From contig JAEUJQ010000001.1 of the NCBI GenBank assembly GCA_016793095.1, positions 124,001-188,000 on the forward strand: DNA of 64,000 nucleotides, written 5' to 3'. This document shows, in pieces, positions 1 through 64,000 of this stretch. Positions within the stretch are counted from its first letter, which is position 1; every line of letters starts with the position of its first letter. Origin of the DNA: Myxococcaceae bacterium. Its GTDB lineage: Bacteria; Myxococcota; Myxococcia; Myxococcales; Myxococcaceae. Under the pieces are notes generated by a model. That model did not search any database. It had not been told where the DNA came from and worked only from the letters and a program-made list of their open reading frames with translations. The translations under genes and the position numbers were made by a program.

Positions 1-687
<687 letters not shown>

Positions 688-688
688 C

Positions 689-1969
689 ATGGAGCTTAAG
701 AGCCTGACGAACCTGCTGTCGCTGCCCACGCGGAAGAAGCCGGAGGTCGGCAGCACGCCCGCTGACGTCGTCTGGGAGGAGAACAAGTGGCGGCTGCTGC
801 GCTACCGCGCGCGGCCCGAGGGCGTCGGCTACCAGACGCCGCTGTTGCTGGTGCCGTCGCTGATCAACCGGCACTACGTGCTCGATCTGATGCCCGGAAA
901 GTCCTTCGCCGAGTTCATGGTGAAGCGCGGCTTCGACGTCTTCTGCATCGACTGGGGCACCCCCGGGGACGAGGACCGGTTCGTCACCTTCGACGACGTC
1001 GTCGATCGCTGGCTGGGGCGCGCCATTCGCCAGGCCGCGAAGACGGTGCCGCACGAGAAGGTGCACCTGCTCGGCTACTGCATGGGCGGCACGCTGACCG
1101 CCATTCACGGGGCGGTGCACCCCGAGCACATCGCCTCGATGGTGGCGCTGGCGGCGCCGGTCCGCTTCCACGACGGCAGCCTGCTGTCGAAGTGGACCAA
1201 CTCGAAGGGCTTCGACGTGGACGTGGTGGTGAACGCGGTGGGCACGGTGCCGTGGCAGCTGCTCCAGTCGGCGTTCCACCTGCTGCGCCCGACGCTGAAC
1301 CTGTCAAAGGCCGTCTCGCTGCTCGATCGCGCGTGGAACGACGAGTTCCTCGACGGCTTCCTCGCGCTCGAGACGTGGGGCAACGACAACGTCTCGCTGC
1401 CGGGTGAGTTCTACCGGCGCTACATCAAGGCGCTGTACCAGGACGACGGCCTGCTCGCCGGGCGCTTCTCGCTCTCGGGCAGACGGGTCGACCTGAAGAA
1501 CGTCACCTTCCCGACCCTCGCGGTGACGTTCGAGCACGACAACATCGTGCCCGGGCCGAGCGCCGGCGCGCTCATCGACGCGATCGGCTCGCGGGTGAAG
1601 CAGCACCTGCACCTGCCGGGCGGGCACGTCGGCGCGGTGGTGTCGAAGCACGCCGCGAAGACGCTGTGGCCGCAGCTCGAGGCCTTCTACGCCGCCCACG
1701 ACGCGCCGCCGAAGGCCGAGCCGATCGCGCCGGTGGTCCCGCTGACGGCCGTGCCCCGCCCTCCCGCGCCGCTGGACGCCGCCGCGCAGCCGCCGAAGAC
1801 GAAGCCCGCTCCGCCGCGCCCGCCGAAGCCCCCTGCGCCGAAGCCGGCCCTCGACAAGCCCGTCGCGACCAGAGCTCCGGAGGCGAAGTCGGCAGAGGCC
1901 AGGCCGCAAGAGCCGAAGGCCCCCATCAGGAAGGCGCCCACGAAGCCGCCTCCGCGGATCGCGCGCTGA
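689..1969 (+). CDS. phaC: Class III-like poly(3-hydroxyalkanoate) synthase, PhaC
   Basis: 426 residues, alpha/beta-hydrolase fold. PHA synthases polymerise hydroxyacyl-CoA on a catalytic Cys at the granule surface. The lipase-like box is GYCMGG with Cys131 as nucleophile; Asp284 (FEHDNIVP) and His313 (PGGHVGAVV) complete the triad. The spacings of 153 and 29 residues match, as I recall them, Cys149-Asp302-His331 of Allochromatium vinosum class III PhaC. Family members are usually about 355 residues. Here a Pro/Ala/Lys-rich tail of about 90 residues (from about 337) has been added, which looks unstructured. No phaE is next to it; phasin-like genes lie 27 kb away (28300-29088). The ATG follows the synthetase stop by one base. 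Confidence 0.9.
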   Translation: MELKSLTNLLSLPTRKKPEVGSTPADVVWEENKWRLLRYRARPEGVGYQTPLLLVPSLINRHYVLDLMPGKSFAEFMVKRGFDVFCIDWGTPGDEDRFVTFDDVVDRWLGRAIRQAAKTVPHEKVHLLGYCMGGTLTAIHGAVHPEHIASMVALAAPVRFHDGSLLSKWTNSKGFDVDVVVNAVGTVPWQLLQSAFHLLRPTLNLSKAVSLLDRAWNDEFLDGFLALETWGNDNVSLPGEFYRRYIKALYQDDGLLAGRFSLSGRRVDLKNVTFPTLAVTFEHDNIVPGPSAGALIDAIGSRVKQHLHLPGGHVGAVVSKHAAKTLWPQLEAFYAAHDAPPKAEPIAPVVPLTAVPRPPAPLDAAAQPPKTKPAPPRPPKPPAPKPALDKPVATRAPEAKSAEARPQEPKAPIRKAPTKPPPRIAR

Positions 1970-2071
1970 CGAGACGGCGCCCTCGTGGGCGAGCGACGTG
2001 GGTGAGCTCGGCGCCCTCTCGTACGAGGATGACGCTCCTTCGCACGCCATGCGGCTGCCGTTGAGCCTCCT

Positions 2072-3763
2072 TCACTCGGGGCGGCCTGGCGCGAACGGGC
2101 TCGGCAGCAGCGGCGGCCGATCCTTCCCCTCGAGGGAGCGCTGGAGCTCGATCTCCTGCAGCAGCACCGCCGGCGCGACCGTCGACACCGGCACCATGCC
2201 GCTCTCGGCGCCGCAGAAGCCGTTGAAGACCCCCTCGCGCTTGCCGGTCGCCAGCACCTTGTTGATCGACGACAGCGGCGTGCCGACGATCTCCACCCCG
2301 CGAACCAGCGACTCCTTGGCGTCGCGAACGTCCACGCGGAACACCATGCGCGGAGTGCCTTTGAACGCCTGGTAGCCGAACGAGGTGGTGTTCGTATTCC
2401 CACCCGTGATGTCGCGGATGATCAGCGCGTACGGCTTGCCCTGCTTCTTCGCCTCGGCGATCAGCGCCTTCTTCAGCTCGGCATCGCCCAGCGCCTTCTT
2501 CGACTCGACGAGCAGGTTCGCCATGCGCGCCACCGGCTTGCGATTGCCCTGCGCGCGCCCGTGGCCGTTCGACGCCGAGAAGCCCTCGACCGGCTTCCGC
2601 GACAACAGGAAGTTCCTCAGCACGCCGTCCTGCACCAACGGCACGCGCTGGCCGGCCACCCCCTCTTCGTCGAACTGGTAGTGCCCGTTGAGGGCGACGC
2701 CAGCGCGTTCCTTCAACGTGGGATCATCGACGACGCTCAGGAACGCCGGCAGCACGGGCTTGCCCACCTGCCCGCGGAACGTCTTGCCCTCGGCGTCGTT
2801 GTCCTGCCGCTCGCCCTCGAGGCGGTGGCCGACGGCTTCGTGGAACAACACGCCCGCGGCGTCAGGCTCGAGCAGCGCGGGGCCGGTGTAGGGGTCGATG
2901 GTGGGCGCGGCCCTCAGCGCGAGCAGATCGGCCACCATCGCGTCGGTGTCCTTCGCGATCCGCTCGTCCGTCGGGAGGAGCTCTTCGCGGGGCGCGTACC
3001 AGTCCCTCGAGTTCTCGAGCAGCTGGCCGTCGTCCGCGCGCGTGACGGCTGAGACGCGCACGCTGAAGAGGGTCTCTTCGGTGACGAGGCGGGTGCCCTC
3101 GCTGGACGCGTAGAGCCGCACCACCTTGTCACCCGCGACCCGCACCTCGGAGTCGATGAACGCCTTCTCGGCCGCCAGCCGCCTCGACACCGCCTTCGCG
3201 AGCGCCACCCAGCGCGCCTTCGAGAACGCATAGGGCGCCCGCGGGCCCACGAACACCTCGCGCTCCTGCTTCGTGAACGAGGGCGCGCGCCCCGGCGCCT
3301 CCACCGTGTAGACGTCTTCGCCCTTCTTCTTGAGGTAGTTGAAGAGCGCGCTCTTGTACTTCTCGTCGATCACGAGCCACAGCGCGGTGCGGAGCGCCTC
3401 GGGCGAGTCTTCGATCGGGCCCTGCTTGGGCGCGAAGAAGCTGGTGCCCTTGAGCGAGAAGCTGAAGTCGAGCTCCTCGCCGACCGAGCTGTCGAACTGG
3501 TACGAGCCGACCCGCACGTCGGCGTAGAGCTTCCGCTCGCGCGCCGCCTCGTCAGCGAAGAGCGCGCCATACTTCGCGCCGAGCTCATCGTGGGTGTAGT
3601 CCTTCACCTGTGCCGCCACGAAGTACGGCGCCGGGTTCTCCTTCAGCGTCAGGGACCGGTGACTGCGATCGATCTCGGCCACCATCGCCTCGAGCAGGTC
3701 GAGGCGCGCGTCAGGCGGCGGCTTGCCCGACAGGAGGAGCATGACTGCAGCGGTGAGCACCAT
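2072..3763 (-). CDS. TldD/PmbA-family metallopeptidase, probably exported
   Basis: 563 residues. The TldD zinc motif is present as HEAVGH at about residues 308-313, followed by LEGERQDND, as in TldD where it reads HEAVGHGLEGD. TldD-TldE degrade unfolded peptides and mature some peptide substrates. Two features depart from cytoplasmic TldD (about 480 residues): a short hydrophobic N-terminus (MVLTAAVMLLLSG) that looks like a signal peptide, and about 90 extra residues. No TldE/PmbA partner gene is adjacent. Start codons at 3763 and 3742 are both possible; 3763 gives the longer signal-like segment. It lies 61 bases after the barrel-protein gene on the same strand and could be read through from it. 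Catalysis is inferred from the motif. Confidence 0.82.
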   Translation of the reverse strand: MVLTAAVMLLLSGKPPPDARLDLLEAMVAEIDRSHRSLTLKENPAPYFVAAQVKDYTHDELGAKYGALFADEAARERKLYADVRVGSYQFDSSVGEELDFSFSLKGTSFFAPKQGPIEDSPEALRTALWLVIDEKYKSALFNYLKKKGEDVYTVEAPGRAPSFTKQEREVFVGPRAPYAFSKARWVALAKAVSRRLAAEKAFIDSEVRVAGDKVVRLYASSEGTRLVTEETLFSVRVSAVTRADDGQLLENSRDWYAPREELLPTDERIAKDTDAMVADLLALRAAPTIDPYTGPALLEPDAAGVLFHEAVGHRLEGERQDNDAEGKTFRGQVGKPVLPAFLSVVDDPTLKERAGVALNGHYQFDEEGVAGQRVPLVQDGVLRNFLLSRKPVEGFSASNGHGRAQGNRKPVARMANLLVESKKALGDAELKKALIAEAKKQGKPYALIIRDITGGNTNTTSFGYQAFKGTPRMVFRVDVRDAKESLVRGVEIVGTPLSSINKVLATGKREGVFNGFCGAESGMVPVSTVAPAVLLQEIELQRSLEGKDRPPLLPSPFAPGRPE

Positions 3764-3824
3764 GGACCGGCGACGCTACCAGCCCCGGTCGAGGTGATCC
3801 GCCTCGACGACGGCGAGGCGCGAC

Positions 3825-4484
3825 TCAGAAGCGCACGCCGACGTTCGCCCGAATGGTGATGCCCGACAGCGGGAGCGCGCCGACGTTGACCGCGTTGCGG
3901 CCGCCGATCGGATCCGCCTGGGGGCCGACGACGGGAGCCGGAGCCATCGCGTCGAAGTCGTACGCGGGTCGCAGCACCCCGCCGGCGCCGAGGTCCGCCA
4001 CCAGGAAGACGCCGCGCTGCTCGGGCTTCGTCAGCCGCGCGCTCACCTGCACGCCCAGCCCGGCGTGGCCGGCCACGTTGCCGACGGTCTGGGTGAGGCG
4101 GGTCGTGTTGAACAAGGTGAGCGTGGCCCAGTCGGCGCCGACGCCGACCCGGACGTACGGCTCCAGCCAGGTGAGCAGCTTCCAGCGCGCCGTGCCCGAG
4201 ACCTCGAACCCGAGGAGCGTGAGCCCCGAGTTGACCTGCGCATGGGCGATCCCGTCGACGCCGCCGGTCGAGAACGCCCCCTCGACGTCGATGGAGAAGC
4301 GGCGCAGCTCGAAGGTGGTGCCGCCCGCGAGCCTGAAGGACAGGAAAATGTCGTCGCCGTCGAGCAGATCGTACCCGCGCGCCGAGAAGAGCTGCGACGA
4401 CAGGCCAACCGTCGCGTGGAGCGGCGGGACCTCGGCCGCCGCGAGGGAGCCAGAGAGGAGGGTCGCGAACAGGAGCGTCTTCAT
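3825..4484 (-). CDS. Putative exported beta-barrel/outer-membrane protein
   Basis: 219 residues. A signal peptide is visible (MKTLLFATLLSGSLAAAE, cleavage probably after ALAA-like Ala). The rest alternates polar and hydrophobic residues and ends in VRF, as outer-membrane barrels often do with a terminal aromatic residue. No enzyme motif was found. Its start overlaps the stop of the upstream lipoprotein gene by 4 bases (ATGA), so it is translationally coupled to the two beta-propeller-like lipoproteins. A joint envelope role for the three is inferred from this arrangement. I do not recognise the exact family. Confidence 0.6.
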   Translation of the reverse strand: MKTLLFATLLSGSLAAAEVPPLHATVGLSSQLFSARGYDLLDGDDIFLSFRLAGGTTFELRRFSIDVEGAFSTGGVDGIAHAQVNSGLTLLGFEVSGTARWKLLTWLEPYVRVGVGADWATLTLFNTTRLTQTVGNVAGHAGLGVQVSARLTKPEQRGVFLVADLGAGGVLRPAYDFDAMAPAPVVGPQADPIGGRNAVNVGALPLSGITIRANVGVRF

Positions 4485-5974
4485 CGTCCATCCTCCGGTC
4501 GATCGAGATCACCACTCAGCGCGAAGTCGGCCACGCGCCTCACCGAGCGCCGCTCGGTCGCGCCCACCGGGAGGAAGGAGAGATCGCCGAACGGCGACCC
4601 GTGATCGGCCACCACCTGCCCCTCGGACGGCAGGTGGAGCAGCCCGGTGACCGGGGCGTCGAGCAACACCTCCGCGAGGCCCATGGAGCGCAGCTCGACC
4701 GTCACGACTGCCGGCTGCGTGCCCTGCGGGACGGCGATGAAGAGCGACTCTTGATCCGCCGACAGGGTGACGGCCGAGGGCTTCCTCGCGAGCTGGATCG
4801 TCTGGGCGCGGACCCGGAGCCGGTTGGGCTCGTCCGTCACCGACACCATGTCGAGCGCGCTCGCGCCGGACTCGACCGAGGGGAACGTCAGCACCGCCCG
4901 CCCAAGCTGCGGGAGCACGAAGGCGCGATCGGGGACACCGGACAGCGTGGTGACGCCGCTGCGCCCGTCGAGCACGTCCCACACCACGGCCGAGCGGCTC
5001 GCCGGCGACCAGAGCAGGACCCGCCCCGGCGCGAGGGTGGCCAGGCTCGGAAGCGACGCCGGAAGCTGCAGCCGCTTCACGTTGTCCTGAATGCCGCGCG
5101 CGTCGAGCAGCAGCGCCTCGCCCGAGACCGAGTACGTCGCGAGCACCGCGTCGCCCGCCGCCTCGGGCGCGAGTTCGAGATCGGCGAGCCCGGTGCCGCC
5201 GGCGACGAAGTTGATCGACGCGCTCACCGGCGCTCCGACCTCGGCGCCCAGCTCGATCACCACCACGTCGTCCACGCCGAGCGTGCGCACGAAGAGCCAC
5301 CTCGTGTCTCGGGAGAACAACAGCTCGACGACGGCCGCATCGACTGTGGAGCCGGCAGGCCTGAGCGCGATTCGCCTCGCAGGGACCTCGGGCCTCAGCG
5401 CGTCGAAGAGCGCCACGCCGCGATCGAGCGCGACCGCCACCAGCCTCCGGCCGCCCACGGGGGGACCGAACTGCACGAAGCGTGGGGCCAGGCCCTCGGT
5501 GTCGAGCTGGACGCGAGAGACGGTCTGCGCGGCCACGTTCAGGAGCCCGACCTCGTTCAGGTTGCGCGCGGCGAGGCCGGCGCTCCTGACCGCGTCCCAG
5601 GACAACACGCCGAAGGCTCCCTCGGGGCTGAAGGTGACCCGATCGAACGCGCCGGGCATGTCCACCGTCGTCACCTCGCGAGCCTCGACGTCGAGCAGAT
5701 CGAGCCTCGGCGCACGAGCGGTGCCGCTCAGGATCGCGAGCGCGTCCCGGCCGGGCACCTTCACAGCGGCGCGAGCTCCGGGCGTCACGAGCAGCATGGC
5801 CGGTGTCTCGCCGGGCGTCACCACGACGGCGCGCCGGGTCTGCGGCACCACCTGCACGACCGCCTTCGAGGTCGCCACCAGCGGCAACGGGACGATGGCG
5901 GCGTCATAGAGCGAGCCCCGCCGGCCGCAGCCCGCGAGCAGCACGATCAGCCCTGTCAGGAGCGCGCGGATCAT
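4481..5974 (-). CDS. Lipoprotein, probable beta-propeller
   Basis: 497 residues. The N-terminus is a lipoprotein signal (LIVLLAGC, lipidated Cys about residue 16). The body consists of repeating beta-rich segments with phrases such as VTFSPEGAFGVLSWD and LSADQESLFIAVP, which is typical of WD40/YVTN-like propellers. There are no catalytic motifs. It sits between another propeller-like lipoprotein upstream and a putative barrel protein downstream, each joined by a 4-base ATGA overlap. Propellers of this kind usually bind proteins or are structural; the ligand here is unknown. Confidence 0.65.
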   Translation of the reverse strand: MIRALLTGLIVLLAGCGRRGSLYDAAIVPLPLVATSKAVVQVVPQTRRAVVVTPGETPAMLLVTPGARAAVKVPGRDALAILSGTARAPRLDLLDVEAREVTTVDMPGAFDRVTFSPEGAFGVLSWDAVRSAGLAARNLNEVGLLNVAAQTVSRVQLDTEGLAPRFVQFGPPVGGRRLVAVALDRGVALFDALRPEVPARRIALRPAGSTVDAAVVELLFSRDTRWLFVRTLGVDDVVVIELGAEVGAPVSASINFVAGGTGLADLELAPEAAGDAVLATYSVSGEALLLDARGIQDNVKRLQLPASLPSLATLAPGRVLLWSPASRSAVVWDVLDGRSGVTTLSGVPDRAFVLPQLGRAVLTFPSVESGASALDMVSVTDEPNRLRVRAQTIQLARKPSAVTLSADQESLFIAVPQGTQPAVVTVELRSMGLAEVLLDAPVTGLLHLPSEGQVVADHGSPFGDLSFLPVGATERRSVRRVADFALSGDLDRPEDGR

Positions 5975-7647
5975 TGGATCTCCCCATTCAGGGTGAAGCC
6001 CGTCGCCGTGCGGACCTGGCCGGTGTCGAGCTGGATGACGCTGATGCGGCCCGCCGGGTGCTGCTGCGAGACGAACACCCGGTGCGGGGTGATGCCGGCC
6101 GCCTCGGGCACGGTGCCCATGTAGAGCGGCGTGGACGCGAGCGTCAGCGTCGTCGTCACCAGCGAGCTGAGGTTCACCGCCTGCAACTGGTACCGCTTCA
6201 GCGTGTCGTTGCGCAGCGCGACCCCGACGTAGCCGCCGCGCGGGGAGAACGCGTAGCGGGTGGGCAGCGTCGAGCCCGTGCGCTGGAGCTGCGCGAAGCC
6301 GGTGGCGATGTCGAAGACCGAGAAGCCCTCGTCCTTGTCCACCGCGGCCTCGTAGGGATCCCTCGCGGTCGTCGCGGGATCGGCCTTGTGGATGATCAGC
6401 GCCGAGCGGGAGTCCGGAGACACCGACACCTCGTCGATCAGCTTCTCGAGCGGGTACCGCGTCACCCGCCCCGACGGGATGTCGACGCGGGAGAGCGACT
6501 CATCGCCGCTCACGTTCGACCAGACGAAGGCGAACATGCCTCCGGGAGGCGTCGCCGATGGAGGAATCGCCACCTGCCCCACCCCGCCGTCCGCGACCGC
6601 GAAGGTGTCGATGCCAGACGGGTTCGCGAGATCGCCAGGCAGCTCGATGTACGCGACGCGCCCTGCGCTCCGCAGCGCCGCGACCGCCGCCGTGCCGTCG
6701 GGCAGCAGATCGAGATCCGTCGCGACCTCGGAGAGCGGGATCGAGGACAACGCCTGGCCGTCGAACGCCGCGAGCTCGGGCGCGACCGTCGAGCGGATCA
6801 TCACCACGGTCCCGTCGGCGCTCGCCACCACCTCGCGGCTCGTCACGTCGGACGACAGGCTCGCTGGCAGCGTCACGCGCGTCGCCAACGCTGCGGTCGG
6901 CGGCAGCTCGAACACCGAGATGGTGGACTTCGCGAAGACGAAGAGCCGCGTCGAACGCCCCTGCTCGGTCCGGAAGACGACGTCGGTGATGCGAAAGCCA
7001 CCCGCGCGCTCGCTGACGACCTGAGCCGCGGGGGCGCCGTTGCGCAGCTGCGTGACGTCGATCAGCGCGAAGATGCCCTCGGCCCCGGACGCCGGCGCCA
7101 CGCGTGGGTCAGGCCACGCCACCGCGAACCGACCATCGGCCGACAAGCTCAAGACGCCGTACTGTCGCTTCAGCGCCAGCCGCGTCACCTTCGACGGCAG
7201 GGTGCGCGAGTCGATCACCGAGATGGAGGCGTCGTCGTACGAGAGCACCATCGCCGCGTCCTCCCCGGGGATCGCGACGAGATCGACGGGCTTCGGGCCA
7301 ACGGGGATCGCCTCGATCAACAGCGTCAAGGGGTCGATGCGCGCCACCGACGCGGCCGTCGGGTTGAGCGCGTAGACGTAGCGCGGGGTCGCCACCGGAG
7401 GCGCGTCGCCGATGCCGCGGTTCTGCTCGACCTCGGGCGGCACGCAGCGACCCTGATCGCAGGTGAAGCCGGAGGGGCACTGCGCGGAGGAGTTGCAGGC
7501 GCTGCCTGACCCGCCGCCAGCGCCGCCGAAGTTCCCACCCGCGTCTGATCCGTCGGGCACGGTCTGGCGTGAGAGGCTGGCGGCCGCGCCACACCCTCCC
7601 GCGACCAGCACGAGGATGATCGCGATCACGCGTCGTCGAGCTGTCAT
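5971..7647 (-). CDS. Lipoprotein with Cys-rich segment and probable beta-propeller
   Basis: 558 residues from the ATG at 7647. That start is chosen because it gives a clean lipoprotein signal (AIILVLVAGGC) and has a GGGAGCC ribosome-binding sequence just upstream; the open frame extends further but without a signal. After a Gly/Ser linker comes a Cys-rich stretch, CNSSAQCPSGFTCDQGRC, of the kind common in myxobacterial surface lipoproteins. Then come repeating propeller-like units (for example VSVSPDSRSALI and LSADGRFAVAW). It is the first gene of a three-gene coupled set (7647-3825). It looks distantly related in architecture to the next gene. Function unknown. Confidence 0.65.
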   Translation of the reverse strand: MTARRRVIAIILVLVAGGCGAAASLSRQTVPDGSDAGGNFGGAGGGSGSACNSSAQCPSGFTCDQGRCVPPEVEQNRGIGDAPPVATPRYVYALNPTAASVARIDPLTLLIEAIPVGPKPVDLVAIPGEDAAMVLSYDDASISVIDSRTLPSKVTRLALKRQYGVLSLSADGRFAVAWPDPRVAPASGAEGIFALIDVTQLRNGAPAAQVVSERAGGFRITDVVFRTEQGRSTRLFVFAKSTISVFELPPTAALATRVTLPASLSSDVTSREVVASADGTVVMIRSTVAPELAAFDGQALSSIPLSEVATDLDLLPDGTAAVAALRSAGRVAYIELPGDLANPSGIDTFAVADGGVGQVAIPPSATPPGGMFAFVWSNVSGDESLSRVDIPSGRVTRYPLEKLIDEVSVSPDSRSALIIHKADPATTARDPYEAAVDKDEGFSVFDIATGFAQLQRTGSTLPTRYAFSPRGGYVGVALRNDTLKRYQLQAVNLSSLVTTTLTLASTPLYMGTVPEAAGITPHRVFVSQQHPAGRISVIQLDTGQVRTATGFTLNGEIQ

Positions 7648-7872
7648 TCGAGGCTCCCTCCGGCCCGGCGGCGTTGTCTGCAAGAAATCCACCGCGGCGG
7701 AGTTCCCTGACTCCGAGCACTTGTCGCAGGTCCTCACCACCGAAGCTGCGCTCATCCGGCGCCACGCGACAGCCTCGTCATGGCGCACGCTCCACCCGCT
7801 TTGCGCATCCTTCGCGGCTGGCGGGTCCACGCCAGGGGCCGGGAGGGCCCACTTCCTTTCTGCTTTTCAGTC

Positions 7873-7900
7873 GCGCCGGGGTTCGCTTCAGTCCCGGCGC
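7873..7900 (+). promoter_or_regulatory. Hairpin in the PARP leader
   Basis: A perfect 8-bp inverted repeat, GCGCCGGG/CCCGGCGC with a 12-base loop, lies 33 bases before the first PARP start codon. There is no T-run, so it is not an obvious terminator. It could be an operator or an RNA structure in the leader, but in GC-rich DNA an 8-bp stem can arise by chance. Confidence 0.3.
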
Positions 7901-7933
7901 CGTCTCACCACTCATCACCCCGAGGGTTCGAAC

Positions 7934-9421
7934 ATGGCCGCAGCGAAGAAGAGCATCCCCGTCGACGACAACTGCCCGCTCAAGGGCGCGGCGGTGCACG
8001 AGGACTACGACTGCATCCTCAACCAGACGAACATCGGCGCGAACAACAACAAGTTCTACGTGATCCAGCTGCTCACGAAGGGCGGCAAGTTCTACGCGTG
8101 GACGCGCTGGGGCCGGGTCGGTGAGACGGGGCAGAACGCGCTCGTCGGGCCGACCTCGTTCGAGGGCGCGCTCAAGGTCTTCGAGTCGAAGTTCAAGGAC
8201 AAGACGTCGAACAAGTGGGCCGACCGCGCGAAGTTCAAGCCGGCCGCGGGGCGCTACACCCTGATCGAGGTCGATCGGTCGGCGTCGGCAGACAAGGCCG
8301 AGGAGCTTGAAGAGAAGCTGAAGGACATCGACAAGCAGGCGGCGAAGCTGTCGAGCGCCACCGCGAAGAAGTTCAAGCCCAGCGCCCTGCACCCGCGGGT
8401 GCAGAACTTCATGAACCTGATCTTCGACCACGACATGTTCAAGGGCGCGATGGCGTCGTTCGACATCGACGTGAAGAAGATGCCGCTCGGCCAGCTCTCC
8501 ATGGCCCAGGTGAACCGCGGCTTCGACGTGCTCGAAGATCTGCGCGCCGCGATCAAGGCGAAGAAGCGCGCGAAGATCATGGAGCAGACCTCGCGCTTCT
8601 ACACGGTGATCCCCCACGCGTTCGGCCGCAGCGTGCCGCCGCTGATCGACACCATCGAGCTCGCGGACAAGAAGCAGGAGATGCTCAACGTCCTGTCGGA
8701 CATCGAGCTCGCCATCTCGCTCGAGAAGGCCGATCAGAAGCCGGCGAAGGAAGAGAAGCTGGCGCCCCACCCGGCCGACGAGAACTACAAGAAGCTCAAC
8801 GCCGAGCTCGAGCTCGTGGCGCCCGGCTCAGAGGAGTACGAGCTGCTGCTGCGCTACCTCAACGAGACCGCGTCGTCGTACCGCAAGCCGAAGGTGCTCG
8901 ACATCTTCCGGCTCGATCGCAACGGCGAGGGGGCGCGCTTCAAGGCCCACGACGCGATCAAGCACCGCAAGCTGCTCTGGCACGGCACCAACGTGGCCGT
9001 GGTGGCCGCCATCTGCAAGTCGGGCCTGCGCATCATGCCGCACTCCGGTGGGCGCGTCGGCAAGGGCATCTACACCGCGTCCGAGAACGGGAAGTCGATC
9101 AACTACATGGGCTGGGCGAAGAACCTGGGCGTCATGTTCCTCGCCGAGGTCGCGCTCGGGAAGGAGCACTCGATCACGCGTGACGACTCGTCGCTCAAGG
9201 CGGCGCCGAAGGGCTTCGACAGCGTCGTGGCGCGCGGCCACACCGAGCCCGACCCGAAGAAGGAAGTGGTGCGCAAGTACGACGGCAAAGACGTCATCAT
9301 CCCCAACGGCAAGCCGATCAAGATGAGCCAGTACTCGAAGAGCTCGTTCACCCAGAGCGAGTACCTCGTCTACAAAGAGAGCCAGATCCGCCTGCGCTAC
9401 GCGGTGCACGTACAGAGCTGA
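7934..9421 (+). CDS. Poly(ADP-ribose) polymerase homologue: WGR + regulatory + catalytic domains
   Basis: 495 residues from the ATG at 7934 (GAGGG seven bases upstream). It has the core of eukaryotic PARP1/2. A WGR domain spans about 27-105, with Trp59-Gly-Arg in RWGRVGETGQ. A helical regulatory domain (about 146-270) carries KMPLGQLSMAQV. The catalytic domain runs from about 280 to the end. The ART triad is complete: His350 (LLWHGTN), Tyr380 (GKGIYTAS) and Glu476 (SEYLVYKES). In PARP1 this Glu is needed for chain elongation, so polymer synthesis from NAD+ is predicted. There are no zinc fingers or BRCT domain, so it is organised like PARP2/3. The second PARP gene follows after 12 bases. An ADP-ribosylglycohydrolase and an NAD+ ligase lie within 8 kb. 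PARPs are uncommon in bacteria, so transfer is possible. Confidence 0.93.
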   Translation: MAAAKKSIPVDDNCPLKGAAVHEDYDCILNQTNIGANNNKFYVIQLLTKGGKFYAWTRWGRVGETGQNALVGPTSFEGALKVFESKFKDKTSNKWADRAKFKPAAGRYTLIEVDRSASADKAEELEEKLKDIDKQAAKLSSATAKKFKPSALHPRVQNFMNLIFDHDMFKGAMASFDIDVKKMPLGQLSMAQVNRGFDVLEDLRAAIKAKKRAKIMEQTSRFYTVIPHAFGRSVPPLIDTIELADKKQEMLNVLSDIELAISLEKADQKPAKEEKLAPHPADENYKKLNAELELVAPGSEEYELLLRYLNETASSYRKPKVLDIFRLDRNGEGARFKAHDAIKHRKLLWHGTNVAVVAAICKSGLRIMPHSGGRVGKGIYTASENGKSINYMGWAKNLGVMFLAEVALGKEHSITRDDSSLKAAPKGFDSVVARGHTEPDPKKEVVRKYDGKDVIIPNGKPIKMSQYSKSSFTQSEYLVYKESQIRLRYAVHVQS

Positions 9422-9433
9422 GGAAAGCCCACC

Positions 9434-10885
9434 ATGAGCGTGCTCGAAGAAGTCGTCCTCAACTGGACGGATCTCACCGGCAAGAAGACGGGCGCGACGT
9501 CGCTCGGCTCGAACAAGTTCTACAAGGCCCAGTTGATGAAGGACGGCGCGGCCTTCAAGGTGGTCTTCACCTACGGGCGCGTCGGCCAGGCGGGCCAGAC
9601 GCAGATCGTCAAGGCGCCCACGCTCGAGAAGGCGAAGAAGGAGCTCGAGTCGAAGATCAACTCGAAGATCAAGAAGGGCTACCAGAAGGTCGACCTGCGC
9701 ACGGTCGCCGACGAGGCGAAGAAGGCGGGCGTGAAGGCGGCCCCCGCGAAGAAGGTGGCGCGCAAGTCGTCGGGCTCGTTCCACCCCGAGGTGGAGTCGC
9801 TGCTCGAGCTGCTCTACGGCTCGACAGGGCACGCGGTGGCAGCCGGCCTGTCGGCGTCGTCCGGCGCGACCGATGACGCGCCGCTCGGCAACCTGTCGGA
9901 CAAGCAGATCGACAAGGGCGCCGACCTGCTCGAGGAGATCGAGACGCTGCTCGGCAAGGGCAAGCCGAAGAAGGACGTGCTGCTCGATCTGACGAACGAG
10001 TACCTCTCGGCCATTCCCCGCCGCATCGATCACGCGCGCTCGGGCGGGAAGCTCGACCTCGACAAGATCCTCATCAACAGCGAGGACCGCATCAAGGAGC
10101 AGCGCACGTTCCTCGGCCTGCTGCGCGACGCGTTCCTGCAGAAGGCAGTGTTCGAAGAGGCCGCGCACGTCGCTGACCCGGCGAAGGTCTGGTACGACGG
10201 CCTCAAGTGCGACATCGCGTTCATCGAGCCGAAGAGCGATGAGTACAAGCACATCAAGAAGCTGTTCGACACCGGCCAGTCGCCGATCAACTCGAACTTC
10301 TACGGCAAGCTGAAGCTCGCCCGCGTGTGGAAGCTCGAGCAGCAGGGCCGCAAGCCGGCGTTCGACGCGTACGCCGCGAAGATCGCGAAGGCGAAGGGCG
10401 CGACGGGCGTCATCCCCGGGTGGCACGGCACGCGGACCGAGAACCTCATGGGCATCTGCAAGACGGGGCTGCTCATGCCGAAGAACCTGCCGAAGGGCGT
10501 GCAGGTGACGGGCCGCGCGTTCGGCCTGGGCATCTACCACACGCCCTGCTGGCCCGACTCCGGGGGCTCGACGAAGGACGAGAAGGGCAAGAGCTTCACG
10601 CGCTACAACGGCGCGCTGAAGTCGATGAACTACTCGTCGCTGCGCGGCGCCTTCTACTTCAGGGACAACACCGCCGACCGCGGCTACATGTTCCTCGAGG
10701 AGCTGGCCCTCGGCGTACCCGAGCTTGCGCTCAAGGCGTGCTTCAACAAGCCCTCGCCCGACAAGGGGAAGGACTACATCTACGCGCGCGCGCACGGGCA
10801 CCAGTCGTTGTCGAACGACGAGGTGGTGACGTTCGACGAGCACGCGTCGCGGCGCACGGCGATCGTCGAGGTCGTCTACAAGTAG
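9434..10885 (+). CDS. Second PARP homologue with a variant WGR domain
   Basis: 483 residues, 12 bases after the first PARP gene and so probably in the same operon. The domain order is the same: WGR-like (about 10-80), regulatory (about 112-240, with APLGNLSDKQID) and catalytic (about 255-483). The signature Trp is replaced by Tyr: Tyr47-Gly-Arg in TYGRVGQAGQT. The catalytic triad can still be traced as His331 (GWHGTR), Tyr368 (LGIYHTP) and Glu463 (NDEVVTF), but the region around the Tyr and the end of the domain differ strongly from the first protein (loop CWPDSGGSTKDEKGK). It may bind a different DNA or RNA end, or accept different targets, or act as a partner of the first PARP; these are inferences. 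Paralogous origin by old duplication is likely. Confidence 0.88.
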   Translation: MSVLEEVVLNWTDLTGKKTGATSLGSNKFYKAQLMKDGAAFKVVFTYGRVGQAGQTQIVKAPTLEKAKKELESKINSKIKKGYQKVDLRTVADEAKKAGVKAAPAKKVARKSSGSFHPEVESLLELLYGSTGHAVAAGLSASSGATDDAPLGNLSDKQIDKGADLLEEIETLLGKGKPKKDVLLDLTNEYLSAIPRRIDHARSGGKLDLDKILINSEDRIKEQRTFLGLLRDAFLQKAVFEEAAHVADPAKVWYDGLKCDIAFIEPKSDEYKHIKKLFDTGQSPINSNFYGKLKLARVWKLEQQGRKPAFDAYAAKIAKAKGATGVIPGWHGTRTENLMGICKTGLLMPKNLPKGVQVTGRAFGLGIYHTPCWPDSGGSTKDEKGKSFTRYNGALKSMNYSSLRGAFYFRDNTADRGYMFLEELALGVPELALKACFNKPSPDKGKDYIYARAHGHQSLSNDEVVTFDEHASRRTAIVEVVYK

Positions 10886-11093
10886 ATGGCGGCTCCCCTG
10901 CTCCTGGCTCCAGCCAGTGGCGAGGTCCACTGTCTCCTCAGACAAGAGCAGCGGCGCGACGTGTCGGGCGACGCGACCGCGGCTCGACCGCGCCGCCAGT
11001 TGACGACGGGCTCCGCGAAGTCGCCAGGGACATGAGCGGCTGACCTTCACCTGCGGGCTTGCTCGGCCGCGCGCTTTCCCGTTTGGTCCCGAC

Positions 11094-12131
11094 GTGCACC
11101 CTCGCCTCCCTGTCTTCCTGATGCTCTCGGCGCTCCTGGCCTGCGGCCGAACGGAGCCCGTCCGCTACGACTCCCTGGTGAGCCCGATGGTGCTCGACGC
11201 GGGCCAGGACGCGGGGCGCAGTGACGCCGGCGTAGACGCGGGCGTCGACGCGGGGCCCGTGGACGCCGGCTTCGTGCCCAAGCCCTGCATCAACGGCACC
11301 TTCACGCTCGCGCCGGCTGAGCCGGTGGTGATGATGGTGCTCGATCGCTCGTGCTCGATGGACACGATCTTCGCGAACGGCGTGACGCGCTGGGAAGCGG
11401 TGGTGGCGTCGCTGCGCGCGGTGCTGCCGAGCGTCGATCAACAGATGCAGCTCGGCGGCCTTGCCTACCCGACCAACGAGACGGATCCCTGCAACGTGCC
11501 GACGAGCTCGGGCATCTGGCCGGCGCGTGGAAACGTGCCGCTGCTCCTGTCCAACCTGGCCAGCATTCGACCCACCGGCTCCACGCCGACGACGGACGCG
11601 CTGAAGGTCGCTGGCCAGGTGCTGCGCGGCCGCCGGACCGGGAACGCCGCGCGCGCGATGGTGCTGGCGACCGACGGCCAGCCCACGTGCACCACCAACC
11701 CGCTCGCCGACAGCCTCACCGAGCTGCGCCGGGCCGCGACCGACGGCATCCCGACCTACGTCATCGGCATCGCCGACGACCCGTCGCTGCGGGCCGCGCT
11801 GCAGCAGATGTCCATCGCGGGTTCGCGGCCGAGGCCTGGCATGCAGGGCTTCTACTCAGCGCAGTCTCCGACCGAGCTGCAGCTCGCCTTCTCCACCATC
11901 CGCGATCAGGTCGGAGCCTGCTCCTTCCTGACGAACTCCGTGCCCGACCTGACCGGCACGATCCGGGTGACGTTCGAGGGGGCCGAGGTGCCGTACGACG
12001 AGAGCGGGATGAACGGGTGGAGGTGGACCGATCGGGAGAACGGCGAGCTCACGCTGTTCGGTCCTGTCTGTGCGCGCGCGATCGCGCGGCCCTCGAACCT
12101 GGTCGTCACGGTCCTCTGCGGCGGCCCGTAG
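11094..12131 (+). CDS. VWA-domain lipoprotein
   Basis: 345 residues from a GTG start. The N-terminus is a lipoprotein signal (LMLSALLAC). It is followed by an Asp-Ala-Gly repeat linker (DAGVDAGVDAGPVDAG), a typical myxobacterial surface spacer. A von Willebrand factor A domain fills about 75-275: the metal-binding MIDAS sequence is LDRSCSMD (DxSxS type), with TPTTDAL and LATDGQP later. VWA domains bind proteins through a divalent metal. The C-terminal about 70 residues are beta-rich and unrecognised. No strong ribosome-binding site precedes the GTG. It lies between the PARP pair and the ADP-ribosylglycohydrolase operon without an evident functional link. Confidence 0.8.
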   Translation: MHPRLPVFLMLSALLACGRTEPVRYDSLVSPMVLDAGQDAGRSDAGVDAGVDAGPVDAGFVPKPCINGTFTLAPAEPVVMMVLDRSCSMDTIFANGVTRWEAVVASLRAVLPSVDQQMQLGGLAYPTNETDPCNVPTSSGIWPARGNVPLLLSNLASIRPTGSTPTTDALKVAGQVLRGRRTGNAARAMVLATDGQPTCTTNPLADSLTELRRAATDGIPTYVIGIADDPSLRAALQQMSIAGSRPRPGMQGFYSAQSPTELQLAFSTIRDQVGACSFLTNSVPDLTGTIRVTFEGAEVPYDESGMNGWRWTDRENGELTLFGPVCARAIARPSNLVVTVLCGGP

Positions 12132-12144
12132 AGACGCGAACTGA

Positions 12145-12834
12145 TCAGAACACGACGCCGAGCGAGACCTGCAGCACCTGGAGCGACGACCACTCTGCGT
12201 CAGGGTTCCGCACGTAGCCGAGCGCGAGCGGCACGTCGTTGCTGCGGCGGTAGCCCGAGTCTGGATCAACCCCGTCGAACGATCGCACCTGACAGCGCCC
12301 AGCCAGCGTCGCCGACGTCCCGAAGACGGGGCGCCAACCCGCGTCTCCGAAGGTCGCGGGGATCCGCGTGCCGTTCATTCGGACGAAGACGGGATTGAGC
12401 ATGACGCGTGACGCGGCCGCTCCGACGAAGCCGGCGATCGAGAGCTCGATGCGGTTCGGGAAACGGAACGCCTCGATTCGGCCGCGGCTGAGCACCGACT
12501 CCGAACCCGCGGTCAACACTACGTCATTGAACATGACCTGTGGACCATCGGACGCGACTCTCACCAGCGTGTCCACTCCACTCAGCTCCTTGTTCAACAT
12601 CGACAGGCCGTTGGACCAGTTCACCAATCCCGCGACAACGAGCCGAAGGTGCGGAGCGACGACGACCGCGACCTGCGCCGACGTCCCCAGGTGCTCCACG
12701 AGCAGGCCGTTCACCTGCGGCGCGACGGGCGCGACCGCGACCTCGACCCGCCACGGCCCCTCGACAGGCTGGGACTCCGGATCCGACGCGAGCGCTCGCA
12801 GCGAGACCAGGGTGGCCAGTACCGCCATCCGCAT
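12145..12834 (-). CDS. Putative exported outer-membrane beta-barrel protein
   Basis: 229 residues from the ATG at 12834, which begins a signal peptide (MRMAVLATLVSLRALAS). The mature part has alternating beta-strand patterns and ends in LGVVF with a terminal Phe, as outer-membrane barrels do. There is no catalytic motif. It is convergent with the VWA lipoprotein gene (13 bases apart) and starts 37 bases after the end of the ADP-ribosylglycohydrolase gene on the same strand, so read-through from that operon is possible. The family was not identified. Confidence 0.55.
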   Translation of the reverse strand: MRMAVLATLVSLRALASDPESQPVEGPWRVEVAVAPVAPQVNGLLVEHLGTSAQVAVVVAPHLRLVVAGLVNWSNGLSMLNKELSGVDTLVRVASDGPQVMFNDVVLTAGSESVLSRGRIEAFRFPNRIELSIAGFVGAAASRVMLNPVFVRMNGTRIPATFGDAGWRPVFGTSATLAGRCQVRSFDGVDPDSGYRRSNDVPLALGYVRNPDAEWSSLQVLQVSLGVVF

Positions 12835-12871
12835 GGATCTACTCCACCCGATCCCGCCCCCCTGCAACGGG

Positions 12872-13984
12872 TCAGCCGCGCCCCAGCGCCTGGAACTCCT
12901 TCTCGTGGGCGGTGAGCTGCGCCTCGCGCGAGAGCAACGAGTCCAGCGACTCGGGCGCGGACCGCGTCACCAGCGCGTCGGCCCACGCCCCGAGGCGATC
13001 GTGATCGAGCACCTTCGGCTTCGGAATCCACCCATGCCCGAAGCGCGCGCCCAGCAGGCCGCCGGCGATCGCCGCGACGGTGTCGGTGTCTTCGCCGAGC
13101 CGAACGATGTCGCGCAGCGCGATGAAGGGATCCACGTCGTCACGGAGCGCCATGCCGAGCGCGAAGTGGCCGCCGAGCAGGGCGAACGCGTGGTTCGGGT
13201 GCGCAGGCGGCGCGCCTGGAGCCAGAAAGCCCGCGCCCAGCTCGAGCACCCGCCGGGCGACGTCCATCGGAGCCACCGGCAACGCGCGCAGCAGGGGCCG
13301 CAGCGTGTCCGAGACCTGTCTGCCGCCCGAGCGATCGGCGATCCAGTCGTTGCGCCGGTCGAGCCAGGTCGTCTCCAGCTCCGCCACCGCGTCCGGCAGC
13401 GCCTGCCGCACCTGCGCGGGCGACTCTCCCCGGACCAGGCGCGCCGCCGCGAACGCCACCGCGTGACTCAGCACGATGGCCCGCACGTCTCCGTGGGTCA
13501 CCGCCGCCGACTCACAGGCGACCGCGTCGAGCCGTGTCGCGTCGTCGTGGAACAGCGCTCCCAGCACCGCCGTGCGCATCGCCGCGCCGATGCCGGCAGA
13601 CGGACTGCCGGTGCTCCGCGCAGGTCCACCGTCTTCCAGCCTCGTCACGGCGTTCTCGAACTGCTTCCCGGTGCCACGCCAGGCCTTCAGCGCGCGCCCG
13701 CGCACGAGCGCCCTGCCCCACGCCTCTGGTGAGAACCCGCCCTCACCGAGACACACCGCGAGCAGCGTCACCGCCTGCTGCGTGTCGTCGGTGTGCAGCC
13801 CCTGCGGGCGCAGGCGCCGGCGCCGCGACATCTTCACCTGCGCGTAGCTCTCCGGCAGCGCCTCGTAGGCCCCGAAGGTGGTGGCGATCTCGTCGGCGCT
13901 CCAGCTCTCGATCGGCGCGCCGAAGACGTCGCCCCACGCGAGGCCCCACAGACACCCGCGCGCGCGATCGTCGCGGCTCGTCAC
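12872..13984 (-). CDS. ADP-ribosylglycohydrolase (DraG/ARH3 family)
   Basis: 370 residues from a GTG start, directly after the stop of the preceding 89-residue gene. The family removes ADP-ribose from proteins, or degrades poly(ADP-ribose) as ARH3 does, using two Mg ions. Metal-binding motifs are in place: GLAWGDVFGAP at about 14-24, HTDDT with Asp66 and Asp67, VTHGD at 162-166, and the C-terminal GEDTDTVAAIAGGLLGA with Asp299 and Asp301. Length fits the family (about 300-370). It is the last of three genes on the minus strand and faces away from the DNA ligase. With two PARPs 2-6 kb away it is the natural candidate for an eraser of their modification; this pairing is inferred from proximity and known chemistry. 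Confidence 0.9.
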   Translation of the reverse strand: MTSRDDRARGCLWGLAWGDVFGAPIESWSADEIATTFGAYEALPESYAQVKMSRRRRLRPQGLHTDDTQQAVTLLAVCLGEGGFSPEAWGRALVRGRALKAWRGTGKQFENAVTRLEDGGPARSTGSPSAGIGAAMRTAVLGALFHDDATRLDAVACESAAVTHGDVRAIVLSHAVAFAAARLVRGESPAQVRQALPDAVAELETTWLDRRNDWIADRSGGRQVSDTLRPLLRALPVAPMDVARRVLELGAGFLAPGAPPAHPNHAFALLGGHFALGMALRDDVDPFIALRDIVRLGEDTDTVAAIAGGLLGARFGHGWIPKPKVLDHDRLGAWADALVTRSAPESLDSLLSREAQLTAHEKEFQALGRG

Positions 13985-14254
13985 TCAGCGCTCCAGCCGG
14001 CGCGTCTTCAGATCGAACCACGCCACCGAGCCGTCCTCGAAGCGCAGCGGCACCCGGTCTCCCTCCACCTGCCCCACCGTGCCGTGCTTCGTCGCCTCGG
14101 TCCGCAGGCTCCCGTTCTCGAGGAACGCCTCCCGCACGCTCACGCGCCCGCCGTCCTGCCTGATGTCGATGACCGTCGCGCACCAGCCCTGCGCGTCCTT
14201 GTCGAAGAAGCCATCGACCTCGTACAGCTCGGTGACGACGGGCTCCAAAGCCAT
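13985..14254 (-). CDS. Small protein of unknown function in the ADP-ribosylglycohydrolase operon
   Basis: 89 residues. The ATG at 14254 shares one base with the stop of the upstream gene (TGATG), and the stop abuts the GTG of the glycohydrolase gene, so the three genes are translationally linked. The sequence is beta-rich and acidic-basic mixed (for example VDGFFDKDAQGWCATVIDI and FEDGSVAWFDLKTRRLER), suggesting a small SH3-like or Tudor-like barrel, but no family is recognised. There is no signal peptide or membrane segment. The tight coupling suggests a partner or regulator of the glycohydrolase. Confidence 0.65.
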   Translation of the reverse strand: MALEPVVTELYEVDGFFDKDAQGWCATVIDIRQDGGRVSVREAFLENGSLRTEATKHGTVGQVEGDRVPLRFEDGSVAWFDLKTRRLER

Positions 14255-14967
14255 CACATCACCGGGTACGGGATGCAGCCGTTGAGATCGAACGACGGCG
14301 CCGCCGTGGTGGTCGCGCTGACGACGACGCACTCGCTCTCGACGCGCGCCACGAGCTGCACGCCCTTCGGGAAGACGCCGACCGTCTCCTCCGAGAGGTG
14401 CAGCAGGTCCGGGTGCTCGAAGCTCACCAGCTCTCCGTCTTCGGCCTCTTCGACCTCGGAGTCCTCGGCGAAGATCTTCACGAGCGGCGGGTCCTCGGTC
14501 ACCACCACGAGCACCTCGTCGCCGTCGAGCCCCGCGTTCGAGAGCAGCCGCCGCGACACGCGTCCGCGCCCGTCCTGGCCGACCGGCACCGAGGCGCTCA
14601 CGGTCTCGTCCTGGATCTGCGCGTCGGTCACCTTCTTGTCGGCCCCCTTCTTCGGCGGCCGGGCGAGCTGCGAGCGCATCTTCTCGTCGTAGAGATCCGG
14701 CGACTGGGTCGGCAGGTGGTACAGCAGCGCCTGCACCGTCTTGCCCTGCGCGTTCACGTCGATCTGCGTCGTCTCGTACGGCCCCAGCGCGCCGCGATCG
14801 AACGCCTGACGCACGAGCGGCGACACGTCGCGGTGGCGGATGTCGGGCAGCGACTCCTTGACGGCGTTGCTGACGTCGAGCGCGGTGAACAGCATCGCGC
14901 TCGCGGTGAACCGATCGAGCACGCGCGCGGTGACGGCTTCCATCTCTTCCCGGGTGGACTCAGCCAT
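14254..14967 (-). CDS. Unrecognised cytoplasmic protein, first gene of the ADP-ribosylglycohydrolase operon
   Basis: 237 residues from the ATG at 14967, chosen because GGAGGGG lies just upstream. The first about 75 residues look helical with a possible winged-helix pattern (FTALDVSNAVKES, RHRDVSPLVRQAF). The middle is beta-rich (VSASVPVGQDGRGRVSR, EVLVVVTEDPPLVKIF). An acidic run, EDSEVEEAEDGE, follows and the end is beta-rich. There is no signal peptide. It is divergent from the DNA ligase with about 70 bases between, so both could share a regulatory region. A DNA-binding or regulatory role is possible but not demonstrated. I know no family for it. Confidence 0.65.
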   Translation of the reverse strand: MAESTREEMEAVTARVLDRFTASAMLFTALDVSNAVKESLPDIRHRDVSPLVRQAFDRGALGPYETTQIDVNAQGKTVQALLYHLPTQSPDLYDEKMRSQLARPPKKGADKKVTDAQIQDETVSASVPVGQDGRGRVSRRLLSNAGLDGDEVLVVVTEDPPLVKIFAEDSEVEEAEDGELVSFEHPDLLHLSEETVGVFPKGVQLVARVESECVVVSATTTAAPSFDLNGCIPYPVM

Positions 14968-15037
14968 AGGACCCCTCCCCTGCGGTTGACGGCAGATGGT
15001 GCTTGTAGCGGGTTTGCCCGGCCCCGAGAATGCGCGC

Positions 15038-16939
15038 GTGAAAAAGCCCAACGTCACGAAGCTGGTCGCCGATCTGCAGCGCTACAAGGACGCGTACTAC
15101 AACGGGGCTCCGCTCATCTCGGACGCCGCCTACGACGCGCTGGAAGATCAACTGCGAGAGCTCGACCCGAAGCACCCGTTCTTCGGCTCCGTCGGCGCGC
15201 CCGTGCGCAGCGTCACCGAGTGGGAGAAGGCCCGGCACGCGATCCCCATGGGCTCGCTCAACAAGGCCGTCTCGGAAGACGAGTTCCGCAAGTGGGCGGC
15301 GCGCTGTGACGAGCTGGCGGCGCAGCAGAAGCTCACGCCGATCTCGAGGAACCTCTTCGTCACCGAGAAGCTCGACGGCCTGTCGTTGGCGGTGACGTAC
15401 GAGCGCGGCGTGCTCAAGGAGGCCATCACCCGCGGCGACGGCCAGGTCGGCGAGCGCATCACGCCCAACGCGGCGCGCATGAAGGGCGTGCCCGGCAAGC
15501 TGAAGAAGGCGCTGACGCTCACCGTGCGCGGCGAGATCATCTTGAAGCTGTCGGACATGAAGAAGGCCTTCCCCGGCGCCGCCAACCCCCGCAACCAGGC
15601 GGCCGGCACGAGCAAGCGCTTCGACGGCCAGGGCTGCGAGCACCTCACCGTGCTGTTTTACGATCTCGACGGCATCGACCATGAGACCGAGGAGGAGAAG
15701 TTCGAGATCCTGCAGGACTTCTCGTTCCTGACGCCGTTTCAGCTCGCGACCGATCTCGACGGCGCGATCGCCGAGCACAAGGCGTACGCGAAGAAGAAGC
15801 GCGCGGCGCTCGACTACGAGATCGACGGGCTCGTGATGCGGGCCAACGACGTGCACGTGCACACGATGCTGGGCGAGGTGAACAACCGGCCGCGCGGCTC
15901 GGTGGCCTACAAGTTCGCGTCGCAGGCCCAGGTGACGAAGGTCGTCGACATCATCTGGGACACGGGGTCGTCGGGGCGCGTGTCTCCGGTCGCCGTGGTC
16001 GCGCCGGTGGTGCTCGCGGGCGCCACCGTGCAGCGCGCGTCGCTGGCGAACGCCTCGAGGGTCGCCGAGCTCGACATCGGCGTCGGCGACGACGTGCTCG
16101 TGTCGAGGCGCAACGACGTCATCCCCTACGTCGAGGAGGTCGTCGTCAAGCGCGGGCCCACCGCGAAGCCGCCGAAGAGGTGCGTCGTCTGCAAGGCGCC
16201 GCTCGAGAAGTCGGGCGAGTACCTGTCGTGCCGCAACGACGCGTGCCGCGCGATCATCGAGGGCCGCATCCAGAACTGGGTGGACGCGCAGGGCATCCTC
16301 GAGTGGGGCGAGACGCTCATCGCGCAGCTCGTCGAGGCGAAGCTCGTGAAGGAGCCCGCCGATCTCTACCGCCTGAAGCCCGAGGACATCGCCAAGCTCG
16401 ATCGCAAGGGCCTCGTCATCGCGAACAAGGTGCTGGGGAACCTCAAGGCGCAGCTGCCGCTGTCGCTGCCGAAGTTCCTGGCGTCGCTGGGCATCGAGAA
16501 CTTCGGCGCGCAGACCGCGAAGGCGGTGGTGGCGGGCGGCTTCGACTCGCTCGACAAGGTGCGCAAGGCGTCGCTCGCCGAGCTGTCGGCGCTCCCGGGC
16601 GTCGGGCCGGCCAAGGGGAAGGCGGCGTTCGACGGCCTCAAGAAGCGGTCGAAGGAGATCGATCGGCTGCTCAAGGTGGGCGTGGTGCCGGTGACGAAGA
16701 AGGCCGCTGGCCCGCTCGCGGGGAAGAGCTTCTGCTTCACCGGCGCGCTGTCGAAGCCGCGGAAGGTGTACGAGCAGATGGTCGAGGACAACGGCGGCAC
16801 GCTGCTGGCGGGCGTGACGAAGGACCTCCACTTCCTCGTCATGGAGGACCCGAACTCGGGCTCGAGCAAGGCGCAGAAGGCCGCGAAGTACGGCACGAAG
16901 TGCATCGACGAGAAGGCGTTCGTCAAGATGGTGAGCTGA
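15038..16939 (+). CDS. ligA: NAD+-dependent DNA ligase (LigA-type, divergent)
   Basis: 633 residues if read from the GTG at 15038; an in-frame ATG at 14996 adds 14 residues with no similarity to ligases. It has the full LigA order. Domain Ia is YYNGAPLISDAAYDAL. The adenylation domain has Lys111 in EKLDGLS (canonical LigA reads KxDGLA), then LTVRGEI, YEIDGLVMRAND and VAYKFAS. An OB fold (GRVSPVAVVAPV) follows, then a Cys4 zinc finger (Cys382, 385, 398, 403), helix-hairpin-helix repeats, and a BRCT domain from about 563 (GKSFCFTGALSKPRKVYE). It seals nicks using NAD+ and releases AMP and NMN. Several motifs deviate from housekeeping LigA, so it may be a second, specialised ligase. It is divergent from the ADP-ribosylglycohydrolase operon and followed after 8 bases by a TPR/HExxH gene. 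Confidence 0.93.
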   Translation: MKKPNVTKLVADLQRYKDAYYNGAPLISDAAYDALEDQLRELDPKHPFFGSVGAPVRSVTEWEKARHAIPMGSLNKAVSEDEFRKWAARCDELAAQQKLTPISRNLFVTEKLDGLSLAVTYERGVLKEAITRGDGQVGERITPNAARMKGVPGKLKKALTLTVRGEIILKLSDMKKAFPGAANPRNQAAGTSKRFDGQGCEHLTVLFYDLDGIDHETEEEKFEILQDFSFLTPFQLATDLDGAIAEHKAYAKKKRAALDYEIDGLVMRANDVHVHTMLGEVNNRPRGSVAYKFASQAQVTKVVDIIWDTGSSGRVSPVAVVAPVVLAGATVQRASLANASRVAELDIGVGDDVLVSRRNDVIPYVEEVVVKRGPTAKPPKRCVVCKAPLEKSGEYLSCRNDACRAIIEGRIQNWVDAQGILEWGETLIAQLVEAKLVKEPADLYRLKPEDIAKLDRKGLVIANKVLGNLKAQLPLSLPKFLASLGIENFGAQTAKAVVAGGFDSLDKVRKASLAELSALPGVGPAKGKAAFDGLKKRSKEIDRLLKVGVVPVTKKAAGPLAGKSFCFTGALSKPRKVYEQMVEDNGGTLLAGVTKDLHFLVMEDPNSGSSKAQKAAKYGTKCIDEKAFVKMVS

Positions 16940-16947
16940 GGGCGGGC

Positions 16948-18507
16948 ATGGGGCTCCTCTCGTTCCTGACACGCCCGATCGTCGCTGGGCAGATCGCGCG
17001 CGTGGCAGAGCGGGAAGGCGTCGAGGCAGCAGTTCGGGCGCTGAGCCTCGCGTCGGACGGCCGCGACCCCGGGCTGTGGCTCGACGTCGCCGACCGGCTG
17101 CTCCGAGCAGATCGCCGGGAAGACGTGGCGCAGCTCCTGCGGTCCGCGCCGGACTGCCCCGAGGTGCTGGCAGCCCGGGCCTCCGTGTCTGGCTCGGCGG
17201 ACGAGGCGACGACGCTGCTCGAGCGCGCTGTCGAGCTTCGGCCGGCAAACGAGGGCACCGCTGCGGCCCTCGCGGCGGAGCTGGTGGCGAAGGACGAACT
17301 GGAGCGCGCGGTGGCGCTCCTCGAGCCGTTCCGCGATGGGCTGAGCGAGCAGTCCGCGCTGATCCTCGGGGAGGCGCTGTTCGGGCTCGAGCGCCACGAA
17401 GACGCCCTCGAGGTGGTGCGCCCTCACGTCCTCGCACACGAAGCCGACGCGCGTTCGATCATGGGCGCGGGGATCTCACGCACCGACGTCGCGCAGCAGC
17501 TCCTCGCTCTGCACAACGAGCTCGTCAGCCTCGTCGCAGGCGACGAGGGGCTGACCGTCGATCTCGCCGCGCGAAGGCAGCTGGACGGGGGCGCGGCGGT
17601 GAACCACAGGCTGCTGGCACGGAGCCTGATGCTCAACCGGCCTCGCCTCGCGCCGACGCTCGAGCTGCGCTCGGTGGAGGCAACGGCGGCGCTGGGCACC
17701 GAGCTCCGGGCCAACGGGAAGGATGAGGCGACCGCGCTCGTGCAGCTCGGGCAGGCTGCGCTGCGCCGCGGCGCGGTGCGTGACGCACGCGAGCTCTTCA
17801 ACCGCGCGCGTGAGCTCGCGCCCGATCACTTCGGCGCGTCGCTCGGCGATGCGGTGTGCCTCGACATCCTCCAGCGTGATCTCGTCTCGAAGGCCGGGTC
17901 TCTGCCGCACCTCACCACCCCGCCCGCGATCGAGGCGGTCGTGCCGGACTGGGCGGCGCTGACGCCCCTCGAGCGGCGGGTGGTGGTCGCGTCGATTGAG
18001 CCGCTCGAGTGGATGCTGCCGGTGCTGGCGGCCCAGGGGTGCCGGGTGCGGGTGTTGCCGCTTGACGTGAGGCCAGTCGATCTGCCCGAGCTCGCTGAGC
18101 TGTCCGGCACGAGGGTCGACGGAGATCATCGCTCGTGGGAAGGCATCGAAGGCCTCGCGTCGTCGACGCTGGCGGTCGTGAAGGTCGAGACGCTCTGCGA
18201 CGTGACGCCGAACGGCTGGACCTTCGGCCACGAGTTCGCGCACCTGTGCGAGCTGCGGCTGCCGGCGGCGGTCCGCGGCCGGCTCGATGCCCTGTACGAA
18301 CGGGCCCTCGACGCCGAGTACGCGTTCGAACAGTACGCGCTGCAGAACGTGCATGAGTTCTTCGCGGTGAACTACCAGCACGCGCTGTGCGAGCGGTACG
18401 GCATCGCGCTCGAGCGCGAGCACGACGATGAGGGGCTGCTCGCGGAGGCGATCCGCCTCTTCGCCCCGCCCACCCAGGCCTGGCCGGCTTCCAATCGGAT
18501 CGCCTGA
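16948..18507 (+). CDS. TPR-repeat protein with a C-terminal HExxH metallopeptidase-like domain
   Basis: 519 residues, starting 8 bases after the ligase stop with GAGGGCGGG as ribosome-binding site, so probably co-transcribed with the ligase. Residues about 40-310 are TPR-like helical repeats (for example GQAALRRGAVRDARELFNRA). The C-terminal domain carries HEFAH at 428-432 (GHEFAHLCE) and, 37 residues on, NVHEFFAVNYQH with Glu470. An HExxH plus a later Glu resembles gluzincins of the anthrax lethal-factor/MtfA type, which use two His and a Glu to hold zinc. There is no signal peptide, so it is presumably cytoplasmic. A possible role is proteolysis near the ligase system. Peptidase activity is inferred. 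Confidence 0.75.
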   Translation: MGLLSFLTRPIVAGQIARVAEREGVEAAVRALSLASDGRDPGLWLDVADRLLRADRREDVAQLLRSAPDCPEVLAARASVSGSADEATTLLERAVELRPANEGTAAALAAELVAKDELERAVALLEPFRDGLSEQSALILGEALFGLERHEDALEVVRPHVLAHEADARSIMGAGISRTDVAQQLLALHNELVSLVAGDEGLTVDLAARRQLDGGAAVNHRLLARSLMLNRPRLAPTLELRSVEATAALGTELRANGKDEATALVQLGQAALRRGAVRDARELFNRARELAPDHFGASLGDAVCLDILQRDLVSKAGSLPHLTTPPAIEAVVPDWAALTPLERRVVVASIEPLEWMLPVLAAQGCRVRVLPLDVRPVDLPELAELSGTRVDGDHRSWEGIEGLASSTLAVVKVETLCDVTPNGWTFGHEFAHLCELRLPAAVRGRLDALYERALDAEYAFEQYALQNVHEFFAVNYQHALCERYGIALEREHDDEGLLAEAIRLFAPPTQAWPASNRIA

Positions 18508-18535
18508 GTCGCAGCCGGTGCTCGTCCGCGAAGAA

Positions 18536-18620
18536 CTCGTCATTGCGAACAAGGCGCCGGGGAAGCTGAAGGCGGAGCTGCCGCATCGACGAGAAGGCGT
18601 TCGTCAAGCTGGTGAGCTGA
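18536..18620 (+). pseudogene. Relic of a duplicated DNA ligase 3' end
   Basis: Two short blocks match the ligase gene. Bases 18536-18583 match 16412-16459 (42 of 48 identical; encodes LVIANKAPGKLKAELP against LVIANKVLGNLKAQLP). Bases 18583-18620 match 16902-16939 (37 of 38 identical; encodes IDEKAFVKLVS then stop). The roughly 440 bases between them in the ligase gene are missing, and the join shifts the frame. The remnant follows the TPR/HExxH gene, so a ligase-TPR unit was probably duplicated in tandem and then collapsed. Its last 17 bases also encode the C-terminus of the opposite-strand hydrolase. Confidence 0.9.
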
Positions 18621-19542
18621 GGCCGGGCACCCTCGCCTCGAGCCACGCGAGCAGGTCGGCCGTCACCTGCTCCCGGTTCGTCTCGTTCAGCGCCTCGTGC
18701 CGTGCGCCTTCGTAGAAGCGATGGGTCACGTCCGAGAGCCCGGCGGCCCGGTACGCGCCGAGCAACTGCGTGAGGCTCTTCGTGCGATCGCTCGCGGGAT
18801 CGTCGGCGCCGGCGAACACGTAGACAGGCAGCGACTTCGGGATGCGGGCCTGGCGCTCGGGCTGCGCGATGCCCGTCAGCAGCTCGAGCAGCTCGGTCCA
18901 CAGCTGCGTCGACGCCTCGAAGCCGCAGAGCGGATCGGCGACGTACTTGTCCACCTCGGCGCGGTCTCGTGAGAGCCACTCGAAGTTGGTGGGCCCCGAC
19001 GCCTTGAACGGCTTGTTGAAGCCGTCGAAGCCGAGCGCCTTGAGCAGCGCGCTGCGCCCCCGCTCCCCGAGGCGCCAGCGCTCGAAGCGCGCGAGGTACT
19101 GCCCCACCACCGCGAGCGCGTTGGGCTTGCCCGTCGAGCCTGAAAGCACCACGGCGTCGAGCTCGGCGCCCCGCCCGATCATGAGCTCCTGCGCGAAGAA
19201 CGAGCCCATCGAGTGGCCGAAGAGCACGAACGGCAGCCCGGCGTGCTCGCGCTTCACGAAGGCGATCAGCTCCTCGAGATCCTGCACCACGCGGCCGAGC
19301 CCGCCATCGAAGAAGCCGAGCGCGTCGGGGCCTGCGGTCTGCCCATGCCCACGCAGATCGAGCGCGTACACGGCGACGTGCTTCGTGGTCAGCGCCTCGG
19401 CGACCCGGACGTAGCGGGCGCTGTGCTCGGCGAGCCCGTGGACGACGAGCATCGCGGCGCGCGGCGTCGCCCGGGGCAGGAGGCGGCGCACGAAGAGCGC
19501 CTTGCCGTCGCTGGCGGTGTGCCGGAGATCGGTCGGGATCAT
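18604..19542 (-). CDS. Alpha/beta hydrolase, monoacylglycerol lipase/lysophospholipase type
   Basis: 312 residues from the ATG at 19542 (GGACAGG upstream; an upstream GTG at 19560 is less likely). It has the serine aminopeptidase S33/lysophospholipase layout: oxyanion region VVHGLAEHSARY, LDLRGHGQT, nucleophile elbow GHSMGS, acid FAGADDPAS and base His in GARHEALNE. This family hydrolyses monoacylglycerols or related esters in the cytoplasm. The natural substrate is unknown. The last codons are encoded by DNA that is, on the other strand, the ligase 3' relic (18583-18620), so the C-terminus was probably acquired from it. It is convergent with the ligase-TPR genes. Confidence 0.85.
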   Translation of the reverse strand: MIPTDLRHTASDGKALFVRRLLPRATPRAAMLVVHGLAEHSARYVRVAEALTTKHVAVYALDLRGHGQTAGPDALGFFDGGLGRVVQDLEELIAFVKREHAGLPFVLFGHSMGSFFAQELMIGRGAELDAVVLSGSTGKPNALAVVGQYLARFERWRLGERGRSALLKALGFDGFNKPFKASGPTNFEWLSRDRAEVDKYVADPLCGFEASTQLWTELLELLTGIAQPERQARIPKSLPVYVFAGADDPASDRTKSLTQLLGAYRAAGLSDVTHRFYEGARHEALNETNREQVTADLLAWLEARVPGLSSPA

Positions 19543-19617
19543 GCGACCTGTCCAGCGCACCTCTGCGCCCGCGTCAACGGCGTCCGCCTGAAGGAGTCCA
19601 GGCTCTGGCGTCCACCG

Positions 19618-20115
19618 TCACGACATCAGCGCCATCAGCACGATGTCGTCGTACCTGCCGTCCAGGAACCTCGCCCGTCGCTTCACGCCCTCGGTCACGA
19701 AGCCGAGCCGCTCGTAGAGCGCGCACCCGGCGGTGTTCGAGGCGAAGACTTCGAGCTCGATGCGCTCGACCCCTCGCTCCCGCACGGCGCCGATCGACGC
19801 CTCGGCGAGCCGTCGTCCCAGCCCGAGTCCCCGAGCGTGCGCAGCGAGCCCCATGCCGAGAGACCCGACGTGCGTGAACCCGGGGCGTTGCCAGCGCGCG
19901 ACGTCGCACCAGCCCACGACGTGGCCGGCCTCGTCGAGCGCGAGGTGCTGGGCTCCCGTCTGCAGCAGCTTCCGGATGAACGTGCGCGTCTCCTCGAGCG
20001 GAGGAGCCTCGAGCAGCGCGAGGTATCGACGCTCGCGCGCCACCGCGTCGAGGACGGCGTGAAAGCCCTCGATCCGGTCCTCTGTCGTGGGGACGATGCG
20101 GTACGCGTCGGACAT
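19618..20115 (-). CDS. GNAT-family N-acetyltransferase
   Basis: 165 residues from the ATG at 20115 (an upstream in-frame start would add 14 unlike residues). The acetyl-CoA-binding motif A is SLGMGLAAHARGLGLGRR, matching Q/RxxGxG/A. The following ASNTAGCALYERLGFVTEG is the usual motif B region, where Tyr often acts as general acid. This family acetylates amines of small molecules or proteins; the substrate cannot be told. It lies 75 bases upstream of the hydrolase gene on the same strand and could be co-transcribed. No distinct promoter is visible in the 171 bases upstream, which otherwise hold only a G-run at 20269. Confidence 0.85.
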   Translation of the reverse strand: MSDAYRIVPTTEDRIEGFHAVLDAVARERRYLALLEAPPLEETRTFIRKLLQTGAQHLALDEAGHVVGWCDVARWQRPGFTHVGSLGMGLAAHARGLGLGRRLAEASIGAVRERGVERIELEVFASNTAGCALYERLGFVTEGVKRRARFLDGRYDDIVLMALMS

Positions 20116-20286
20116 CGCGTCATCGTACCACCCGGGCCGCAAGCCCCGAGATCGCACTCGGGCAGCAGGTACCTTTGCCAGAAGTCGCCGTCGGCACCGA
20201 AGACGCCCGGACGCTCATCGCGCGTCTGGAGGTCCTCGAGACGAACAAGGGGCGCGTGTCGGTGAGCGGGGGGGGCCTGGTGGACA

Positions 20287-21687
20287 TCACCGGCGTCGGC
20301 GCAAGGCGAAGAGCAGGAAGGCCAGCAGCGGGCTCCCTGACACCGCGGAACAGCCCTGCGCCGGCGGCGTCATCGGGTTGTCCAGCACGACCTCGAGCGC
20401 GCGCTCGCCACGATTCCCCGCCGCGTCGAAGGCCACCACTGTCAGCGTCGCCGGCCCGCTCGGGTACGCCGCGGTGTCGATGGCGACACGCCACGGCGGT
20501 GCCGTGGCGCTCCCGGCCGACGCGCCGTTCACCAGCACCTCGACCTTCGTCACGCCGACGTCGTCGGTCGCCTCCACGCCGATCGTCACCTTCCCGGCGA
20601 GCCGCTCCCCTGCCGCGGGGGCGCTCATGGAGACCACCGGCGGGCTTTGATCGACGAGCATCACCTTCTCGACGACGCGCACCGAGCCGGCGCCCGAGCG
20701 CCCCATCGAGATCGCCTGCACCACGTGCGGCCCGCCGAGGCTCCGCGCGGTGTAGAGGCCCGCGGAGTTGATCGTCCCTCCGCCGGTCACGCTCCAGGTG
20801 AACGTCGCCGGCGTCGTCATGGAGCCGCCGAACTGATCGAGCGCGCGCGCGGTGAACTGCAGCGTGCGCCCAGGCTCCACCTGCCCCTGCTGCGGCGTCA
20901 CCGAGATCGACGCCATGCCCGCCAGCACCGGCACCCGCACCGTCGACGCCGCCGCCTGGCCCTGCGCGTCGGTGGCGATCACCCGGAGGACATGATCGCC
21001 CGCCCGCGAGAACGTCGCCGTCGTCTGCTTCGCGGCGTTGCTGCCGTTGGGGGAGAACGTCACCGCGCCGGGGCCGCTCTCCATGCTCCAGGTGTACGTG
21101 AGCGCCGTCTCGGGCTGATCGTCGGCCCCCAGCACCGCCAGGCGCGCCGTCGTCCCCGAGACCGTCGCCGGCATCGACGAGGCCTCCGTCGCGATGCGTG
21201 GCGCCGTGCTGCCGCCCGTCACCTGGACCTGCAGCGTCGTCATGGCGGCGCGATCGCCCGAGGTGCTGCCGTTGCCGTTGCACGAGTTGCCCGCCGCGAA
21301 GAGCCGCACCGGCCCCGCGAAGTTCGGCGCCAGCACACGGAACGAGAACGTCGCCCGGCCGCCGCTGAAGGCCTTCGGCGCCGAGTGGTGCACCTCGTTG
21401 CTGAAGCTCACCGAGTCGCCCGCGACCGCCAGCAGCTGCGCCGCGGGCACGTCCACCGCCACGTTCATGCCCGCCCGCGAGCCCGCGCCGCCGGAGATCG
21501 AGACCTGGTACGTCCCCGTCTGCCCCGCCTGCAACGTCGAGGGGCCCGTGATCGCGACCGTCGGCGTCGCGCCGCCCGTGTGGCAGTTGTTGCACGACTC
21601 CGCGCCCTTGCCGCTGTAGCCCACCACGCCGAGCTGGTTGGCGAGGCACGGCAGGGACACGAGGAGGATCGGAAGCGAAGCGCGCAC
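20287..21687 (-). CDS. MXAN_6652-like MYXO-CTERM-anchored protein with a CNNCH motif
   Basis: 466 residues from a GTG start preceded by GGGGAAGG. A signal peptide leads to a mature N-terminus with the motif CNNCH at about residues 32-36, which resembles a c-type heme site (CxxCH). Several Ig-like or cadherin-like beta-sandwich domains follow (for example TARALDQFGGSMTTPATF and VEATDDVGVTKVEVLVNG). The C-terminus is GCSAVSGSPLLAFLLFALRRRR-like: a Gly-Cys pair, a hydrophobic segment and an Arg cluster, which is the MYXO-CTERM sorting signal of Myxococcota. Such proteins are exported and anchored at the cell surface. The role is unknown. This gene is the clearest taxonomic marker of the window. 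Confidence 0.85.
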   Translation of the reverse strand: MRASLPILLVSLPCLANQLGVVGYSGKGAESCNNCHTGGATPTVAITGPSTLQAGQTGTYQVSISGGAGSRAGMNVAVDVPAAQLLAVAGDSVSFSNEVHHSAPKAFSGGRATFSFRVLAPNFAGPVRLFAAGNSCNGNGSTSGDRAAMTTLQVQVTGGSTAPRIATEASSMPATVSGTTARLAVLGADDQPETALTYTWSMESGPGAVTFSPNGSNAAKQTTATFSRAGDHVLRVIATDAQGQAAASTVRVPVLAGMASISVTPQQGQVEPGRTLQFTARALDQFGGSMTTPATFTWSVTGGGTINSAGLYTARSLGGPHVVQAISMGRSGAGSVRVVEKVMLVDQSPPVVSMSAPAAGERLAGKVTIGVEATDDVGVTKVEVLVNGASAGSATAPPWRVAIDTAAYPSGPATLTVVAFDAAGNRGERALEVVLDNPMTPPAQGCSAVSGSPLLAFLLFALRRRR

Positions 21688-21703
21688 GGCCTTCCCCTGA
21701 GCA

Positions 21704-21720
21704 GCCGATGTGCCATCGGC
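21704..21720 (-). promoter_or_regulatory. Hairpin in the leader of the MYXO-CTERM gene
   Basis: A perfect 7-bp inverted repeat, GCCGATG/CATCGGC with a 3-base loop, lies 16 bases before the GTG start at 21687, next to the ribosome-binding site. It could act in translation control or be a protein-binding site. No known riboswitch class was recognised. Confidence 0.3.
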
Positions 21721-21906
21721 GACTCACCCCGAACCCTCCTGAACGACTTGAGGTCGATCATGGGTGTCTTCTCCAGTGCTCACGCGCGGGCGTCGCAGTG
21801 TGCCGCGCGGGTGGCACAAGCGCTCGTCATCACTGAACGTGAGATCAAGGTGAGGTTCTGGAGTTCGCCACTTCGCGCCGACTGTGACGCCTCAACCGAC
21901 CAAGGC

Positions 21907-23730
21907 TCAGCCAAGCGCGCGCGCCGGGGCCGGCGGGGCACACACCTGCACCCGTGCGACCAGTATGGGCGCGTCGACGCCCTTGAGGCGCGCCGGGTAG
22001 CGCTCGGCGATCTGTTCAACGGCGAGGCACCCACTGGCGACGGCCTCTTCGGCGACGGCCTCGGCCACCACGAGCTGCCCGGCCTTCGCCTCGTTCTGCA
22101 GCCGCGCGGCCACGTTCACCGTCTGCCCGAAGTAGTCGAGCACCTTGTTCGCCGTGGCGACGAAGCCCGAGCCCCCGTGCACGCCGACCTTCAGCGAGGT
22201 GCGGCCGCCCAGCGCATCGCCGAGGCGGAAGGTCTCGAAGTCCAGCAGCATGTCTCGCGCGCCGGCCACCGCGGCGAGCTCGTCGGGGAACACCGCCATC
22301 ACCGCGTCGCCCATCGTCTTCACCACGGCGCCGCTGTGCCGTTCGATGGCCCGGGTGAGCACCTCGAAGTGCGCCTGCACGAAGCGGAACGCCTCGGCGT
22401 CTCCGGCGTGGGTGTAGAGATCGGTCGAGCCCACCAGATCCGAGAAGACGAGCGCCACCCGCTGGGCCTGCAGCGACAGCCCGGGCCGCAGCACCTGGGC
22501 CGAGAACTCCCGTCGGAACAGCGGCAGCATCGTCACATCGCGTGCGGTCGCAGCGAGGTTCGTCCACTCGGAGCGCTCGAGCTTGACGTGACGCTCGGCA
22601 GCGTCACGCGCCGGGACCGCGATCGTCCCGGTGGGCGCGACGGTGATCTTCTCGGGCCACGGCCCCTCGGGCAGCTCGATGGACGACGCCGCGCCGGGCT
22701 CCGACTGCACCAGCGCCACTGCGCCCCCACGAAGGAACAGCCGGAACAGCCCCACCTCGTCAGGCACCCGCACCACCGCCTTGCCCATCGGCGACGGCGG
22801 GAGGACGGCCTGGCTCACCACGTGCGGCACGCGGGCCGGGCTGCCGACGCAGAACGGGCCCACCTCGACCTGCCGAATGGCCTCGAGCGGACGGAAGGTC
22901 GCCTCGAGGGACCGATCGAGCTCGAGCCCGAAGCCGATCTCGCAGAGCTGACACGCTCCGTGCGTCGAGAGATCGCCCAGCGAATCCGCTGCGCCCGCAC
23001 CGGTGCGACAGCTCGGGCAGACCAGCTCCCACCGGAGCTGCAGCAGGCCGGCCCGCACCGAGAGCAGACAGGCTGAGAGCAGCTCCCGGCGGCCCACTTT
23101 CCACTCGTCGGCCAGCTCGTACGGCCGGATCCGCATCACCCGGTCGTCGCTCGCGTTCGCCACCAGGTGGACGAGGCGCGGCCCCAGCAGCCCGCCGCCG
23201 GCCTTCTCGAGCGCCGCGGCCGCCCGCTGGAGCCGCTCCACGTTGACCGGGCGGGTGGGCGGCAGCACCGGGGAGCGCCCGCTGCGAACGAGGGACTCGT
23301 CGAGCGAGGTGATGGCCGAGACCAGCTTGTTGAGCGTCGTCGCCGCCGAGAGGCGCACCACGGGTCCCAGCAGGCCGCTGCGAGGCCACAGGGTAAGCCG
23401 CACGCGGACGCTCGAGTTCACGCCACGGGGCTCGGTGAAGTAGCCGATGTCGAGGCGCTCCACAGGGCCCGACACCATGTCGCGGCGCACGGTGAGCGAG
23501 CGCATGAACTCGAACTCGAAGGGCCGCTCGGTCCATGTCACCTCGAAGCCGCCCAGGCGCGTCTTGACGAGGTACCGGGCCGCGCTTCCGGCTGAGGACG
23601 CCGCCTCGACCTTGAGGCGTTCGTTGCCCATTGCCCGGTTCAGCCAGTCGGTGTCCGACAGGCCCTTCCAGATGGCGCACACGTCGCTTTCGCACGTCAC
23701 CACCTGCTCGAGCACGATCTCACGCACCAC
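21907..23730 (-). CDS. Class III adenylate/guanylate cyclase with an N-terminal SRPBCC-like domain (DUF5939 type)
   Basis: 607 residues from a GTG start with GGAGGGTG upstream. Residues about 1-190 resemble the START/SRPBCC-like fold found before cyclase domains in proteins annotated DUF5939 (opening WKGLSDTDWLNRAMGN). The middle has a possible zinc-binding segment (CPSCRTGAG ... CQLCEIG). The cyclase domain is about 430-595: ALVFSDLVGSTDLYTHAGD carries the first metal-binding Asp, GAVVKTMGDAVMAVFPDE the second, and LDYFGQTVNVAARLQ the transition-state Asn/Arg. Cyclic AMP or GMP from the nucleoside triphosphate is the expected product. There are no membrane segments. It is divergent from the MerR-TPR gene with 196 bases between, likely holding both promoters. 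Confidence 0.9.
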   Translation of the reverse strand: MVREIVLEQVVTCESDVCAIWKGLSDTDWLNRAMGNERLKVEAASSAGSAARYLVKTRLGGFEVTWTERPFEFEFMRSLTVRRDMVSGPVERLDIGYFTEPRGVNSSVRVRLTLWPRSGLLGPVVRLSAATTLNKLVSAITSLDESLVRSGRSPVLPPTRPVNVERLQRAAAALEKAGGGLLGPRLVHLVANASDDRVMRIRPYELADEWKVGRRELLSACLLSVRAGLLQLRWELVCPSCRTGAGAADSLGDLSTHGACQLCEIGFGLELDRSLEATFRPLEAIRQVEVGPFCVGSPARVPHVVSQAVLPPSPMGKAVVRVPDEVGLFRLFLRGGAVALVQSEPGAASSIELPEGPWPEKITVAPTGTIAVPARDAAERHVKLERSEWTNLAATARDVTMLPLFRREFSAQVLRPGLSLQAQRVALVFSDLVGSTDLYTHAGDAEAFRFVQAHFEVLTRAIERHSGAVVKTMGDAVMAVFPDELAAVAGARDMLLDFETFRLGDALGGRTSLKVGVHGGSGFVATANKVLDYFGQTVNVAARLQNEAKAGQLVVAEAVAEEAVASGCLAVEQIAERYPARLKGVDAPILVARVQVCAPPAPARALG

Positions 23731-23926
23731 GTTTCACCCTCCGTCACCCATCACGCCCTGGATTGCGATGACGTCAACGGCCGGCAAGGCGGTCAGGTTA
23801 CTCCGACCGCAGAGGTACGCCAGCGACCCACCAGAGCCTCTTCGTGCCGCCGGCGGTGCCGCCTGCCCCGCGACCCAGGTCCCCGTCATCATTGGATGTC
23901 AGGGTCACCTGCTACGACTTCAGGTC

Positions 23927-24718
23927 ATGAAGCAGGCGTACTCGATGAAAGAGGTGGCGGGGCTGCTCGGCTGCACCGGCGAGGCTGCGCGAAAGCTCGC
24001 GGAGCTGGTGTGGGGCGCGCCGCGTGACGTCTTCACGTTCCAGGATCTCGTGCTGCTGCGAACGGCGAAGGCGCTGCTCGAGCGTCGCGTCTCCCGCAGC
24101 CGCATCGCGCGGGCCCTCGAGCGCTGCCGGCAGCAGCTCGCCACCGAGCGGCCGCTCTCGTCGGTCGCGCTGCAGCAGGAGGGCGCCGAGCTCGTGGTCG
24201 GTGACGGCCCCGCGCGGTGGAACGCAGAGACCGGCCAGGCCCTGCTCGATTTCCATCAGCCGGTCCGCGCGGCCACCTGGCTCAAGGCGCCGGCCCAGCG
24301 TGACGCCGACTCCCTCTTCGCGCGCGGCGTCGCCCTCGAGCAGGACGACGCTGCCGACGCGCTCGCCTCGTATTCGGAGGCGGTGGCCGTCAACCCGCTC
24401 CACGCCGACGCGCACGTCAACCTGGGGCGACTCCTGCACCAGCGCGGCGAGCTCAAAGAGGCCGAGGCCCACTACACCGCCGCCCTCGTCGCCCGCCCCG
24501 ACGACGTCACGGCCCACTTCAACCTCGCCGTGGTGACCGACGATCAGGGCCGCATTGACGACGCCATCACGCGCTACCAGGAGACGATCGAGCTCGATCC
24601 CTCCTGCGTCGACGCGTACTTCAACCTCGCGCGCCTCTACGAGCGGAAGGGCGAGAAGATCGCGGCGATCCGCCACCTCAAGGACTACCGCCGTCTCTCC
24701 CAACAGGCGCCGGCCTGA
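23927..24718 (+). CDS. MerR-like DNA-binding protein fused to TPR repeats
   Basis: 263 residues from the ATG at 23927. The first 75 residues form a MerR-type winged helix (YSMKEVAGLLGCTGEAARKL, then FTFQDLVLLRTAKALLERRV). In canonical MerR this is followed by a dimerisation helix and effector domain. Here it is followed by a beta segment and three to four TPR units (SLFARGVALEQDDAADALAS, AHVNLGRLLHQRGELKEAEA, AYFNLARLYERKGEKIAAI). It is probably a transcription regulator that senses protein partners through the TPRs. The target is unknown, and the divergent cyclase gene is a plausible one. No strong ribosome-binding site is seen (AGG only). Confidence 0.85.
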   Translation: MKQAYSMKEVAGLLGCTGEAARKLAELVWGAPRDVFTFQDLVLLRTAKALLERRVSRSRIARALERCRQQLATERPLSSVALQQEGAELVVGDGPARWNAETGQALLDFHQPVRAATWLKAPAQRDADSLFARGVALEQDDAADALASYSEAVAVNPLHADAHVNLGRLLHQRGELKEAEAHYTAALVARPDDVTAHFNLAVVTDDQGRIDDAITRYQETIELDPSCVDAYFNLARLYERKGEKIAAIRHLKDYRRLSQQAPA

Positions 24719-24923
24719 GGTCGAGCGCACCTCCGGCTCGAGCAGGCGCCTCTCCCAACGGCCGACAGCCTGGGTCCAGCACGTCCGGCCGAGCATCGGC
24801 GCGCAGTCCCCGATCACGTCGGCCGCTCCACAACCAGGGCTCCAGGGTCTCAGACCACGTGAACTCGCGCGCCCGGGCTCAACGGCCAGGGCCACTCGCT
24901 CCGTCGTTCGAACTGCCCACGGC

Positions 24924-25289
24924 TCAGCGGGTGGGATCACTCGCGCTCGGCCGCAGGCACACCGACACCGAGCCCCCATCAGAGGCGGGGATCGTGCTGT
25001 CGCAGCGCATCTGCCCGCGGGACGAGACGGGGCAGGCGCCGTTCGCGCAGGCCAGCGAGCAGTACCCCTGAGGCGCGCCGCCATCGACCGCCTCGAGCTC
25101 GGTCACGCAGATCTGCTGCTCGCACTCCGGTGAGCCGAACTGAATGAGCCGGCGGTTGGTGGCTCCAGGGGCGGCGGGCGCCAGGACCGCGCACTTCCCG
25201 TCCGTACCGCGCGGACAACAGGGTGAGTCGACGTCACGCGCGCACGCGGCGAGGTCGACTGCGAGCACCACCAGGATGACCGGCCTCAT
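24924..25289 (-). CDS. Small Cys-rich lipoprotein, CglC-like
   Basis: 121 residues from the ATG at 25289. The signal ends in a lipobox (VDLAAC). The mature part is rich in Cys (CCPRGTDGKC, FGSPECEQQICV, GYCSLACANGACPV), with about nine Cys that could form disulphides. The FG-x-x-EC-x-x-x-x-CV pattern recalls the myxobacterial adventurous-gliding lipoprotein CglC as I remember it, but I cannot verify this. It is divergent from mutY with 96 bases between. Expected location is the outer membrane or periplasm. The 205 bases beyond its stop show nothing recognisable. Confidence 0.55.
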   Translation of the reverse strand: MRPVILVVLAVDLAACARDVDSPCCPRGTDGKCAVLAPAAPGATNRRLIQFGSPECEQQICVTELEAVDGGAPQGYCSLACANGACPVSSRGQMRCDSTIPASDGGSVSVCLRPSASDPTR

Positions 25290-25385
25290 CGCGACGAAGA
25301 CGAGCACGTTCCTCTCCCGACCTCAACCACGGCTCCCAGCGCGACGTCCTTGTCGGCGAGCCAGCCATCTGCTCTGTCCACCTCG

Positions 25386-26504
25386 ATGCCGCGCTCCCAG
25401 GACGAGATCCTCGCCGACGCGCGGTCAGCGCGCAGAGCTCTGCGCGAGGCGTTGCTCGAGTGGTTCGACCGCAACCAGCGCGAGCTCCCGTGGCGCGAGA
25501 CGAAGGACCCCTACGCCATCTGGGTGAGCGAGGTGATGCTGCAGCAGACGCAGGTCGATCGCGTCATCCCCTACTACGCGCGGTTCCTCGACACGTTCCC
25601 CACGGTGAAGGCCCTCGCCAGCGCCGACCTCACCGACGTGCTCAGCGTCTGGCGCGGGCTGGGCTACTACTCCCGAGCGCGCAACCTGCACGCGGCCGCC
25701 AGCGAGCTGGTCCTCAAGTTCAAGGGCCGCTTGCCCGAGACGGTTGAGGAGCTGCGCACCCTGCCCGGCTTCGGTCGCTACACGGCCGGCGCGGTGGCCT
25801 CCATCGCCTTCGGGATCGAGGCGCCGCTCGTCGATGGCAACGTCGCGCGGGTGCTGTCGCGGCTCTTCGAGATCGACGGGGCTCCGTCGGACAAGGCCCG
25901 CGAGGCCACCCTCTGGAGCGTCGCCGAGCTGCTGGTGGCTGGCTCCCGGCCGGGCGACTTCAACCAGGCGCTCATGGAGCTCGGCGCCACCGTCTGCACC
26001 CCCGCCAACCCGTCGTGCCTCTTGTGCCCCGTGCGCAAGCCGTGTCGGGCGCTCGCGCACGGCCGGGTGGACGAGCTGCCCCCGCCCCGGAAGGCGCCGC
26101 CCCGAAAACGCCTCGAGCTCGCCGTCGCCCTGAGCCACCGCGACGGGAACGTGCTGCTCGCGCGGCGCGCGGAGAAGGGCCTCTTCGGAGGGCTCTGGGA
26201 GATGCCCGCCCTGCCGCTCGAGCCCGGCGCCAACCCCTACGCTGCCCTCCGCAAGCTCTTCGGCAAGCGCGCCACCATCGGCCCCGAGATGCTGGTGCTG
26301 GAGCGCACGCTGACGCACCGCGATCTCGTGCTGCGGCTGTTTCCCGTCGCCCTGCCCCCGCGCCTGAAGCTGCCCCCCGAGCAGTACCTCGAGTGGAAGT
26401 GGGTGCCACGCGACGAGACGAAGCAGCTCGGCATGAGCTCCGCCATGGAGTCGGCGCTCGACGAGGTGCTCCCGCCAGAGGCCACGCGGGTGAAGGCCCG
26501 GTGA
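25386..26504 (+). CDS. mutY: A/G-specific adenine DNA glycosylase MutY
   Basis: 372 residues from the ATG at 25386. MutY removes adenine mispaired with 8-oxoguanine. The catalytic Glu is in VSEVMLQQTQV, helix-hairpin-helix is LPGFGRYTAGAV and the catalytic Asp is in VDGNVARVL. The [4Fe-4S] cluster Cys follow the C-x6-C-x2-C-x5-C pattern (CTPANPSCLLCPVRKPC). A C-terminal NUDIX-like 8-oxoG recognition domain (about 240-360) contains LARRAEKGLFGGLWEMP. Length is normal for the family. Tyr at the position after GFGR is as in many MutY proteins and distinguishes it from endonuclease III, which has Lys. The nuoA gene starts 50 bases downstream. Confidence 0.95.
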   Translation: MPRSQDEILADARSARRALREALLEWFDRNQRELPWRETKDPYAIWVSEVMLQQTQVDRVIPYYARFLDTFPTVKALASADLTDVLSVWRGLGYYSRARNLHAAASELVLKFKGRLPETVEELRTLPGFGRYTAGAVASIAFGIEAPLVDGNVARVLSRLFEIDGAPSDKAREATLWSVAELLVAGSRPGDFNQALMELGATVCTPANPSCLLCPVRKPCRALAHGRVDELPPPRKAPPRKRLELAVALSHRDGNVLLARRAEKGLFGGLWEMPALPLEPGANPYAALRKLFGKRATIGPEMLVLERTLTHRDLVLRLFPVALPPRLKLPPEQYLEWKWVPRDETKQLGMSSAMESALDEVLPPEATRVKAR

Positions 26505-26515
26505 CAAGAAACGCT

Positions 26516-26544
26516 TTGACGGCCAGGTGCCTGGTCTTTAAGGT
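26516..26544 (+). promoter_or_regulatory. Candidate sigma-70-type promoter of nuoA
   Basis: TTGACG (26516-26521), a 17-base spacer and TAAGGT (26539-26544) fit a -35/-10 pair. The spacer holds the inverted repeat CCAGG-TG-CCTGG. Initiation would fall only about 1-3 bases before the nuoA ATG (26554), giving a nearly leaderless mRNA. However, AAGGTGA at 26540 could instead be the ribosome-binding site of a longer transcript, so the promoter call is uncertain. Confidence 0.4.
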
Positions 26545-26553
26545 GATTTTTCA

Positions 26554-26922
26554 ATGGAACACCCCCTGACGCAGTACCTGCCCGTGGCCATCGTGCTGGG
26601 CCTCGCCGGCGTGATGGCAGCGGCCATTCCCTTCCTCGCGGGCCTGCTCGGGCCGAAGTCCATCACTCCCATCAAGAGCGAGAGCTTCGAGGGCGGCAAC
26701 GCGCCCATGGGCTCGGCGCGCCAGCGCTTCGCGGTGAAGTTCTACGTCGTCGCGCTGCTCTTCATCGTGTTCGACATCGAAGCGGTGTTCCTCTACCCGT
26801 GGGCGGTGAACTTCAAGGCGCTGGGCTGGTTCGGCTACGTCACGATGGCGGTCTTCGCCGCCACGCTCGTCGCCGGGCTCGTGTACGTGTGGAAGAAGGG
26901 CGCGCTGGACTGGGAGAGCTGA
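26554..26922 (+). CDS. nuoA: NADH-quinone oxidoreductase subunit A
   Basis: 122 residues with three transmembrane segments (about 8-30, 65-87, 92-113), the normal size for NuoA/ND3. The conserved loop before TM2 is seen as YESG-like ESFEGGNAPMGSARQRFAV and the acidic motif FIVFDIEAVFLYPWA is characteristic. It is a membrane subunit of complex I near the quinone site. AAGGTGA precedes the ATG. nuoB follows after 3 bases, but nuoC onward are not in the window. Confidence 0.95.
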   Translation: MEHPLTQYLPVAIVLGLAGVMAAAIPFLAGLLGPKSITPIKSESFEGGNAPMGSARQRFAVKFYVVALLFIVFDIEAVFLYPWAVNFKALGWFGYVTMAVFAATLVAGLVYVWKKGALDWES

Positions 26923-26925
26923 CCG

Positions 26926-27477
26926 ATGGCCTCTGAGATCGACGGACCCATCATCACGACGCGCCGCGAAGAGGCGACCGGCTTCGTCCAGAACCTGGTG
27001 TCGAAGGGCCTGGGCTGGGCGCGCAAGTACTCCCTCTTCACCTACCCCTTCGCGACCGCCTGCTGCGGCATGGAGTACATGTCGGTCGCCGCGAGCCGCT
27101 ACGACATCTCGCGCTTCGGCGCCGAGTTCCCCCGCTTCTCGCCGCGTCAGGCCGACCTGCTGATGGTGGTGGGGACCATCAACATGAAGCAGGCCCCGAT
27201 CCTCCGGCGCGTGTACGAGCAGATGACGGAGCCGAAGTGGGTGGTGAGCTTCGGCGTCTGCGCGAGCTCGGGCGGCTTCTACGACAACTACGCCGTCCTC
27301 CAGGGCATCGACCGGGTCATCCCGGTGGACGTCTACATCCCCGGGTGCCCGCCGCGACCTGAGCAGGTGCTCGACGGGCTGATCCTCCTCCAGGAGAAGA
27401 TCCAGAACGAGAAGCACAGCCTGGGCAACAAGCAGCGCATCGCTGAGCGACCCGGGTACGCTTCGCTCACGAAGTGA
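26926..27477 (+). CDS. nuoB: NADH-quinone oxidoreductase subunit B
   Basis: 183 residues. NuoB holds iron-sulphur cluster N2, the last electron carrier before quinone. The four ligands are visible as the tandem Cys46-Cys47 in [11 protein letters not shown], Cys112 in [10 protein letters not shown] and Cys141 in [10 protein letters not shown]. Length fits the family. In most nuo operons nuoC follows; here the next frame is a phosphodiester-glycosidase-like gene starting inside the nuoB stop codon (GTGA), so the complex I genes are split. Electron transfer would feed menaquinone, whose biosynthesis genes lie 17 kb away. Confidence 0.96.
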
Positions 27478-28223
27478 GGTCGCGGACCACCTTCGTCGTC
27501 GTCATCACGGCCCTCGCGGTGCTGGTGGTGGCCATCTGGGCGCCGCGCCTCCTCCCGCGCGCCCATCAACCCGCTCCGCCGGCTGGCTCCCTCGCGCGCC
27601 GCGTGGAGCTGAACGGCGTGAGCTTCGACGTGGTGGAGCTGTCGCTCGATCGTTACCAGCTCGCCCTCGTCGGCGGTGACGGCCAGGGGCGCAAGCTGTC
27701 CGAGGTGGACGGCGCGCTGCGGACCAACGCCGGCATCTTCGAGCCCGACTTCACCCCGACCGGCCTGCTCGTGCGTGACGGGCTGACGGTGCGGCCGCTC
27801 AACCGCGCCGCTGGAGAGGGCAACTTCTTCCTGCGACCCAACGGGGTGTTCCAGCTCGACGCCAGGGGCGCGCGCGTCCTCGAGACGAGCGAATACACCG
27901 GAGAGGGCGTGACGCTCGCGACCCAGTCGGGCCCCCTGCTCCTCCACCGCGGCGCCGTGCACCCCGCCTTCAAGCCCTCGTCCGCCAACCGCGTGATCAG
28001 GAGCGGCGTGGGCGTTCGTGATGCGCGCACCGTCGTCTTCGTGATCTCGCGCGACCTGGTCACCCTCTACGACTTTGCGGTGCTCTTCCGCGATCAGCTG
28101 GGCTGCCCCGACGCCCTCTACCTCGACGGGATCATCTCGGGCCAATGGACCGAAGGCCTCGAGCTCGACGCCGACACCGGCCCCTTCGCGGGCATCCTCA
28201 CGGCGACGGCGCGGAGCCCCTGA
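27474..28223 (+). CDS. Membrane-anchored phosphodiester glycosidase-family (NAGPA-like/DUF2233) protein
   Basis: 249 residues from a GTG overlapping the nuoB stop by 4 bases. An N-terminal hydrophobic segment ([17 protein letters not shown]) is a signal anchor. The domain matches the NAGPA-like/DUF2233 type: [57 protein letters not shown] and the final [15 protein letters not shown]. Eukaryotic NAGPA removes GlcNAc from GlcNAc-P-mannose; the bacterial relatives probably act on cell-envelope glycans, but substrates are mostly unknown. Coupling with nuoB is likely accidental. Confidence 0.85.
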
Positions 28224-28244
28224 AGCGAAGCCACCCAGCCCCCC

Positions 28245-28272
28245 TTGCACTCCCGACGCGCTGCGTTATATG
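28245..28272 (+). promoter_or_regulatory. Candidate sigma-70-type promoter for the phasin-like gene
   Basis: TTGCAC (28245-28250), a 16-base spacer and TATATG (28267-28272) form a plausible promoter in otherwise GC-rich DNA. The downstream gene has a near-perfect ribosome-binding site, AAAGGAGG (28282-28289), about 10 bases before its ATG, consistent with strong expression. Confidence 0.5.
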
Positions 28273-28299
28273 CAGTGCGTCAAAGGAGGAGTCCCGCAC

Positions 28300-28659
28300 A
28301 TGCCGACCCCGAAGAAGCCCGTCACCGCCGTTGCCGCTGAGCGTCTCACCGAAGGTCTGGGAGCTGCCCGCAAACAGCTGCTCCAGGTCGAGAAGGAGAT
28401 CGTCACCGAGGCGAAGAAGCAACGGAAGTCGCTCGAGCAGGTGCTTGACCGCGTTCGCAGCCGCCGCGATCTCAAGATCCTCGAGAAGCGCATCAGCGCC
28501 ACCGCCACCGACCTCCAGAAGCGGATCCAGACGATGCCGCGCGAGGTGCTCGGCGCGCTGGGCGTTGCCACCTCAGATGACGTGGCGAAGCTGACCAAGA
28601 ACCTCACCCGCCTGACCAGGCGCGTGGATGAGCTGAGCCGCAAGCAGACCATCGCCTGA
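28300..28659 (+). CDS. Phasin-like coiled-coil protein
   Basis: 119 residues, starting at the ATG behind AAAGGAGG. It is almost wholly helical with heptad-like runs (AARKQLLQVEKEIVTEAKKQ, SRRDLKILEKRISATATDLQ) and a C-terminal coiled coil (LTKNLTRLTRRVDELSRK). The end resembles the leucine-zipper tail of PHA granule-associated proteins, where VAKLTKNLTRLTRRVDEL-like sequences are common. A role as a PHA granule-coating protein is plausible since phaC is in the window, but it could be another structural coiled coil. The next gene has the same architecture and a matching tail, and they are probably paralogues. Confidence 0.7.
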   Translation: MPTPKKPVTAVAAERLTEGLGAARKQLLQVEKEIVTEAKKQRKSLEQVLDRVRSRRDLKILEKRISATATDLQKRIQTMPREVLGALGVATSDDVAKLTKNLTRLTRRVDELSRKQTIA

Positions 28660-28737
28660 GTTGAATGAATCCAATCGGTTGGGCGCTCAAGAGGGCCCTT
28701 CCGATCAGGTCGGCTGATGTGGTTAAGAGGCCCACCC

Positions 28738-29088
28738 ATGGAGACCCGACCTGGCCAGCTCCCGCCTCACGACCGCCGCTCCATCGCTGAATTCTTCCAG
28801 CAGGTGTGGAGTCAGGCGCTCGTCACCGTCTCGGGGGCCGAAGATGAGGCGGCGAAGCTCCTGGCGCGCGTTCAGGGGATGGCAGGCTGGAGCCAGGACG
28901 AGGTCAAGCGGCAGGTCAGGGAGTACGCCGACAAGCTGACGTCCCAGCGCCGCGACATGGAGCGGAAGGTGGAGGACACGGTCCGGGTGGCCCTGCATCG
29001 GCTGCGGGTGCCACGGAAAGAGGAGATCGCCCAGCTCAACTCCCGCCTCGACACCCTCACGAAGCGCATCGAGCACCTGTCCCGCTGA
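28738..29088 (+). CDS. Second phasin-like coiled-coil protein
   Basis: 116 residues from the ATG at 28738 (AAGAGG upstream; an ATG 21 bases earlier is possible). It is helical and charged (AEDEAAKLLARVQGMAGWSQ, RRDMERKVEDTVRVALHRL) and ends in EIAQLNSRLDTLTKRIEHLSR-like heptads, much like the preceding protein. Phasin-family or PHA granule-associated proteins share this layout. The lytic transglycosylase gene begins one base after its stop, so the two are likely co-transcribed. Confidence 0.7.
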   Translation: METRPGQLPPHDRRSIAEFFQQVWSQALVTVSGAEDEAAKLLARVQGMAGWSQDEVKRQVREYADKLTSQRRDMERKVEDTVRVALHRLRVPRKEEIAQLNSRLDTLTKRIEHLSR

Positions 29089-29089
29089 C

Positions 29090-29845
29090 ATGAGCCCACT
29101 CGCCGCCACCGCTCTCGAGCACCGGCCGATCGTGCGGCGGGCCGTGTTGCGCGTGCTGGTGCGGCTGACGCCGCGGCTGCGAACGTGCCTGCTGGCGGGC
29201 CTCGGGACGATCGTGGCGCTCGGCCTCTCCTTCGAGCCGCTCCTCGCTGCTCCCCAGCCCGTTGCCGAGCTCGAGCCGGTGGGCATGCAGCCCGTGCAGA
29301 ACCCCGAGCTCGAGCGCATCGACGCGGTCCTTGCCCGCAGGGGTCCTGGCCTCGGACTGCGACTGCGGGAGCAGCTCGCGCACGCCATCGCCCAGGAGTC
29401 CACCGCGGCGGGCTTCGATCCTCTGCTCGTCCTCGCGGTCATCGACGTCGAGTCGGACTTCCGCGACAGCGCGGTCTCGAACATGGGCGCGCGTGGGCTC
29501 ATGCAGATCCAGCCGGTCACCCTGCAGTTCATCGCCCAGCGCGAGGGCATCAAGCTCACCGCCAGGGAGATCGAGGCCGATCCGTCCCTGCGGGTGCGCC
29601 TGGGGATCCGTTACCTCAAGTACCTGTCGACCCGCTTCGGCAACGATCTCGATCTCGCGTTGATGGCCTACAACGCCGGCCCGACCCGCGTGTACCTCGC
29701 TGCCCGGCAGCGCGAGCTCGACCAGTTCCGCGGCTATGTGCAGGCGGTGCGCCGGGAGTACGCCGGGCTGAGGCGGGAGCACGGTGAAGCTGGTGACTGG
29801 GCGTTCGCCTCGCGTGAGGTGGCCGGGGAGCGGGCGCAGCAATGA
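29090..29845 (+). CDS. Lytic transglycosylase, SLT (Slt70-like) domain
   Basis: 251 residues. An N-terminal hydrophobic segment (about 32-53) serves as signal or anchor. The SLT domain (about 95-230) has the catalytic Glu in VIDVESDFRD, then NMGARGLMQIQPVT and MAYNAGPTRV, the three family motifs. These enzymes cut peptidoglycan glycan strands with formation of 1,6-anhydro-MurNAc. No LysM or other binding module is present. The start is one base after the phasin-like gene, and its stop overlaps the thioesterase start (ATGA). Confidence 0.9.
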   Translation: MSPLAATALEHRPIVRRAVLRVLVRLTPRLRTCLLAGLGTIVALGLSFEPLLAAPQPVAELEPVGMQPVQNPELERIDAVLARRGPGLGLRLREQLAHAIAQESTAAGFDPLLVLAVIDVESDFRDSAVSNMGARGLMQIQPVTLQFIAQREGIKLTAREIEADPSLRVRLGIRYLKYLSTRFGNDLDLALMAYNAGPTRVYLAARQRELDQFRGYVQAVRREYAGLRREHGEAGDWAFASREVAGERAQQ

Positions 29846-30306
29846 GCGAGCGGTCGCTGCAGGAGACCTGGGCTCCCCACAACGCCTGCTTCGGCTGTGG
29901 CCCATCGAACCCGAAGGGTCTGCGGATCCGCTCCTTCGTGAAGGGCGACCAGGTGATCGCCGAGTGGACGCCGGAGCCGCACCACGAGGCGTTCCCGGGG
30001 GTGTTGAACGGCGGGATCATCGGCTCGCTCCTCGACTGCCACTGCAACTGGGCGGCGGCGCACCACCTCATGGTCGAGAGGAAGGCCGCGACGCCTCCGT
30101 GCACCGTCACGGCCGACTACGCGATCGTGCTCAAGCGCCCCTGCCCCACCGATGGCCCGCTGACGCTCTCGGCGAAGGTGATCGAGTCGGATGGGACGAA
30201 GGTCGTCGTCGAGGGCGTGCTGGAGGCGCAGGGCAAGGTCCGCGCGACCTGCAAGGGCACCTTCGTCGCGGTCGAGCCGGGCCATCCGGCGTACCATCGC
30301 TGGTAG
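29842..30306 (+). CDS. PaaI-family thioesterase (hotdog fold)
   Basis: 154 residues, beginning in a 4-base overlap with the transglycosylase gene. The hotdog-fold signature is HHEAFPGVLNGGIIGSLLDC, in which Gly-Gly and Asp are the usual catalytic region of PaaI/YigI-like acyl-CoA thioesterases. The N-terminal CFGCGPSNPKGLRI is a conserved opening in one subgroup. It probably hydrolyses a short or aromatic acyl-CoA. Substrate is unknown. Confidence 0.88.
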   Translation: MSERSLQETWAPHNACFGCGPSNPKGLRIRSFVKGDQVIAEWTPEPHHEAFPGVLNGGIIGSLLDCHCNWAAAHHLMVERKAATPPCTVTADYAIVLKRPCPTDGPLTLSAKVIESDGTKVVVEGVLEAQGKVRATCKGTFVAVEPGHPAYHRW

Positions 30307-30963
30307 GTGACGGCGGCGCTCCTCTCGGTGCTTCTCTCGGCGAGCCCGCCCGGCGAGGGGCGGTGGTTTCCCTTCACCGCGCGCGCAGGGTTCTCGGCGG
30401 CCGTCGCGACCTCAGGCCAACCCCTCGTCGGGGCGACGTTCGAGGCGCTGGCGCTCTTCGGCCGTCCCGGCACGGGCCCGCTTCCCTTCGCGCGGCAGGG
30501 GCTCGTCACCGGCGGCGGGCTGACGGTGTTCCTGGGAGGGGCGCCGTGGACAGCCTGTGACTGGTGTCTCAGCCGGCAGACGATCGGGCCGGTGGCGCGG
30601 GTGGGCTACGTCGTCAGCGATCGGCTCGAGGACCCCGGCGTGCCCGATCTCTCGCTCTGGGTCCAGGCGAGCCCGCTGCTGGTGCGCGAGGCGATCCCCG
30701 ATGCTCCGCTGATGCCGGGCGGCGCCCGACTCACCTGGGGCGTGCGGGTGGACCTGGGCGTGAGCGCCGTCGCGTGGACGCTGGCCCTCTTCAAGCTGGT
30801 GGGGCTGATCTCCGAAGAGGGCTCGTCCGAGGTGGGCGCCGTCACCCTGCCCCTGTTCGCGTTCGCGTTCGTCAACCATCTGGCCCTCTCGTGGGAGTGG
30901 AGCGGCCCGGCTGTTTCCATGAGCAGCCACCGGTTCGGGGCTACCATCGGCGCCAGCTTCTGA
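30307..30963 (+). CDS. Hypothetical protein with a hydrophobic N-terminus
   Basis: 218 residues from a GTG adjacent to the thioesterase stop. There is a short signal-like start (AALLSVLLSAS). The body is rich in Gly and hydrophobic beta-type strands and ends SHRFGATIGASF, with a terminal Phe, so it may be an outer-membrane or periplasmic beta-barrel protein. Two Cys (ACDWC) occur near residue 83. No family is recognised. It is linked to its neighbours by short spacing only. Confidence 0.5.
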   Translation: MTAALLSVLLSASPPGEGRWFPFTARAGFSAAVATSGQPLVGATFEALALFGRPGTGPLPFARQGLVTGGGLTVFLGGAPWTACDWCLSRQTIGPVARVGYVVSDRLEDPGVPDLSLWVQASPLLVREAIPDAPLMPGGARLTWGVRVDLGVSAVAWTLALFKLVGLISEEGSSEVGAVTLPLFAFAFVNHLALSWEWSGPAVSMSSHRFGATIGASF

Positions 30964-30974
30964 TCGGAGAGCTC

Positions 30975-33146
30975 ATGGGCCCACCCCGCGCCGACGTCAC
31001 CAGCCGCAGCCGAGGAGAAGACACGTTCGAGGCAGGCGTCCACGCGGACTCCGAGGTGGGCGTGATCGACGTCGGCCTCGCGGTGCAGCCCGACGCCATC
31101 GGGGTCGTGATCGAGGCGCCCGTGGTGGGCACGCTCAAGGTGGCCTTCGACGTTCGTCCGGACGGCACCACGCGGGTCGCGGCCGTTCAGCGGCGGCTGG
31201 CAGACGGCTCCGAGGCCAGGGTGCCGCCGGCGGTCGTGGTGGACGAGACGCGCGCGCTCCAGTTGGAGGGGGAGCTCGCCAGGAACAAGGAAGAGCTCGT
31301 CACCGCGCTCGAGCGCTTCGAGCGGCTCCAGGCGCAGACGATCACCGAACGCGACGAGGCCCGCGATCGCGCCGACGTTCACCACGAGCACGTAAAGGAG
31401 CTCGAGGAGGAGCTCTCGCAGGTCCGCAGCCGCCTGGCCGAGGAGGCCGAGGGGCGGCTCAAGAACGCGGGTGAGCGCGAGCAGGCGCGGGCCGAGCTGG
31501 CCAGGGTGCGCGAGGCGCTCGAGCAGGCCCGGGCCGAGCAGACCGCGGGTGCTGCTGCGCTCAGTCAGGAGCTCGAGGCCGTTCGCGCGACGAGGGACGG
31601 CCTCGAGACAGACCGGGGGTCGCTGACACGACAGCTCGAGGAGCTCAACGCGACCGTCGCGTCCCAGGCCGAGGAGCTCAGGTCGCTCACCACCGAGCGA
31701 GATGGGCTGACGCTTCAGGTCACGACGGCGACCGCAGCGCTCGCGACCCAGCGGGCGTCACAGGGCGAGCGTGAGGAGCAGCTCGCGGACCTCACCCGCG
31801 CCCTCACCGACGCCGAGGCCGCCAGAGACGAGGCCACCGCGCGGCTGGCTGAGCTCGAGGCGAAGTTGGAGAAGTCCACCGCCGATCTCATCTCCACCCG
31901 CGTCGAGCTCGACGCACGGACCGCGCAACTCGCCGAGCTGTCCGCGCAGCTCGCAGAGAAATCCAGCGCGCTCGAGCAGTCCTTCGCGCAGGCCGCCGAG
32001 CTCGAGCAGGTTCGGGCGCAGGTGGAGCAGCTCACCGCCGACCTCGCGAAGAAGGATGAGGCCCTCTCGACTGCCAGCGCAGGCGCGGCCTCCATGGACG
32101 AGCAGGTTGCGTCACTGAAGACCGAGCTGCAGGCCGCCGCCGCCGAGCGCGACGCCGCGATCGCCGAGCGCGACGTGGCGATCGCCGAGCGTGACGCGGC
32201 CAGCGCCGAGCAGCAGGCGGCGCAGGCCTCAGCCGCCGCCTCGAGCACCAGAGCGAGCGCAGAGCGGGATGCGTTGCGCGCAGAGCTGGAGTCGCTGCGC
32301 GCATCGGCCGAATCGACCAGCGCCGAGGCGTCGGCTGAACGCGACGCGCTGCGCGCAGAGCTGGAGTCGCTGCGCGCATCGGCCGAATCGACCAGCGCCG
32401 AGGTGCTGGCTGAACGCGACGCGCTGCGCGCTGAGCTGGAGGCGCTGCGCACGTCGTCGGCCACCACCGGCGCCGAGGCGCTGGCTGAACGCGACGCGCT
32501 GCGTGCTGAGCTGGAGGCGCTGCGCACGTCGGCCACCACCGGCGCCGAGGCGCTGGCGGAACGCGACGCGCTTCGCGCTGAGCTCGACGCCGCGCGCGCC
32601 GAGGCCGCGTCGGCCATCGCCGAGTGGCAGGCGGCCCTCGAGAAGGAGAAGGTCGCGCTCAACGATGCCCGGAACGTCGCTCGCACGCTGAAGGACCGCT
32701 CCGAGAAGGCGATCACGGAGCGCGACGAGGCCCGCACCGTCGCCAAGACGCTCCATCAGCGCCTCGCCGCGTCGGGGCCCGCCGGCGCCGAGGCCTTCAA
32801 GAAGGAGATCAAGGAGCTCAGAGAGACCCTCGATCACGAGCGCGCCGTCGCTGCGAAGGTGGTGTCGGAGCGCGACCGCGCCGTTCAGCAGGTCGAGGCC
32901 CTGCAGCGAATGATCGACCAGGAGCGCAACCAGCGCGTCAAGGCGCTCGCCGAGCGCGACGAGTACAAGGGGCGGTTCAGGGCCCTCACCAGCGAGATCC
33001 CCGCCCGGCACCCCGCCGACAGCGGGGAAGAGACCCAGAGCTACAGGCTCACCACCACCGAGCCAGAGCTGGCGGTGCAGAGCGTCACCCACCCCGAGAC
33101 GCCGACCTCGCCGATGACCCCCGTGGTGAAGAAGAAGGGACCGTGA
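30975..33146 (+). CDS. Long coiled-coil protein with 25-residue tandem repeats
   Basis: 723 residues from the ATG at 30975 (GGAGAG upstream). The first about 80 residues form a compact beta-rich domain (ADSEVGVIDVGLAVQPDAIG). From about 90 to 690 it is a continuous coiled coil rich in Glu, Ala and Arg, with heptad periodicity (SQELEAVRATRDGLETD, RELLxxL-type units). Near residues 428-550 it contains five repeats of about 25 residues beginning (S/L)AERDALRAEL. There is no signal peptide or membrane segment, so it is cytoplasmic, possibly a filament, scaffold or polarity protein. The tail is Thr/Pro-rich. The metallophosphoesterase gene begins one base after its stop. Confidence 0.8.
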   Translation: MGPPRADVTSRSRGEDTFEAGVHADSEVGVIDVGLAVQPDAIGVVIEAPVVGTLKVAFDVRPDGTTRVAAVQRRLADGSEARVPPAVVVDETRALQLEGELARNKEELVTALERFERLQAQTITERDEARDRADVHHEHVKELEEELSQVRSRLAEEAEGRLKNAGEREQARAELARVREALEQARAEQTAGAAALSQELEAVRATRDGLETDRGSLTRQLEELNATVASQAEELRSLTTERDGLTLQVTTATAALATQRASQGEREEQLADLTRALTDAEAARDEATARLAELEAKLEKSTADLISTRVELDARTAQLAELSAQLAEKSSALEQSFAQAAELEQVRAQVEQLTADLAKKDEALSTASAGAASMDEQVASLKTELQAAAAERDAAIAERDVAIAERDAASAEQQAAQASAAASSTRASAERDALRAELESLRASAESTSAEASAERDALRAELESLRASAESTSAEVLAERDALRAELEALRTSSATTGAEALAERDALRAELEALRTSATTGAEALAERDALRAELDAARAEAASAIAEWQAALEKEKVALNDARNVARTLKDRSEKAITERDEARTVAKTLHQRLAASGPAGAEAFKKEIKELRETLDHERAVAAKVVSERDRAVQQVEALQRMIDQERNQRVKALAERDEYKGRFRALTSEIPARHPADSGEETQSYRLTTTEPELAVQSVTHPETPTSPMTPVVKKKGP
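32256..32627 (+). repeat. Five tandem repeats of about 75 bp within the coiled-coil gene
   Basis: Units start at 32256, 32331, 32406, 32481 and 32553, with spacing 75, 75, 75 and 72. Each encodes about 25 residues starting (S/L)AERDALRAEL(E/D)(S/A). Units 1 and 2 are nearly identical; the last is degenerate. They are in phase with the reading frame, so changes in copy number would alter coiled-coil length without a frameshift. Confidence 0.9.
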
Positions 33147-33147
33147 C

Positions 33148-34155
33148 GTGCGCCGCTTCGCCTGGTTGACCCTCACCGCCCTCACCGCCCTCGCCGAGCC
33201 GCCCGCGAACCAGGACCAGTGGGAAGAGGCCGCGCAGTTCGACTGCATCGGGCCCTTCACCCACTTCTCGCCCGCGGACGTGAAGGAGAAGGACGGCTTC
33301 CGCTACGAGTACACCGGCGCCACCGTGAAGCTGCGCCGCGACGCGAAGAAGGGAAAGCAGGTGAAGCTGGGCCTGCTGGCCGGCATCAAGGACCTCGACC
33401 CCGAGACGAAGGCCGTGTTGGCGCGGTTCTTCGGCGACTTCGACAAGGCCGACGTGGACGCCATCGTGATCGGCGGCGACACCGCGAGTGATCCGCAACA
33501 GCTCGAGGACATCTACCGGCACCTGACGACGCTCACGACGCGCCCGCTGCTCGTGATCGCCGGCAACATGGAGCGCGGCGCGGCGCTCAACTACGCCCTC
33601 ACGAAGGTGCGCAAGGAGACGAGCGCCACGAACCTGGTGAACATGGATCTGGTGCGGCGGGCGGACTTCGACGGCGCTGACGTGGTGAGCCTCGGCGGCT
33701 ACCACGACAAGCACTTCCTCCACGTCACGGGCGGCTGCGTGTACACGGACAAGCACGTCGAGCAGCTCGAGAGCGCCGCGAAGGCCGCTGACGATTCTGT
33801 GGTGCTGCTGACCCACGGTCCGATGCGCCAGAAGGGCCAGCAGGCGCTGGACTATGTGCCCGGCGCTGAGAACGTGGGCGACCCGCGGCTCACGGCCGTC
33901 GTCCAGAACACGAAGATCCCCTTCGGCATCACCGGCCACATCCTCGAAGCGGCCGGCAAGGGCGCCGATCTCACCGGCCACCCCCTGCCTCCGAAGAAGC
34001 CGCACCCTCAGCTCTTCGTGAACCAGGGCTCGGCGAACCCCCTGCCCTGGAAGATGAATGATGGCTCCACCGCGTACGGGCTCGGAGCCCTCATGACGAT
34101 CGACGGCAGGAAGGCCTCGTACGAGATCCTGCGCGGGCCGAAGCCCTCGAAGTAG
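33148..34155 (+). CDS. Exported metallophosphoesterase-like protein with degenerate metal motifs
   Basis: 335 residues from a GTG start one base after the coiled-coil gene. A signal peptide is visible (RFAWLTLTALTALAE). Fold motifs of calcineurin-like phosphoesterases can be traced: VIGGDTASD (GD motif), VIAGNMERG in place of GNH(D/E), LLTHGPMRQKG and FGITGHILEA. The first DxH motif is not seen; KLGLLAGIKDLD sits where it should be. With GNM instead of GNH a metal ligand is missing. The protein may therefore be non-catalytic or use a different mechanism. Function unknown. Confidence 0.65.
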   Translation: MRRFAWLTLTALTALAEPPANQDQWEEAAQFDCIGPFTHFSPADVKEKDGFRYEYTGATVKLRRDAKKGKQVKLGLLAGIKDLDPETKAVLARFFGDFDKADVDAIVIGGDTASDPQQLEDIYRHLTTLTTRPLLVIAGNMERGAALNYALTKVRKETSATNLVNMDLVRRADFDGADVVSLGGYHDKHFLHVTGGCVYTDKHVEQLESAAKAADDSVVLLTHGPMRQKGQQALDYVPGAENVGDPRLTAVVQNTKIPFGITGHILEAAGKGADLTGHPLPPKKPHPQLFVNQGSANPLPWKMNDGSTAYGLGALMTIDGRKASYEILRGPKPSK

Positions 34156-34174
34156 CTCGCGGGTTGGTCGTGCT

Positions 34175-34903
34175 ATGCCCTCGGTGATGCGGTCGTTCCT
34201 CGTCGTCGTCCTCGTCTTCGCTGCGTGCAGTGCGCCGACCGTGGGTGACTGCAGCCCGAAGAACTGCCTCGGCTGTTGCACCACGAAGGGCGAGTGCCGA
34301 TCGGGAGCGGCGAAGGACGCGTGCGGCTCGGGCGGCTTCTCCTGCGCGGTGTGCGCGGCGAACCAGCGCTGCAGCGGCACCCTGACGTGCGAGCTCGATC
34401 CCAACGCGCCGCAGGGCGGTGGAGCAGCAGGCGGGACTGGAGGCGCCGGCGCGAGCGGGGGCGCCGCGACGGTCGAGCAGGAGTACGTGAACGCGCACAA
34501 CGCAGCCAGACGCCGGGCCACGCCCGCCCCGAACCCGCCCCTGCCCGACGTGAGCTGGGACGCCACCGTCGCCCTCTTCGCGAAGGAGGGCTCCGATCGC
34601 TGCATCATGAGCCACCGGCAGCAGAACCAGTACGGCGAGAACCTGTACGCCGGCACCAGCCCCGCGACGCCGACCGAGATCGTCGATGCCTGGGACAGCG
34701 AGAAGGCTGACTATGACTACGCCGCCAACCGCTGCACGCGGGTCTGCGGGCACTACACGCAGGTCGTCTGGCGGGCGAGCGTGCGCATTGGCTGCTCGAC
34801 CACGTTGTGCACGATGAACTCGCCCTTCGGGGGAGGCGCCTGGTACCTGACCGCCTGCAACTACGCGCCGCCCGGAAACTACGTCGGGCAGAGACCCTAC
34901 TGA
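34175..34903 (+). CDS. CAP-domain (SCP/PR1-like) lipoprotein
   Basis: 242 residues (ATG at 34175; ATG at 34187 is also possible). The lipobox is VVLVFAAC. A Cys-rich segment (CSPKNCLGCCTTKGEC) and a Gly/Ala linker precede the CAP domain (about 105-242). The domain has NAHNAARRR, GENLYAGTSP (CAP2-like), CGHYTQVVWRASVRIGC (CAP1) and CNYAPPGNYVGQRPY at the end. CAP proteins have varied roles, including lipid binding and secreted signalling. The last seven bases overlap the convergent transporter gene. Confidence 0.92.
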   Translation: MPSVMRSFLVVVLVFAACSAPTVGDCSPKNCLGCCTTKGECRSGAAKDACGSGGFSCAVCAANQRCSGTLTCELDPNAPQGGGAAGGTGGAGASGGAATVEQEYVNAHNAARRRATPAPNPPLPDVSWDATVALFAKEGSDRCIMSHRQQNQYGENLYAGTSPATPTEIVDAWDSEKADYDYAANRCTRVCGHYTQVVWRASVRIGCSTTLCTMNSPFGGGAWYLTACNYAPPGNYVGQRPY

Positions 34904-35841
34904 CTGGCGGAGACGGGGCGCACGGTGGCGCGGGGCGCGCGGCCGAGGACGACCATCGCGGTGGCGCTCACGATCAGCAGCACCGCGACGATCACCTCGA
35001 CCGTCAGCGCCTCACCGGCCAGCACGGTGCCCATCACCACGGCGATCGCGGGGTTGACGTAGGAGTAGCTGGTCGCGACCGCCGGGCGCGTCTCGCGGAG
35101 CAGCCACGTGTACGCGGAGTAGGCGATCAGCGAGCCGAAGATGCAGAGGTAGAGCCAGGCCAGCCCGGCGCGAAGGGGAAGCTCGGCCGGCACGCGCTCT
35201 CCCAGCCCCGCGCTCACCAGCGCCATCACCGCCCCGCCGGTGATCATCTGCGTCGCGGCGGACATGAGGCCCTTCGGCAGTGGCAGCTTCCTCGCGAGCA
35301 TCGATCCCGCCGCCCAGGCGACCGGCGCGACCAGGAGCAGCGCGGCCCAGGCTGGCTCGGCGCGAAGCTCCCTGCCCAGCCCCAGCACCGCGACCCCTGC
35401 GAAGCCCAGCGACAGGCCAAGCCACTCCCTCGGCGTCGCGCGCTCGCCGAACAGCGGGCCCATGGCGGCGGCGCACAGGGGCATCGTGCCGCACACCACC
35501 GCGGCGATGCCCGACGAGATGTGCGTCTCGGCCATCGCGACCGTCCCGTTGCCGAGGACGAACATCAGCACCCCCACGGGGAGCGACGCGACCCACTCCC
35601 TTCGGGTCGGTGCCGGGGCGCCGCGGGTCCTCAGGAAGGCGAGCAGGACGACGCCCACCAGCAGGAAGCGCACGCTCGCCATCATGAACGGCGGCAACGA
35701 CTCCACTGCGATGCGCATGGCGAGGTAGGTGGAGCCCCAGATCAGGTAGACCGCGCCGAGCGCTGCGACGACGCGGCTGTCGGCTGAAGACACGGCGCTC
35801 ACGATCGGCGGCGAGGTAACCGGGTGCCCTGACACGCGCAC
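34897..35841 (-). CDS. EamA-family drug/metabolite transporter (YedA-like)
   Basis: 314 residues with ten predicted transmembrane segments in two EamA halves. The N-terminal YLIWGSTYLAMRIAVESLPP is typical of YedA/RhaT-type exporters, and the second EamA repeat starts near LPKGLMSAATQM. Substrate cannot be inferred. The start is uncertain: GTG at 35841 gives a 20-residue extension, and GTG at 35802 fits the family better. The upstream gene on the same strand ends 26 bases away, and the 3' end overlaps the CAP gene tail-to-tail. Confidence 0.88.
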   Translation of the reverse strand: MRVSGHPVTSPPIVSAVSSADSRVVAALGAVYLIWGSTYLAMRIAVESLPPFMMASVRFLLVGVVLLAFLRTRGAPAPTRREWVASLPVGVLMFVLGNGTVAMAETHISSGIAAVVCGTMPLCAAAMGPLFGERATPREWLGLSLGFAGVAVLGLGRELRAEPAWAALLLVAPVAWAAGSMLARKLPLPKGLMSAATQMITGGAVMALVSAGLGERVPAELPLRAGLAWLYLCIFGSLIAYSAYTWLLRETRPAVATSYSYVNPAIAVVMGTVLAGEALTVEVIVAVLLIVSATAMVVLGRAPRATVRPVSASQ

Positions 35842-35867
35842 GACGAAGCGCCCGCGCCGGCCTCCGG

Positions 35868-36902
35868 TCAGAAGCGGCCGACGAGCCCCGGTCCCACGGC
35901 GATGCCTTCGTTGCGCCAGCCCGCGGGCGCCATCGACATGGTCGGCGTGACGAGCACCGCCGACTTCTCCGTCGGCTCGGCCGGGATCTCGGCCGTGAGG
36001 AAGTACGTCAAGGCGAAGGTCGCCACCGTCGTCCCGAGGGTCGCCGCGGCGGTGAGCTGCATGTTGCCGCCCGTGAGCGTGACGCCGAGGAAGAAGGTGA
36101 GCGCGGCGACGCCCAGCGGCAGCGCGGTGAGCTTGAGGATCCGGCCGGGCGCGAGGTCCTGCCCGTACGCCCAGAGCGCACCGAGCGCCATGCCGAAGGC
36201 GGGCGCGAACAGCGCCGCCGAGAGCCTCGCGGTGGGGGAGATCGAGTTGAACAGCAGCGTCGTCAGGCCTGTCAGCACGAAGGCGTAGGCCGACGTCATG
36301 CCCATCAGCGCGAGGTCCTCACCCGAGATGTCGTCCACGTCCCAGAGCGCGATCAGCGGCACGAGCATGCCGACCTGTGAGAGCCCCAGCGCGATCGCCA
36401 CCGCGATCGAGAACGACGAGATCGACGCGGCCGTCGCGATGCCGAAGCCCGCGAGCGCGCCGACGCCGATCCCCAGGGACACCGCGCCGGCCGAGGCGAG
36501 CCCGATGGGGTGGAAGTACTGGAACAGGGTCGCGCCGCCACCGAGCGCCACGCCACCGAGCAGCGCGCCGACGAAGGCGCCACCGGTGCCGATTTGCCCA
36601 CCGACCTGCAGACCTCCGCCGAGCAGCGCGCCGAGCACGATGCCGTCGAGTCCTTCAGCGAAGGCGAAGAGCGGCCCACCACTGCCGGCCGACAGCCGGC
36701 TGAAGCGCTTCTTCTTCACCTGATCCGACGCCTTCGGGCCGGTGTCTGCCGCGGTCACTGGCGGGGGCATCGGCGGAGGCGCTGGATCGGCGACGGCGGG
36801 CGTGACAGGCGGCGGCGTGGGCTCGGTGGAAGGTGGCGTGCCTTCCTGCGCGAGGGCGAGGGAGGCCGAGACGATGAGCAGCGACGCAAGGGCTCTGGTC
36901 AT
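35868..36902 (-). CDS. Polytopic membrane protein with a Pro-rich N-terminal region
   Basis: 344 residues from the ATG at 36902, chosen because it starts a signal peptide (ALASLLIVSASLALAQ). A Pro/Thr-rich linker (about 18-60) is followed by many Gly-rich hydrophobic segments (ALLGGGLQVGGQIGTGGAF, LASAGAVSLGIGVGALAGF), suggesting eight or so transmembrane helices or glycine-zipper helices. There is no enzyme motif and I do not recognise a family. It sits between the methyltransferase and the EamA transporter genes on the minus strand. Confidence 0.55.
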   Translation of the reverse strand: MTRALASLLIVSASLALAQEGTPPSTEPTPPPVTPAVADPAPPPMPPPVTAADTGPKASDQVKKKRFSRLSAGSGGPLFAFAEGLDGIVLGALLGGGLQVGGQIGTGGAFVGALLGGVALGGGATLFQYFHPIGLASAGAVSLGIGVGALAGFGIATAASISSFSIAVAIALGLSQVGMLVPLIALWDVDDISGEDLALMGMTSAYAFVLTGLTTLLFNSISPTARLSAALFAPAFGMALGALWAYGQDLAPGRILKLTALPLGVAALTFFLGVTLTGGNMQLTAAATLGTTVATFALTYFLTAEIPAEPTEKSAVLVTPTMSMAPAGWRNEGIAVGPGLVGRF

Positions 36903-36983
36903 GGCGCCGGACCTAAGCACAGGACGTGCCCGCAGCGCGCTCGACAAATCGAGGGCTTGCCGATCGGCGCCGGTGGAAAACCG

Positions 36984-37766
36984 TCAGCGCACGACGAGCC
37001 GGCCCCAGTAGACGCTCGCAGTGGAGGAAGGGGCCAGCGGCTCGAGCCCGAGCGGGGGAAAGAGGGAGGGATCCGAGCTCTTCATCAGCACGAGGCGGCG
37101 AGCGACGCGACGAGCCTCGTCGATGGTGGCCCGGCTGATCGCCGTCATCTCGGCGAAGCGGCGCAGGTGCTGGAAGGCGGGCGACGCGGCCTTCGTCCGC
37201 TCGAACATCGGATCGAAGAAGACGACCTCGACGCTGCGCGACGGCTGGGCGCGCAGCCACGTGTCGGCCCGCGCGTGCACGATCTCGAGCGGTGCGCTGC
37301 CCGGCCAGGGCGTCTCGAGCGCAAGGCCCTCCGAGAGCAGGACCGCCAGGGGGAGCGATGCCTCGAGGCCGATCACCCGGCCTGTGGGGCCCGCGGCGCT
37401 CGCCAGCACCCGCGCGTCTGCGGCCAGCCCGAGCGTCGCGTCGACGATCGTCTCGCCCGCCGTGATCCCGGCGTGCCGCAGCAGCAGATCGGGCAACGCG
37501 CCGCCCGAGGCGAGGCGCTTGAGCCGCAGGAGCGCCAGGCCCGGCGTCACCCTGAGCGAGCCCCCTGCGTCAACCAGCGTCCACCCATCGCCGCCCCGCA
37601 CGAGCAGCGCGTCGGCCACCGTCCCGAGCGCGCGCTGAAGGCTGCCCTTTCGCGGCCGCTCGTAGAGCGCGAGGCCCCACCGCGCCGCGGCCCGCCGTGC
37701 GTCGTCGACGTGCGCGAACGACGGCTCACTGCTCCACGTCACCGCGAGTCGTTCAGGGCTTCTCAT
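36984..37766 (-). CDS. SAM-dependent methyltransferase, RsmJ-like
   Basis: 260 residues. The C-terminal half has a class I methyltransferase core: VDATLGLAADARVLAS (SAM-binding motif I), GLEASLPLAVLLSEGL (motif II), and VEVVFFDPMFERTKAA, which resembles the DPMFP motif of RsmJ, the 16S rRNA m2G1516 methyltransferase. The N-terminal about 90 residues form an extra domain as in RsmJ. Overlap with the PhnD-like gene (14 bases) puts it in the same operon. The precise RNA target remains inferred. Confidence 0.75.
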   Translation of the reverse strand: MRSPERLAVTWSSEPSFAHVDDARRAAARWGLALYERPRKGSLQRALGTVADALLVRGGDGWTLVDAGGSLRVTPGLALLRLKRLASGGALPDLLLRHAGITAGETIVDATLGLAADARVLASAAGPTGRVIGLEASLPLAVLLSEGLALETPWPGSAPLEIVHARADTWLRAQPSRSVEVVFFDPMFERTKAASPAFQHLRRFAEMTAISRATIDEARRVARRLVLMKSSDPSLFPPLGLEPLAPSSTASVYWGRLVVR

Positions 37767-38679
37767 CCCACGCCCGCACCTGCGCGGCCACCTTGCGTAC
37801 GCCGTCGTAGGCCGAGTCGTCGGCCGGGGTGAAGCCGTTGACGCTCAAGGGGCTGAGGATCTCGCGGCCCACCCGCTCTCGCACGGTGAGGAGCAGCAGC
37901 AGCCGGCGCAGCTCGACCTGCACCGCGTCGGGCAGCTCCTTGCGCACGCAGAGGATGTCGCGCGGCGTGCGCTCGGTCTTCGCGATGATGCGAAACGACA
38001 GCGGATCGATGTCTCTCGAGCGCCGCAGCGCCCCCAGGGCGCCCTGGTAGGTCGCGCCCGCGTCGATGCGCCCGTCGAGCAGGGCCAGCAGCACCGCCTC
38101 GTGGTTGCCGAGGAACTCCAGCGACCCGAGGTGCTTCTTCGGGTCGATGCCGGAGTCGAGCATGAGCTTCACGGGGTAGACGAAGCCCGAGGTCGAAGAG
38201 CGATCGACGAAGCCAAAGCGCGCGCCCGGCAGATCGGAGACGCTCTGAATGGGGCTGTCCTCACGCACGACGACGTAGCCGGCGGCGGTCGCCGAGCCGT
38301 CGCCGATCATCTGCACCAGACACGGCAGGCGCTGCCGCTCCATGGCGAGCGCGTAGGTGAGCGGGCTCAGCATCACCGCGTCGAAGTCTCCCGCCGCGGT
38401 CCGCGACACCACGTCGTCGTAGCTCTCCCCGATCACCAGCTCGACGGGCACCCCGAGCTGTCGGGCGAGGTAGTCGTCGAGGCGCGCGTAGGCCTTCTCC
38501 AGGGTCTCGCGCGCGAGGACGGGGGGCACCAGCAGCCGCAGCCTGGTGAAGCCGGCGGGCGGCGCGAAGATCGTCTGGCGCTGAGGGGTCAGCCGAGGCG
38601 TCGCCTTCGACGGCGCGAGCGGCTCGCGGCACCCCGCGGCGAAGAGGAACCACGCGATCGCGAGCGAGCGCGCGTTCAT
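37753..38679 (-). CDS. PhnD-like substrate-binding lipoprotein
   Basis: 308 residues from the ATG at 38679. The lipobox is WFLFAAGC. The fold is that of phosphonate/phosphate-type periplasmic binding proteins (PhnD/SsuA/transferrin group): LLVPPVLARETLEKAYARLD, DFDAVMLSPLTYALA, FVDRSSTSGFVYPVKLML and LLDGRIDAGATYQGAL. No ABC transporter genes are near. Its start overlaps the stop of a diguanylate cyclase gene (ATGA). In such pairs binding proteins sometimes control a GGDEF membrane protein, so it may be a periplasmic sensor rather than a transporter component (inference). Confidence 0.88.
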   Translation of the reverse strand: MNARSLAIAWFLFAAGCREPLAPSKATPRLTPQRQTIFAPPAGFTRLRLLVPPVLARETLEKAYARLDDYLARQLGVPVELVIGESYDDVVSRTAAGDFDAVMLSPLTYALAMERQRLPCLVQMIGDGSATAAGYVVVREDSPIQSVSDLPGARFGFVDRSSTSGFVYPVKLMLDSGIDPKKHLGSLEFLGNHEAVLLALLDGRIDAGATYQGALGALRRSRDIDPLSFRIIAKTERTPRDILCVRKELPDAVQVELRRLLLLLTVRERVGREILSPLSVNGFTPADDSAYDGVRKVAAQVRAWDEKP

Positions 38680-39953
38680 GCCCGGCGAGCTCCGATCACC
38701 CGGTTCCGGCCCTGCCGCTTGGCGACATAGAGCGCCTGATCCGCCGCCTCGAGCACCACCTCGGCGGTCTCTCCGTCCTCGGGGAAGGTCGCGACGCCGA
38801 CGCTGACGGTGATCGCCTGCCCCCACGTCGTCGCCTCGTTGACGCGCTGCTCGACGGCCTCGCGCATCCGCTCGGCGACCTGCAGCGCCTCGCTCTTGGT
38901 CGTCTCTGGCAGCAGCACCGCGAACTCCTCGCCCCCGTAGCGCGCGATGAGATCGGTCTGCCGCAGATCCTTCGACAGCACCTCGGCGAGGCGGCGGAGC
39001 AGCTCATCGCCCACCGGGTGCCCCATCGTGTCGTTCACCTTCTTGAAGAAGTCGACGTCGAACATCAGCACGCCCAGCGGCCGCTTGTGCCGCTGACAGC
39101 GCAGGAGCTCGGAGTGGAGCGCCTCCTGGAAGCGCCGGTGGTTGAAGAGGCCGGTGAGGCCGTCGGTGACGGCCAGCCGCTCGAGCCGCGCGTTCGCCTC
39201 GGACAGCTCGCGCGTGCGATCGGCGACCGTGTGCTCGAGGTTCTCGCGCTCGGCCTGCAGCGCCGACGCCATGCGGTTGACGATCTCCGATAGCTCTCGC
39301 ATCTCGCGGCCCGGCAGCGGCGGCACGCGCGCCGTCAGGTGCCCTTCGCCCATGCGTTGCACGGTGCGCTCCAACACCGCCACGGGTCGGATCACCACGC
39401 GGTTGAGCCCGAAGAACAGCGCGCCCGCGATGAAGAGGAAGAGGCCCACCGTGCCCATCGCCCAGCGGCGCAGCACCTCGTCCACCACGCTCTCCATCTG
39501 CGCGAGCGAGAAGCGGGCCGTCACCGTCGCCCAGCGGATCCCCGAGGTCGCTGGCGTCCCGAGGCGCAGCACGCTCCCCTCCTTCGCCCACACCGCGCCG
39601 TCCATCTGGATCGCCTGCTGCGTGAAGGGATCCTGGAGGACGCGGTTGAACCGCTCGGGGTTCGAGTGCGCGAGCACCCGGCCGTCGTCGTCCAGCACGG
39701 CCAGCTCGACCAGGCCCCGCCCCTTGAGCCGCTCGGTCGCGTGAGCCACCACCGTGTCGAGCCCCGCCATGTCGTTCTGCGCGACGCTGGTGGCGATCGT
39801 CACCGAGAGCGCCTCGAGCGCGGTCAGGTTGAGCTCCTTGAACTCCTCGAGCGTGTCGCGGTTCGACTGTCGCACGGCCACGCCCGCCACCACCGCGAGG
39901 GCGATCGCCACGACGCCAGGCACCAGCAGCACCAGCTGTCCGCGAATGCCCAT
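38676..39953 (-). CDS. Membrane diguanylate cyclase (dCache-like sensor, HAMP, GGDEF)
   Basis: 425 residues. The N-terminal transmembrane helix (about 6-29) leads to a periplasmic sensor domain (about 30-170), a second helix (about 170-190), a HAMP region (RPVAVLERTVQRMGEGHL) and a GGDEF domain. The active site is ARYGGEEFAVLLPE, with DVDFFKKVND upstream. The RQTD at five residues before GGEEF fits the inhibitory I-site (RxxD). The product would be cyclic di-GMP. It is coupled by ATGA overlap to the PhnD-like gene, which may provide a periplasmic input. The GAF-GGDEF gene is upstream. Confidence 0.92.
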   Translation of the reverse strand: MGIRGQLVLLVPGVVAIALAVVAGVAVRQSNRDTLEEFKELNLTALEALSVTIATSVAQNDMAGLDTVVAHATERLKGRGLVELAVLDDDGRVLAHSNPERFNRVLQDPFTQQAIQMDGAVWAKEGSVLRLGTPATSGIRWATVTARFSLAQMESVVDEVLRRWAMGTVGLFLFIAGALFFGLNRVVIRPVAVLERTVQRMGEGHLTARVPPLPGREMRELSEIVNRMASALQAERENLEHTVADRTRELSEANARLERLAVTDGLTGLFNHRRFQEALHSELLRCQRHKRPLGVLMFDVDFFKKVNDTMGHPVGDELLRRLAEVLSKDLRQTDLIARYGGEEFAVLLPETTKSEALQVAERMREAVEQRVNEATTWGQAITVSVGVATFPEDGETAEVVLEAADQALYVAKRQGRNRVIGARRA

Positions 39954-39983
39954 GACGCTGTCTGGCCCTCCCGTCGCCTTGCG

Positions 39984-42152
39984 TCAGCCGGCCTTCTGGC
40001 CCTGGAGCTGAGCCACGGTGACCGTCTGATTGCGGCCGTGGCGCTTCGCAAAGTACAGGCACTGGTCCGCGAGGTCGATCAGAGTCTGCTTGGCGTCGCC
40101 GTGATCGGGGAACGTGGCCACGCCCAGCGAGAGGGTCACCTTGAGCGGCCCCTGGTCGGTCTGGAAGACCTCTTTCAGCACGCGGTCGCGAATGCGCTCG
40201 GCGATCACGTGCGCGCCCTTCGTGTCGGTCTCGGGCATCACCAGGCAGAACTCCTCGCCGCCGTAGCGGGCCACCACGTCGGTGTCGCGCGCCGTCTCCT
40301 TGAGGATGCGGGCGACGCCCTTGAGCACCACGTCACCCATGGGGTGCCCGTAGGTGTCGTTCACGCTCTTGAAGTGATCGACGTCGGTGAGGATCACGGA
40401 CACCTTGCGGCCGTAGCGGCGCGCGGTCGCCATCGCCTCGTCGAAGCGCGTCTGGAAGGTGCGGTGGTTGACGAGGCCGGTGAGGCCGTCGGTCGTCGCC
40501 ATGCGCTCCATCTGCTCGTACAGCTGGGCGCGCAGCACCGCCTGCGCCGCCTGAATCGCGATCACCTCGAGCATGCGCAGCTCGTCGTCGTCGAAGGCCG
40601 CCTTCTTGCGCGAGCCCGACACGAGCGTGCCGAGAATACGGTTGCCGGCGACGAGCGGGAAGATCTTGAGGCTCTGCAGCCCGCGGATCTGGGTGTCGTC
40701 GTCGAAGATGATCTGCCGGTCCATCGCGCCGACGTCGCGGCCCGGGAGCGGCGCTCCGTAGCGCACCACGTTGGCGACCAGGCCGTTGTTGTCGGCGAAC
40801 GTCTGGCCCTCGAGCGCGCGGCCAGCCGAGGTGACGCCGCTCATCCGGACGATGCGGTGGCGACGGCCGCCGTTCACCTCGTTCACGAGGGTGACCGCGC
40901 AGAAGTCGAGCTGGGCCACCTGCCGCGCGCTCTCGAGCACCGCCAGGAAGACCTGCTCGGGGTTGCTGGCGCGGTTGAGCTCTTCGATGGCGCGGAAGAA
41001 CCGATCCTTCTCGTCGCGGGAGCGGCGGATGTAGCCCATCACCCGCTCCACCTCGATGGCGCGCAGCACCTCGCCCGCGATGGTGGCCAGCAGCTTCTCG
41101 TCCTCTTCCGAGAACGGGTGGTTCTCGACGCGATCGGCCACCAGCACGCCGCGCACCAGGCCCGAGCCCTCGAGGATCGGCACCGCCACCAGCGCCCGCA
41201 CGGTGGGCCCGCCCGGCTCGTAGTGGGTGACGCCCTTGAGGCCCGCCTGGCCGTTCATGCGCACGGGCACGCCGCGCTTGAGGAGCGCTCCGAAGATCCC
41301 CTCGCCCGCCGCGAAGCGCTCGCGCTGCACGTGCTCACTCGAGGAGCGGCAGTCGTGGAGCTTGAGCGCGCGATCATCGGAGGTCAGCAGGAAGGCGCCG
41401 ACGGTGTGGGCCTTGAGCGCGACCTCGGCCACCTCGAGCGCGCTCCCGGTCGCGCCCTCGATCTCCTTCACCGCCGCGAGCAGCCACTTCTCGTGATCCT
41501 TCACGCCCGGCATCGAGTCCTGGGTGCCGGAGGAGACGAGGCGGAACGTGCGGGCGCGCTCCTCGACCTCCTTGAGGCGGTGCTTCACCGCGTCCTCTTC
41601 GGCGGCGCGGGCGGCCGCGAGCCGGGCCGACATCACGACGTGGTACAGGGCGGCGAACAGACCAACGAAGGCCACGCGCGCGAGCCAGGTGCCCCAGCGA
41701 TCGGGCAGCGTCAGCACCGCGTCGAAGAGCACCGCGGCGCCGAGCAGCGTCGCGCCGGCTGGCCGCGAGAGGAACGACACCAGGAAGGCCATCAACAGGT
41801 AGACGATGGGGAAGAGCACCTCGCCGCTCAGCGCCACCACGAGGAAGGCGACAGAGAGCGCCGTCGCGCCCAGCTCGAGCTCGTCGCGCAACAACACCGG
41901 CAGCTTCCGCATCGACCGCCGCACGCGCCGCACCGTCGCCAGCGTGGTGCCGAGGACGAGGAAGGCGAAGACGCCGGCGTCGAGCCACTCGAGCGAGCCG
42001 AGGGAGCGGAAGTGCCCGCGCGCGAGGAAGGCGAAGGTCGTCAACACGGCGACCGCCGGCACCAGGCGGACCAGCTCTCGCGCCCACTTCCCAGGCGTGA
42101 AGGACACCGGGCGCGACGACTTGAGGCGAGGCATCGAGGTCGCGGGCGTCAT
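39984..42152 (-). CDS. Membrane GAF-GAF-GGDEF diguanylate cyclase
   Basis: 722 residues. Several N-terminal membrane helices (about 30-165) are followed by a coiled coil (EEDAVKHRLKEVEERART), two GAF domains (about 225-370 and about 395-545; phrases KEIEGATGSALEVAE and VNEVNGGRRHRIVR) and a GGDEF domain with ARYGGEEFCLVMPE. DVDHFKSVNDTYGHPMGD is the metal/substrate region. RDTD at five residues before GGEEF is an I-site. GAF domains bind small ligands or cyclic nucleotides. The start overlaps the FtsB-like stop (ATGA), so expression is coupled. Confidence 0.92.
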   Translation of the reverse strand: MTPATSMPRLKSSRPVSFTPGKWARELVRLVPAVAVLTTFAFLARGHFRSLGSLEWLDAGVFAFLVLGTTLATVRRVRRSMRKLPVLLRDELELGATALSVAFLVVALSGEVLFPIVYLLMAFLVSFLSRPAGATLLGAAVLFDAVLTLPDRWGTWLARVAFVGLFAALYHVVMSARLAAARAAEEDAVKHRLKEVEERARTFRLVSSGTQDSMPGVKDHEKWLLAAVKEIEGATGSALEVAEVALKAHTVGAFLLTSDDRALKLHDCRSSSEHVQRERFAAGEGIFGALLKRGVPVRMNGQAGLKGVTHYEPGGPTVRALVAVPILEGSGLVRGVLVADRVENHPFSEEDEKLLATIAGEVLRAIEVERVMGYIRRSRDEKDRFFRAIEELNRASNPEQVFLAVLESARQVAQLDFCAVTLVNEVNGGRRHRIVRMSGVTSAGRALEGQTFADNNGLVANVVRYGAPLPGRDVGAMDRQIIFDDDTQIRGLQSLKIFPLVAGNRILGTLVSGSRKKAAFDDDELRMLEVIAIQAAQAVLRAQLYEQMERMATTDGLTGLVNHRTFQTRFDEAMATARRYGRKVSVILTDVDHFKSVNDTYGHPMGDVVLKGVARILKETARDTDVVARYGGEEFCLVMPETDTKGAHVIAERIRDRVLKEVFQTDQGPLKVTLSLGVATFPDHGDAKQTLIDLADQCLYFAKRHGRNQTVTVAQLQGQKAG

Positions 42153-42430
42153 GGGGCCTCCAGGCTGAAGACGATCTCTCCGGGCTTCACCAGCCCCAGC
42201 TCTTCGCGGGCCGCTCGCTCGAGGGCGCGCGGATCGTCACGCAGCGCCTCGACCTCGCGCCGCAGACGCGCGTTGTCTTCCGTGAGCCGGGCGTTGCGTT
42301 CCTTGAGCGACTTCACGTCCTGGGCAAGGCGCAGGTACCGGCGGAAGCCACCCTCGGCCATCGCCGACGCGCCGGCCAGGACGAGTGCTGCGAAGACGCT
42401 GGCCCAGAGCACCTGTCGACGACCGATCAT
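42149..42430 (-). CDS. ftsB: FtsB/DivIC-like septum formation initiator
   Basis: 93 residues. A single N-terminal membrane helix (about 7-25) is followed by a coiled coil (LAQDVKSLKERNARLTEDN, LRREVEALRDDP) and RAAREELGLVKPGEIVF, which is the conserved end of FtsB/DivIC. It would bridge FtsL and FtsQ in the divisome. Length is typical. The gene overlaps the diguanylate cyclase gene by 4 bases, so division and c-di-GMP genes are co-expressed here. Confidence 0.9.
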   Translation of the reverse strand: MIGRRQVLWASVFAALVLAGASAMAEGGFRRYLRLAQDVKSLKERNARLTEDNARLRREVEALRDDPRALERAAREELGLVKPGEIVFSLEAP

Positions 42431-42599
42431 GCGCCGACGACGGTACCAGCGGCGATCGACCCGGCAAGAAAACCGCTACAGGCTGCGACGGGCCTGAACC
42501 CCGCAGAAGACGTGGGGAACAGCCGCGCGCCCAGACGACGACGGGGCGCCGGCCCGGCACCGGGTCTCCAACCATCGGCTCCGAGCCCCGCAGGACCGA

Positions 42600-43454
42600 C
42601 TACCCGCCGTCGCGCGTGCCGCCGTCGATCGTTCCCCCATCTTCCGGTGGGTCGGGCCAGAGCCCCCGGAAGCGGAAGGTGCCGACGGTGAAGCACTCGG
42701 TTCCGCTCGGCCGATCAGCGCCGAAGTTCCACCTGCGGAACGTGAGGTTCGTGCCCTCGCCGTTGAAGACGCCAGCGTCGGCGCGGCGCGTGCCTGCGGT
42801 GAAGTTGTAGTTGCCCGACGTCGCCAGGAACTCGCCGTCGCAGTTCTCGCCCATGTCATCGCAGCCGATGGAGGCGGTGAAGCAGGCGCTGCAGTTGGAG
42901 AAGTTCGTGTTGGTCGCGAGCGCGCCCGCGTAGGGGAAGCTCGGGGGGCCGTCGGCGGTCTCGAAGTAGAGCTCGCCCACGAAGGTGTCGGTCTTCGCCG
43001 GCGTCGCCCCCTCGAGCGGCACGTAGACGTCCCACCACTCGAAGCCCTCGAGGCCGCTGTCGGGCTCGCCGACGTTGAAGCTCGCCGAGAAGGTGTCGTT
43101 GAGGTTGATGTCCCCGTACTCCCGGCAGCCAGCGTCCATCGCGCTGCCGCCGGCTGCGCCACCCGCCGATCCGCCCCCAGCCGAGAAGCCTCCGCCGCTC
43201 CCTCCGCTGCCTCCGCCGGTCCCCATCGGACCACCGCAGATCTGCAGGGTGCAGGCCTGCCCGGGAGCACACGCTCCGCACGCCGCGCCGCCCTTGCCAC
43301 AGGCCGACGGGAGCGTGCCGGCCTGGCACTTGCCCATCGAGTCGCAGCAGCCCATGGAGCAGTTCATCGCGTTGCAGGCAGCCCCGCCGCACGACGGCGC
43401 GAACGCCACCAGCACGCCGACGACGAAGCCGACGAGCCAGGCCCGGTGCTGCAT
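42600..43454 (-). CDS. Cys-rich lipoprotein, paralogue of the next gene upstream
   Basis: 284 residues from the ATG at 43454, which shares a base with the upstream stop (TGATG). The lipobox is LVAFAPSC. A Cys-rich region (CNAMNCSMGCCDSMGKC) and a Gly-rich linker come first, then a beta-rich domain whose sequence resembles the next protein: NCSACFTASIGCDDMGENC, GEFLATSGNYNFTAGT, LTFRRWNF, ECFTVGTF. It has a C-terminal Asp/Gly-rich tail. Paralogous pair from tandem duplication. Function unknown; surface location is expected. Confidence 0.7.
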   Translation of the reverse strand: MQHRAWLVGFVVGVLVAFAPSCGGAACNAMNCSMGCCDSMGKCQAGTLPSACGKGGAACGACAPGQACTLQICGGPMGTGGGSGGSGGGFSAGGGSAGGAAGGSAMDAGCREYGDINLNDTFSASFNVGEPDSGLEGFEWWDVYVPLEGATPAKTDTFVGELYFETADGPPSFPYAGALATNTNFSNCSACFTASIGCDDMGENCDGEFLATSGNYNFTAGTRRADAGVFNGEGTNLTFRRWNFGADRPSGTECFTVGTFRFRGLWPDPPEDGGTIDGGTRDGG

Positions 43455-44161
43455 CACATCCCACCGTCGAACGGCCACACGCCCGTGAACGAGATGGACG
43501 GCACGGTGAAGCAGGTGCCGTTCGCCGCGGGCATGTCGGCCATGAAGTTCCACTGGCGGTAGGTGACGTTGGTGACGGCGCCGACGAAGCGGCCGGCGTC
43601 GGGGCTCATCGTGCCCTCGGTGAAGCTGAAGTTCCCGGACGTCGCGAGGAACTCACCCTGGCAGTTGTTCCCCATGCGGTCGCACCCGAGCGCGGCCTGC
43701 AGGCACACCTGGCAGTTCTGGTAATTCGTGTTCGCCGGCATCGCGCCCGTGAAGGGGAAGGTCACCAGCATGGGTGGCTGCTGGTACAGCTCGGAGATGA
43801 AGAAGCTGACGAGCGTGCCGGCCTGGTTCGTCGTCGCGATCTGGCTCGTCCACCACTCGAGGCCGGCGTTGTTGCCCGAGCCGATGGTGTAGCTTCCGAA
43901 CACACTCGAGGGCGGCGCGATCGCAGAGATCGCCGTACAGCCGCCATCGCTCGACGCAGCGCCCCCGGCCGAGCCACCCGCCGAACCGCCGCCGGTCGAT
44001 CCACCGCCCGTCGCTCCACCACCCGTCGCCGACAGTCCGCCGCCCGTACCCCCGGTCAGCCCGCCACCGGTTGCGCCCGCATCAAAGCGCATGGACATGC
44101 CACCACACGACGAACCAGACACCACGACGAGCAACGACACTGCGACGACGAACCGGGCCAT
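43454..44161 (-). CDS. Gly/Ser-linker lipoprotein, paralogue of the downstream gene
   Basis: 235 residues. The signal ends in VSGSSC, a lipobox-like sequence. A Gly/Ser/Thr linker (about 30-72) leads to a domain shared with the adjacent gene: NCQVCLQAALGCDRMGNNC, QGEFLATSGNFSFTEGT, VTYRQWNFMAD, CFTVPSISFTGVWP. Cys positions are conserved between the two proteins, so disulphides are likely. It lacks the extra N-terminal Cys-rich part of its paralogue. Function unknown. Confidence 0.7.
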   Translation of the reverse strand: MARFVVAVSLLVVVSGSSCGGMSMRFDAGATGGGLTGGTGGGLSATGGGATGGGSTGGGSAGGSAGGAASSDGGCTAISAIAPPSSVFGSYTIGSGNNAGLEWWTSQIATTNQAGTLVSFFISELYQQPPMLVTFPFTGAMPANTNYQNCQVCLQAALGCDRMGNNCQGEFLATSGNFSFTEGTMSPDAGRFVGAVTNVTYRQWNFMADMPAANGTCFTVPSISFTGVWPFDGGM

Positions 44162-44230
44162 GCGCGTTTCCTCTCGAATGTGACGGCGACTGCTTCCCTG
44201 CGTGAGGGACGCGCAGGTATCACGATCTCG

Positions 44231-45613
44231 TCACGCTGGGGAATGGGGGGCAACGAGCTGGTGACGCAGCAGCTTTCCGCCGGCGTTCCGCGGCAGCTCC
44301 TGCATGGCCACCAGGCGGCGAGGCACCTTGAAGCCGGCGAGCCGAGCGCGCGCGTAGGTGAGCAGCGCCTCGTCTGCGGCCGCAGCCTTCCACACGACGA
44401 AAGCCACCGGCACCTGGCCCCAGGTGGGATCCGCCATCGGCGCCACGGCGACGTCGGTCACCAGCCCGCTCGCGCTCAGCACGGCCTCGACCTCGGCCGG
44501 GTAGATGTTCTCGCCACCCGACACGATCAGATCGACGCGCCGCGCGTGCACGGTGAGCCGCCCGCGGGCGTCGAGCGAGCCGAGGTCCTTCGTTGGCAAC
44601 CACTCCCCCGCGATCGGGGTGACGGTGCCTCCGCGCACCTGCACCTCGCCCACCGTACCCGGGGCACACGACACGCCGTGCTCGTCGACGACACGCACCT
44701 CGAGCCCGGGCAATGCGTGCCCAGCGGTCGAGCCATCAGCCTCGGCGGGCCGCTCGGTCGTCACCTGCGAGCACGCCTCGGTGAGCCCGTACGTCTGCAG
44801 CACCGGCAGGCCCCGCGCGCGCGCCCTCGAGAGCAGCTCGGCGCCCATCGGCCCACCACCGACGAGGATCGCCGCGAGTGAGGACGCGAACGGTGGTCCC
44901 GGCTGATCGAGGAGCCGCGCGAGGGCCGTCGGCACCACGCTCGCGTGGGTGAGATCTCCGCGCCGGAGCAACGCCGCCGCCCGGCCCGCGTCGAACTGCC
45001 GCTCGAGCACCAGCGCCGCGCCCATCATCGCCCAGCGGAACGCCATCGCCAGGCCTCCGACGTGGAAGAGCGGCAGCGTGCCGAGCCACACCTGCGTCTC
45101 GACCGCCCCCAGATTGGCGGCGTTGGCTGCGTGGGCGGCGACGAAGTTGCCAACGGTGAGCGGGACGAGCGTGGGCGTCCCTGTCGTTCCCGAAGTGAAG
45201 AGCGCGGCGAACACCTGGCTGCCCTCGGGCTCGCCGTCAGCGACGGCCTGTGGCGCCGGCGCAGGGAACGGGCGCGCGCCGGGGAGCCGGTCGATCAGCG
45301 CCTCATCCGCCAGCACCAGCCGCACCCCGGCGCGCTCCACCAGCGGCCCCAGCTCGGCTGCCGTGAGCCTCGCGTTGAGCGGCACCAGCGCGGCGCCCAG
45401 GCGGCCGAGGGCGAACCACAGCAGCAGCAGCTCAGGCCGGCTCCACGCGAGCGTCGCGACCCGATCGGCCTGGCGGACACCGTGCGCCTCGAGCCACCGT
45501 TGCCAGCCTCCGACGGCCGCGTCGAGCTGCCCCCACGTCCACCGCGCCCCCTCGAACTCCAATGCCGGGCGATCGGGGAAGCGACGGCCCGACTCCCGCA
45601 CGGGGCACTTCAC
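44231..45613 (-). CDS. menE: o-Succinylbenzoate-CoA ligase MenE
   Basis: 460 residues from the GTG at 45613, chosen because it overlaps the menC stop by 4 bases (GTGA). Acyl-adenylate-forming enzyme with FTSGTTGTPTLVPLTVGN (P-loop-like), QTYGLTEACSQV, PTKDLGSLDARG and RVDLIVSGGENIYPAEVE. The C-terminal lid includes the Lys in RNAGGKLLRH. Placement at the end of the men cluster supports MenE, which makes o-succinylbenzoyl-CoA, the substrate of MenB. menB itself is not in the window. Confidence 0.9.
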   Translation of the reverse strand: MKCPVRESGRRFPDRPALEFEGARWTWGQLDAAVGGWQRWLEAHGVRQADRVATLAWSRPELLLLWFALGRLGAALVPLNARLTAAELGPLVERAGVRLVLADEALIDRLPGARPFPAPAPQAVADGEPEGSQVFAALFTSGTTGTPTLVPLTVGNFVAAHAANAANLGAVETQVWLGTLPLFHVGGLAMAFRWAMMGAALVLERQFDAGRAAALLRRGDLTHASVVPTALARLLDQPGPPFASSLAAILVGGGPMGAELLSRARARGLPVLQTYGLTEACSQVTTERPAEADGSTAGHALPGLEVRVVDEHGVSCAPGTVGEVQVRGGTVTPIAGEWLPTKDLGSLDARGRLTVHARRVDLIVSGGENIYPAEVEAVLSASGLVTDVAVAPMADPTWGQVPVAFVVWKAAAADEALLTYARARLAGFKVPRRLVAMQELPRNAGGKLLRHQLVAPHSPA

Positions 45614-46647
45614 ACGCCCCACCCCGGGACGGACGGGACGGTGACGGCGCCGTGCACGGCCGTGAACGCGTCGGGCGCGAGCCCTTCGAAGAGCTCGGGC
45701 GTCGAGAGCCCGTGCGCGAAGGACGAGGGCGGCAGGACGGCGGCGAGGTGGGCGGCGGCCGCGCGCGCGATGGGGCCGTCCATGGTGGTGGTGACGTAGC
45801 AGCCGAGGCCGAGGCTGCTCGCCTTGCGGGCCAGCTCGAGCGAGGGCATCAGTCCGCCCAGCACCGCCGGCTTGAGCACCAGCACCTTCGCCGCAGGCCG
45901 AGGATCGACCGTGAGCACCCGCGCGCGATGGAGCGGGTCGCCCAGCGCCTCGTCGGCCGCCACCGGCACGGGCACGAGCTCCGTCACCCGCCGCAGCCCT
46001 TCGACGTCGTGGGGCGCGACGGGCTGCTCACACACCTCGATGCCCAGGGACTCGAGGCCGCGAAGCGCCGACCGCGCCACGCCCTCCGTCCAGCCACCAT
46101 TCGCGTCGATGCGCAGGGCCACGCGCGGCCCGACGGCCACCCGGACCGAGTGCAGCCGCTGGGCGTCGAGCGACACGCTGCGGGCGGCCACCTTGAGCTT
46201 GAGCGTCGCGAAGCCCGCGTCCACCGCCTTCCTGGCGTTCTCCACCAGCGCCTCCGCGTCGGCCCCGTCGATCAGCGCGTTCACCGGCACCCGCGCGCGG
46301 GCCTCTCCGAGTAGCACCGCGACGGGCACACCCCGCCGCCTCGCCAGCCACTCGAAGAGCGCCGACTCCACCGCGAAGCGCGCAGCCGGGGTCGCCGTGA
46401 GTGACGAGAGCTGGCCTGCCACCTCGTCCACCGAGGCCACCGGCGTCACCTCGACGGTGCGCAGCACGGACTCGGCGTCGGCGAGCGACTCGGTGCCGAA
46501 CGCCTGGAGGGGATACGCCTCGCCACGCCCTTCGACGCCCTCGTGAGCCAGGTGCACCTCGAAGCCCGCGCGCTCGGCCAGCGGTCCCCGCGACGTGGAC
46601 AGCGGCCGCTTCAGCTTGATCGACACAGGTCGGAACTGGAGCTTCAC
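45610..46647 (-). CDS. menC: o-Succinylbenzoate synthase MenC
   Basis: 345 residues from the GTG at 46647, which overlaps the menA stop by 4 bases. It belongs to the enolase superfamily (MLE subgroup). The catalytic Lys pair is in FATLKLKVAA, metal ligands are in LRIDANGGW (Asp), EVCEQPV (Glu) and VAADEAL (Asp), and the second Lys is in KVLVLKPAVLGG. MenC dehydrates SHCHC to o-succinylbenzoate. A longer open frame upstream lies within menA and is not used. Confidence 0.92.
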   Translation of the reverse strand: MKLQFRPVSIKLKRPLSTSRGPLAERAGFEVHLAHEGVEGRGEAYPLQAFGTESLADAESVLRTVEVTPVASVDEVAGQLSSLTATPAARFAVESALFEWLARRRGVPVAVLLGEARARVPVNALIDGADAEALVENARKAVDAGFATLKLKVAARSVSLDAQRLHSVRVAVGPRVALRIDANGGWTEGVARSALRGLESLGIEVCEQPVAPHDVEGLRRVTELVPVPVAADEALGDPLHRARVLTVDPRPAAKVLVLKPAVLGGLMPSLELARKASSLGLGCYVTTTMDGPIARAAAAHLAAVLPPSSFAHGLSTPELFEGLAPDAFTAVHGAVTVPSVPGWGV

Positions 46648-47540
46648 AGCGCAACCCCCACGGAGAAGAGGAGCCCGTAGATCAGCATCAGCCGCGCCGT
46701 CCCGGCGAGCGCCTGGTTCAGGGCTGGACCAGACTCCTTCATGAGGATGCGCATGGGCGCGATCGCGAACAGCAGCGCCGGCACCGCGGCCAGCACCCAT
46801 GGAGAGGCGAGCCCGGTCGCGGCGAGGCCGATGGGCATGGCGGCGGCGATGAGCAGCATCGCGACATACTCCGCCCGGCCGAAGCCGACGCCCAGCCGCA
46901 CCACGAGCGTGCGCTTGTTCGCAGCGGCGTCGGTCCGGGCGTCACGCACGTTGTTCACCGCGAGCAGGGCCACGCCGAGGGCGCCGACCGGCACGCCCGA
47001 CAGCAGCGCGAGCGGTGGCACGGTCTGGGTGAGGACGTAGGTCGTCCCGCTCACGGCGACGAGCCCGAAGAAGACGAGCACGAAGACGTCTCCCAGCCCG
47101 TGGTAGGCGAGAGGGAACGGGCCGCCGGTGTAGGCGTAGCCGGCGATCAGCGAGACGACTCCGACGACGAGCAGCGGCCAGCCCGCGACGGCGACCAGAG
47201 AGAGCCCGACCAGGAACGCGAGCGCGAAACAGGCGATCGCTCCGCGCATCACGGCCGCCGGTGACAGCCAGCCCTGCTGCGTCGCGCGCGGTGGCCCGAG
47301 CCGTTCTCCCGTGTCGGCGCCGCGCTTGAAGTCGTACGCGTCGTTGAAGAGGTTGGTGCCGATCTGAATCAACAGCGCCCCGGCGAGCGCACCGAGGGCA
47401 GGCAGGAGCGTGAAGCGACCCTGCTGCATCGCGACGGCGCTGCCCACGGTCACGGGGATGAAGCCAGCCACGAGCGTTCTGGGGCGGGTGGCGAGCGCCC
47501 ACGCGGCGAGCGGCGACGGAGGCGTCACGAGCGGGGTCAT
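46644..47540 (-). CDS. menA: 1,4-Dihydroxy-2-naphthoate polyprenyltransferase MenA
   Basis: 298 residues from the ATG at 47540 (ATGA overlap with menH). It is an integral membrane UbiA-family prenyltransferase with about eight to nine helices. The Asp-rich motifs are TNLFNDAYDFKRGAD (NDxxD) and NNVRDARTDAAANKRTL. It attaches the isoprenoid tail to DHNA with loss of CO2, giving demethylmenaquinone. MenG (52262-52951) would perform the last step. Confidence 0.94.
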   Translation of the reverse strand: MTPLVTPPSPLAAWALATRPRTLVAGFIPVTVGSAVAMQQGRFTLLPALGALAGALLIQIGTNLFNDAYDFKRGADTGERLGPPRATQQGWLSPAAVMRGAIACFALAFLVGLSLVAVAGWPLLVVGVVSLIAGYAYTGGPFPLAYHGLGDVFVLVFFGLVAVSGTTYVLTQTVPPLALLSGVPVGALGVALLAVNNVRDARTDAAANKRTLVVRLGVGFGRAEYVAMLLIAAAMPIGLAATGLASPWVLAAVPALLFAIAPMRILMKESGPALNQALAGTARLMLIYGLLFSVGVAL

Positions 47541-48340
47541 CGCGCCTCCTCGGCTGCGGGCTCGTGGGTCCACGGCGCGGTCAAGAACGAGCGGACCTCC
47601 GAGGCCCAGTCCTGCGGCGCCTCGAGGTGTGGCGCGTGACCGACGCCCCGGAACGAGACCCGCCAGGCCAGCGGCAGCTCGGCGGCCATTCGACGCGCGA
47701 GGCGGGTGTACTTCGCGTCGGCGGCGCCGCTCAGCAGCAGGGTGGGCACCCGCAGCGTCGGCAGCGAAGGCCACAGATCGGGCTGCGCGCCCTGCCCCAT
47801 CACGCGCAGCGCCGCGGCGAGCCCTGCCGGCCGGTGCGAGACGCGCCGCGCCCTGAGCTGCGCCTGCACTCCCGCGGGCAGCGAGCGGATGCCTGAGAAG
47901 AGCGGCAGCTGCTCCCAGCGCGCGATGAACGACTCGACTCCCTCGCTCTCGATCAACCCGGCCAGGGCCGCGTCTGCCCGCCTCCGCATCGCGCGATCGT
48001 GCCGGCGGTGGAGCCCGGGCGAGCCGCTCTCGAGCACCAGCCGCCCGACGAGCTCAGGGCGGGCCACTGCGAGGGCCAGGGCGAGCCGCGCGCCCTGCGA
48101 GTACCCGATGACGCACGTGGGCGCGCTGAGCTGCGACGCGAGCTGCTCGACGACGCCGTCGAAGTCCGCAGGCACCGTGAGCGCTTCGTGGTGACCGGGG
48201 AGATCGACGCAGTCAGCGGCGATCACGTCTCCGAGCAGCGGTTCGAGGTGATCGAACGAGAACCGGCTGCCGGTGAAGCCGTGCAGGAGCAGCGCGCGCC
48301 GCTCACCTCGACCCCACCGCCTCGAAGGCAGCGCGCTCAT
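47537..48340 (-). CDS. menH: SHCHC synthase MenH (alpha/beta hydrolase)
   Basis: 267 residues from the ATG at 48340. Signature elements of MenH: oxyanion region LLHGFTGSRFSFD, LPGHHEAL, nucleophile Ser in IGYSQGARLAL, acid Asp in GAADAKYTRL and His in GVGHAPHLEAP. MenH eliminates pyruvate from SEPHCHC to SHCHC. Its start overlaps the stop of a 34-codon mini-ORF by ATGA, and the mini-ORF in turn overlaps the menD stop; the leader of menH was therefore changed by the 101-bp duplication. Confidence 0.9.
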   Translation of the reverse strand: MSALPSRRWGRGERRALLLHGFTGSRFSFDHLEPLLGDVIAADCVDLPGHHEALTVPADFDGVVEQLASQLSAPTCVIGYSQGARLALALAVARPELVGRLVLESGSPGLHRRHDRAMRRRADAALAGLIESEGVESFIARWEQLPLFSGIRSLPAGVQAQLRARRVSHRPAGLAAALRVMGQGAQPDLWPSLPTLRVPTLLLSGAADAKYTRLARRMAAELPLAWRVSFRGVGHAPHLEAPQDWASEVRSFLTAPWTHEPAAEEAR

Positions 48341-48527
48341 GACGACGCCTCCACCGCGGCCACCAGCGCAGCGTTCAGCGCCCGGTGCGCGACGACCTTC
48401 GCCTTCCGGTCGCGGCGGACCTCGACAGGCAGCGCCCTCATGACGACGCCTCCACCGCGGCGACCAGCGCAGCGTTCAGCTCCCGGTGCGCGACGACGTT
48501 CGCCTTCCGGTCGCTGCGGACCTCGAC
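48326..48527. repeat. 101-bp tandem duplication at the menD/menH junction
   Basis: Bases 48326-48426 and 48427-48527 are adjacent copies, 96 of 101 positions identical. Outside these limits the identity stops abruptly. Copy 2 holds the true end of menD and its ATGA. Copy 1 repeats that menD tail, the stop and the first codons of menH. The unit joins the last about 29 menD codons to the first five menH codons. Confidence 0.95.
48337..48441 (-). CDS. 34-codon chimeric mini-ORF between menD and menH
   Basis: It begins at ATG 48441, which overlaps the menD stop (ATGA), and ends at 48337, where its stop overlaps the menH start (ATGA). The first five codons (MRALP) resemble the MenH start (MSALP); the other 29 codons copy the MenD C-terminus with three replacements (for example VEVRRDRKAKVVAHRAL versus VEVRSDRKANVVAHREL). 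It arose by the 101-bp tandem duplication. It may pass ribosomes from menD to menH and need not have a product function. A stable peptide is not demonstrated. Confidence 0.7.
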   Translation of the reverse strand: MRALPVEVRRDRKAKVVAHRALNAALVAAVEASS

Positions 48528-50126
48528 GAGGTGCAGTCCGCCCCGCTCGATCCCCTCCGTCACGGCGACCTCGAGGGCCTCGAGCGACGTGGGCCGACTG
48601 AGCGTGGCCCCGGAGAGCGCTGCGACGTGGGCGAAGTCGAGGCCGTGCGGCGTGCCGAAGAGGGCCTCGAAGTGCCGCGTGCGCTCGGCGACCGGGAGGA
48701 AGCTGAAGATCCCGCCTCCGTCGTTGTTCACCACCACCACCACCAGCGGCACCCTGGCGGCGCGGGCGACGAGCCACCCCGAGAGATCATGGAGGGCCGC
48801 GACGTCGCCGATCAGCAACACGCTGGGTCGTCCCGTCGCCGCCGCCACCCCCGCCGCCGTGGAGACGACGCCGTCGATGCCGTTCACGCCCCGGTTCGAG
48901 AACACCCTGAGGCGCGAGGGGCCGGGCACCGCGAACGCGTCGACGTCGCGGATCGGCATCGAGCTCGACAGGATCAGGTTCGAGCCGGACGGCAGCGAGG
49001 CCGTCACTGCCGCGGCCACCGTGGCCTCCTCGAGCTGGCGGCGTCGCGTCAGCACCGCTTGCGCCCGTGCCTGCGCCGCCAGCACCATCGCGCCCAGCGC
49101 ACTGTCGCGCGACGAGGCCGGCGTCAGCGCCTTCACCATCGCGACCACGTCTCCTTCGAAGAACGCCTCGACCCGATGGAGCGGATCGAACGGCTGCGCC
49201 TCGTCGAGGAACGCGAACACCCTCGCGCCACACCCGTCGAGCCACTGCTGGGGCGCCTTGAGCGTGAGCCCTCCGCCGAAGCGGAGCACCACCTCGGGCG
49301 CGAGCCGCCGCGAGAAGGCTGCGCTCCGGGCGAGCACGTCCATCGACCAGACCGCGCCCTCGAAGCCGAAGCGCGCGTTCGAGGCCGCCTCGGCGAAGAC
49401 GGGAAAGCCGAGCGCGCGTCCGAGCGCGTGGAGCGCCTCGGGCAAACCGTCGTCTCGCTCCCGGGGCCCGATGAGGATGATGCCTCTGCGCGCCTGCGCG
49501 ATGGCGCTCCGCACGACGCTCAGCTCCGCCAGGCCCGACGGTCGCTCGAAGCGGGGCACGCGCGGATCCACCAGCGGTCCCGCTTCGCCGTCCGGGTGCA
49601 CGAGCGGCTCCCGGAAGGGCGCGTTGAGGTGCACCCCTCCGCGGGGCGTGGCGGTGGACACGGAGATCGTCTTCGCGAGCGAGGCCACCAGGTGCTCGAG
49701 CCCGGCCTCGAAGGGCTCGGGAAGCCGCAGCGAGGCGCGCACGGCCCCGCCGAACAGCGTCGTCTGATCGATCGTCTGCGGCGCCCCGAAGCCGTGCAGC
49801 TCCCAGGGACGATCCGCGGTGATCGCGATCAGCGGCGTGCCACCCTCGCGCGCCTCGAGCAGGGCCGGGAGGAAGTGGGCGCCCGCCGTGCCGGACGTGC
49901 AGAGCACCGCGGCCGGCGCCCCACCCGCCTTCGAGAGACCGAGGGCGAAGAACGCGGCGCTGCGCTCGTCGAGCACCGGCCAGCAGCGCAGGTCGGGCCG
50001 ATCAGCGAAGGCCAGCGCGAGCGGCGTCGAGCGGGAGCCGGGGGCGAGCACGACGTGACGCACGCCGCACGCGACGAGGGTGCCCGCGATGGTGGCCGCC
50101 CAGCGCTGGTTGAGGGTCTCAGACAT
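48438..50126 (-). CDS. menD: SEPHCHC synthase MenD (ThDP-dependent)
   Basis: 562 residues. It joins 2-oxoglutarate, isochorismate and thiamine diphosphate chemistry to make SEPHCHC. Visible: VVLAPGSRSTPLALAF (isochorismate-binding PGSRS), VLDERSAAFFALGLSKA (catalytic Glu region), GDVAALHDLSGWL and NNDGGGIFSFLP (ThDP/Mg motif, GDxxx-NN). Length is normal. The ATG at 50126 overlaps the menF end by 8 bases. The C-terminal 29 codons are duplicated just downstream. Confidence 0.95.
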   Translation of the reverse strand: MSETLNQRWAATIAGTLVACGVRHVVLAPGSRSTPLALAFADRPDLRCWPVLDERSAAFFALGLSKAGGAPAAVLCTSGTAGAHFLPALLEAREGGTPLIAITADRPWELHGFGAPQTIDQTTLFGGAVRASLRLPEPFEAGLEHLVASLAKTISVSTATPRGGVHLNAPFREPLVHPDGEAGPLVDPRVPRFERPSGLAELSVVRSAIAQARRGIILIGPRERDDGLPEALHALGRALGFPVFAEAASNARFGFEGAVWSMDVLARSAAFSRRLAPEVVLRFGGGLTLKAPQQWLDGCGARVFAFLDEAQPFDPLHRVEAFFEGDVVAMVKALTPASSRDSALGAMVLAAQARAQAVLTRRRQLEEATVAAAVTASLPSGSNLILSSSMPIRDVDAFAVPGPSRLRVFSNRGVNGIDGVVSTAAGVAAATGRPSVLLIGDVAALHDLSGWLVARAARVPLVVVVVNNDGGGIFSFLPVAERTRHFEALFGTPHGLDFAHVAALSGATLSRPTSLEALEVAVTEGIERGGLHLVEVRSDRKANVVAHRELNAALVAAVEASS

Positions 50127-51318
50127 CCTCCACCCCCAACGCGCCGAGCATGGTCCTCGCCTTGCGCTCGGTCTCGAGCCACTCCGACTCGGGCGTCGAG
50201 CCGCGCACCACGCCGGCGCCGACGAACGCCGTCGCCCGTGCGCCCCGAAGCACCGCCGAGCGCAGCGCGACCGCCAGCGTCACCGAGTCGGGCCCCACCG
50301 CGCCGACCGCGCCCGTGTACCACCCGCGCACGAAGTCCTCGTGCGAACCGAGCCACTCCTGCGCTCTCGCCGGTGGGGAGCCCGCCACCGCCGGCGTGGG
50401 GTGCAGCGCGCGCGCGACCTCGAGCGCGGTCACGCCCTCTCTGAGCTGCGCGGTGATCGGCGTGTGCAGGTGCGCCACCTGCGAGAGCCGCTTGAGCGCC
50501 GGCGCCGGCGGCACCTCAAGCCTCGTGACGAAGCCGTCGAGCCGCGCGCGCAGCTCGTCGACGACGGCCTGGTGCTCACGCTGATCCTTCTCCGACGCCA
50601 GCAGGCGCTCCCCCTCGTCGGCCGGCGCGGTGCCAGCCAGCGCGTCGGTGCAATACCGGCGACCGCGCGCCTCGCAGAGCAGCTCGGGCGACGAGCCGAC
50701 GAAGGCCGCGCCGTCGCGCCCGCGAACGAGGAACGTCCAGCAGCTGGGGTTGCGGGCCTCCAGCGCCTTCAGCACCGCCCGCTCCGGGAACGGCGCGTCG
50801 CTCTCCAGCTCGATCGCGCGCGCGACCACCAGCTTCGAGACCTCGGGCCCCAGCCGCGCGAGGGCCTGGCCAACGAGGCGCTCGTAGGCCGCCCGCCCGT
50901 CGCCCAGCCGCCGCACTGGAGCCCGCGTGACGATCGGCTCCACCTCTTCGACCGCGTCGAGCCGGCGCTCGAGCTCCACCGTCGAGGCGCCCTCGGCCCC
51001 GAACGCGAGGAGCACCGTCTGCCGCCCGTTCCACCACGCCAGCACCTCGGGCAGCACCCACCGCTCGTGATCGAAGTCAGGCCAGGGCCGGCGGGCGTCG
51101 AAGCCCCACCCTCCGAACCACGGGCCGGCCGGCAGCTCGACGGGCAGCGAGACCTCTCCACCACCCTCCGCGCACACGCCCAGCCCCACCATCGAGATCC
51201 CACGTGAGGGATTCACCCACACCACCGAGAGCGGCGCCCCGCTCAGCCGCAGCAACGCGCCCTCGTCGGAAACCCGCGAGACTGCAACGAATCGCTGGCG
51301 CTGGAGGGCCTGGAGCAC
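50119..51318 (-). CDS. menF: Isochorismate synthase MenF
   Basis: 399 residues from a GTG start. The chorismate-utilising domain has KLVVARAIELES, FVGSSPELLCEARG, AGTAPADEGE, a SEKDQREHQAVVDEL metal-binding segment, HTPITAQL, HPTPAVAGSPP and GAGVVRGSTPESEWLETERKA. It converts chorismate to isochorismate, the first committed step to menaquinone. It is the first gene of the minus-strand men operon (menF-menD-mini-menH-menA-menC-menE). The divergent DAHP synthase promoter lies 8 bases upstream, so regulation may be shared. No good ribosome-binding site is visible at this GTG. Confidence 0.92.
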   Translation of the reverse strand: MLQALQRQRFVAVSRVSDEGALLRLSGAPLSVVWVNPSRGISMVGLGVCAEGGGEVSLPVELPAGPWFGGWGFDARRPWPDFDHERWVLPEVLAWWNGRQTVLLAFGAEGASTVELERRLDAVEEVEPIVTRAPVRRLGDGRAAYERLVGQALARLGPEVSKLVVARAIELESDAPFPERAVLKALEARNPSCWTFLVRGRDGAAFVGSSPELLCEARGRRYCTDALAGTAPADEGERLLASEKDQREHQAVVDELRARLDGFVTRLEVPPAPALKRLSQVAHLHTPITAQLREGVTALEVARALHPTPAVAGSPPARAQEWLGSHEDFVRGWYTGAVGAVGPDSVTLAVALRSAVLRGARATAFVGAGVVRGSTPESEWLETERKARTMLGALGVEDV

Positions 51319-51325
51319 GGTCGTG

Positions 51326-51353
51326 TTGTCTTCTAAGCGATTCCCGCTATAGA
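51326..51353 (+). promoter_or_regulatory. Candidate sigma-70-type promoter for DAHP synthase
   Basis: TTGTCT (51326-51331), a 16-base spacer and TATAGA (51348-51353) are a good -35/-10 match in the 86-base gap between menF and the DAHP synthase gene. The transcript would start near 51360, placing the overlapping inverted repeats at its very 5' end. Confidence 0.5.
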
Positions 51354-51362
51354 TGCACCACA

Positions 51363-51395
51363 GAGTTCAAAACGGCTTGAACTCAGTGAACTGAG
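51363..51395 (+). promoter_or_regulatory. Overlapping inverted repeats in the DAHP synthase leader
   Basis: Two inverted repeats overlap. GAGTTCA (51363-51369) pairs with TGAACTC (51378-51384). CTCAG (51382-51386) pairs with CTGAG (51391-51395) around a four-base loop. The second hairpin overlaps the ribosome-binding sequence GAGAGGA (from 51393). The two structures cannot form at once, so this could be an operator, or an RNA switch controlling translation. It sits before the first gene of chorismate supply. Confidence 0.5.
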
Positions 51396-51404
51396 AGGAC
51401 GTGC

Positions 51405-52265
51405 ATGGGTGCGACGGGGCCGAAGCGGGTGGTGCGGGAGCCGGGCGAGGCCACGCGCAAAGTGCGCTTCGGGCCGTTCGAGCTCGGCGGCGACTTCGTG
51501 GTGATCGCCGGGCCGTGCGCGCTCGAGAGCCCGGAGCAGGTCGAGAGGGCCGCGCAGGCGGTCAAAGCGTCTGGCGCCCACGCCCTGCGGGGCGGCGCGT
51601 TCAAACCCCGGACGAGCCCTTACAGCTTCCAGGGCCTCGGGGAGCCGGGCCTCCGGTTGCTCAGCGAGGCGGGGCGACGGCACCGCATGCCGATCGTCTC
51701 CGAGGTGCTCGACGTCACCCAGATCCCCACGATGCTCGAGTACGTGGACGTGCTGCAGGTCGGCGCCCGGAACATGCAGAACTTCGCGCTGCTGCGGGCC
51801 CTGTCGAAGATCGATCGCCCCGTGCTGCTCAAGCGGGGCTTCGGCGCGACCATCGAGGAGTGGATGCTGGCCGCCGAGTACCTGCTCGACGGTGGGAACG
51901 AGCAGGTCGTGCTGTGCGAGCGGGGCATTCGCAGCTTCGACACCACCTTGCGCAACACCCTCGACCTCGCGGGCATGGCCTGGGTGAAGCAGCGGGTGAA
52001 GGTCCCGGTGATCGTCGATCCTTCGCACTCCACGGGGCTCGCGACGCTGGTGACGCCGATGGCCCTGGCGGCCGCGGTCGCCGGCGCTGACGGCTTGCTC
52101 GTCGAGGTGCACCCGGCGCCCGAGCAGGCCCTGTGCGACGGCGCGCAGGCCCTGACACCCGACGCCTTCGAGGCGCTGATGAAGGGCCTGGCCGGGGTGC
52201 TGGCAGCGACTGGCCGCCGGCTCGCCGAGGTGAGGCCCCTGTCGGCCGTGGGAGGGACGCGGTGA
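51405..52265 (+). CDS. DAHP synthase, type I-beta (KDO8P synthase-like)
   Basis: 286 residues. It condenses PEP and erythrose-4-phosphate, the first step of the shikimate pathway. Motifs: FVVIAGPCALES (Cys metal ligand), AFKPRTSPYSFQGLG, LQVGARNMQNF, LKRGFGATIEEWM, IVDPSHSTG (His ligand), LLVEVHPAPEQALCDGAQAL (Glu and Asp ligands). It has no N-terminal or C-terminal allosteric domain. The ATG follows GAGAGGA. Its stop overlaps the menG start by 4 bases (GTGA), coupling aromatic supply to menaquinone synthesis. Confidence 0.94.
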   Translation: MGATGPKRVVREPGEATRKVRFGPFELGGDFVVIAGPCALESPEQVERAAQAVKASGAHALRGGAFKPRTSPYSFQGLGEPGLRLLSEAGRRHRMPIVSEVLDVTQIPTMLEYVDVLQVGARNMQNFALLRALSKIDRPVLLKRGFGATIEEWMLAAEYLLDGGNEQVVLCERGIRSFDTTLRNTLDLAGMAWVKQRVKVPVIVDPSHSTGLATLVTPMALAAAVAGADGLLVEVHPAPEQALCDGAQALTPDAFEALMKGLAGVLAATGRRLAEVRPLSAVGGTR

Positions 52266-52951
52266 GCGAGCAGGTCCACCAGATGTTCACGCAGATCGCG
52301 CCGAGGTACGACGTCACCAACGACGTCCTCTCGATGGGCACGCACCGGCTCTGGCGCAAGGAGGCGGTGCGCCGCGCCTGCGTGAAGCCGGGCGACGCGG
52401 TGCTCGACTGCGCGACCGGCACCGGCGACCTCGCCATCGACTTCAAGCGGGCCGTCGGGCCGGCAGGGACCGTGCTGGGTACGGACTTCAACGCGGCGAT
52501 GCTCTCGACCGCTCCCGAGAAGGCGAAGGCGGCGGGCCTCGAGATCGCGTTCGAGGTCGCCGACGCCATGAAGCTGCCCTACCCCGACGCGCGCTACGAC
52601 GTCGCCTCGATCGCCTTCGGCATCCGCAACGTCGATGATCCGAAGACGTGCCTCTCGGAGCTGGGGCGCGTGGTGAAGCCCGGGGGTCGGGTGGTGGTGC
52701 TCGAGTTCGGCCAGCCCGCCGGCGCGTTCGGCGCCCTCTTCGGGCTCTACGCACGCTTCGTGATGCCCGTAATCGGCAAGGTGCTCACCGGCAACCGGGC
52801 CGCCTACGAGTACCTGCCGCGCACCGCCGCCGCCTTCCCCGCGGGCGACCGCTTCGTCGAGTTGATGCGCGCGACCGATCGCTTCTCGGACCAGCAGGCC
52901 CACCCGCTGATGGCCGGCCTCGCCTGGATCTACGTCGGCGTGGTGCGCTGA
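52262..52951 (+). CDS. menG: Demethylmenaquinone methyltransferase MenG (UbiE family)
   Basis: 229 residues from the GTG overlapping the DAHP synthase stop. Class I SAM methyltransferase with YDVTNDVLSMGTHRLWR, VLDCATGTGDLAIDF (SAM motif I), MKLPYPDARYDVASIAFGIRN-type motif and LSELGRVVKPGGRVVVLEFGQP, all of UbiE. It methylates demethylmenaquinone to menaquinone. Its 3' end overlaps the convergent membrane protein gene by 22 bases. Confidence 0.94.
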   Translation: MSEQVHQMFTQIAPRYDVTNDVLSMGTHRLWRKEAVRRACVKPGDAVLDCATGTGDLAIDFKRAVGPAGTVLGTDFNAAMLSTAPEKAKAAGLEIAFEVADAMKLPYPDARYDVASIAFGIRNVDDPKTCLSELGRVVKPGGRVVVLEFGQPAGAFGALFGLYARFVMPVIGKVLTGNRAAYEYLPRTAAAFPAGDRFVELMRATDRFSDQQAHPLMAGLAWIYVGVVR

Positions 52952-53622
52952 ACCGCGGCGCGGCGGCTGCGGAGCAGGCCCATCACCACCCGCGTCACGA
53001 CCGCCAGCACGACCACGGAGCCGCCCGCCAGCGCCACCCGCGTGAACGCTTCCTCCCTGGCGCCTTCGACGCCTTCGGCGAGCGCAGCGGAGAACCAGGT
53101 GGACACCACCACGCCCGGGAGCAGCCCGAGGAGGTGCCCCACGAAGAACTGCCGCCAGCTGATGGGCGAGGCGCCGCACACCATGTTCGTCGCCATGAAG
53201 GGGATCGGCGTCTGCCGCAGCACCAGCACCGTCAACACCCCGGAGCGCTCCAGCTCGTCGATGGCAGCGGTCCACCTCCGACGGATCAGCAGCTGCCGCA
53301 TGCGCTCGCGGCCGAGGTGGCGCCCGATCGCGAAGTGCAGGTGCCCCACGAGGTTCGACAGCAGCAGCCCTGGCCACAGGCCACCCCAGAAGCCCCAGGT
53401 GGCGCCGGCCACGACGTGCAGAACGGCTGACGGCAGCAGCGCCGAGGTCGTCAGCACGTACAACGCCGCGAACACAGGGAGCGCCGCCCCGTGTGAGCCA
53501 AGGGCCTTGAGCCTGGCGACCAGCTGGGCCGGCTCGAGCTCGGCGCCGAGGGCCAGCCGCCCCACAGCTGCCGCCGCGATGACTGCCATCAGAAACACCA
53601 CCGGGAGCCAGCGCCGCGACAC
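52930..53622 (-). CDS. TVP38/TMEM64-family membrane protein (VTT domain)
   Basis: 230 residues from the GTG at 53622; starts further upstream overlap the divergent citrate synthase start and are less likely. Five to six membrane segments are present. The VTT/DedA-like domain contains PSAVLHVVAGATWGFWGG and LRQTPIPFMATNMVCGASPI, with the conserved Pro and Gly. The family is thought to act in lipid scrambling or transport of phospholipids or related substrates; the role here is unknown. Confidence 0.85.
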   Translation of the reverse strand: MSRRWLPVVFLMAVIAAAAVGRLALGAELEPAQLVARLKALGSHGAALPVFAALYVLTTSALLPSAVLHVVAGATWGFWGGLWPGLLLSNLVGHLHFAIGRHLGRERMRQLLIRRRWTAAIDELERSGVLTVLVLRQTPIPFMATNMVCGASPISWRQFFVGHLLGLLPGVVVSTWFSAALAEGVEGAREEAFTRVALAGGSVVVLAVVTRVVMGLLRSRRAAVQRTTPT

Positions 53623-53680
53623 CCCGCCGCTTCTACTCTTTTTCGTTGAAATGGCAGGAGTGCGATGCGACTCACTGCCC

Positions 53681-54973
53681 ATGGCCAACGACACGCTCTC
53701 CGTCACCGATAACCGTACCGGCAAGAAGTTCGAGCTGAAGATCGAGAACGGCTGCATCCGCGCGATGGACCTGCGCCAGATGAAGACCGACGCCGAGGAC
53801 TTCGGCCTGATGACCTACGACCCGGCCTTCATGAACACGGCGAACTGCAAGAGCGCCATCACGTTCATCGACGGTGACAAGGGAATCCTCGAGTACCGCG
53901 GGTACCCGATCGACCAGCTGGCCGAGAAGTCGTCGCACCTCGAGACCTCGTACCTGCTGATGAACGGCGAGCTGCCAAGCAAGGCGCAGCTCGAGGAGTT
54001 CACCACCAAGATCACCCACCACACCTACGTCCACGAGAACATCAAGCAGTTCATGGACGGCTTCCGCTACGACGCGCACCCGATGTCGATGCTCGCGTCC
54101 ACGGTGGCGGCGCTCTCGAGCTTCTACCCCGAGGCGAAGCAGGTGAAGAACAAGGAGGTGCGCCGCAACCAGATGATGCGGCTCATCGCCAAGATGCCCA
54201 CGCTGGCGGCCTTCTCGTACCGCCACAGCCAGGGCCTGCCGTACATCTACCCGAACAACGACCTGTCCTACACCGAGAACTTCCTCACGATGGTGAAGAG
54301 CATCGGCAAGCCGAACTGGCGGCCGCACCCGGCGCTCGTCCGCGCGCTCGACGTGCTCTTCATCCTCCACGCCGATCACGAGCAGAACTGCTCGACGACG
54401 TCGGTGCGCGTGGTGGGCAGCTCCGAGGTCGACCCGTACTCGGCGGTCGCCGCCGGCATCACCGCGCTCTACGGCCCGCTCCACGGCGGCGCCAACGAGG
54501 CCGTGCTGCGCATGCTCCGCGAGATCGGCGACAAGAAGAACGTCCCCGAGTTCATCAAGAAGGTGAAGGACAAGGACGGCGACAAGAAGCTGATGGGCTT
54601 CGGCCACCGCGTGTACAAGAACTACGACCCGCGGGCGAAGGTGATCAAGAAGGCCTGCGACGAGGTGTTCGAGGTGACGGGCAAGAACCCGCTGCTCGAC
54701 ATCGCCGTCGAGCTCGAGCGCATCGCCCTGCAGGACGAGTACTTCGTGCAGCGCAAGCTCTACCCGAACGTCGACTTCTACTCGGGCCTCATCTACGAGG
54801 CGATGGGCTTCCCGATGGAGTTCTTCACCTGCCTGTTCGCGATCCCGCGCACGGTGGGCTGGGTGACCCAGTTCGAGGAGATGATCACCGACAACGAGCA
54901 GAAGATCGCCCGCCCGCGGCAGATCTTCACGGGTCCGCGCAAGCGCGACTACGTCATGCTGGACAAGCGCTGA
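53681..54973 (+). CDS. gltA: Citrate synthase (type II)
   Basis: 430 residues from the ATG at 53681 (an in-frame ATG at 53651 is possible; neither has a clear ribosome-binding site). The opening ANDTLSVTDNRTGKKFEL is typical of type II enzymes. Catalytic regions: HADHEQNCSTTSVR (first His), GPLHGGANEAVLRML (His and oxyanion), GFGHRVYKNYDPRAK (His-Arg). It condenses acetyl-CoA and oxaloacetate in the TCA cycle. Mdh and Icd genes lie 6-9 kb further on. Confidence 0.96.
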   Translation: MANDTLSVTDNRTGKKFELKIENGCIRAMDLRQMKTDAEDFGLMTYDPAFMNTANCKSAITFIDGDKGILEYRGYPIDQLAEKSSHLETSYLLMNGELPSKAQLEEFTTKITHHTYVHENIKQFMDGFRYDAHPMSMLASTVAALSSFYPEAKQVKNKEVRRNQMMRLIAKMPTLAAFSYRHSQGLPYIYPNNDLSYTENFLTMVKSIGKPNWRPHPALVRALDVLFILHADHEQNCSTTSVRVVGSSEVDPYSAVAAGITALYGPLHGGANEAVLRMLREIGDKKNVPEFIKKVKDKDGDKKLMGFGHRVYKNYDPRAKVIKKACDEVFEVTGKNPLLDIAVELERIALQDEYFVQRKLYPNVDFYSGLIYEAMGFPMEFFTCLFAIPRTVGWVTQFEEMITDNEQKIARPRQIFTGPRKRDYVMLDKR

Positions 54974-54995
54974 CCCCGCGCTGCTCGAAGCACCC

Positions 54996-55024
54996 CGGCC
55001 TGGATCGCTCGTCGGTCCGGGCCG
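54996..55024. terminator. Probable bidirectional hairpin between convergent genes
   Basis: CGGCCTGGA (54996-55004) pairs with TCCGGGCCG (55016-55024), 9 bp with one G-U, loop of 11. It lies between the ends of citrate synthase and the acyl-CoA synthetase. A long T-run is absent (only TGTCGTCTCT), so the terminator call is tentative. Confidence 0.45.
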
Positions 55025-55045
55025 TGTCGTCTCTGGACGCCGCGC

Positions 55046-56833
55046 TCAGGCGTAGAGGGCCGCGATCTGGTCGGCGTACAGCTGATCGCACACCTTCCGG
55101 CGGATCTTCAGCGTGGGCGTCAGCTCGCCGCCCTCGACCGAGAAGTCCTTCGGCAGCACCGTGAAGCGCTTGATGGTCTCGAAGCGGGCCACCTTCGAGT
55201 TCACCTCGGCTTCGATGCGCTGCTCCAGCCAGGCCCTGAAGGACTGATCGCCAGCGAGCACGCGGGGGTCGGTGGAGAAGCCGTGCTGGCGCGCGATGGC
55301 CGGCACCTTCTCGGGGTCGAGGGTGAGCAGGGCCACCAGGTAGGGCCGGTTGTCGCCGATCACGATCGCCTGGCTGATGGGCGCGAGCCCCTTGAGCAGC
55401 CCCTCGAGGGTCGCTGGAGGCGTCTTCTTGCCCCCCGAGGTGACGATGATCTCCTTCTTCCGGCCAGTGATGCGCAGGTAGCCGTCGGGGTCGAGCTCGC
55501 CCACGTCGCCGGAGTGCAGCCAACCGCCCTCGAGCAGCTCGGCGGTGGCGGCGGGCTCCTTGAAGTACCCGGCGCACACGTTCTCGCCCTTGACGAGGAT
55601 CTCCCCGTCGTCGCCGATGCGCACCGCGACGCCCTGCATGGGCCGCCCGAGCGAGCCGAGGCGCGTGTGCTCGAGGGTGTTGAGCGAGGTGGGGCCCGTC
55701 ACCTCGGACTGGCCGTAGAGCTCGCGCACCACGAGATCGATCGACGCGAAGAACTCGAGCACGTCCTTCGAGATCGGCGCGGCGCTGGTGACGAGCACGC
55801 GGCAGCGGTCGAGGCCGATACGAGCCTTCAGAGGCGCGAAGACGAGCCGCTGCGCGAGCAGGTACTGGCTGGTGAGCCGCACCGTGGGCTGCCGGTGCTC
55901 CATGGTCGTGAGGTGGTAGCGCAGCGCCACGTCACGCGCCCACGCCAGCACGCGCCTGCGCACCTGGGGCAACGTCACCATCGACGCCTCGGCCTTCGCC
56001 TTGAACTTCTCCCACACGCGCGGCACGCCGAAGAAGACGGTCGGCCGGACCTCCTTCAGGTTCTCCCCCAGCTTCTCGAAGGACTCGGCGAAGTACACCT
56101 GAATGCCCATGGCGATGGGGCCCGAGATCGAGGCGGTCTGCTCGGCGATGTGCGACAGCGGCAGGTACGAGAGCAGCACCTCCTCGTCCCCCACTCCGCC
56201 CGCCTCGGCGAGCTGCACCGCCGTCCAGCAGACGTTGCGGTGCGTGAGCATCACCCCCTTGGGGTGGCCGGTGGTGCCCGAGGTGTAGATGAGGGTCGCC
56301 AGCTCATCGGGCCGGCTCGCCTCGAGCGCCTCGTAGTACGGCGCCTCGGGCAACGTCGCCCCGTGGGCCAGCACCTCGCCGTAGCGTCGCACCCCCTCGG
56401 GCAGCACCGGGGGCGCGTCCATCACGATCACGTGCCGGAGCGCAGGCAGCTTCGCGCGGATCGACAGCACCGTCTCGAGGTACTGGGCGTTCTCCACCAC
56501 GACGATGGGGGCCTCGCAATGGCCGAGCACGTAGGCGACCTGCTCTGGAGAGGACGTCGTGTAGACGCCCACCGGCACGCCGCGCGCCGCGGTGGTGGCG
56601 AGCGCGCTGACGATCCACTCCTCGCGGTTGAAGCCGATCAGGCCCACGGCCTGGCCTGGCGAGAGGCCCAGCTCCGTGAACGCGAGGGACAGGTGCCGCA
56701 CGCGCCGCGCGTACTCGCGCCACGAGGTGGGCACCCAGGTCCCCCCCCGCTTCGTCCACAGCGCTGGCCGGTCCTTGAGGCGCTCTGCCTGCGAGTTGAG
56801 CTGATGCACCATCGTCCGGGGCACGGCGCGCAT
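55046..56833 (-). CDS. Long-chain acyl-CoA synthetase (FAA1-type)
   Basis: 595 residues from the ATG at 56833 (a GAAGG sequence upstream). AMP-binding enzyme with TLIYTSGTTGHPKGVMLTH (P-loop), LSYLPLSHIAEQ, LYGQSEVTGPTSLN, SGDVGELDPDGYLRITGRKKE and GGKKTPPATLEG. It activates fatty acids for beta-oxidation or lipid synthesis. It is divergent from the zinc-ribbon gene, and the 64-base gap holds a 14-bp palindrome that includes a -35 element. It is similar in type to the partial gene at 1-687. Confidence 0.94.
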   Translation of the reverse strand: MRAVPRTMVHQLNSQAERLKDRPALWTKRGGTWVPTSWREYARRVRHLSLAFTELGLSPGQAVGLIGFNREEWIVSALATTAARGVPVGVYTTSSPEQVAYVLGHCEAPIVVVENAQYLETVLSIRAKLPALRHVIVMDAPPVLPEGVRRYGEVLAHGATLPEAPYYEALEASRPDELATLIYTSGTTGHPKGVMLTHRNVCWTAVQLAEAGGVGDEEVLLSYLPLSHIAEQTASISGPIAMGIQVYFAESFEKLGENLKEVRPTVFFGVPRVWEKFKAKAEASMVTLPQVRRRVLAWARDVALRYHLTTMEHRQPTVRLTSQYLLAQRLVFAPLKARIGLDRCRVLVTSAAPISKDVLEFFASIDLVVRELYGQSEVTGPTSLNTLEHTRLGSLGRPMQGVAVRIGDDGEILVKGENVCAGYFKEPAATAELLEGGWLHSGDVGELDPDGYLRITGRKKEIIVTSGGKKTPPATLEGLLKGLAPISQAIVIGDNRPYLVALLTLDPEKVPAIARQHGFSTDPRVLAGDQSFRAWLEQRIEAEVNSKVARFETIKRFTVLPKDFSVEGGELTPTLKIRRKVCDQLYADQIAALYA

Positions 56834-56856
56834 GCGTCGGACCTTCGTCAAACGTC

Positions 56857-56870
56857 GTTGACAGGTCAAC
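56857..56870. promoter_or_regulatory. Palindromic operator-like site
   Basis: GTTGACAGGTCAAC is a perfect inverted repeat (6-bp arms, 2-base spacer) in the gap between the acyl-CoA synthetase and zinc-ribbon genes. It covers the -35 element of the plus-strand promoter. TetR- or GntR-family regulators of fatty-acid genes bind such palindromes, but no regulator is identified here. Confidence 0.5.
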
Positions 56871-56886
56871 GCCGGCGAAATTACGT
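56858..56886 (+). promoter_or_regulatory. Candidate sigma-70 promoter for the zinc-ribbon gene
   Basis: TTGACA (56858-56863, perfect -35), a 17-base spacer and TTACGT (56881-56886). Initiation near 56893 would leave only about five bases before the ATG at 56898, and no ribosome-binding sequence is present, so the mRNA may be leaderless. Confidence 0.5.
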
Positions 56887-56897
56887 GCGCTCCCGTC

Positions 56898-57272
56898 ATG
56901 ACCATCGAGTTCACGTGTCAGAAGTGCGAGGGGACCTTCGAGATCGACATGCAGGAGCTGATCGACGGCTCTGAGCCGCTCGAGTGTCCTCACTGCGGCA
57001 ACAAGGTCACCAAGGCCATGGGTGAGGACTTCACCTCGGCGCTGGCCGAGATGCAGGCCCAGATCACCGCCCTCGCGAAGAAGTTCACCCTCACCGTCGA
57101 GTTCGACACCGAAGATCTCGCGTCCGCCAACCTCGAAGAAGAGGACGAGGACGACGACGACGATGATGACGATGACGACGACGACGATGACGATGACGAT
57201 GATGACGATGATGACGACGACGACGACGATGACGACGACCTCGAGGACGAAGGCGACGACAGCGATCGTTGA
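56898..57272 (+). CDS. Zinc-ribbon protein with a 30-residue poly-aspartate tract
   Basis: 124 residues. The N-terminal about 40 residues have a CxxC...CxxC zinc ribbon (FTCQKCEG and LECPHCGN). A short helix follows (SALAEMQAQITALAKKF), then an acidic tail with 30 consecutive Asp (57150-57239), framed by LEEEDE and LEDEGDDSD. Such tails occur in proteins that bind basic partners, Ca2+ or DNA-binding proteins. Codons alternate GAC and GAT, so the DNA is a degenerate triplet repeat and copy-number changes would stay in frame. The zinc ribbon resembles MJ0042-type finger domains. Function unknown. Confidence 0.85.
   Translation: MTIEFTCQKCEGTFEIDMQELIDGSEPLECPHCGNKVTKAMGEDFTSALAEMQAQITALAKKFTLTVEFDTEDLASANLEEEDEDDDDDDDDDDDDDDDDDDDDDDDDDDDDDDLEDEGDDSDR
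57150..57239 (+). repeat. Triplet repeat (GAC/GAT) x 30
   Basis: Thirty consecutive Asp codons, a mix of GAC and GAT. It is a simple-sequence tract that could vary by slippage, although the GAC/GAT mix will lower slippage compared with a pure repeat. Confidence 0.95.
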
Positions 57273-57311
57273 GCGCCTGGCCTGAGCTCGTCCTCAGGAC
57301 CGCACGAACAC

Positions 57312-57348
57312 GAAAGCCCGGCCCCCTCCCATGGGACGCCGGGCTTTC
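57312..57348. terminator. Bidirectional rho-independent terminator
   Basis: GAAAGCCCGGC (57312-57322) and GCCGGGCTTTC (57338-57348) form a perfect 11-bp stem with a 15-base loop between the converging zinc-ribbon and DUF4870 genes. The A/T ends of the stem supply the U-tract on either strand (TTTC, and GAAA on the other). Confidence 0.85.
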
Positions 57349-57371
57349 TGTCGTTCACGGCTGCGTGCTGC

Positions 57372-57755
57372 TCAGAACTTCTCTGCGAGATCCGAGATCA
57401 TGGGGATGCGCCAACGCTCGCCGTTGAGGCCCTTCACGAGCCCCATGATGCTGAGCACCAGCCCACCGATTCCGACGATGGGCATCAGGCAGAAGCCGAT
57501 CACCACGAAGGACAGGACGAACGAGATGACCATGCCCACCAGCGTGGCCAGGTAGATCACGAGCGCCTGCTTCGCGTGCCACTTGATGAAGTCGTCGTCC
57601 TTCACGGTCAGCATCGGGATGAGGGCGAGGGGGACCCCGAAGACGTTGCCGAGGTACGAGAGGAACAGGTGAATCTTGTTCTCCTCCTTCACGGTCTCGC
57701 GGCTGACTACGGGCTGAATGGGGGCTTGCTGCTGCTGCTGGTCCTGCGGCGTCAT
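57372..57755 (-). CDS. DUF4870-type small membrane protein
   Basis: 127 residues from the ATG at 57755 (GGAG upstream). An N-terminal Gln-rich stretch (TPQDQQQQQAP) is followed by about three membrane segments (FLSYLGNVFGVPLALIPM, ALVIYLATLVGMVISFVLS and IVGIGGLVLSIMGLVKGLN), the DUF4870/Tic20-like pattern. Role unknown. The gene ends near the shared terminator. Confidence 0.85.
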   Translation of the reverse strand: MTPQDQQQQQAPIQPVVSRETVKEENKIHLFLSYLGNVFGVPLALIPMLTVKDDDFIKWHAKQALVIYLATLVGMVISFVLSFVVIGFCLMPIVGIGGLVLSIMGLVKGLNGERWRIPMISDLAEKF

Positions 57756-57817
57756 ACGCACTCCGAGGTGAGAGACACGGGACAGCGGCCATGTCGTAGG
57801 GCGCGAGGGCGCGATCG

Positions 57818-58876
57818 TCAAGGCGCGAGCGTCTCGCCTCCCATCGTCACGGTACAGCCGCGCAGGCGCCTGGCCGCCGACTTGATCGCGTACCGGTGCG
57901 CGCGGGTGACGGTCAGTTGTGGTGGCAGCGCAATCGCGACCTCGTCGAGCGCCGCGGGCCCGAGCAGCACCAGCACCGAGGCCAGCCGAGAGATGCGATC
58001 GTCGACGTCGCGCATCCCCTCGCCCGAGAGGCCGACCTCGAGGCGTGGCCAGCGGCCGTCGGCCCCACGGTGCAGGGTGAGCAGTAGCCCGGGCGCCTCG
58101 ATGCTCCAGCGCTCGCCGGGCCAGCGCGTGGCCAGCTCGGCGCGGTGCTCGGTCGGCACCATCAGCCACGTGCCGACGCCCTCGAAGACGCCATAGGGCA
58201 CCACCAGCCGCAGCTCGGGAATCCGGCGAGCGTACTGGAGCTGCCCGCGAAGCACCTCGAAGGTCGCCTGAGCGTGCACCGACGCGAAGAGCAGGCGCGA
58301 GACGAGCTCCCAGCGGGGCACCGTCTGCGCGAACGGCAGCTCTGCGAGCGGCTCGAGCGCGTCTTCGAGCAGGCCGTTGTCGCAGACCCCGAGGCCCTCC
58401 AGGGAGAAGGGCAGCGGCGCCCCGGCGAGCGCAGGCACCGCCTCGGGCGCGAGCACCAGCCGGACCAGCGACGCGAGCGAGGGCTGCCGGAGGAACTGCC
58501 CGAGCGGCTGCGGCTTGCGGTGGGTCGACGCGTCGAGCGTGCGCACGGTGGCCAGCCGGGGCTCGTCGCGCAGAGCGAGCAGATCGGCGGGCCGCGCGTT
58601 GAAGGCGAGCACGAGGGTGTCGAGGAAGCCGTTGACGAACACGGAGCCCGCGCTGTCGGCGATCGGCTCGAGGGGGCCGAGCCAGCGGCGCGCGTGATCG
58701 TGGACGATGCCCTTGAGGCGGCGCTTCTCGGCCATCGTGAGCTCGCCGCGGGCCGCGAGGGCGATCACCTCGGCCCGTGGGTCGCCCTGCTCTGCGAGGA
58801 GGTCGGCGTAGACGAGGCGCGGCTCGAGGTCGAACGGCCTCAGCGCGATCTGCCGCAGCAGCTCCTCTTCGTTCAC
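57818..58876 (-). CDS. TIGR02996 domain protein
   Basis: 352 residues. The N-terminus has the TIGR02996 signature EPRLVYADLLAEQGDPRAE (here residues about 17-36). The rest contains leucine-rich-like or repeat-like elements (LASLVRLVLAPEAV, SLEGLGVCDNGLLEDAL). This family is frequent in Myxococcota and Planctomycetes and its function is unknown; some members look like repeat companion domains. No signal peptide. The 15-base gap to the next gene shows it is packed, but no operon partner is clear. Confidence 0.75.
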   Translation of the reverse strand: MNEEELLRQIALRPFDLEPRLVYADLLAEQGDPRAEVIALAARGELTMAEKRRLKGIVHDHARRWLGPLEPIADSAGSVFVNGFLDTLVLAFNARPADLLALRDEPRLATVRTLDASTHRKPQPLGQFLRQPSLASLVRLVLAPEAVPALAGAPLPFSLEGLGVCDNGLLEDALEPLAELPFAQTVPRWELVSRLLFASVHAQATFEVLRGQLQYARRIPELRLVVPYGVFEGVGTWLMVPTEHRAELATRWPGERWSIEAPGLLLTLHRGADGRWPRLEVGLSGEGMRDVDDRISRLASVLVLLGPAALDEVAIALPPQLTVTRAHRYAIKSAARRLRGCTVTMGGETLAP

Positions 58877-58891
58877 CCCGGTGACGTTACT

Positions 58892-59260
58892 TCAGCCGCC
58901 TACGTCCGGCATGGCGGGGGCGGCCAGCGGCGCAGGGGGTGGCGGAGGCGCCTTCAGCGCGGCCTCGACCTCGTCGGCGAGGGGACATGGAGCGACGCCG
59001 GTCGCGCCGGCCTCCTTGCGCAGGAGCGCGAGCTTCTCGGCGTCGGACAGGTTGCCCATCGAGAGGAAGATCTTCTTCGCCTTCGGCGAGTGGATGTTCG
59101 TGAAGAGGAACGCCTTGATCGCCTCGGTCTCCTCGCCGGCCTCGGCCTTCGGCGGCAGCTTGACGCGCGCGCGGGCGTTGCAGACCGTCTCGACGTCCTT
59201 CTTGTAGGCGTCGCACCCGAGCAGCAGCCCCAGCGTCAACCCGACGGTGAACGTGCGCAT
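58892..59260 (-). CDS. Small lipoprotein
   Basis: 122 residues. The signal is TVGLTLGLLLGC with Cys at about residue 16. The mature part is charged and helical (ETVCNARARVKLPPKAEAGE, KIFLSMGNLSDAEKLALL) and ends in a Pro/Ala tail (PPPPPAPLAAPAMP). Two Cys in the middle (VCNAR and APCPLAD) may pair. Family not recognised. Confidence 0.6.
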   Translation of the reverse strand: MRTFTVGLTLGLLLGCDAYKKDVETVCNARARVKLPPKAEAGEETEAIKAFLFTNIHSPKAKKIFLSMGNLSDAEKLALLRKEAGATGVAPCPLADEVEAALKAPPPPPAPLAAPAMPDVGG

Positions 59261-59351
59261 GGGTCGATCGTACTCCCCTGGTGCAGTCGTTGCGTGACGC
59301 AGCCTGACTCGACGCGGGGACGACGGCGTGGCCCGGGCTCACGGGCGTTCG

Positions 59352-60632
59352 TCACCAGTCGAGCACGCGGAAGTCGTCGGACCGGCGCTTCGCCTGGGCG
59401 ACGGCGGTGGCGGCGGCGCCGGGCTCGTCCGCGAGCGAGACCTTCACCTCGCCGTGCATCATGGGCCCGTTGATCCGCGCGCCCGTCGGACCGTGGCAGG
59501 TGAGGCAGGTCGAGGCGAGCGGCACCCTGCTGGTGAAGTCGGGCATGCAGGTGGCGCCGACGGGGATCAGCGCGTCGCGGGGCAGGCGCTCGAGCCCTCC
59601 CGTCGTCTCGAGGTGACGGCTCAACGTCGCGCGCCGGCCCTCCAGCACGTCCACCGGCAGCCCGCCGACGACACCGGGCGGAGCGCCTTCGCCCCGCGCC
59701 TGGCGGGTCTCGAGCAGCGTGATGAACGGCGCGGTGAGCAGCTCGCGCTCCTTCGAGATCACGACGGGCGTCCCGGTGATGACGAACCGCGTGCCCTCGG
59801 GGAACGGCTCGGGCCACCGGGAGAGCTTCTGCTCGACCGCCGCCCTGCCCCGCGGCTCGTGCACGAAGACGCGGAAGACGACGCGGAAGCCGTGGCGCTC
59901 GGAGTGCCGGGTCGTGCGCTTCCACTCGAGAGCGCCGCGGCGCTCGGTCGCGGCCACGAGGACCTCGAACCAGCCGTCCCTGGCCGTGAAGCCGGCCAGC
60001 AGCTCAGGGAACTGCCGCTCGACGAGGGCCTCGTTGGGCCGCAGCGCCTCGACGGTGACCCTCGGCAACGCGACGTGGTGCATCAGGCGGACAAGCTTCG
60101 CGCGCAGGCTCGTCAGTGCGGCCCAGTCAGCGTCGGGCTCGCGGCGGATCGCCTCGGAGATCGCGTCGACGCGCTCCCACAGATCGTTCTGGAAGAGCAC
60201 CGCGGCGACGGGAGCGCTCGCGGGATCGACGCGCATGGCCTCGTCGAGGGCCTGCTCGAGGGCGACGCGCCGGGCGGGCGCTTCGAGGAACGTCACCTGC
60301 TCGCCGATGAAGGCCAGCGGCTCGTCACGGCCCAACACCAGGTCGCGGCTCACCATCGGCTCGCCTCGGAGGGCGAGCGCGTCTGAGTCGAGACACCCGC
60401 CGTCCAGCGCACAGACGGGCACCCCCACGTTGGCGCGCCGCTCGAAGGCGAGCGCGAAGACCTTCGACCAGGCCGGCACGCCGTAGACGTCTTCGGGCGT
60501 CGCGGACACCTCGTGCGGCGCCCAGGCCGTCACCAGATGGGGCGGACGTGGCGTGACGGGCTTCGGCACGTCCCCACGCCGGCAGGTACACCCGGCCAGC
60601 AGCACCATCAGCGACACGGCGGCGAGGCGCAT
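59352..60632 (-). CDS. Lipoprotein with a C-terminal CxxCH motif
   Basis: 426 residues from the ATG at 60632. The lipobox is VSLMVLLAGC. The middle is not recognised. Near the C-terminus is a single CLTCHGPTGARINGPMMHG, with CxxCH and following Met residues, which fits a c-type cytochrome heme site with possible axial Met. It would be an outer-membrane or periplasmic heme lipoprotein. Heme attachment is inferred. Confidence 0.65.
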   Translation of the reverse strand: MRLAAVSLMVLLAGCTCRRGDVPKPVTPRPPHLVTAWAPHEVSATPEDVYGVPAWSKVFALAFERRANVGVPVCALDGGCLDSDALALRGEPMVSRDLVLGRDEPLAFIGEQVTFLEAPARRVALEQALDEAMRVDPASAPVAAVLFQNDLWERVDAISEAIRREPDADWAALTSLRAKLVRLMHHVALPRVTVEALRPNEALVERQFPELLAGFTARDGWFEVLVAATERRGALEWKRTTRHSERHGFRVVFRVFVHEPRGRAAVEQKLSRWPEPFPEGTRFVITGTPVVISKERELLTAPFITLLETRQARGEGAPPGVVGGLPVDVLEGRRATLSRHLETTGGLERLPRDALIPVGATCMPDFTSRVPLASTCLTCHGPTGARINGPMMHGEVKVSLADEPGAAATAVAQAKRRSDDFRVLDW

Positions 60633-60706
60633 GCGACCCCCGGAAAGACGAAGCGGAGCGGCCCACACAGCCGCCCCGCCGTCATGAGCTCACCTTCGCG
60701 CTGGTT

Positions 60707-61654
60707 TCAGCCCAGGAAGCCGCGGGCGATGCCCATCAGCTCGACGTTCGCAGCGACCGACTTCGCGAAGGCGTCCTTCTCGGCGGCCGACAGCTCGAAC
60801 TCGAACACCTTCTCGGCGCCCTTCGCCGACAGCACGACGGGCACGCCCACGAAGGCGTCTTTCACGCCGAACTCTCCCTGAAGCTCGACCGAGCAGGGCA
60901 GCACGCGCTTCTGGTTGCGCACGATCGCCTCGACCATGAGGCAGGTGCCCGCGCCCGGCGCGAGCCACGCCGAGGTGCCGATGAGCGCCGTCAGCGTCGC
61001 GCCGCCCTTCTTGGTGTCCTCCACCACCTTGGTGAGCTGCTCGGCCGAGACGAACTTCGACACCGGCACGTTCCCGATGGTGGCCGTCGAGAGGATGGGC
61101 ACCATGTCCTTGTCGGTGTGGGCGCCGAGCACGATCGCATGCACGTCTTCGACGCTCACGTTGGCAGCCATCGCCAGGTAGGTGCGGAAGCGCGCCGAGT
61201 CGAGCACGCCGGCCGAGCCGATCACCCGCTCACGCGGGAAGCCGGTCACCTGCTTCGCCACGAAGACCATCGCGTCGAGCGGGTTCGAGACGACGATCAG
61301 CACCGAGTCTGGCGCGTGCGTCTTCACGTTCTTGCAGATGTCGCGAACGATGCCCGCGTTGATGTTGATGAGCTCCTCGCGCGACTGGCCCGGCTTGCGG
61401 GGGACGCCCGCGGTCATCACCACCACGTCGGCCCCGGCCATCGCCTCGGGCTTGTCGGTGGCCATGAAGCTCGTGTTGTTGAAGCCCTCCCACGCGCCGC
61501 ACTGGGTGAGATCGAGCGCGCGCCCCTCCGCCGCCGTGGCCTTGAGGTCGATGAGGACGAGCTCTCCCAGCTCCTTGAGCACCGCCCACTGCGCGACCGC
61601 CGCGCCGACGTTTCCACCCGCTCCTACGATCGCAATCTTCGGACGCTTCACCAT
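60707..61654 (-). CDS. mdh: Malate dehydrogenase
   Basis: 315 residues. NAD-binding GAGGNVGAAVAQW, VVMTAGVPRKPGQSREEL (mobile loop with catalytic-type Arg pair), VVSNPLDAMVF, GSAGVLDSARFR and GAHTDKDMVPILS (proton-donating His) are LDH-like MDH motifs. It oxidises malate to oxaloacetate, which citrate synthase uses. It is 28 bases after the icd stop on the same strand, with GAGGAG before the ATG, so the two are likely co-transcribed. Confidence 0.95.
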   Translation of the reverse strand: MVKRPKIAIVGAGGNVGAAVAQWAVLKELGELVLIDLKATAAEGRALDLTQCGAWEGFNNTSFMATDKPEAMAGADVVVMTAGVPRKPGQSREELININAGIVRDICKNVKTHAPDSVLIVVSNPLDAMVFVAKQVTGFPRERVIGSAGVLDSARFRTYLAMAANVSVEDVHAIVLGAHTDKDMVPILSTATIGNVPVSKFVSAEQLTKVVEDTKKGGATLTALIGTSAWLAPGAGTCLMVEAIVRNQKRVLPCSVELQGEFGVKDAFVGVPVVLSAKGAEKVFEFELSAAEKDAFAKSVAANVELMGIARGFLG

Positions 61655-61682
61655 GGTGTTGTCTCCTCGCTCCTGCGTTGCT

Positions 61683-62999
<1,317 letters not shown>

Positions 63000-63119
63000 G
63001 GTGGGTTCCTTGGGAAAAGGCGCGCGCACTCTGTCAGCGGCGCAGGAGTTTTCAATGAGAACCGGCCATGCGCGGACGCGTTGTGCGCCCCCGCTGCATC
63101 GGTGTAGTCAGCCGGGCTG

Positions 63120-64000
63120 ATGCCTCAGGCCACCGAACGACTCCAGAGCCCGGGCGCGCTGCTGCGCCTCGACAGGTCCTCCAACACGCTCAAGGAGCGG
63201 AAGTACCAGGTCACGGTGACGGCGGGACCCGATCAGGGGCTCTCGAAGCCCATCGACGGCCGGGTGGTGGTGGGCTCGCACGAGGACGCGGGGCTCTGCC
63301 TCAAGGACACCACCGTGTCGCGGTACCACGTCGAGCTCGACGCGCGGCCCGACGGCGTGCTGGTGCGCGATCTCGAGTCCACCAACGGCACGTACCTCGG
63401 CGGCAACCGGATCAACGAGATGATCGTCGAAGACCAGGCGACGGTGACGATCGGCAAGACGTCGCTGCGCATCGGCATGGTCGAGGCCGATCTCGGACTG
63501 CCGGCGGAACAGGCCACCTTCGGTCCGGCCATCGGCGCGGCGCCGGCGATGAAGCAGCTCTTCGGCATTCTCGAGAAGGTCTCACCGACGGACTCGACCG
63601 TGCTGCTGCTGGGCGAGACGGGGACGGGCAAAGAGGTGCTGGCGCGGGCGATCCACCTGAAGTCGAAGCGCCAGGCGCGGCCCTTCGTGGTGGTGGACTG
63701 CGGCGCGGTGGCGCCCACGCTGATCGAGAGCGAGCTGTTCGGCCACGTGCGCGGCTCGTTCACCGGCGCGGTGGGTGATCGCAACGGCGCGTTCCTCGAG
63801 GCTGACGGCGGCACGATCTTCCTCGACGAGATCGGGGAGCTCCCCCTCGAGCTGCAGCCGAAGCTGCTGCGCGTGCTCGAGGCGGGCACCGTCCGGCGCG
63901 TGGGCGAGGACAAGTACCGGCGGGTGGACGTGCGGGTGGTGGGCGCGACGCACCGCGATCTCGAGAAGGAGGTCGAGGCCGGGCGCTTCCGCCGCGATCT
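63120..64000 (+). CDS. FHA domain-containing sigma-54 activator (partial, 3' end outside window)
   Basis: About 293 residues are visible and the frame runs off the right edge. An N-terminal FHA domain (about 30-110) shows GRVVVGSHEDAGLCLKDTTV, SRYHVEL and DLESTNGTYLGGNRI (the phosphothreonine-binding core). The AAA+ domain has Walker A GETGTGKEVLARAIH, the SELFGHVRGSFTGAVGD GAFTGA-type loop (with FTGA), and Walker B GGTIFLDEIGEL. Such proteins activate sigma-54 promoters in response to phospho-signals; FHA-NtrC-type regulators are abundant in Myxococcota. Its target and DNA-binding domain lie beyond the edge. Confidence 0.93.
   Translation, partial: MPQATERLQSPGALLRLDRSSNTLKERKYQVTVTAGPDQGLSKPIDGRVVVGSHEDAGLCLKDTTVSRYHVELDARPDGVLVRDLESTNGTYLGGNRINEMIVEDQATVTIGKTSLRIGMVEADLGLPAEQATFGPAIGAAPAMKQLFGILEKVSPTDSTVLLLGETGTGKEVLARAIHLKSKRQARPFVVVDCGAVAPTLIESELFGHVRGSFTGAVGDRNGAFLEADGGTIFLDEIGELPLELQPKLLRVLEAGTVRRVGEDKYRRVDVRVVGATHRDLEKEVEAGRFRRD

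Follow-up and report, generated by a model that had tools for sequence, protein, structure and literature searches.

The function of PARPs in bacteria is treated as an open question in PMC4245714, and one locus of a Myxococcaceae bacterium raises it in a particular form: do two PARPs, an ADP-ribosylglycohydrolase and an NAD+-dependent DNA ligase that are encoded within a few kilobases belong to a single system, and what might such a system do? The locus occupies positions 7934-16939 of the window, by which we mean the whole 64-kb stretch of DNA that was analysed, on contig G000:C85 of an 8.8-Mb draft genome. Here Pfam identifies two intact WGR–PRD–PARP proteins (PARP1 and PARP2), the glycohydrolase (ARH) and a divergent NAD+ DNA ligase (LIG2), the second in the genome. 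All four genes had been named in a preliminary description, which overlooked a fifth gene, X (14254-14967, reverse strand), an 89-aa ORF, the status of the ligase as a second copy and a connection to phages. We consider the five genes, PARP1, PARP2, ARH, X and LIG2, to be probably a real functional unit and not a chance grouping. The cluster offers a defined protein set for testing PARP-based DNA-break signalling in bacteria and phages, and it is relevant to the exchange of PARPs and ligases among phages, bacteria and eukaryotes.

Genes of the cluster

PARP1 (7934-9421, forward strand, 495 aa) and PARP2 (9434-10885, forward strand, 483 aa) are adjacent to each other, the PARP2 start lying 12 bp behind PARP1, and are the only PF00644 proteins in the genome. 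The WGR, PARP_reg and PARP catalytic domains were all matched by Pfam in both proteins. The catalytic triads that had been assigned to them, H350/Y380/E476 in PARP1 and H331/Y368/E463 in PARP2, were confirmed and are kept in the copies found in a second genome, G043 (see below); across 12 PARP2 homologues the H-Y-E triad is invariant. Judged by sequence, PARP1 is PARP3-like, nearer to human PARP3 than to human PARP1 or PARP2. Its catalytic region scores 373-378 bits against human PARP3, 205 against PARP1 and about 155 against PARP2, the identity with PARP3 in this region is 52% over 341 aa, and its D-loop, RIMPHSGGRVGKGIY, is the same as that of human PARP3. PARP2 of the window is a divergent PARP1/2-like form; an AlphaFold model of it was set aside as too poor (pLDDT 49). 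The GC content of the window has its minimum at 8001-10000, over both PARP genes (0.641 vs about 0.70).

The WGR-PARPs of Herpetosiphon and Clostridioides difficile, as presented in PMC4245714 and PMC5966428, resemble the window PARPs in their WGR-PARP_reg-catalytic architecture and H-Y-E triad. They are described there as scattered, whereas PARP1 of the window is PARP3-like and carries the PARP3 D-loop. A word search of the available text of the two papers returned no discussion of operons or of a ligase.

ARH (12872-13984, reverse strand, 370 aa) matches PF03747 with 169 bits, contains both of the Asp-rich motifs attributed to it earlier (HTDDT and GEDTDT) and resembles the structures of ARH3 and DraG. 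There are five ARH-family proteins in the genome, so the presence of ARH alone means little, and its substrates could be small ADP-ribose compounds and not PARP products. The 89-aa ORF (13985-14254, reverse strand) lies between X and ARH, with its start abutting the X stop and its stop abutting the ARH start, and is apparently in one transcription unit with them. It is present in the window only, with no homologue in the fetched loci of other genomes. A VWA lipoprotein gene (11094-12131, forward strand; Pfam VWA) and an uncharacterised membrane-type gene (12145-12867, reverse strand; no Pfam match) do lie between the cluster genes, as had been described. Both are missing from the G043 cluster, and they are probably not cluster members.

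X (237 aa) is located upstream of ARH and is divergent from LIG2. The AF2 model of X is of moderate confidence (pLDDT 74.5, pTM 0.42). It contains a Fur-like winged helix (VIA Z 8.2 over 68 residues) and an MraZ-like C-terminal half (VIA Z 8.6 over 97 residues), both Z values being close to those that common folds can attain. One X homologue matches PF04014 MazE_antitoxin at 3e-5. With two predicted DNA-binding folds, a winged helix and an MraZ/AbrB-like tandem domain, X is probably a DNA-binding regulator. The divergent intergenic region between X and LIG2 (14968-15037), delimited by sequence comparison with G043, is a candidate shared control region; inspection of the cluster by eye recognised no DNA-damage (LexA-like) operator.

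LIG2 (14996-16939, forward strand, 647 aa) had been described as a BRCT-containing NAD+-dependent ligase, and the Pfam adenylation, OB, HHH and BRCT domains agree with this. It scores 463 bits with TIGR00575, for which the curated cut-off is 444, and 152 bits with PF01653, where the housekeeping LigA (G000:C49) reaches 318 bits. Comparison with G043 gives two alternative starts, ATG 14996 and a conserved GTG at 15038, and the GTG may be the one used. The catalytic residues, including the KxDG lysine, and the four zinc Cys are kept; in motif IV, R replaces K, as it does in 7 of the 27 other LigAs compared. LIG2 therefore shares the full domain set and catalytic residues of LigA and differs in being a second copy from a separate, phage-associated clade. 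In the ligase tree it forms a 100/100 clade with the ligases of large uncultured viral contigs, apart from the bacterial LigAs, and this separate position rules out a recent duplicate of the housekeeping LigA. Among the genomes examined, only two bacterial ones have a LIG2-type ligase. Another viral-contig ligase (L173:7986-9884) is 39% identical to LIG2, sits on a long tree branch and has no PARP nearby.

Recurrence of the five genes

PARPs were found in only 3 of the 144 relatives. One of these, the Archangium-like MAG G043, is of another genus and carries the whole set (locus L055). Its ligase, X, ARH, PARP2 and PARP1 genes keep the order and orientations that they have relative to one another in the window, and neither the VWA nor the membrane-type gene lies among them. 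The identities between the two copies are 79% for PARP1, 79% for PARP2, 80-81% for LIG2, 62% for X and 55% for ARH, and dN is lower than dS for all five genes, most clearly for PARP1, PARP2 and LIG2. The comparison of neighbourhoods in relatives that had been proposed as a check thus turned out positive: PARP1, PARP2, ARH and the ligase are together in G043, and ARH, ligase and PARP, with a ligase of another lineage, are together in a further genome, G184.

The flanking genes of the 64-kb window have no homologous match in the fetched flanks of G043, and LIG2 (81%) shows a higher identity between the two genomes than the housekeeping LigA does (73%). Taken together, these sequence comparisons suggest that the block has moved laterally. 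When an empty site was searched for with the right-flank gene, mostly distant homologues (29-49%) were returned, none in the same genus, and no empty site was found among them.

The full five-gene set has been seen in just two genomes. The scan of genome contigs for bacterial PARPs, in which PARP2 was the sole query, yielded 12 loci with PARP2 homologues, labelled Myxococcota for the most part. At the remaining PARP2 loci there is no LIG2, PARP1 or ARH nearby, and their genomes have no LIG2. The PARP of G079 was rejected as a cluster relative, its context being unrelated. X and PARP2 co-occur: X is present in 3 of 195 genomes of the phylum, exactly the three with PARP2; if three genomes were drawn at random, ancestry being ignored, such an overlap would have a chance of one in 1.2 million. 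X is also present in 12 of the 13 PARP2 genomes, including four where it is on another contig, and is adjacent or close to PARP2 in 7 of 12 PARP2 loci. No match to X was found in plasmids.

Related gene sets in retron islands and viral contigs

In G184, another myxobacterium (L051/L053), genes for a PARP4-like PARP (165 bits vs human PARP4), a macro domain, HEAT, SWIM and RT proteins are followed by an ARH-LigA fusion of 1058 aa (L053:2029-5205), which includes a full-length LigA; the genome has another LigA. The same island is found in G194 (L052) with ARH unfused. There, the nearness of ARH to a ligase was not accepted as a meaningful link, the ligase being the only LigA of the genome and its position possibly due to chance. 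The HEAT and SWIM proteins and the G194 RT match type XIII retron models, and the G184 RT is 54% identical to the G194 RT. G187 has an ARH and a related ligase, each of which extends to a contig end, an arrangement that would be consistent with an ARH-ligase fusion as in G184. G186 (L050) has PARP and macro genes only.

The ARH-fusion ligase and LIG2 cannot be taken as one lineage, since they fall in different clades of the ligase tree. The ARH-ligase links are therefore independent: ARH and PARP have become linked to ligases of two distinct lineages. The type XIII retron island of G184 and G194 resembles the window cluster in combining a PARP with ADP-ribose erasers and, in G184, in fusing a ligase to ARH; it differs in having RT, SWIM and HEAT genes and a ligase of the other clade, which the window cluster lacks. 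The RT, SWIM and HEAT models have no match among the five window cluster proteins, where a marginal WGR-domain match was the only one obtained.

Viral loci were found with both X and LIG2 as queries, while the viral-contig scans with PARP1 and PARP2 gave no matches. The phage status of these contigs is that of the IMG/VR classification. X retrieved 30 IMG/VR loci, among which two pairs are near-identical. In 29 of the 30, a PARP sequence, in some cases edge-cut or fragmentary, is located upstream of X; the thirtieth contig ends too near X to show one. Macro-like genes, so labelled from a sequence motif and without a Pfam match, are present in 26 of the 30 X loci, NADAR genes in about 21 and a LIG2-type ligase sequence in 11, where it lies at the edge of the fetched 8-kb flank. 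Across L143-L172 there is a conserved gene order of ligase, metallophosphoesterase, PARP, macro-like, NADAR, X and SLOG. Of the two halves of X, only the one with the winged helix is matched by the viral X proteins. The viral PARPs have PARP2 as their best match, with no resolution between the two in the PARP tree. Phage X had no match in INPHARED. L143, L145, L152 and L153 contain a second, PARP4-like PARP at 4-8 kb downstream of X. These sequences are incomplete, either as fragments or because the fetched stretch ends within them, and match the G184 PARP at 49-67% over partial stretches.

According to a review of viral NAD+-ADPr systems, large phages carry PARP, macro, NADAR, SLOG and NAD+ ligase genes; its relevant passages contain no description of X or of a PARP-ligase-X module (PMC9503650). 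The viral contigs found here share PARP, macro, NADAR and SLOG with the neighbourhoods covered in those passages and add a LIG2-type ligase and X. The window, in contrast, has ARH in place of macro and NADAR, plus a PARP3-like enzyme; Pfam found no macro or NADAR gene among the window cluster proteins scanned. A search of the open-access literature found no paper on a PARP with ARH and an NAD+ ligase, nor on a PARP with WGR, SWIM and macro operons.

Possible role of the cluster

The five genes are co-inherited, and their active-site residues are intact. We give an even chance to the proposal that they form a laterally moved ADP-ribosylation module that reacts to broken DNA and has in common with large phages the ligase, a WGR-PARP and, of its regulator, the winged helix. 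In such a module, the WGR domains of the PARP3-like PARP1 and of PARP2 would recognise DNA ends or nicks, which would switch the enzymes on. The PARPs would then move ADP-ribose from NAD+ onto themselves, nearby proteins or DNA ends; PARP1 would probably add single ADP-ribose units, and PARP2 might extend them. LIG2 would seal the break, removal of ADP-ribose by ARH would reset the system, and X would control the divergent X-ARH and LIG2 promoters. As to the role, our analysis favours the repair or tolerance of breaks, with phage defence as the main alternative.

The preliminary description had drawn an analogy with eukaryotic repair, in which Lig3 seals the break. The analogy holds for the arrangement and fails for the type of enzyme, LIG2 being an NAD+ LigA-type ligase of the phage clade and not an ATP-dependent one like Lig3. 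Another parallel is with human PARP3, a DNA ligase and ARH3, as the window likewise has a PARP3-like PARP1, a ligase and an ARH-type eraser. It departs from the human system in the NAD+ dependence of its ligase and in the added second PARP and X, and no counterparts of XRCC1, APLF or HPF1 were seen in the cluster. Human PARP3 ADP-ribosylates DNA ends, and several ATP-dependent ligases seal 5'-ADP-ribosylated DNA, although the ligases listed for this substrate include no NAD+-dependent one (PMC5843604). DNA-ADPr is removed by ARH3 and others, and no modification was found at internal nick phosphates (PMC5725667); on PARP3 modification of internal nick or gap phosphates the two papers differ. 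A more far-reaching version of our proposal is possible but doubtful: the cluster could be a mobile, self-contained bacterial counterpart of eukaryotic PARP signalling, where PARP3- and PARP1/2-type enzymes would mark the break, a phage-type ligase would seal it, perhaps acting directly on ADP-ribosylated 5' ends, ARH would erase the mark and a dedicated regulator would be in control.

Anti-phage defence has to be taken seriously as a rival, given how sporadically the genes are distributed and the retron and phage settings of related sets, even if we hold it to be rather unlikely. The DNA ends of invading or replicating phages would activate the PARPs, resulting in DNA or protein modification or in NAD+ depletion, while ARH would limit self-damage, LIG2 would repair the host and X would repress the cluster. 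Movement as a block, the other PARP-macro-ARH sets adjoining type XIII retron genes and the related modules in large viral contigs would all fit this. However, PADLOC models give the five proteins weak or domain-level matches at most, the genes called on either side of the window cluster do not resemble a defence island, and a BRCT ligase would be an unusual defence part. X and the link to phages make defence or counter-defence an equally possible function.

It is improbable, in our judgement, that the cluster is domesticated phage cargo for host takeover or counter-defence, in which the ligase, PARP and X would have come from a jumbo-phage module and would now serve in generic replication or nick sealing, with PARP1 and ARH added later. 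The 100/100 grouping of LIG2 with viral ligases and the X and PARP neighbours in viral contigs point this way, but the link between PARP2 and the phage PARPs is left without resolution by the PARP tree, and no counterpart of PARP1 and ARH was seen in the phage module. Least probable by far is the chance proximity of unrelated genes, which the preliminary description had allowed for and with which the intervening VWA and membrane-type genes, the two transcription directions and the five ARH-family proteins of the genome would agree: we reject it because the same set recurs in G043 at a non-homologous site without the intervening genes, and the co-occurrence of X and PARP2 also speaks against it.
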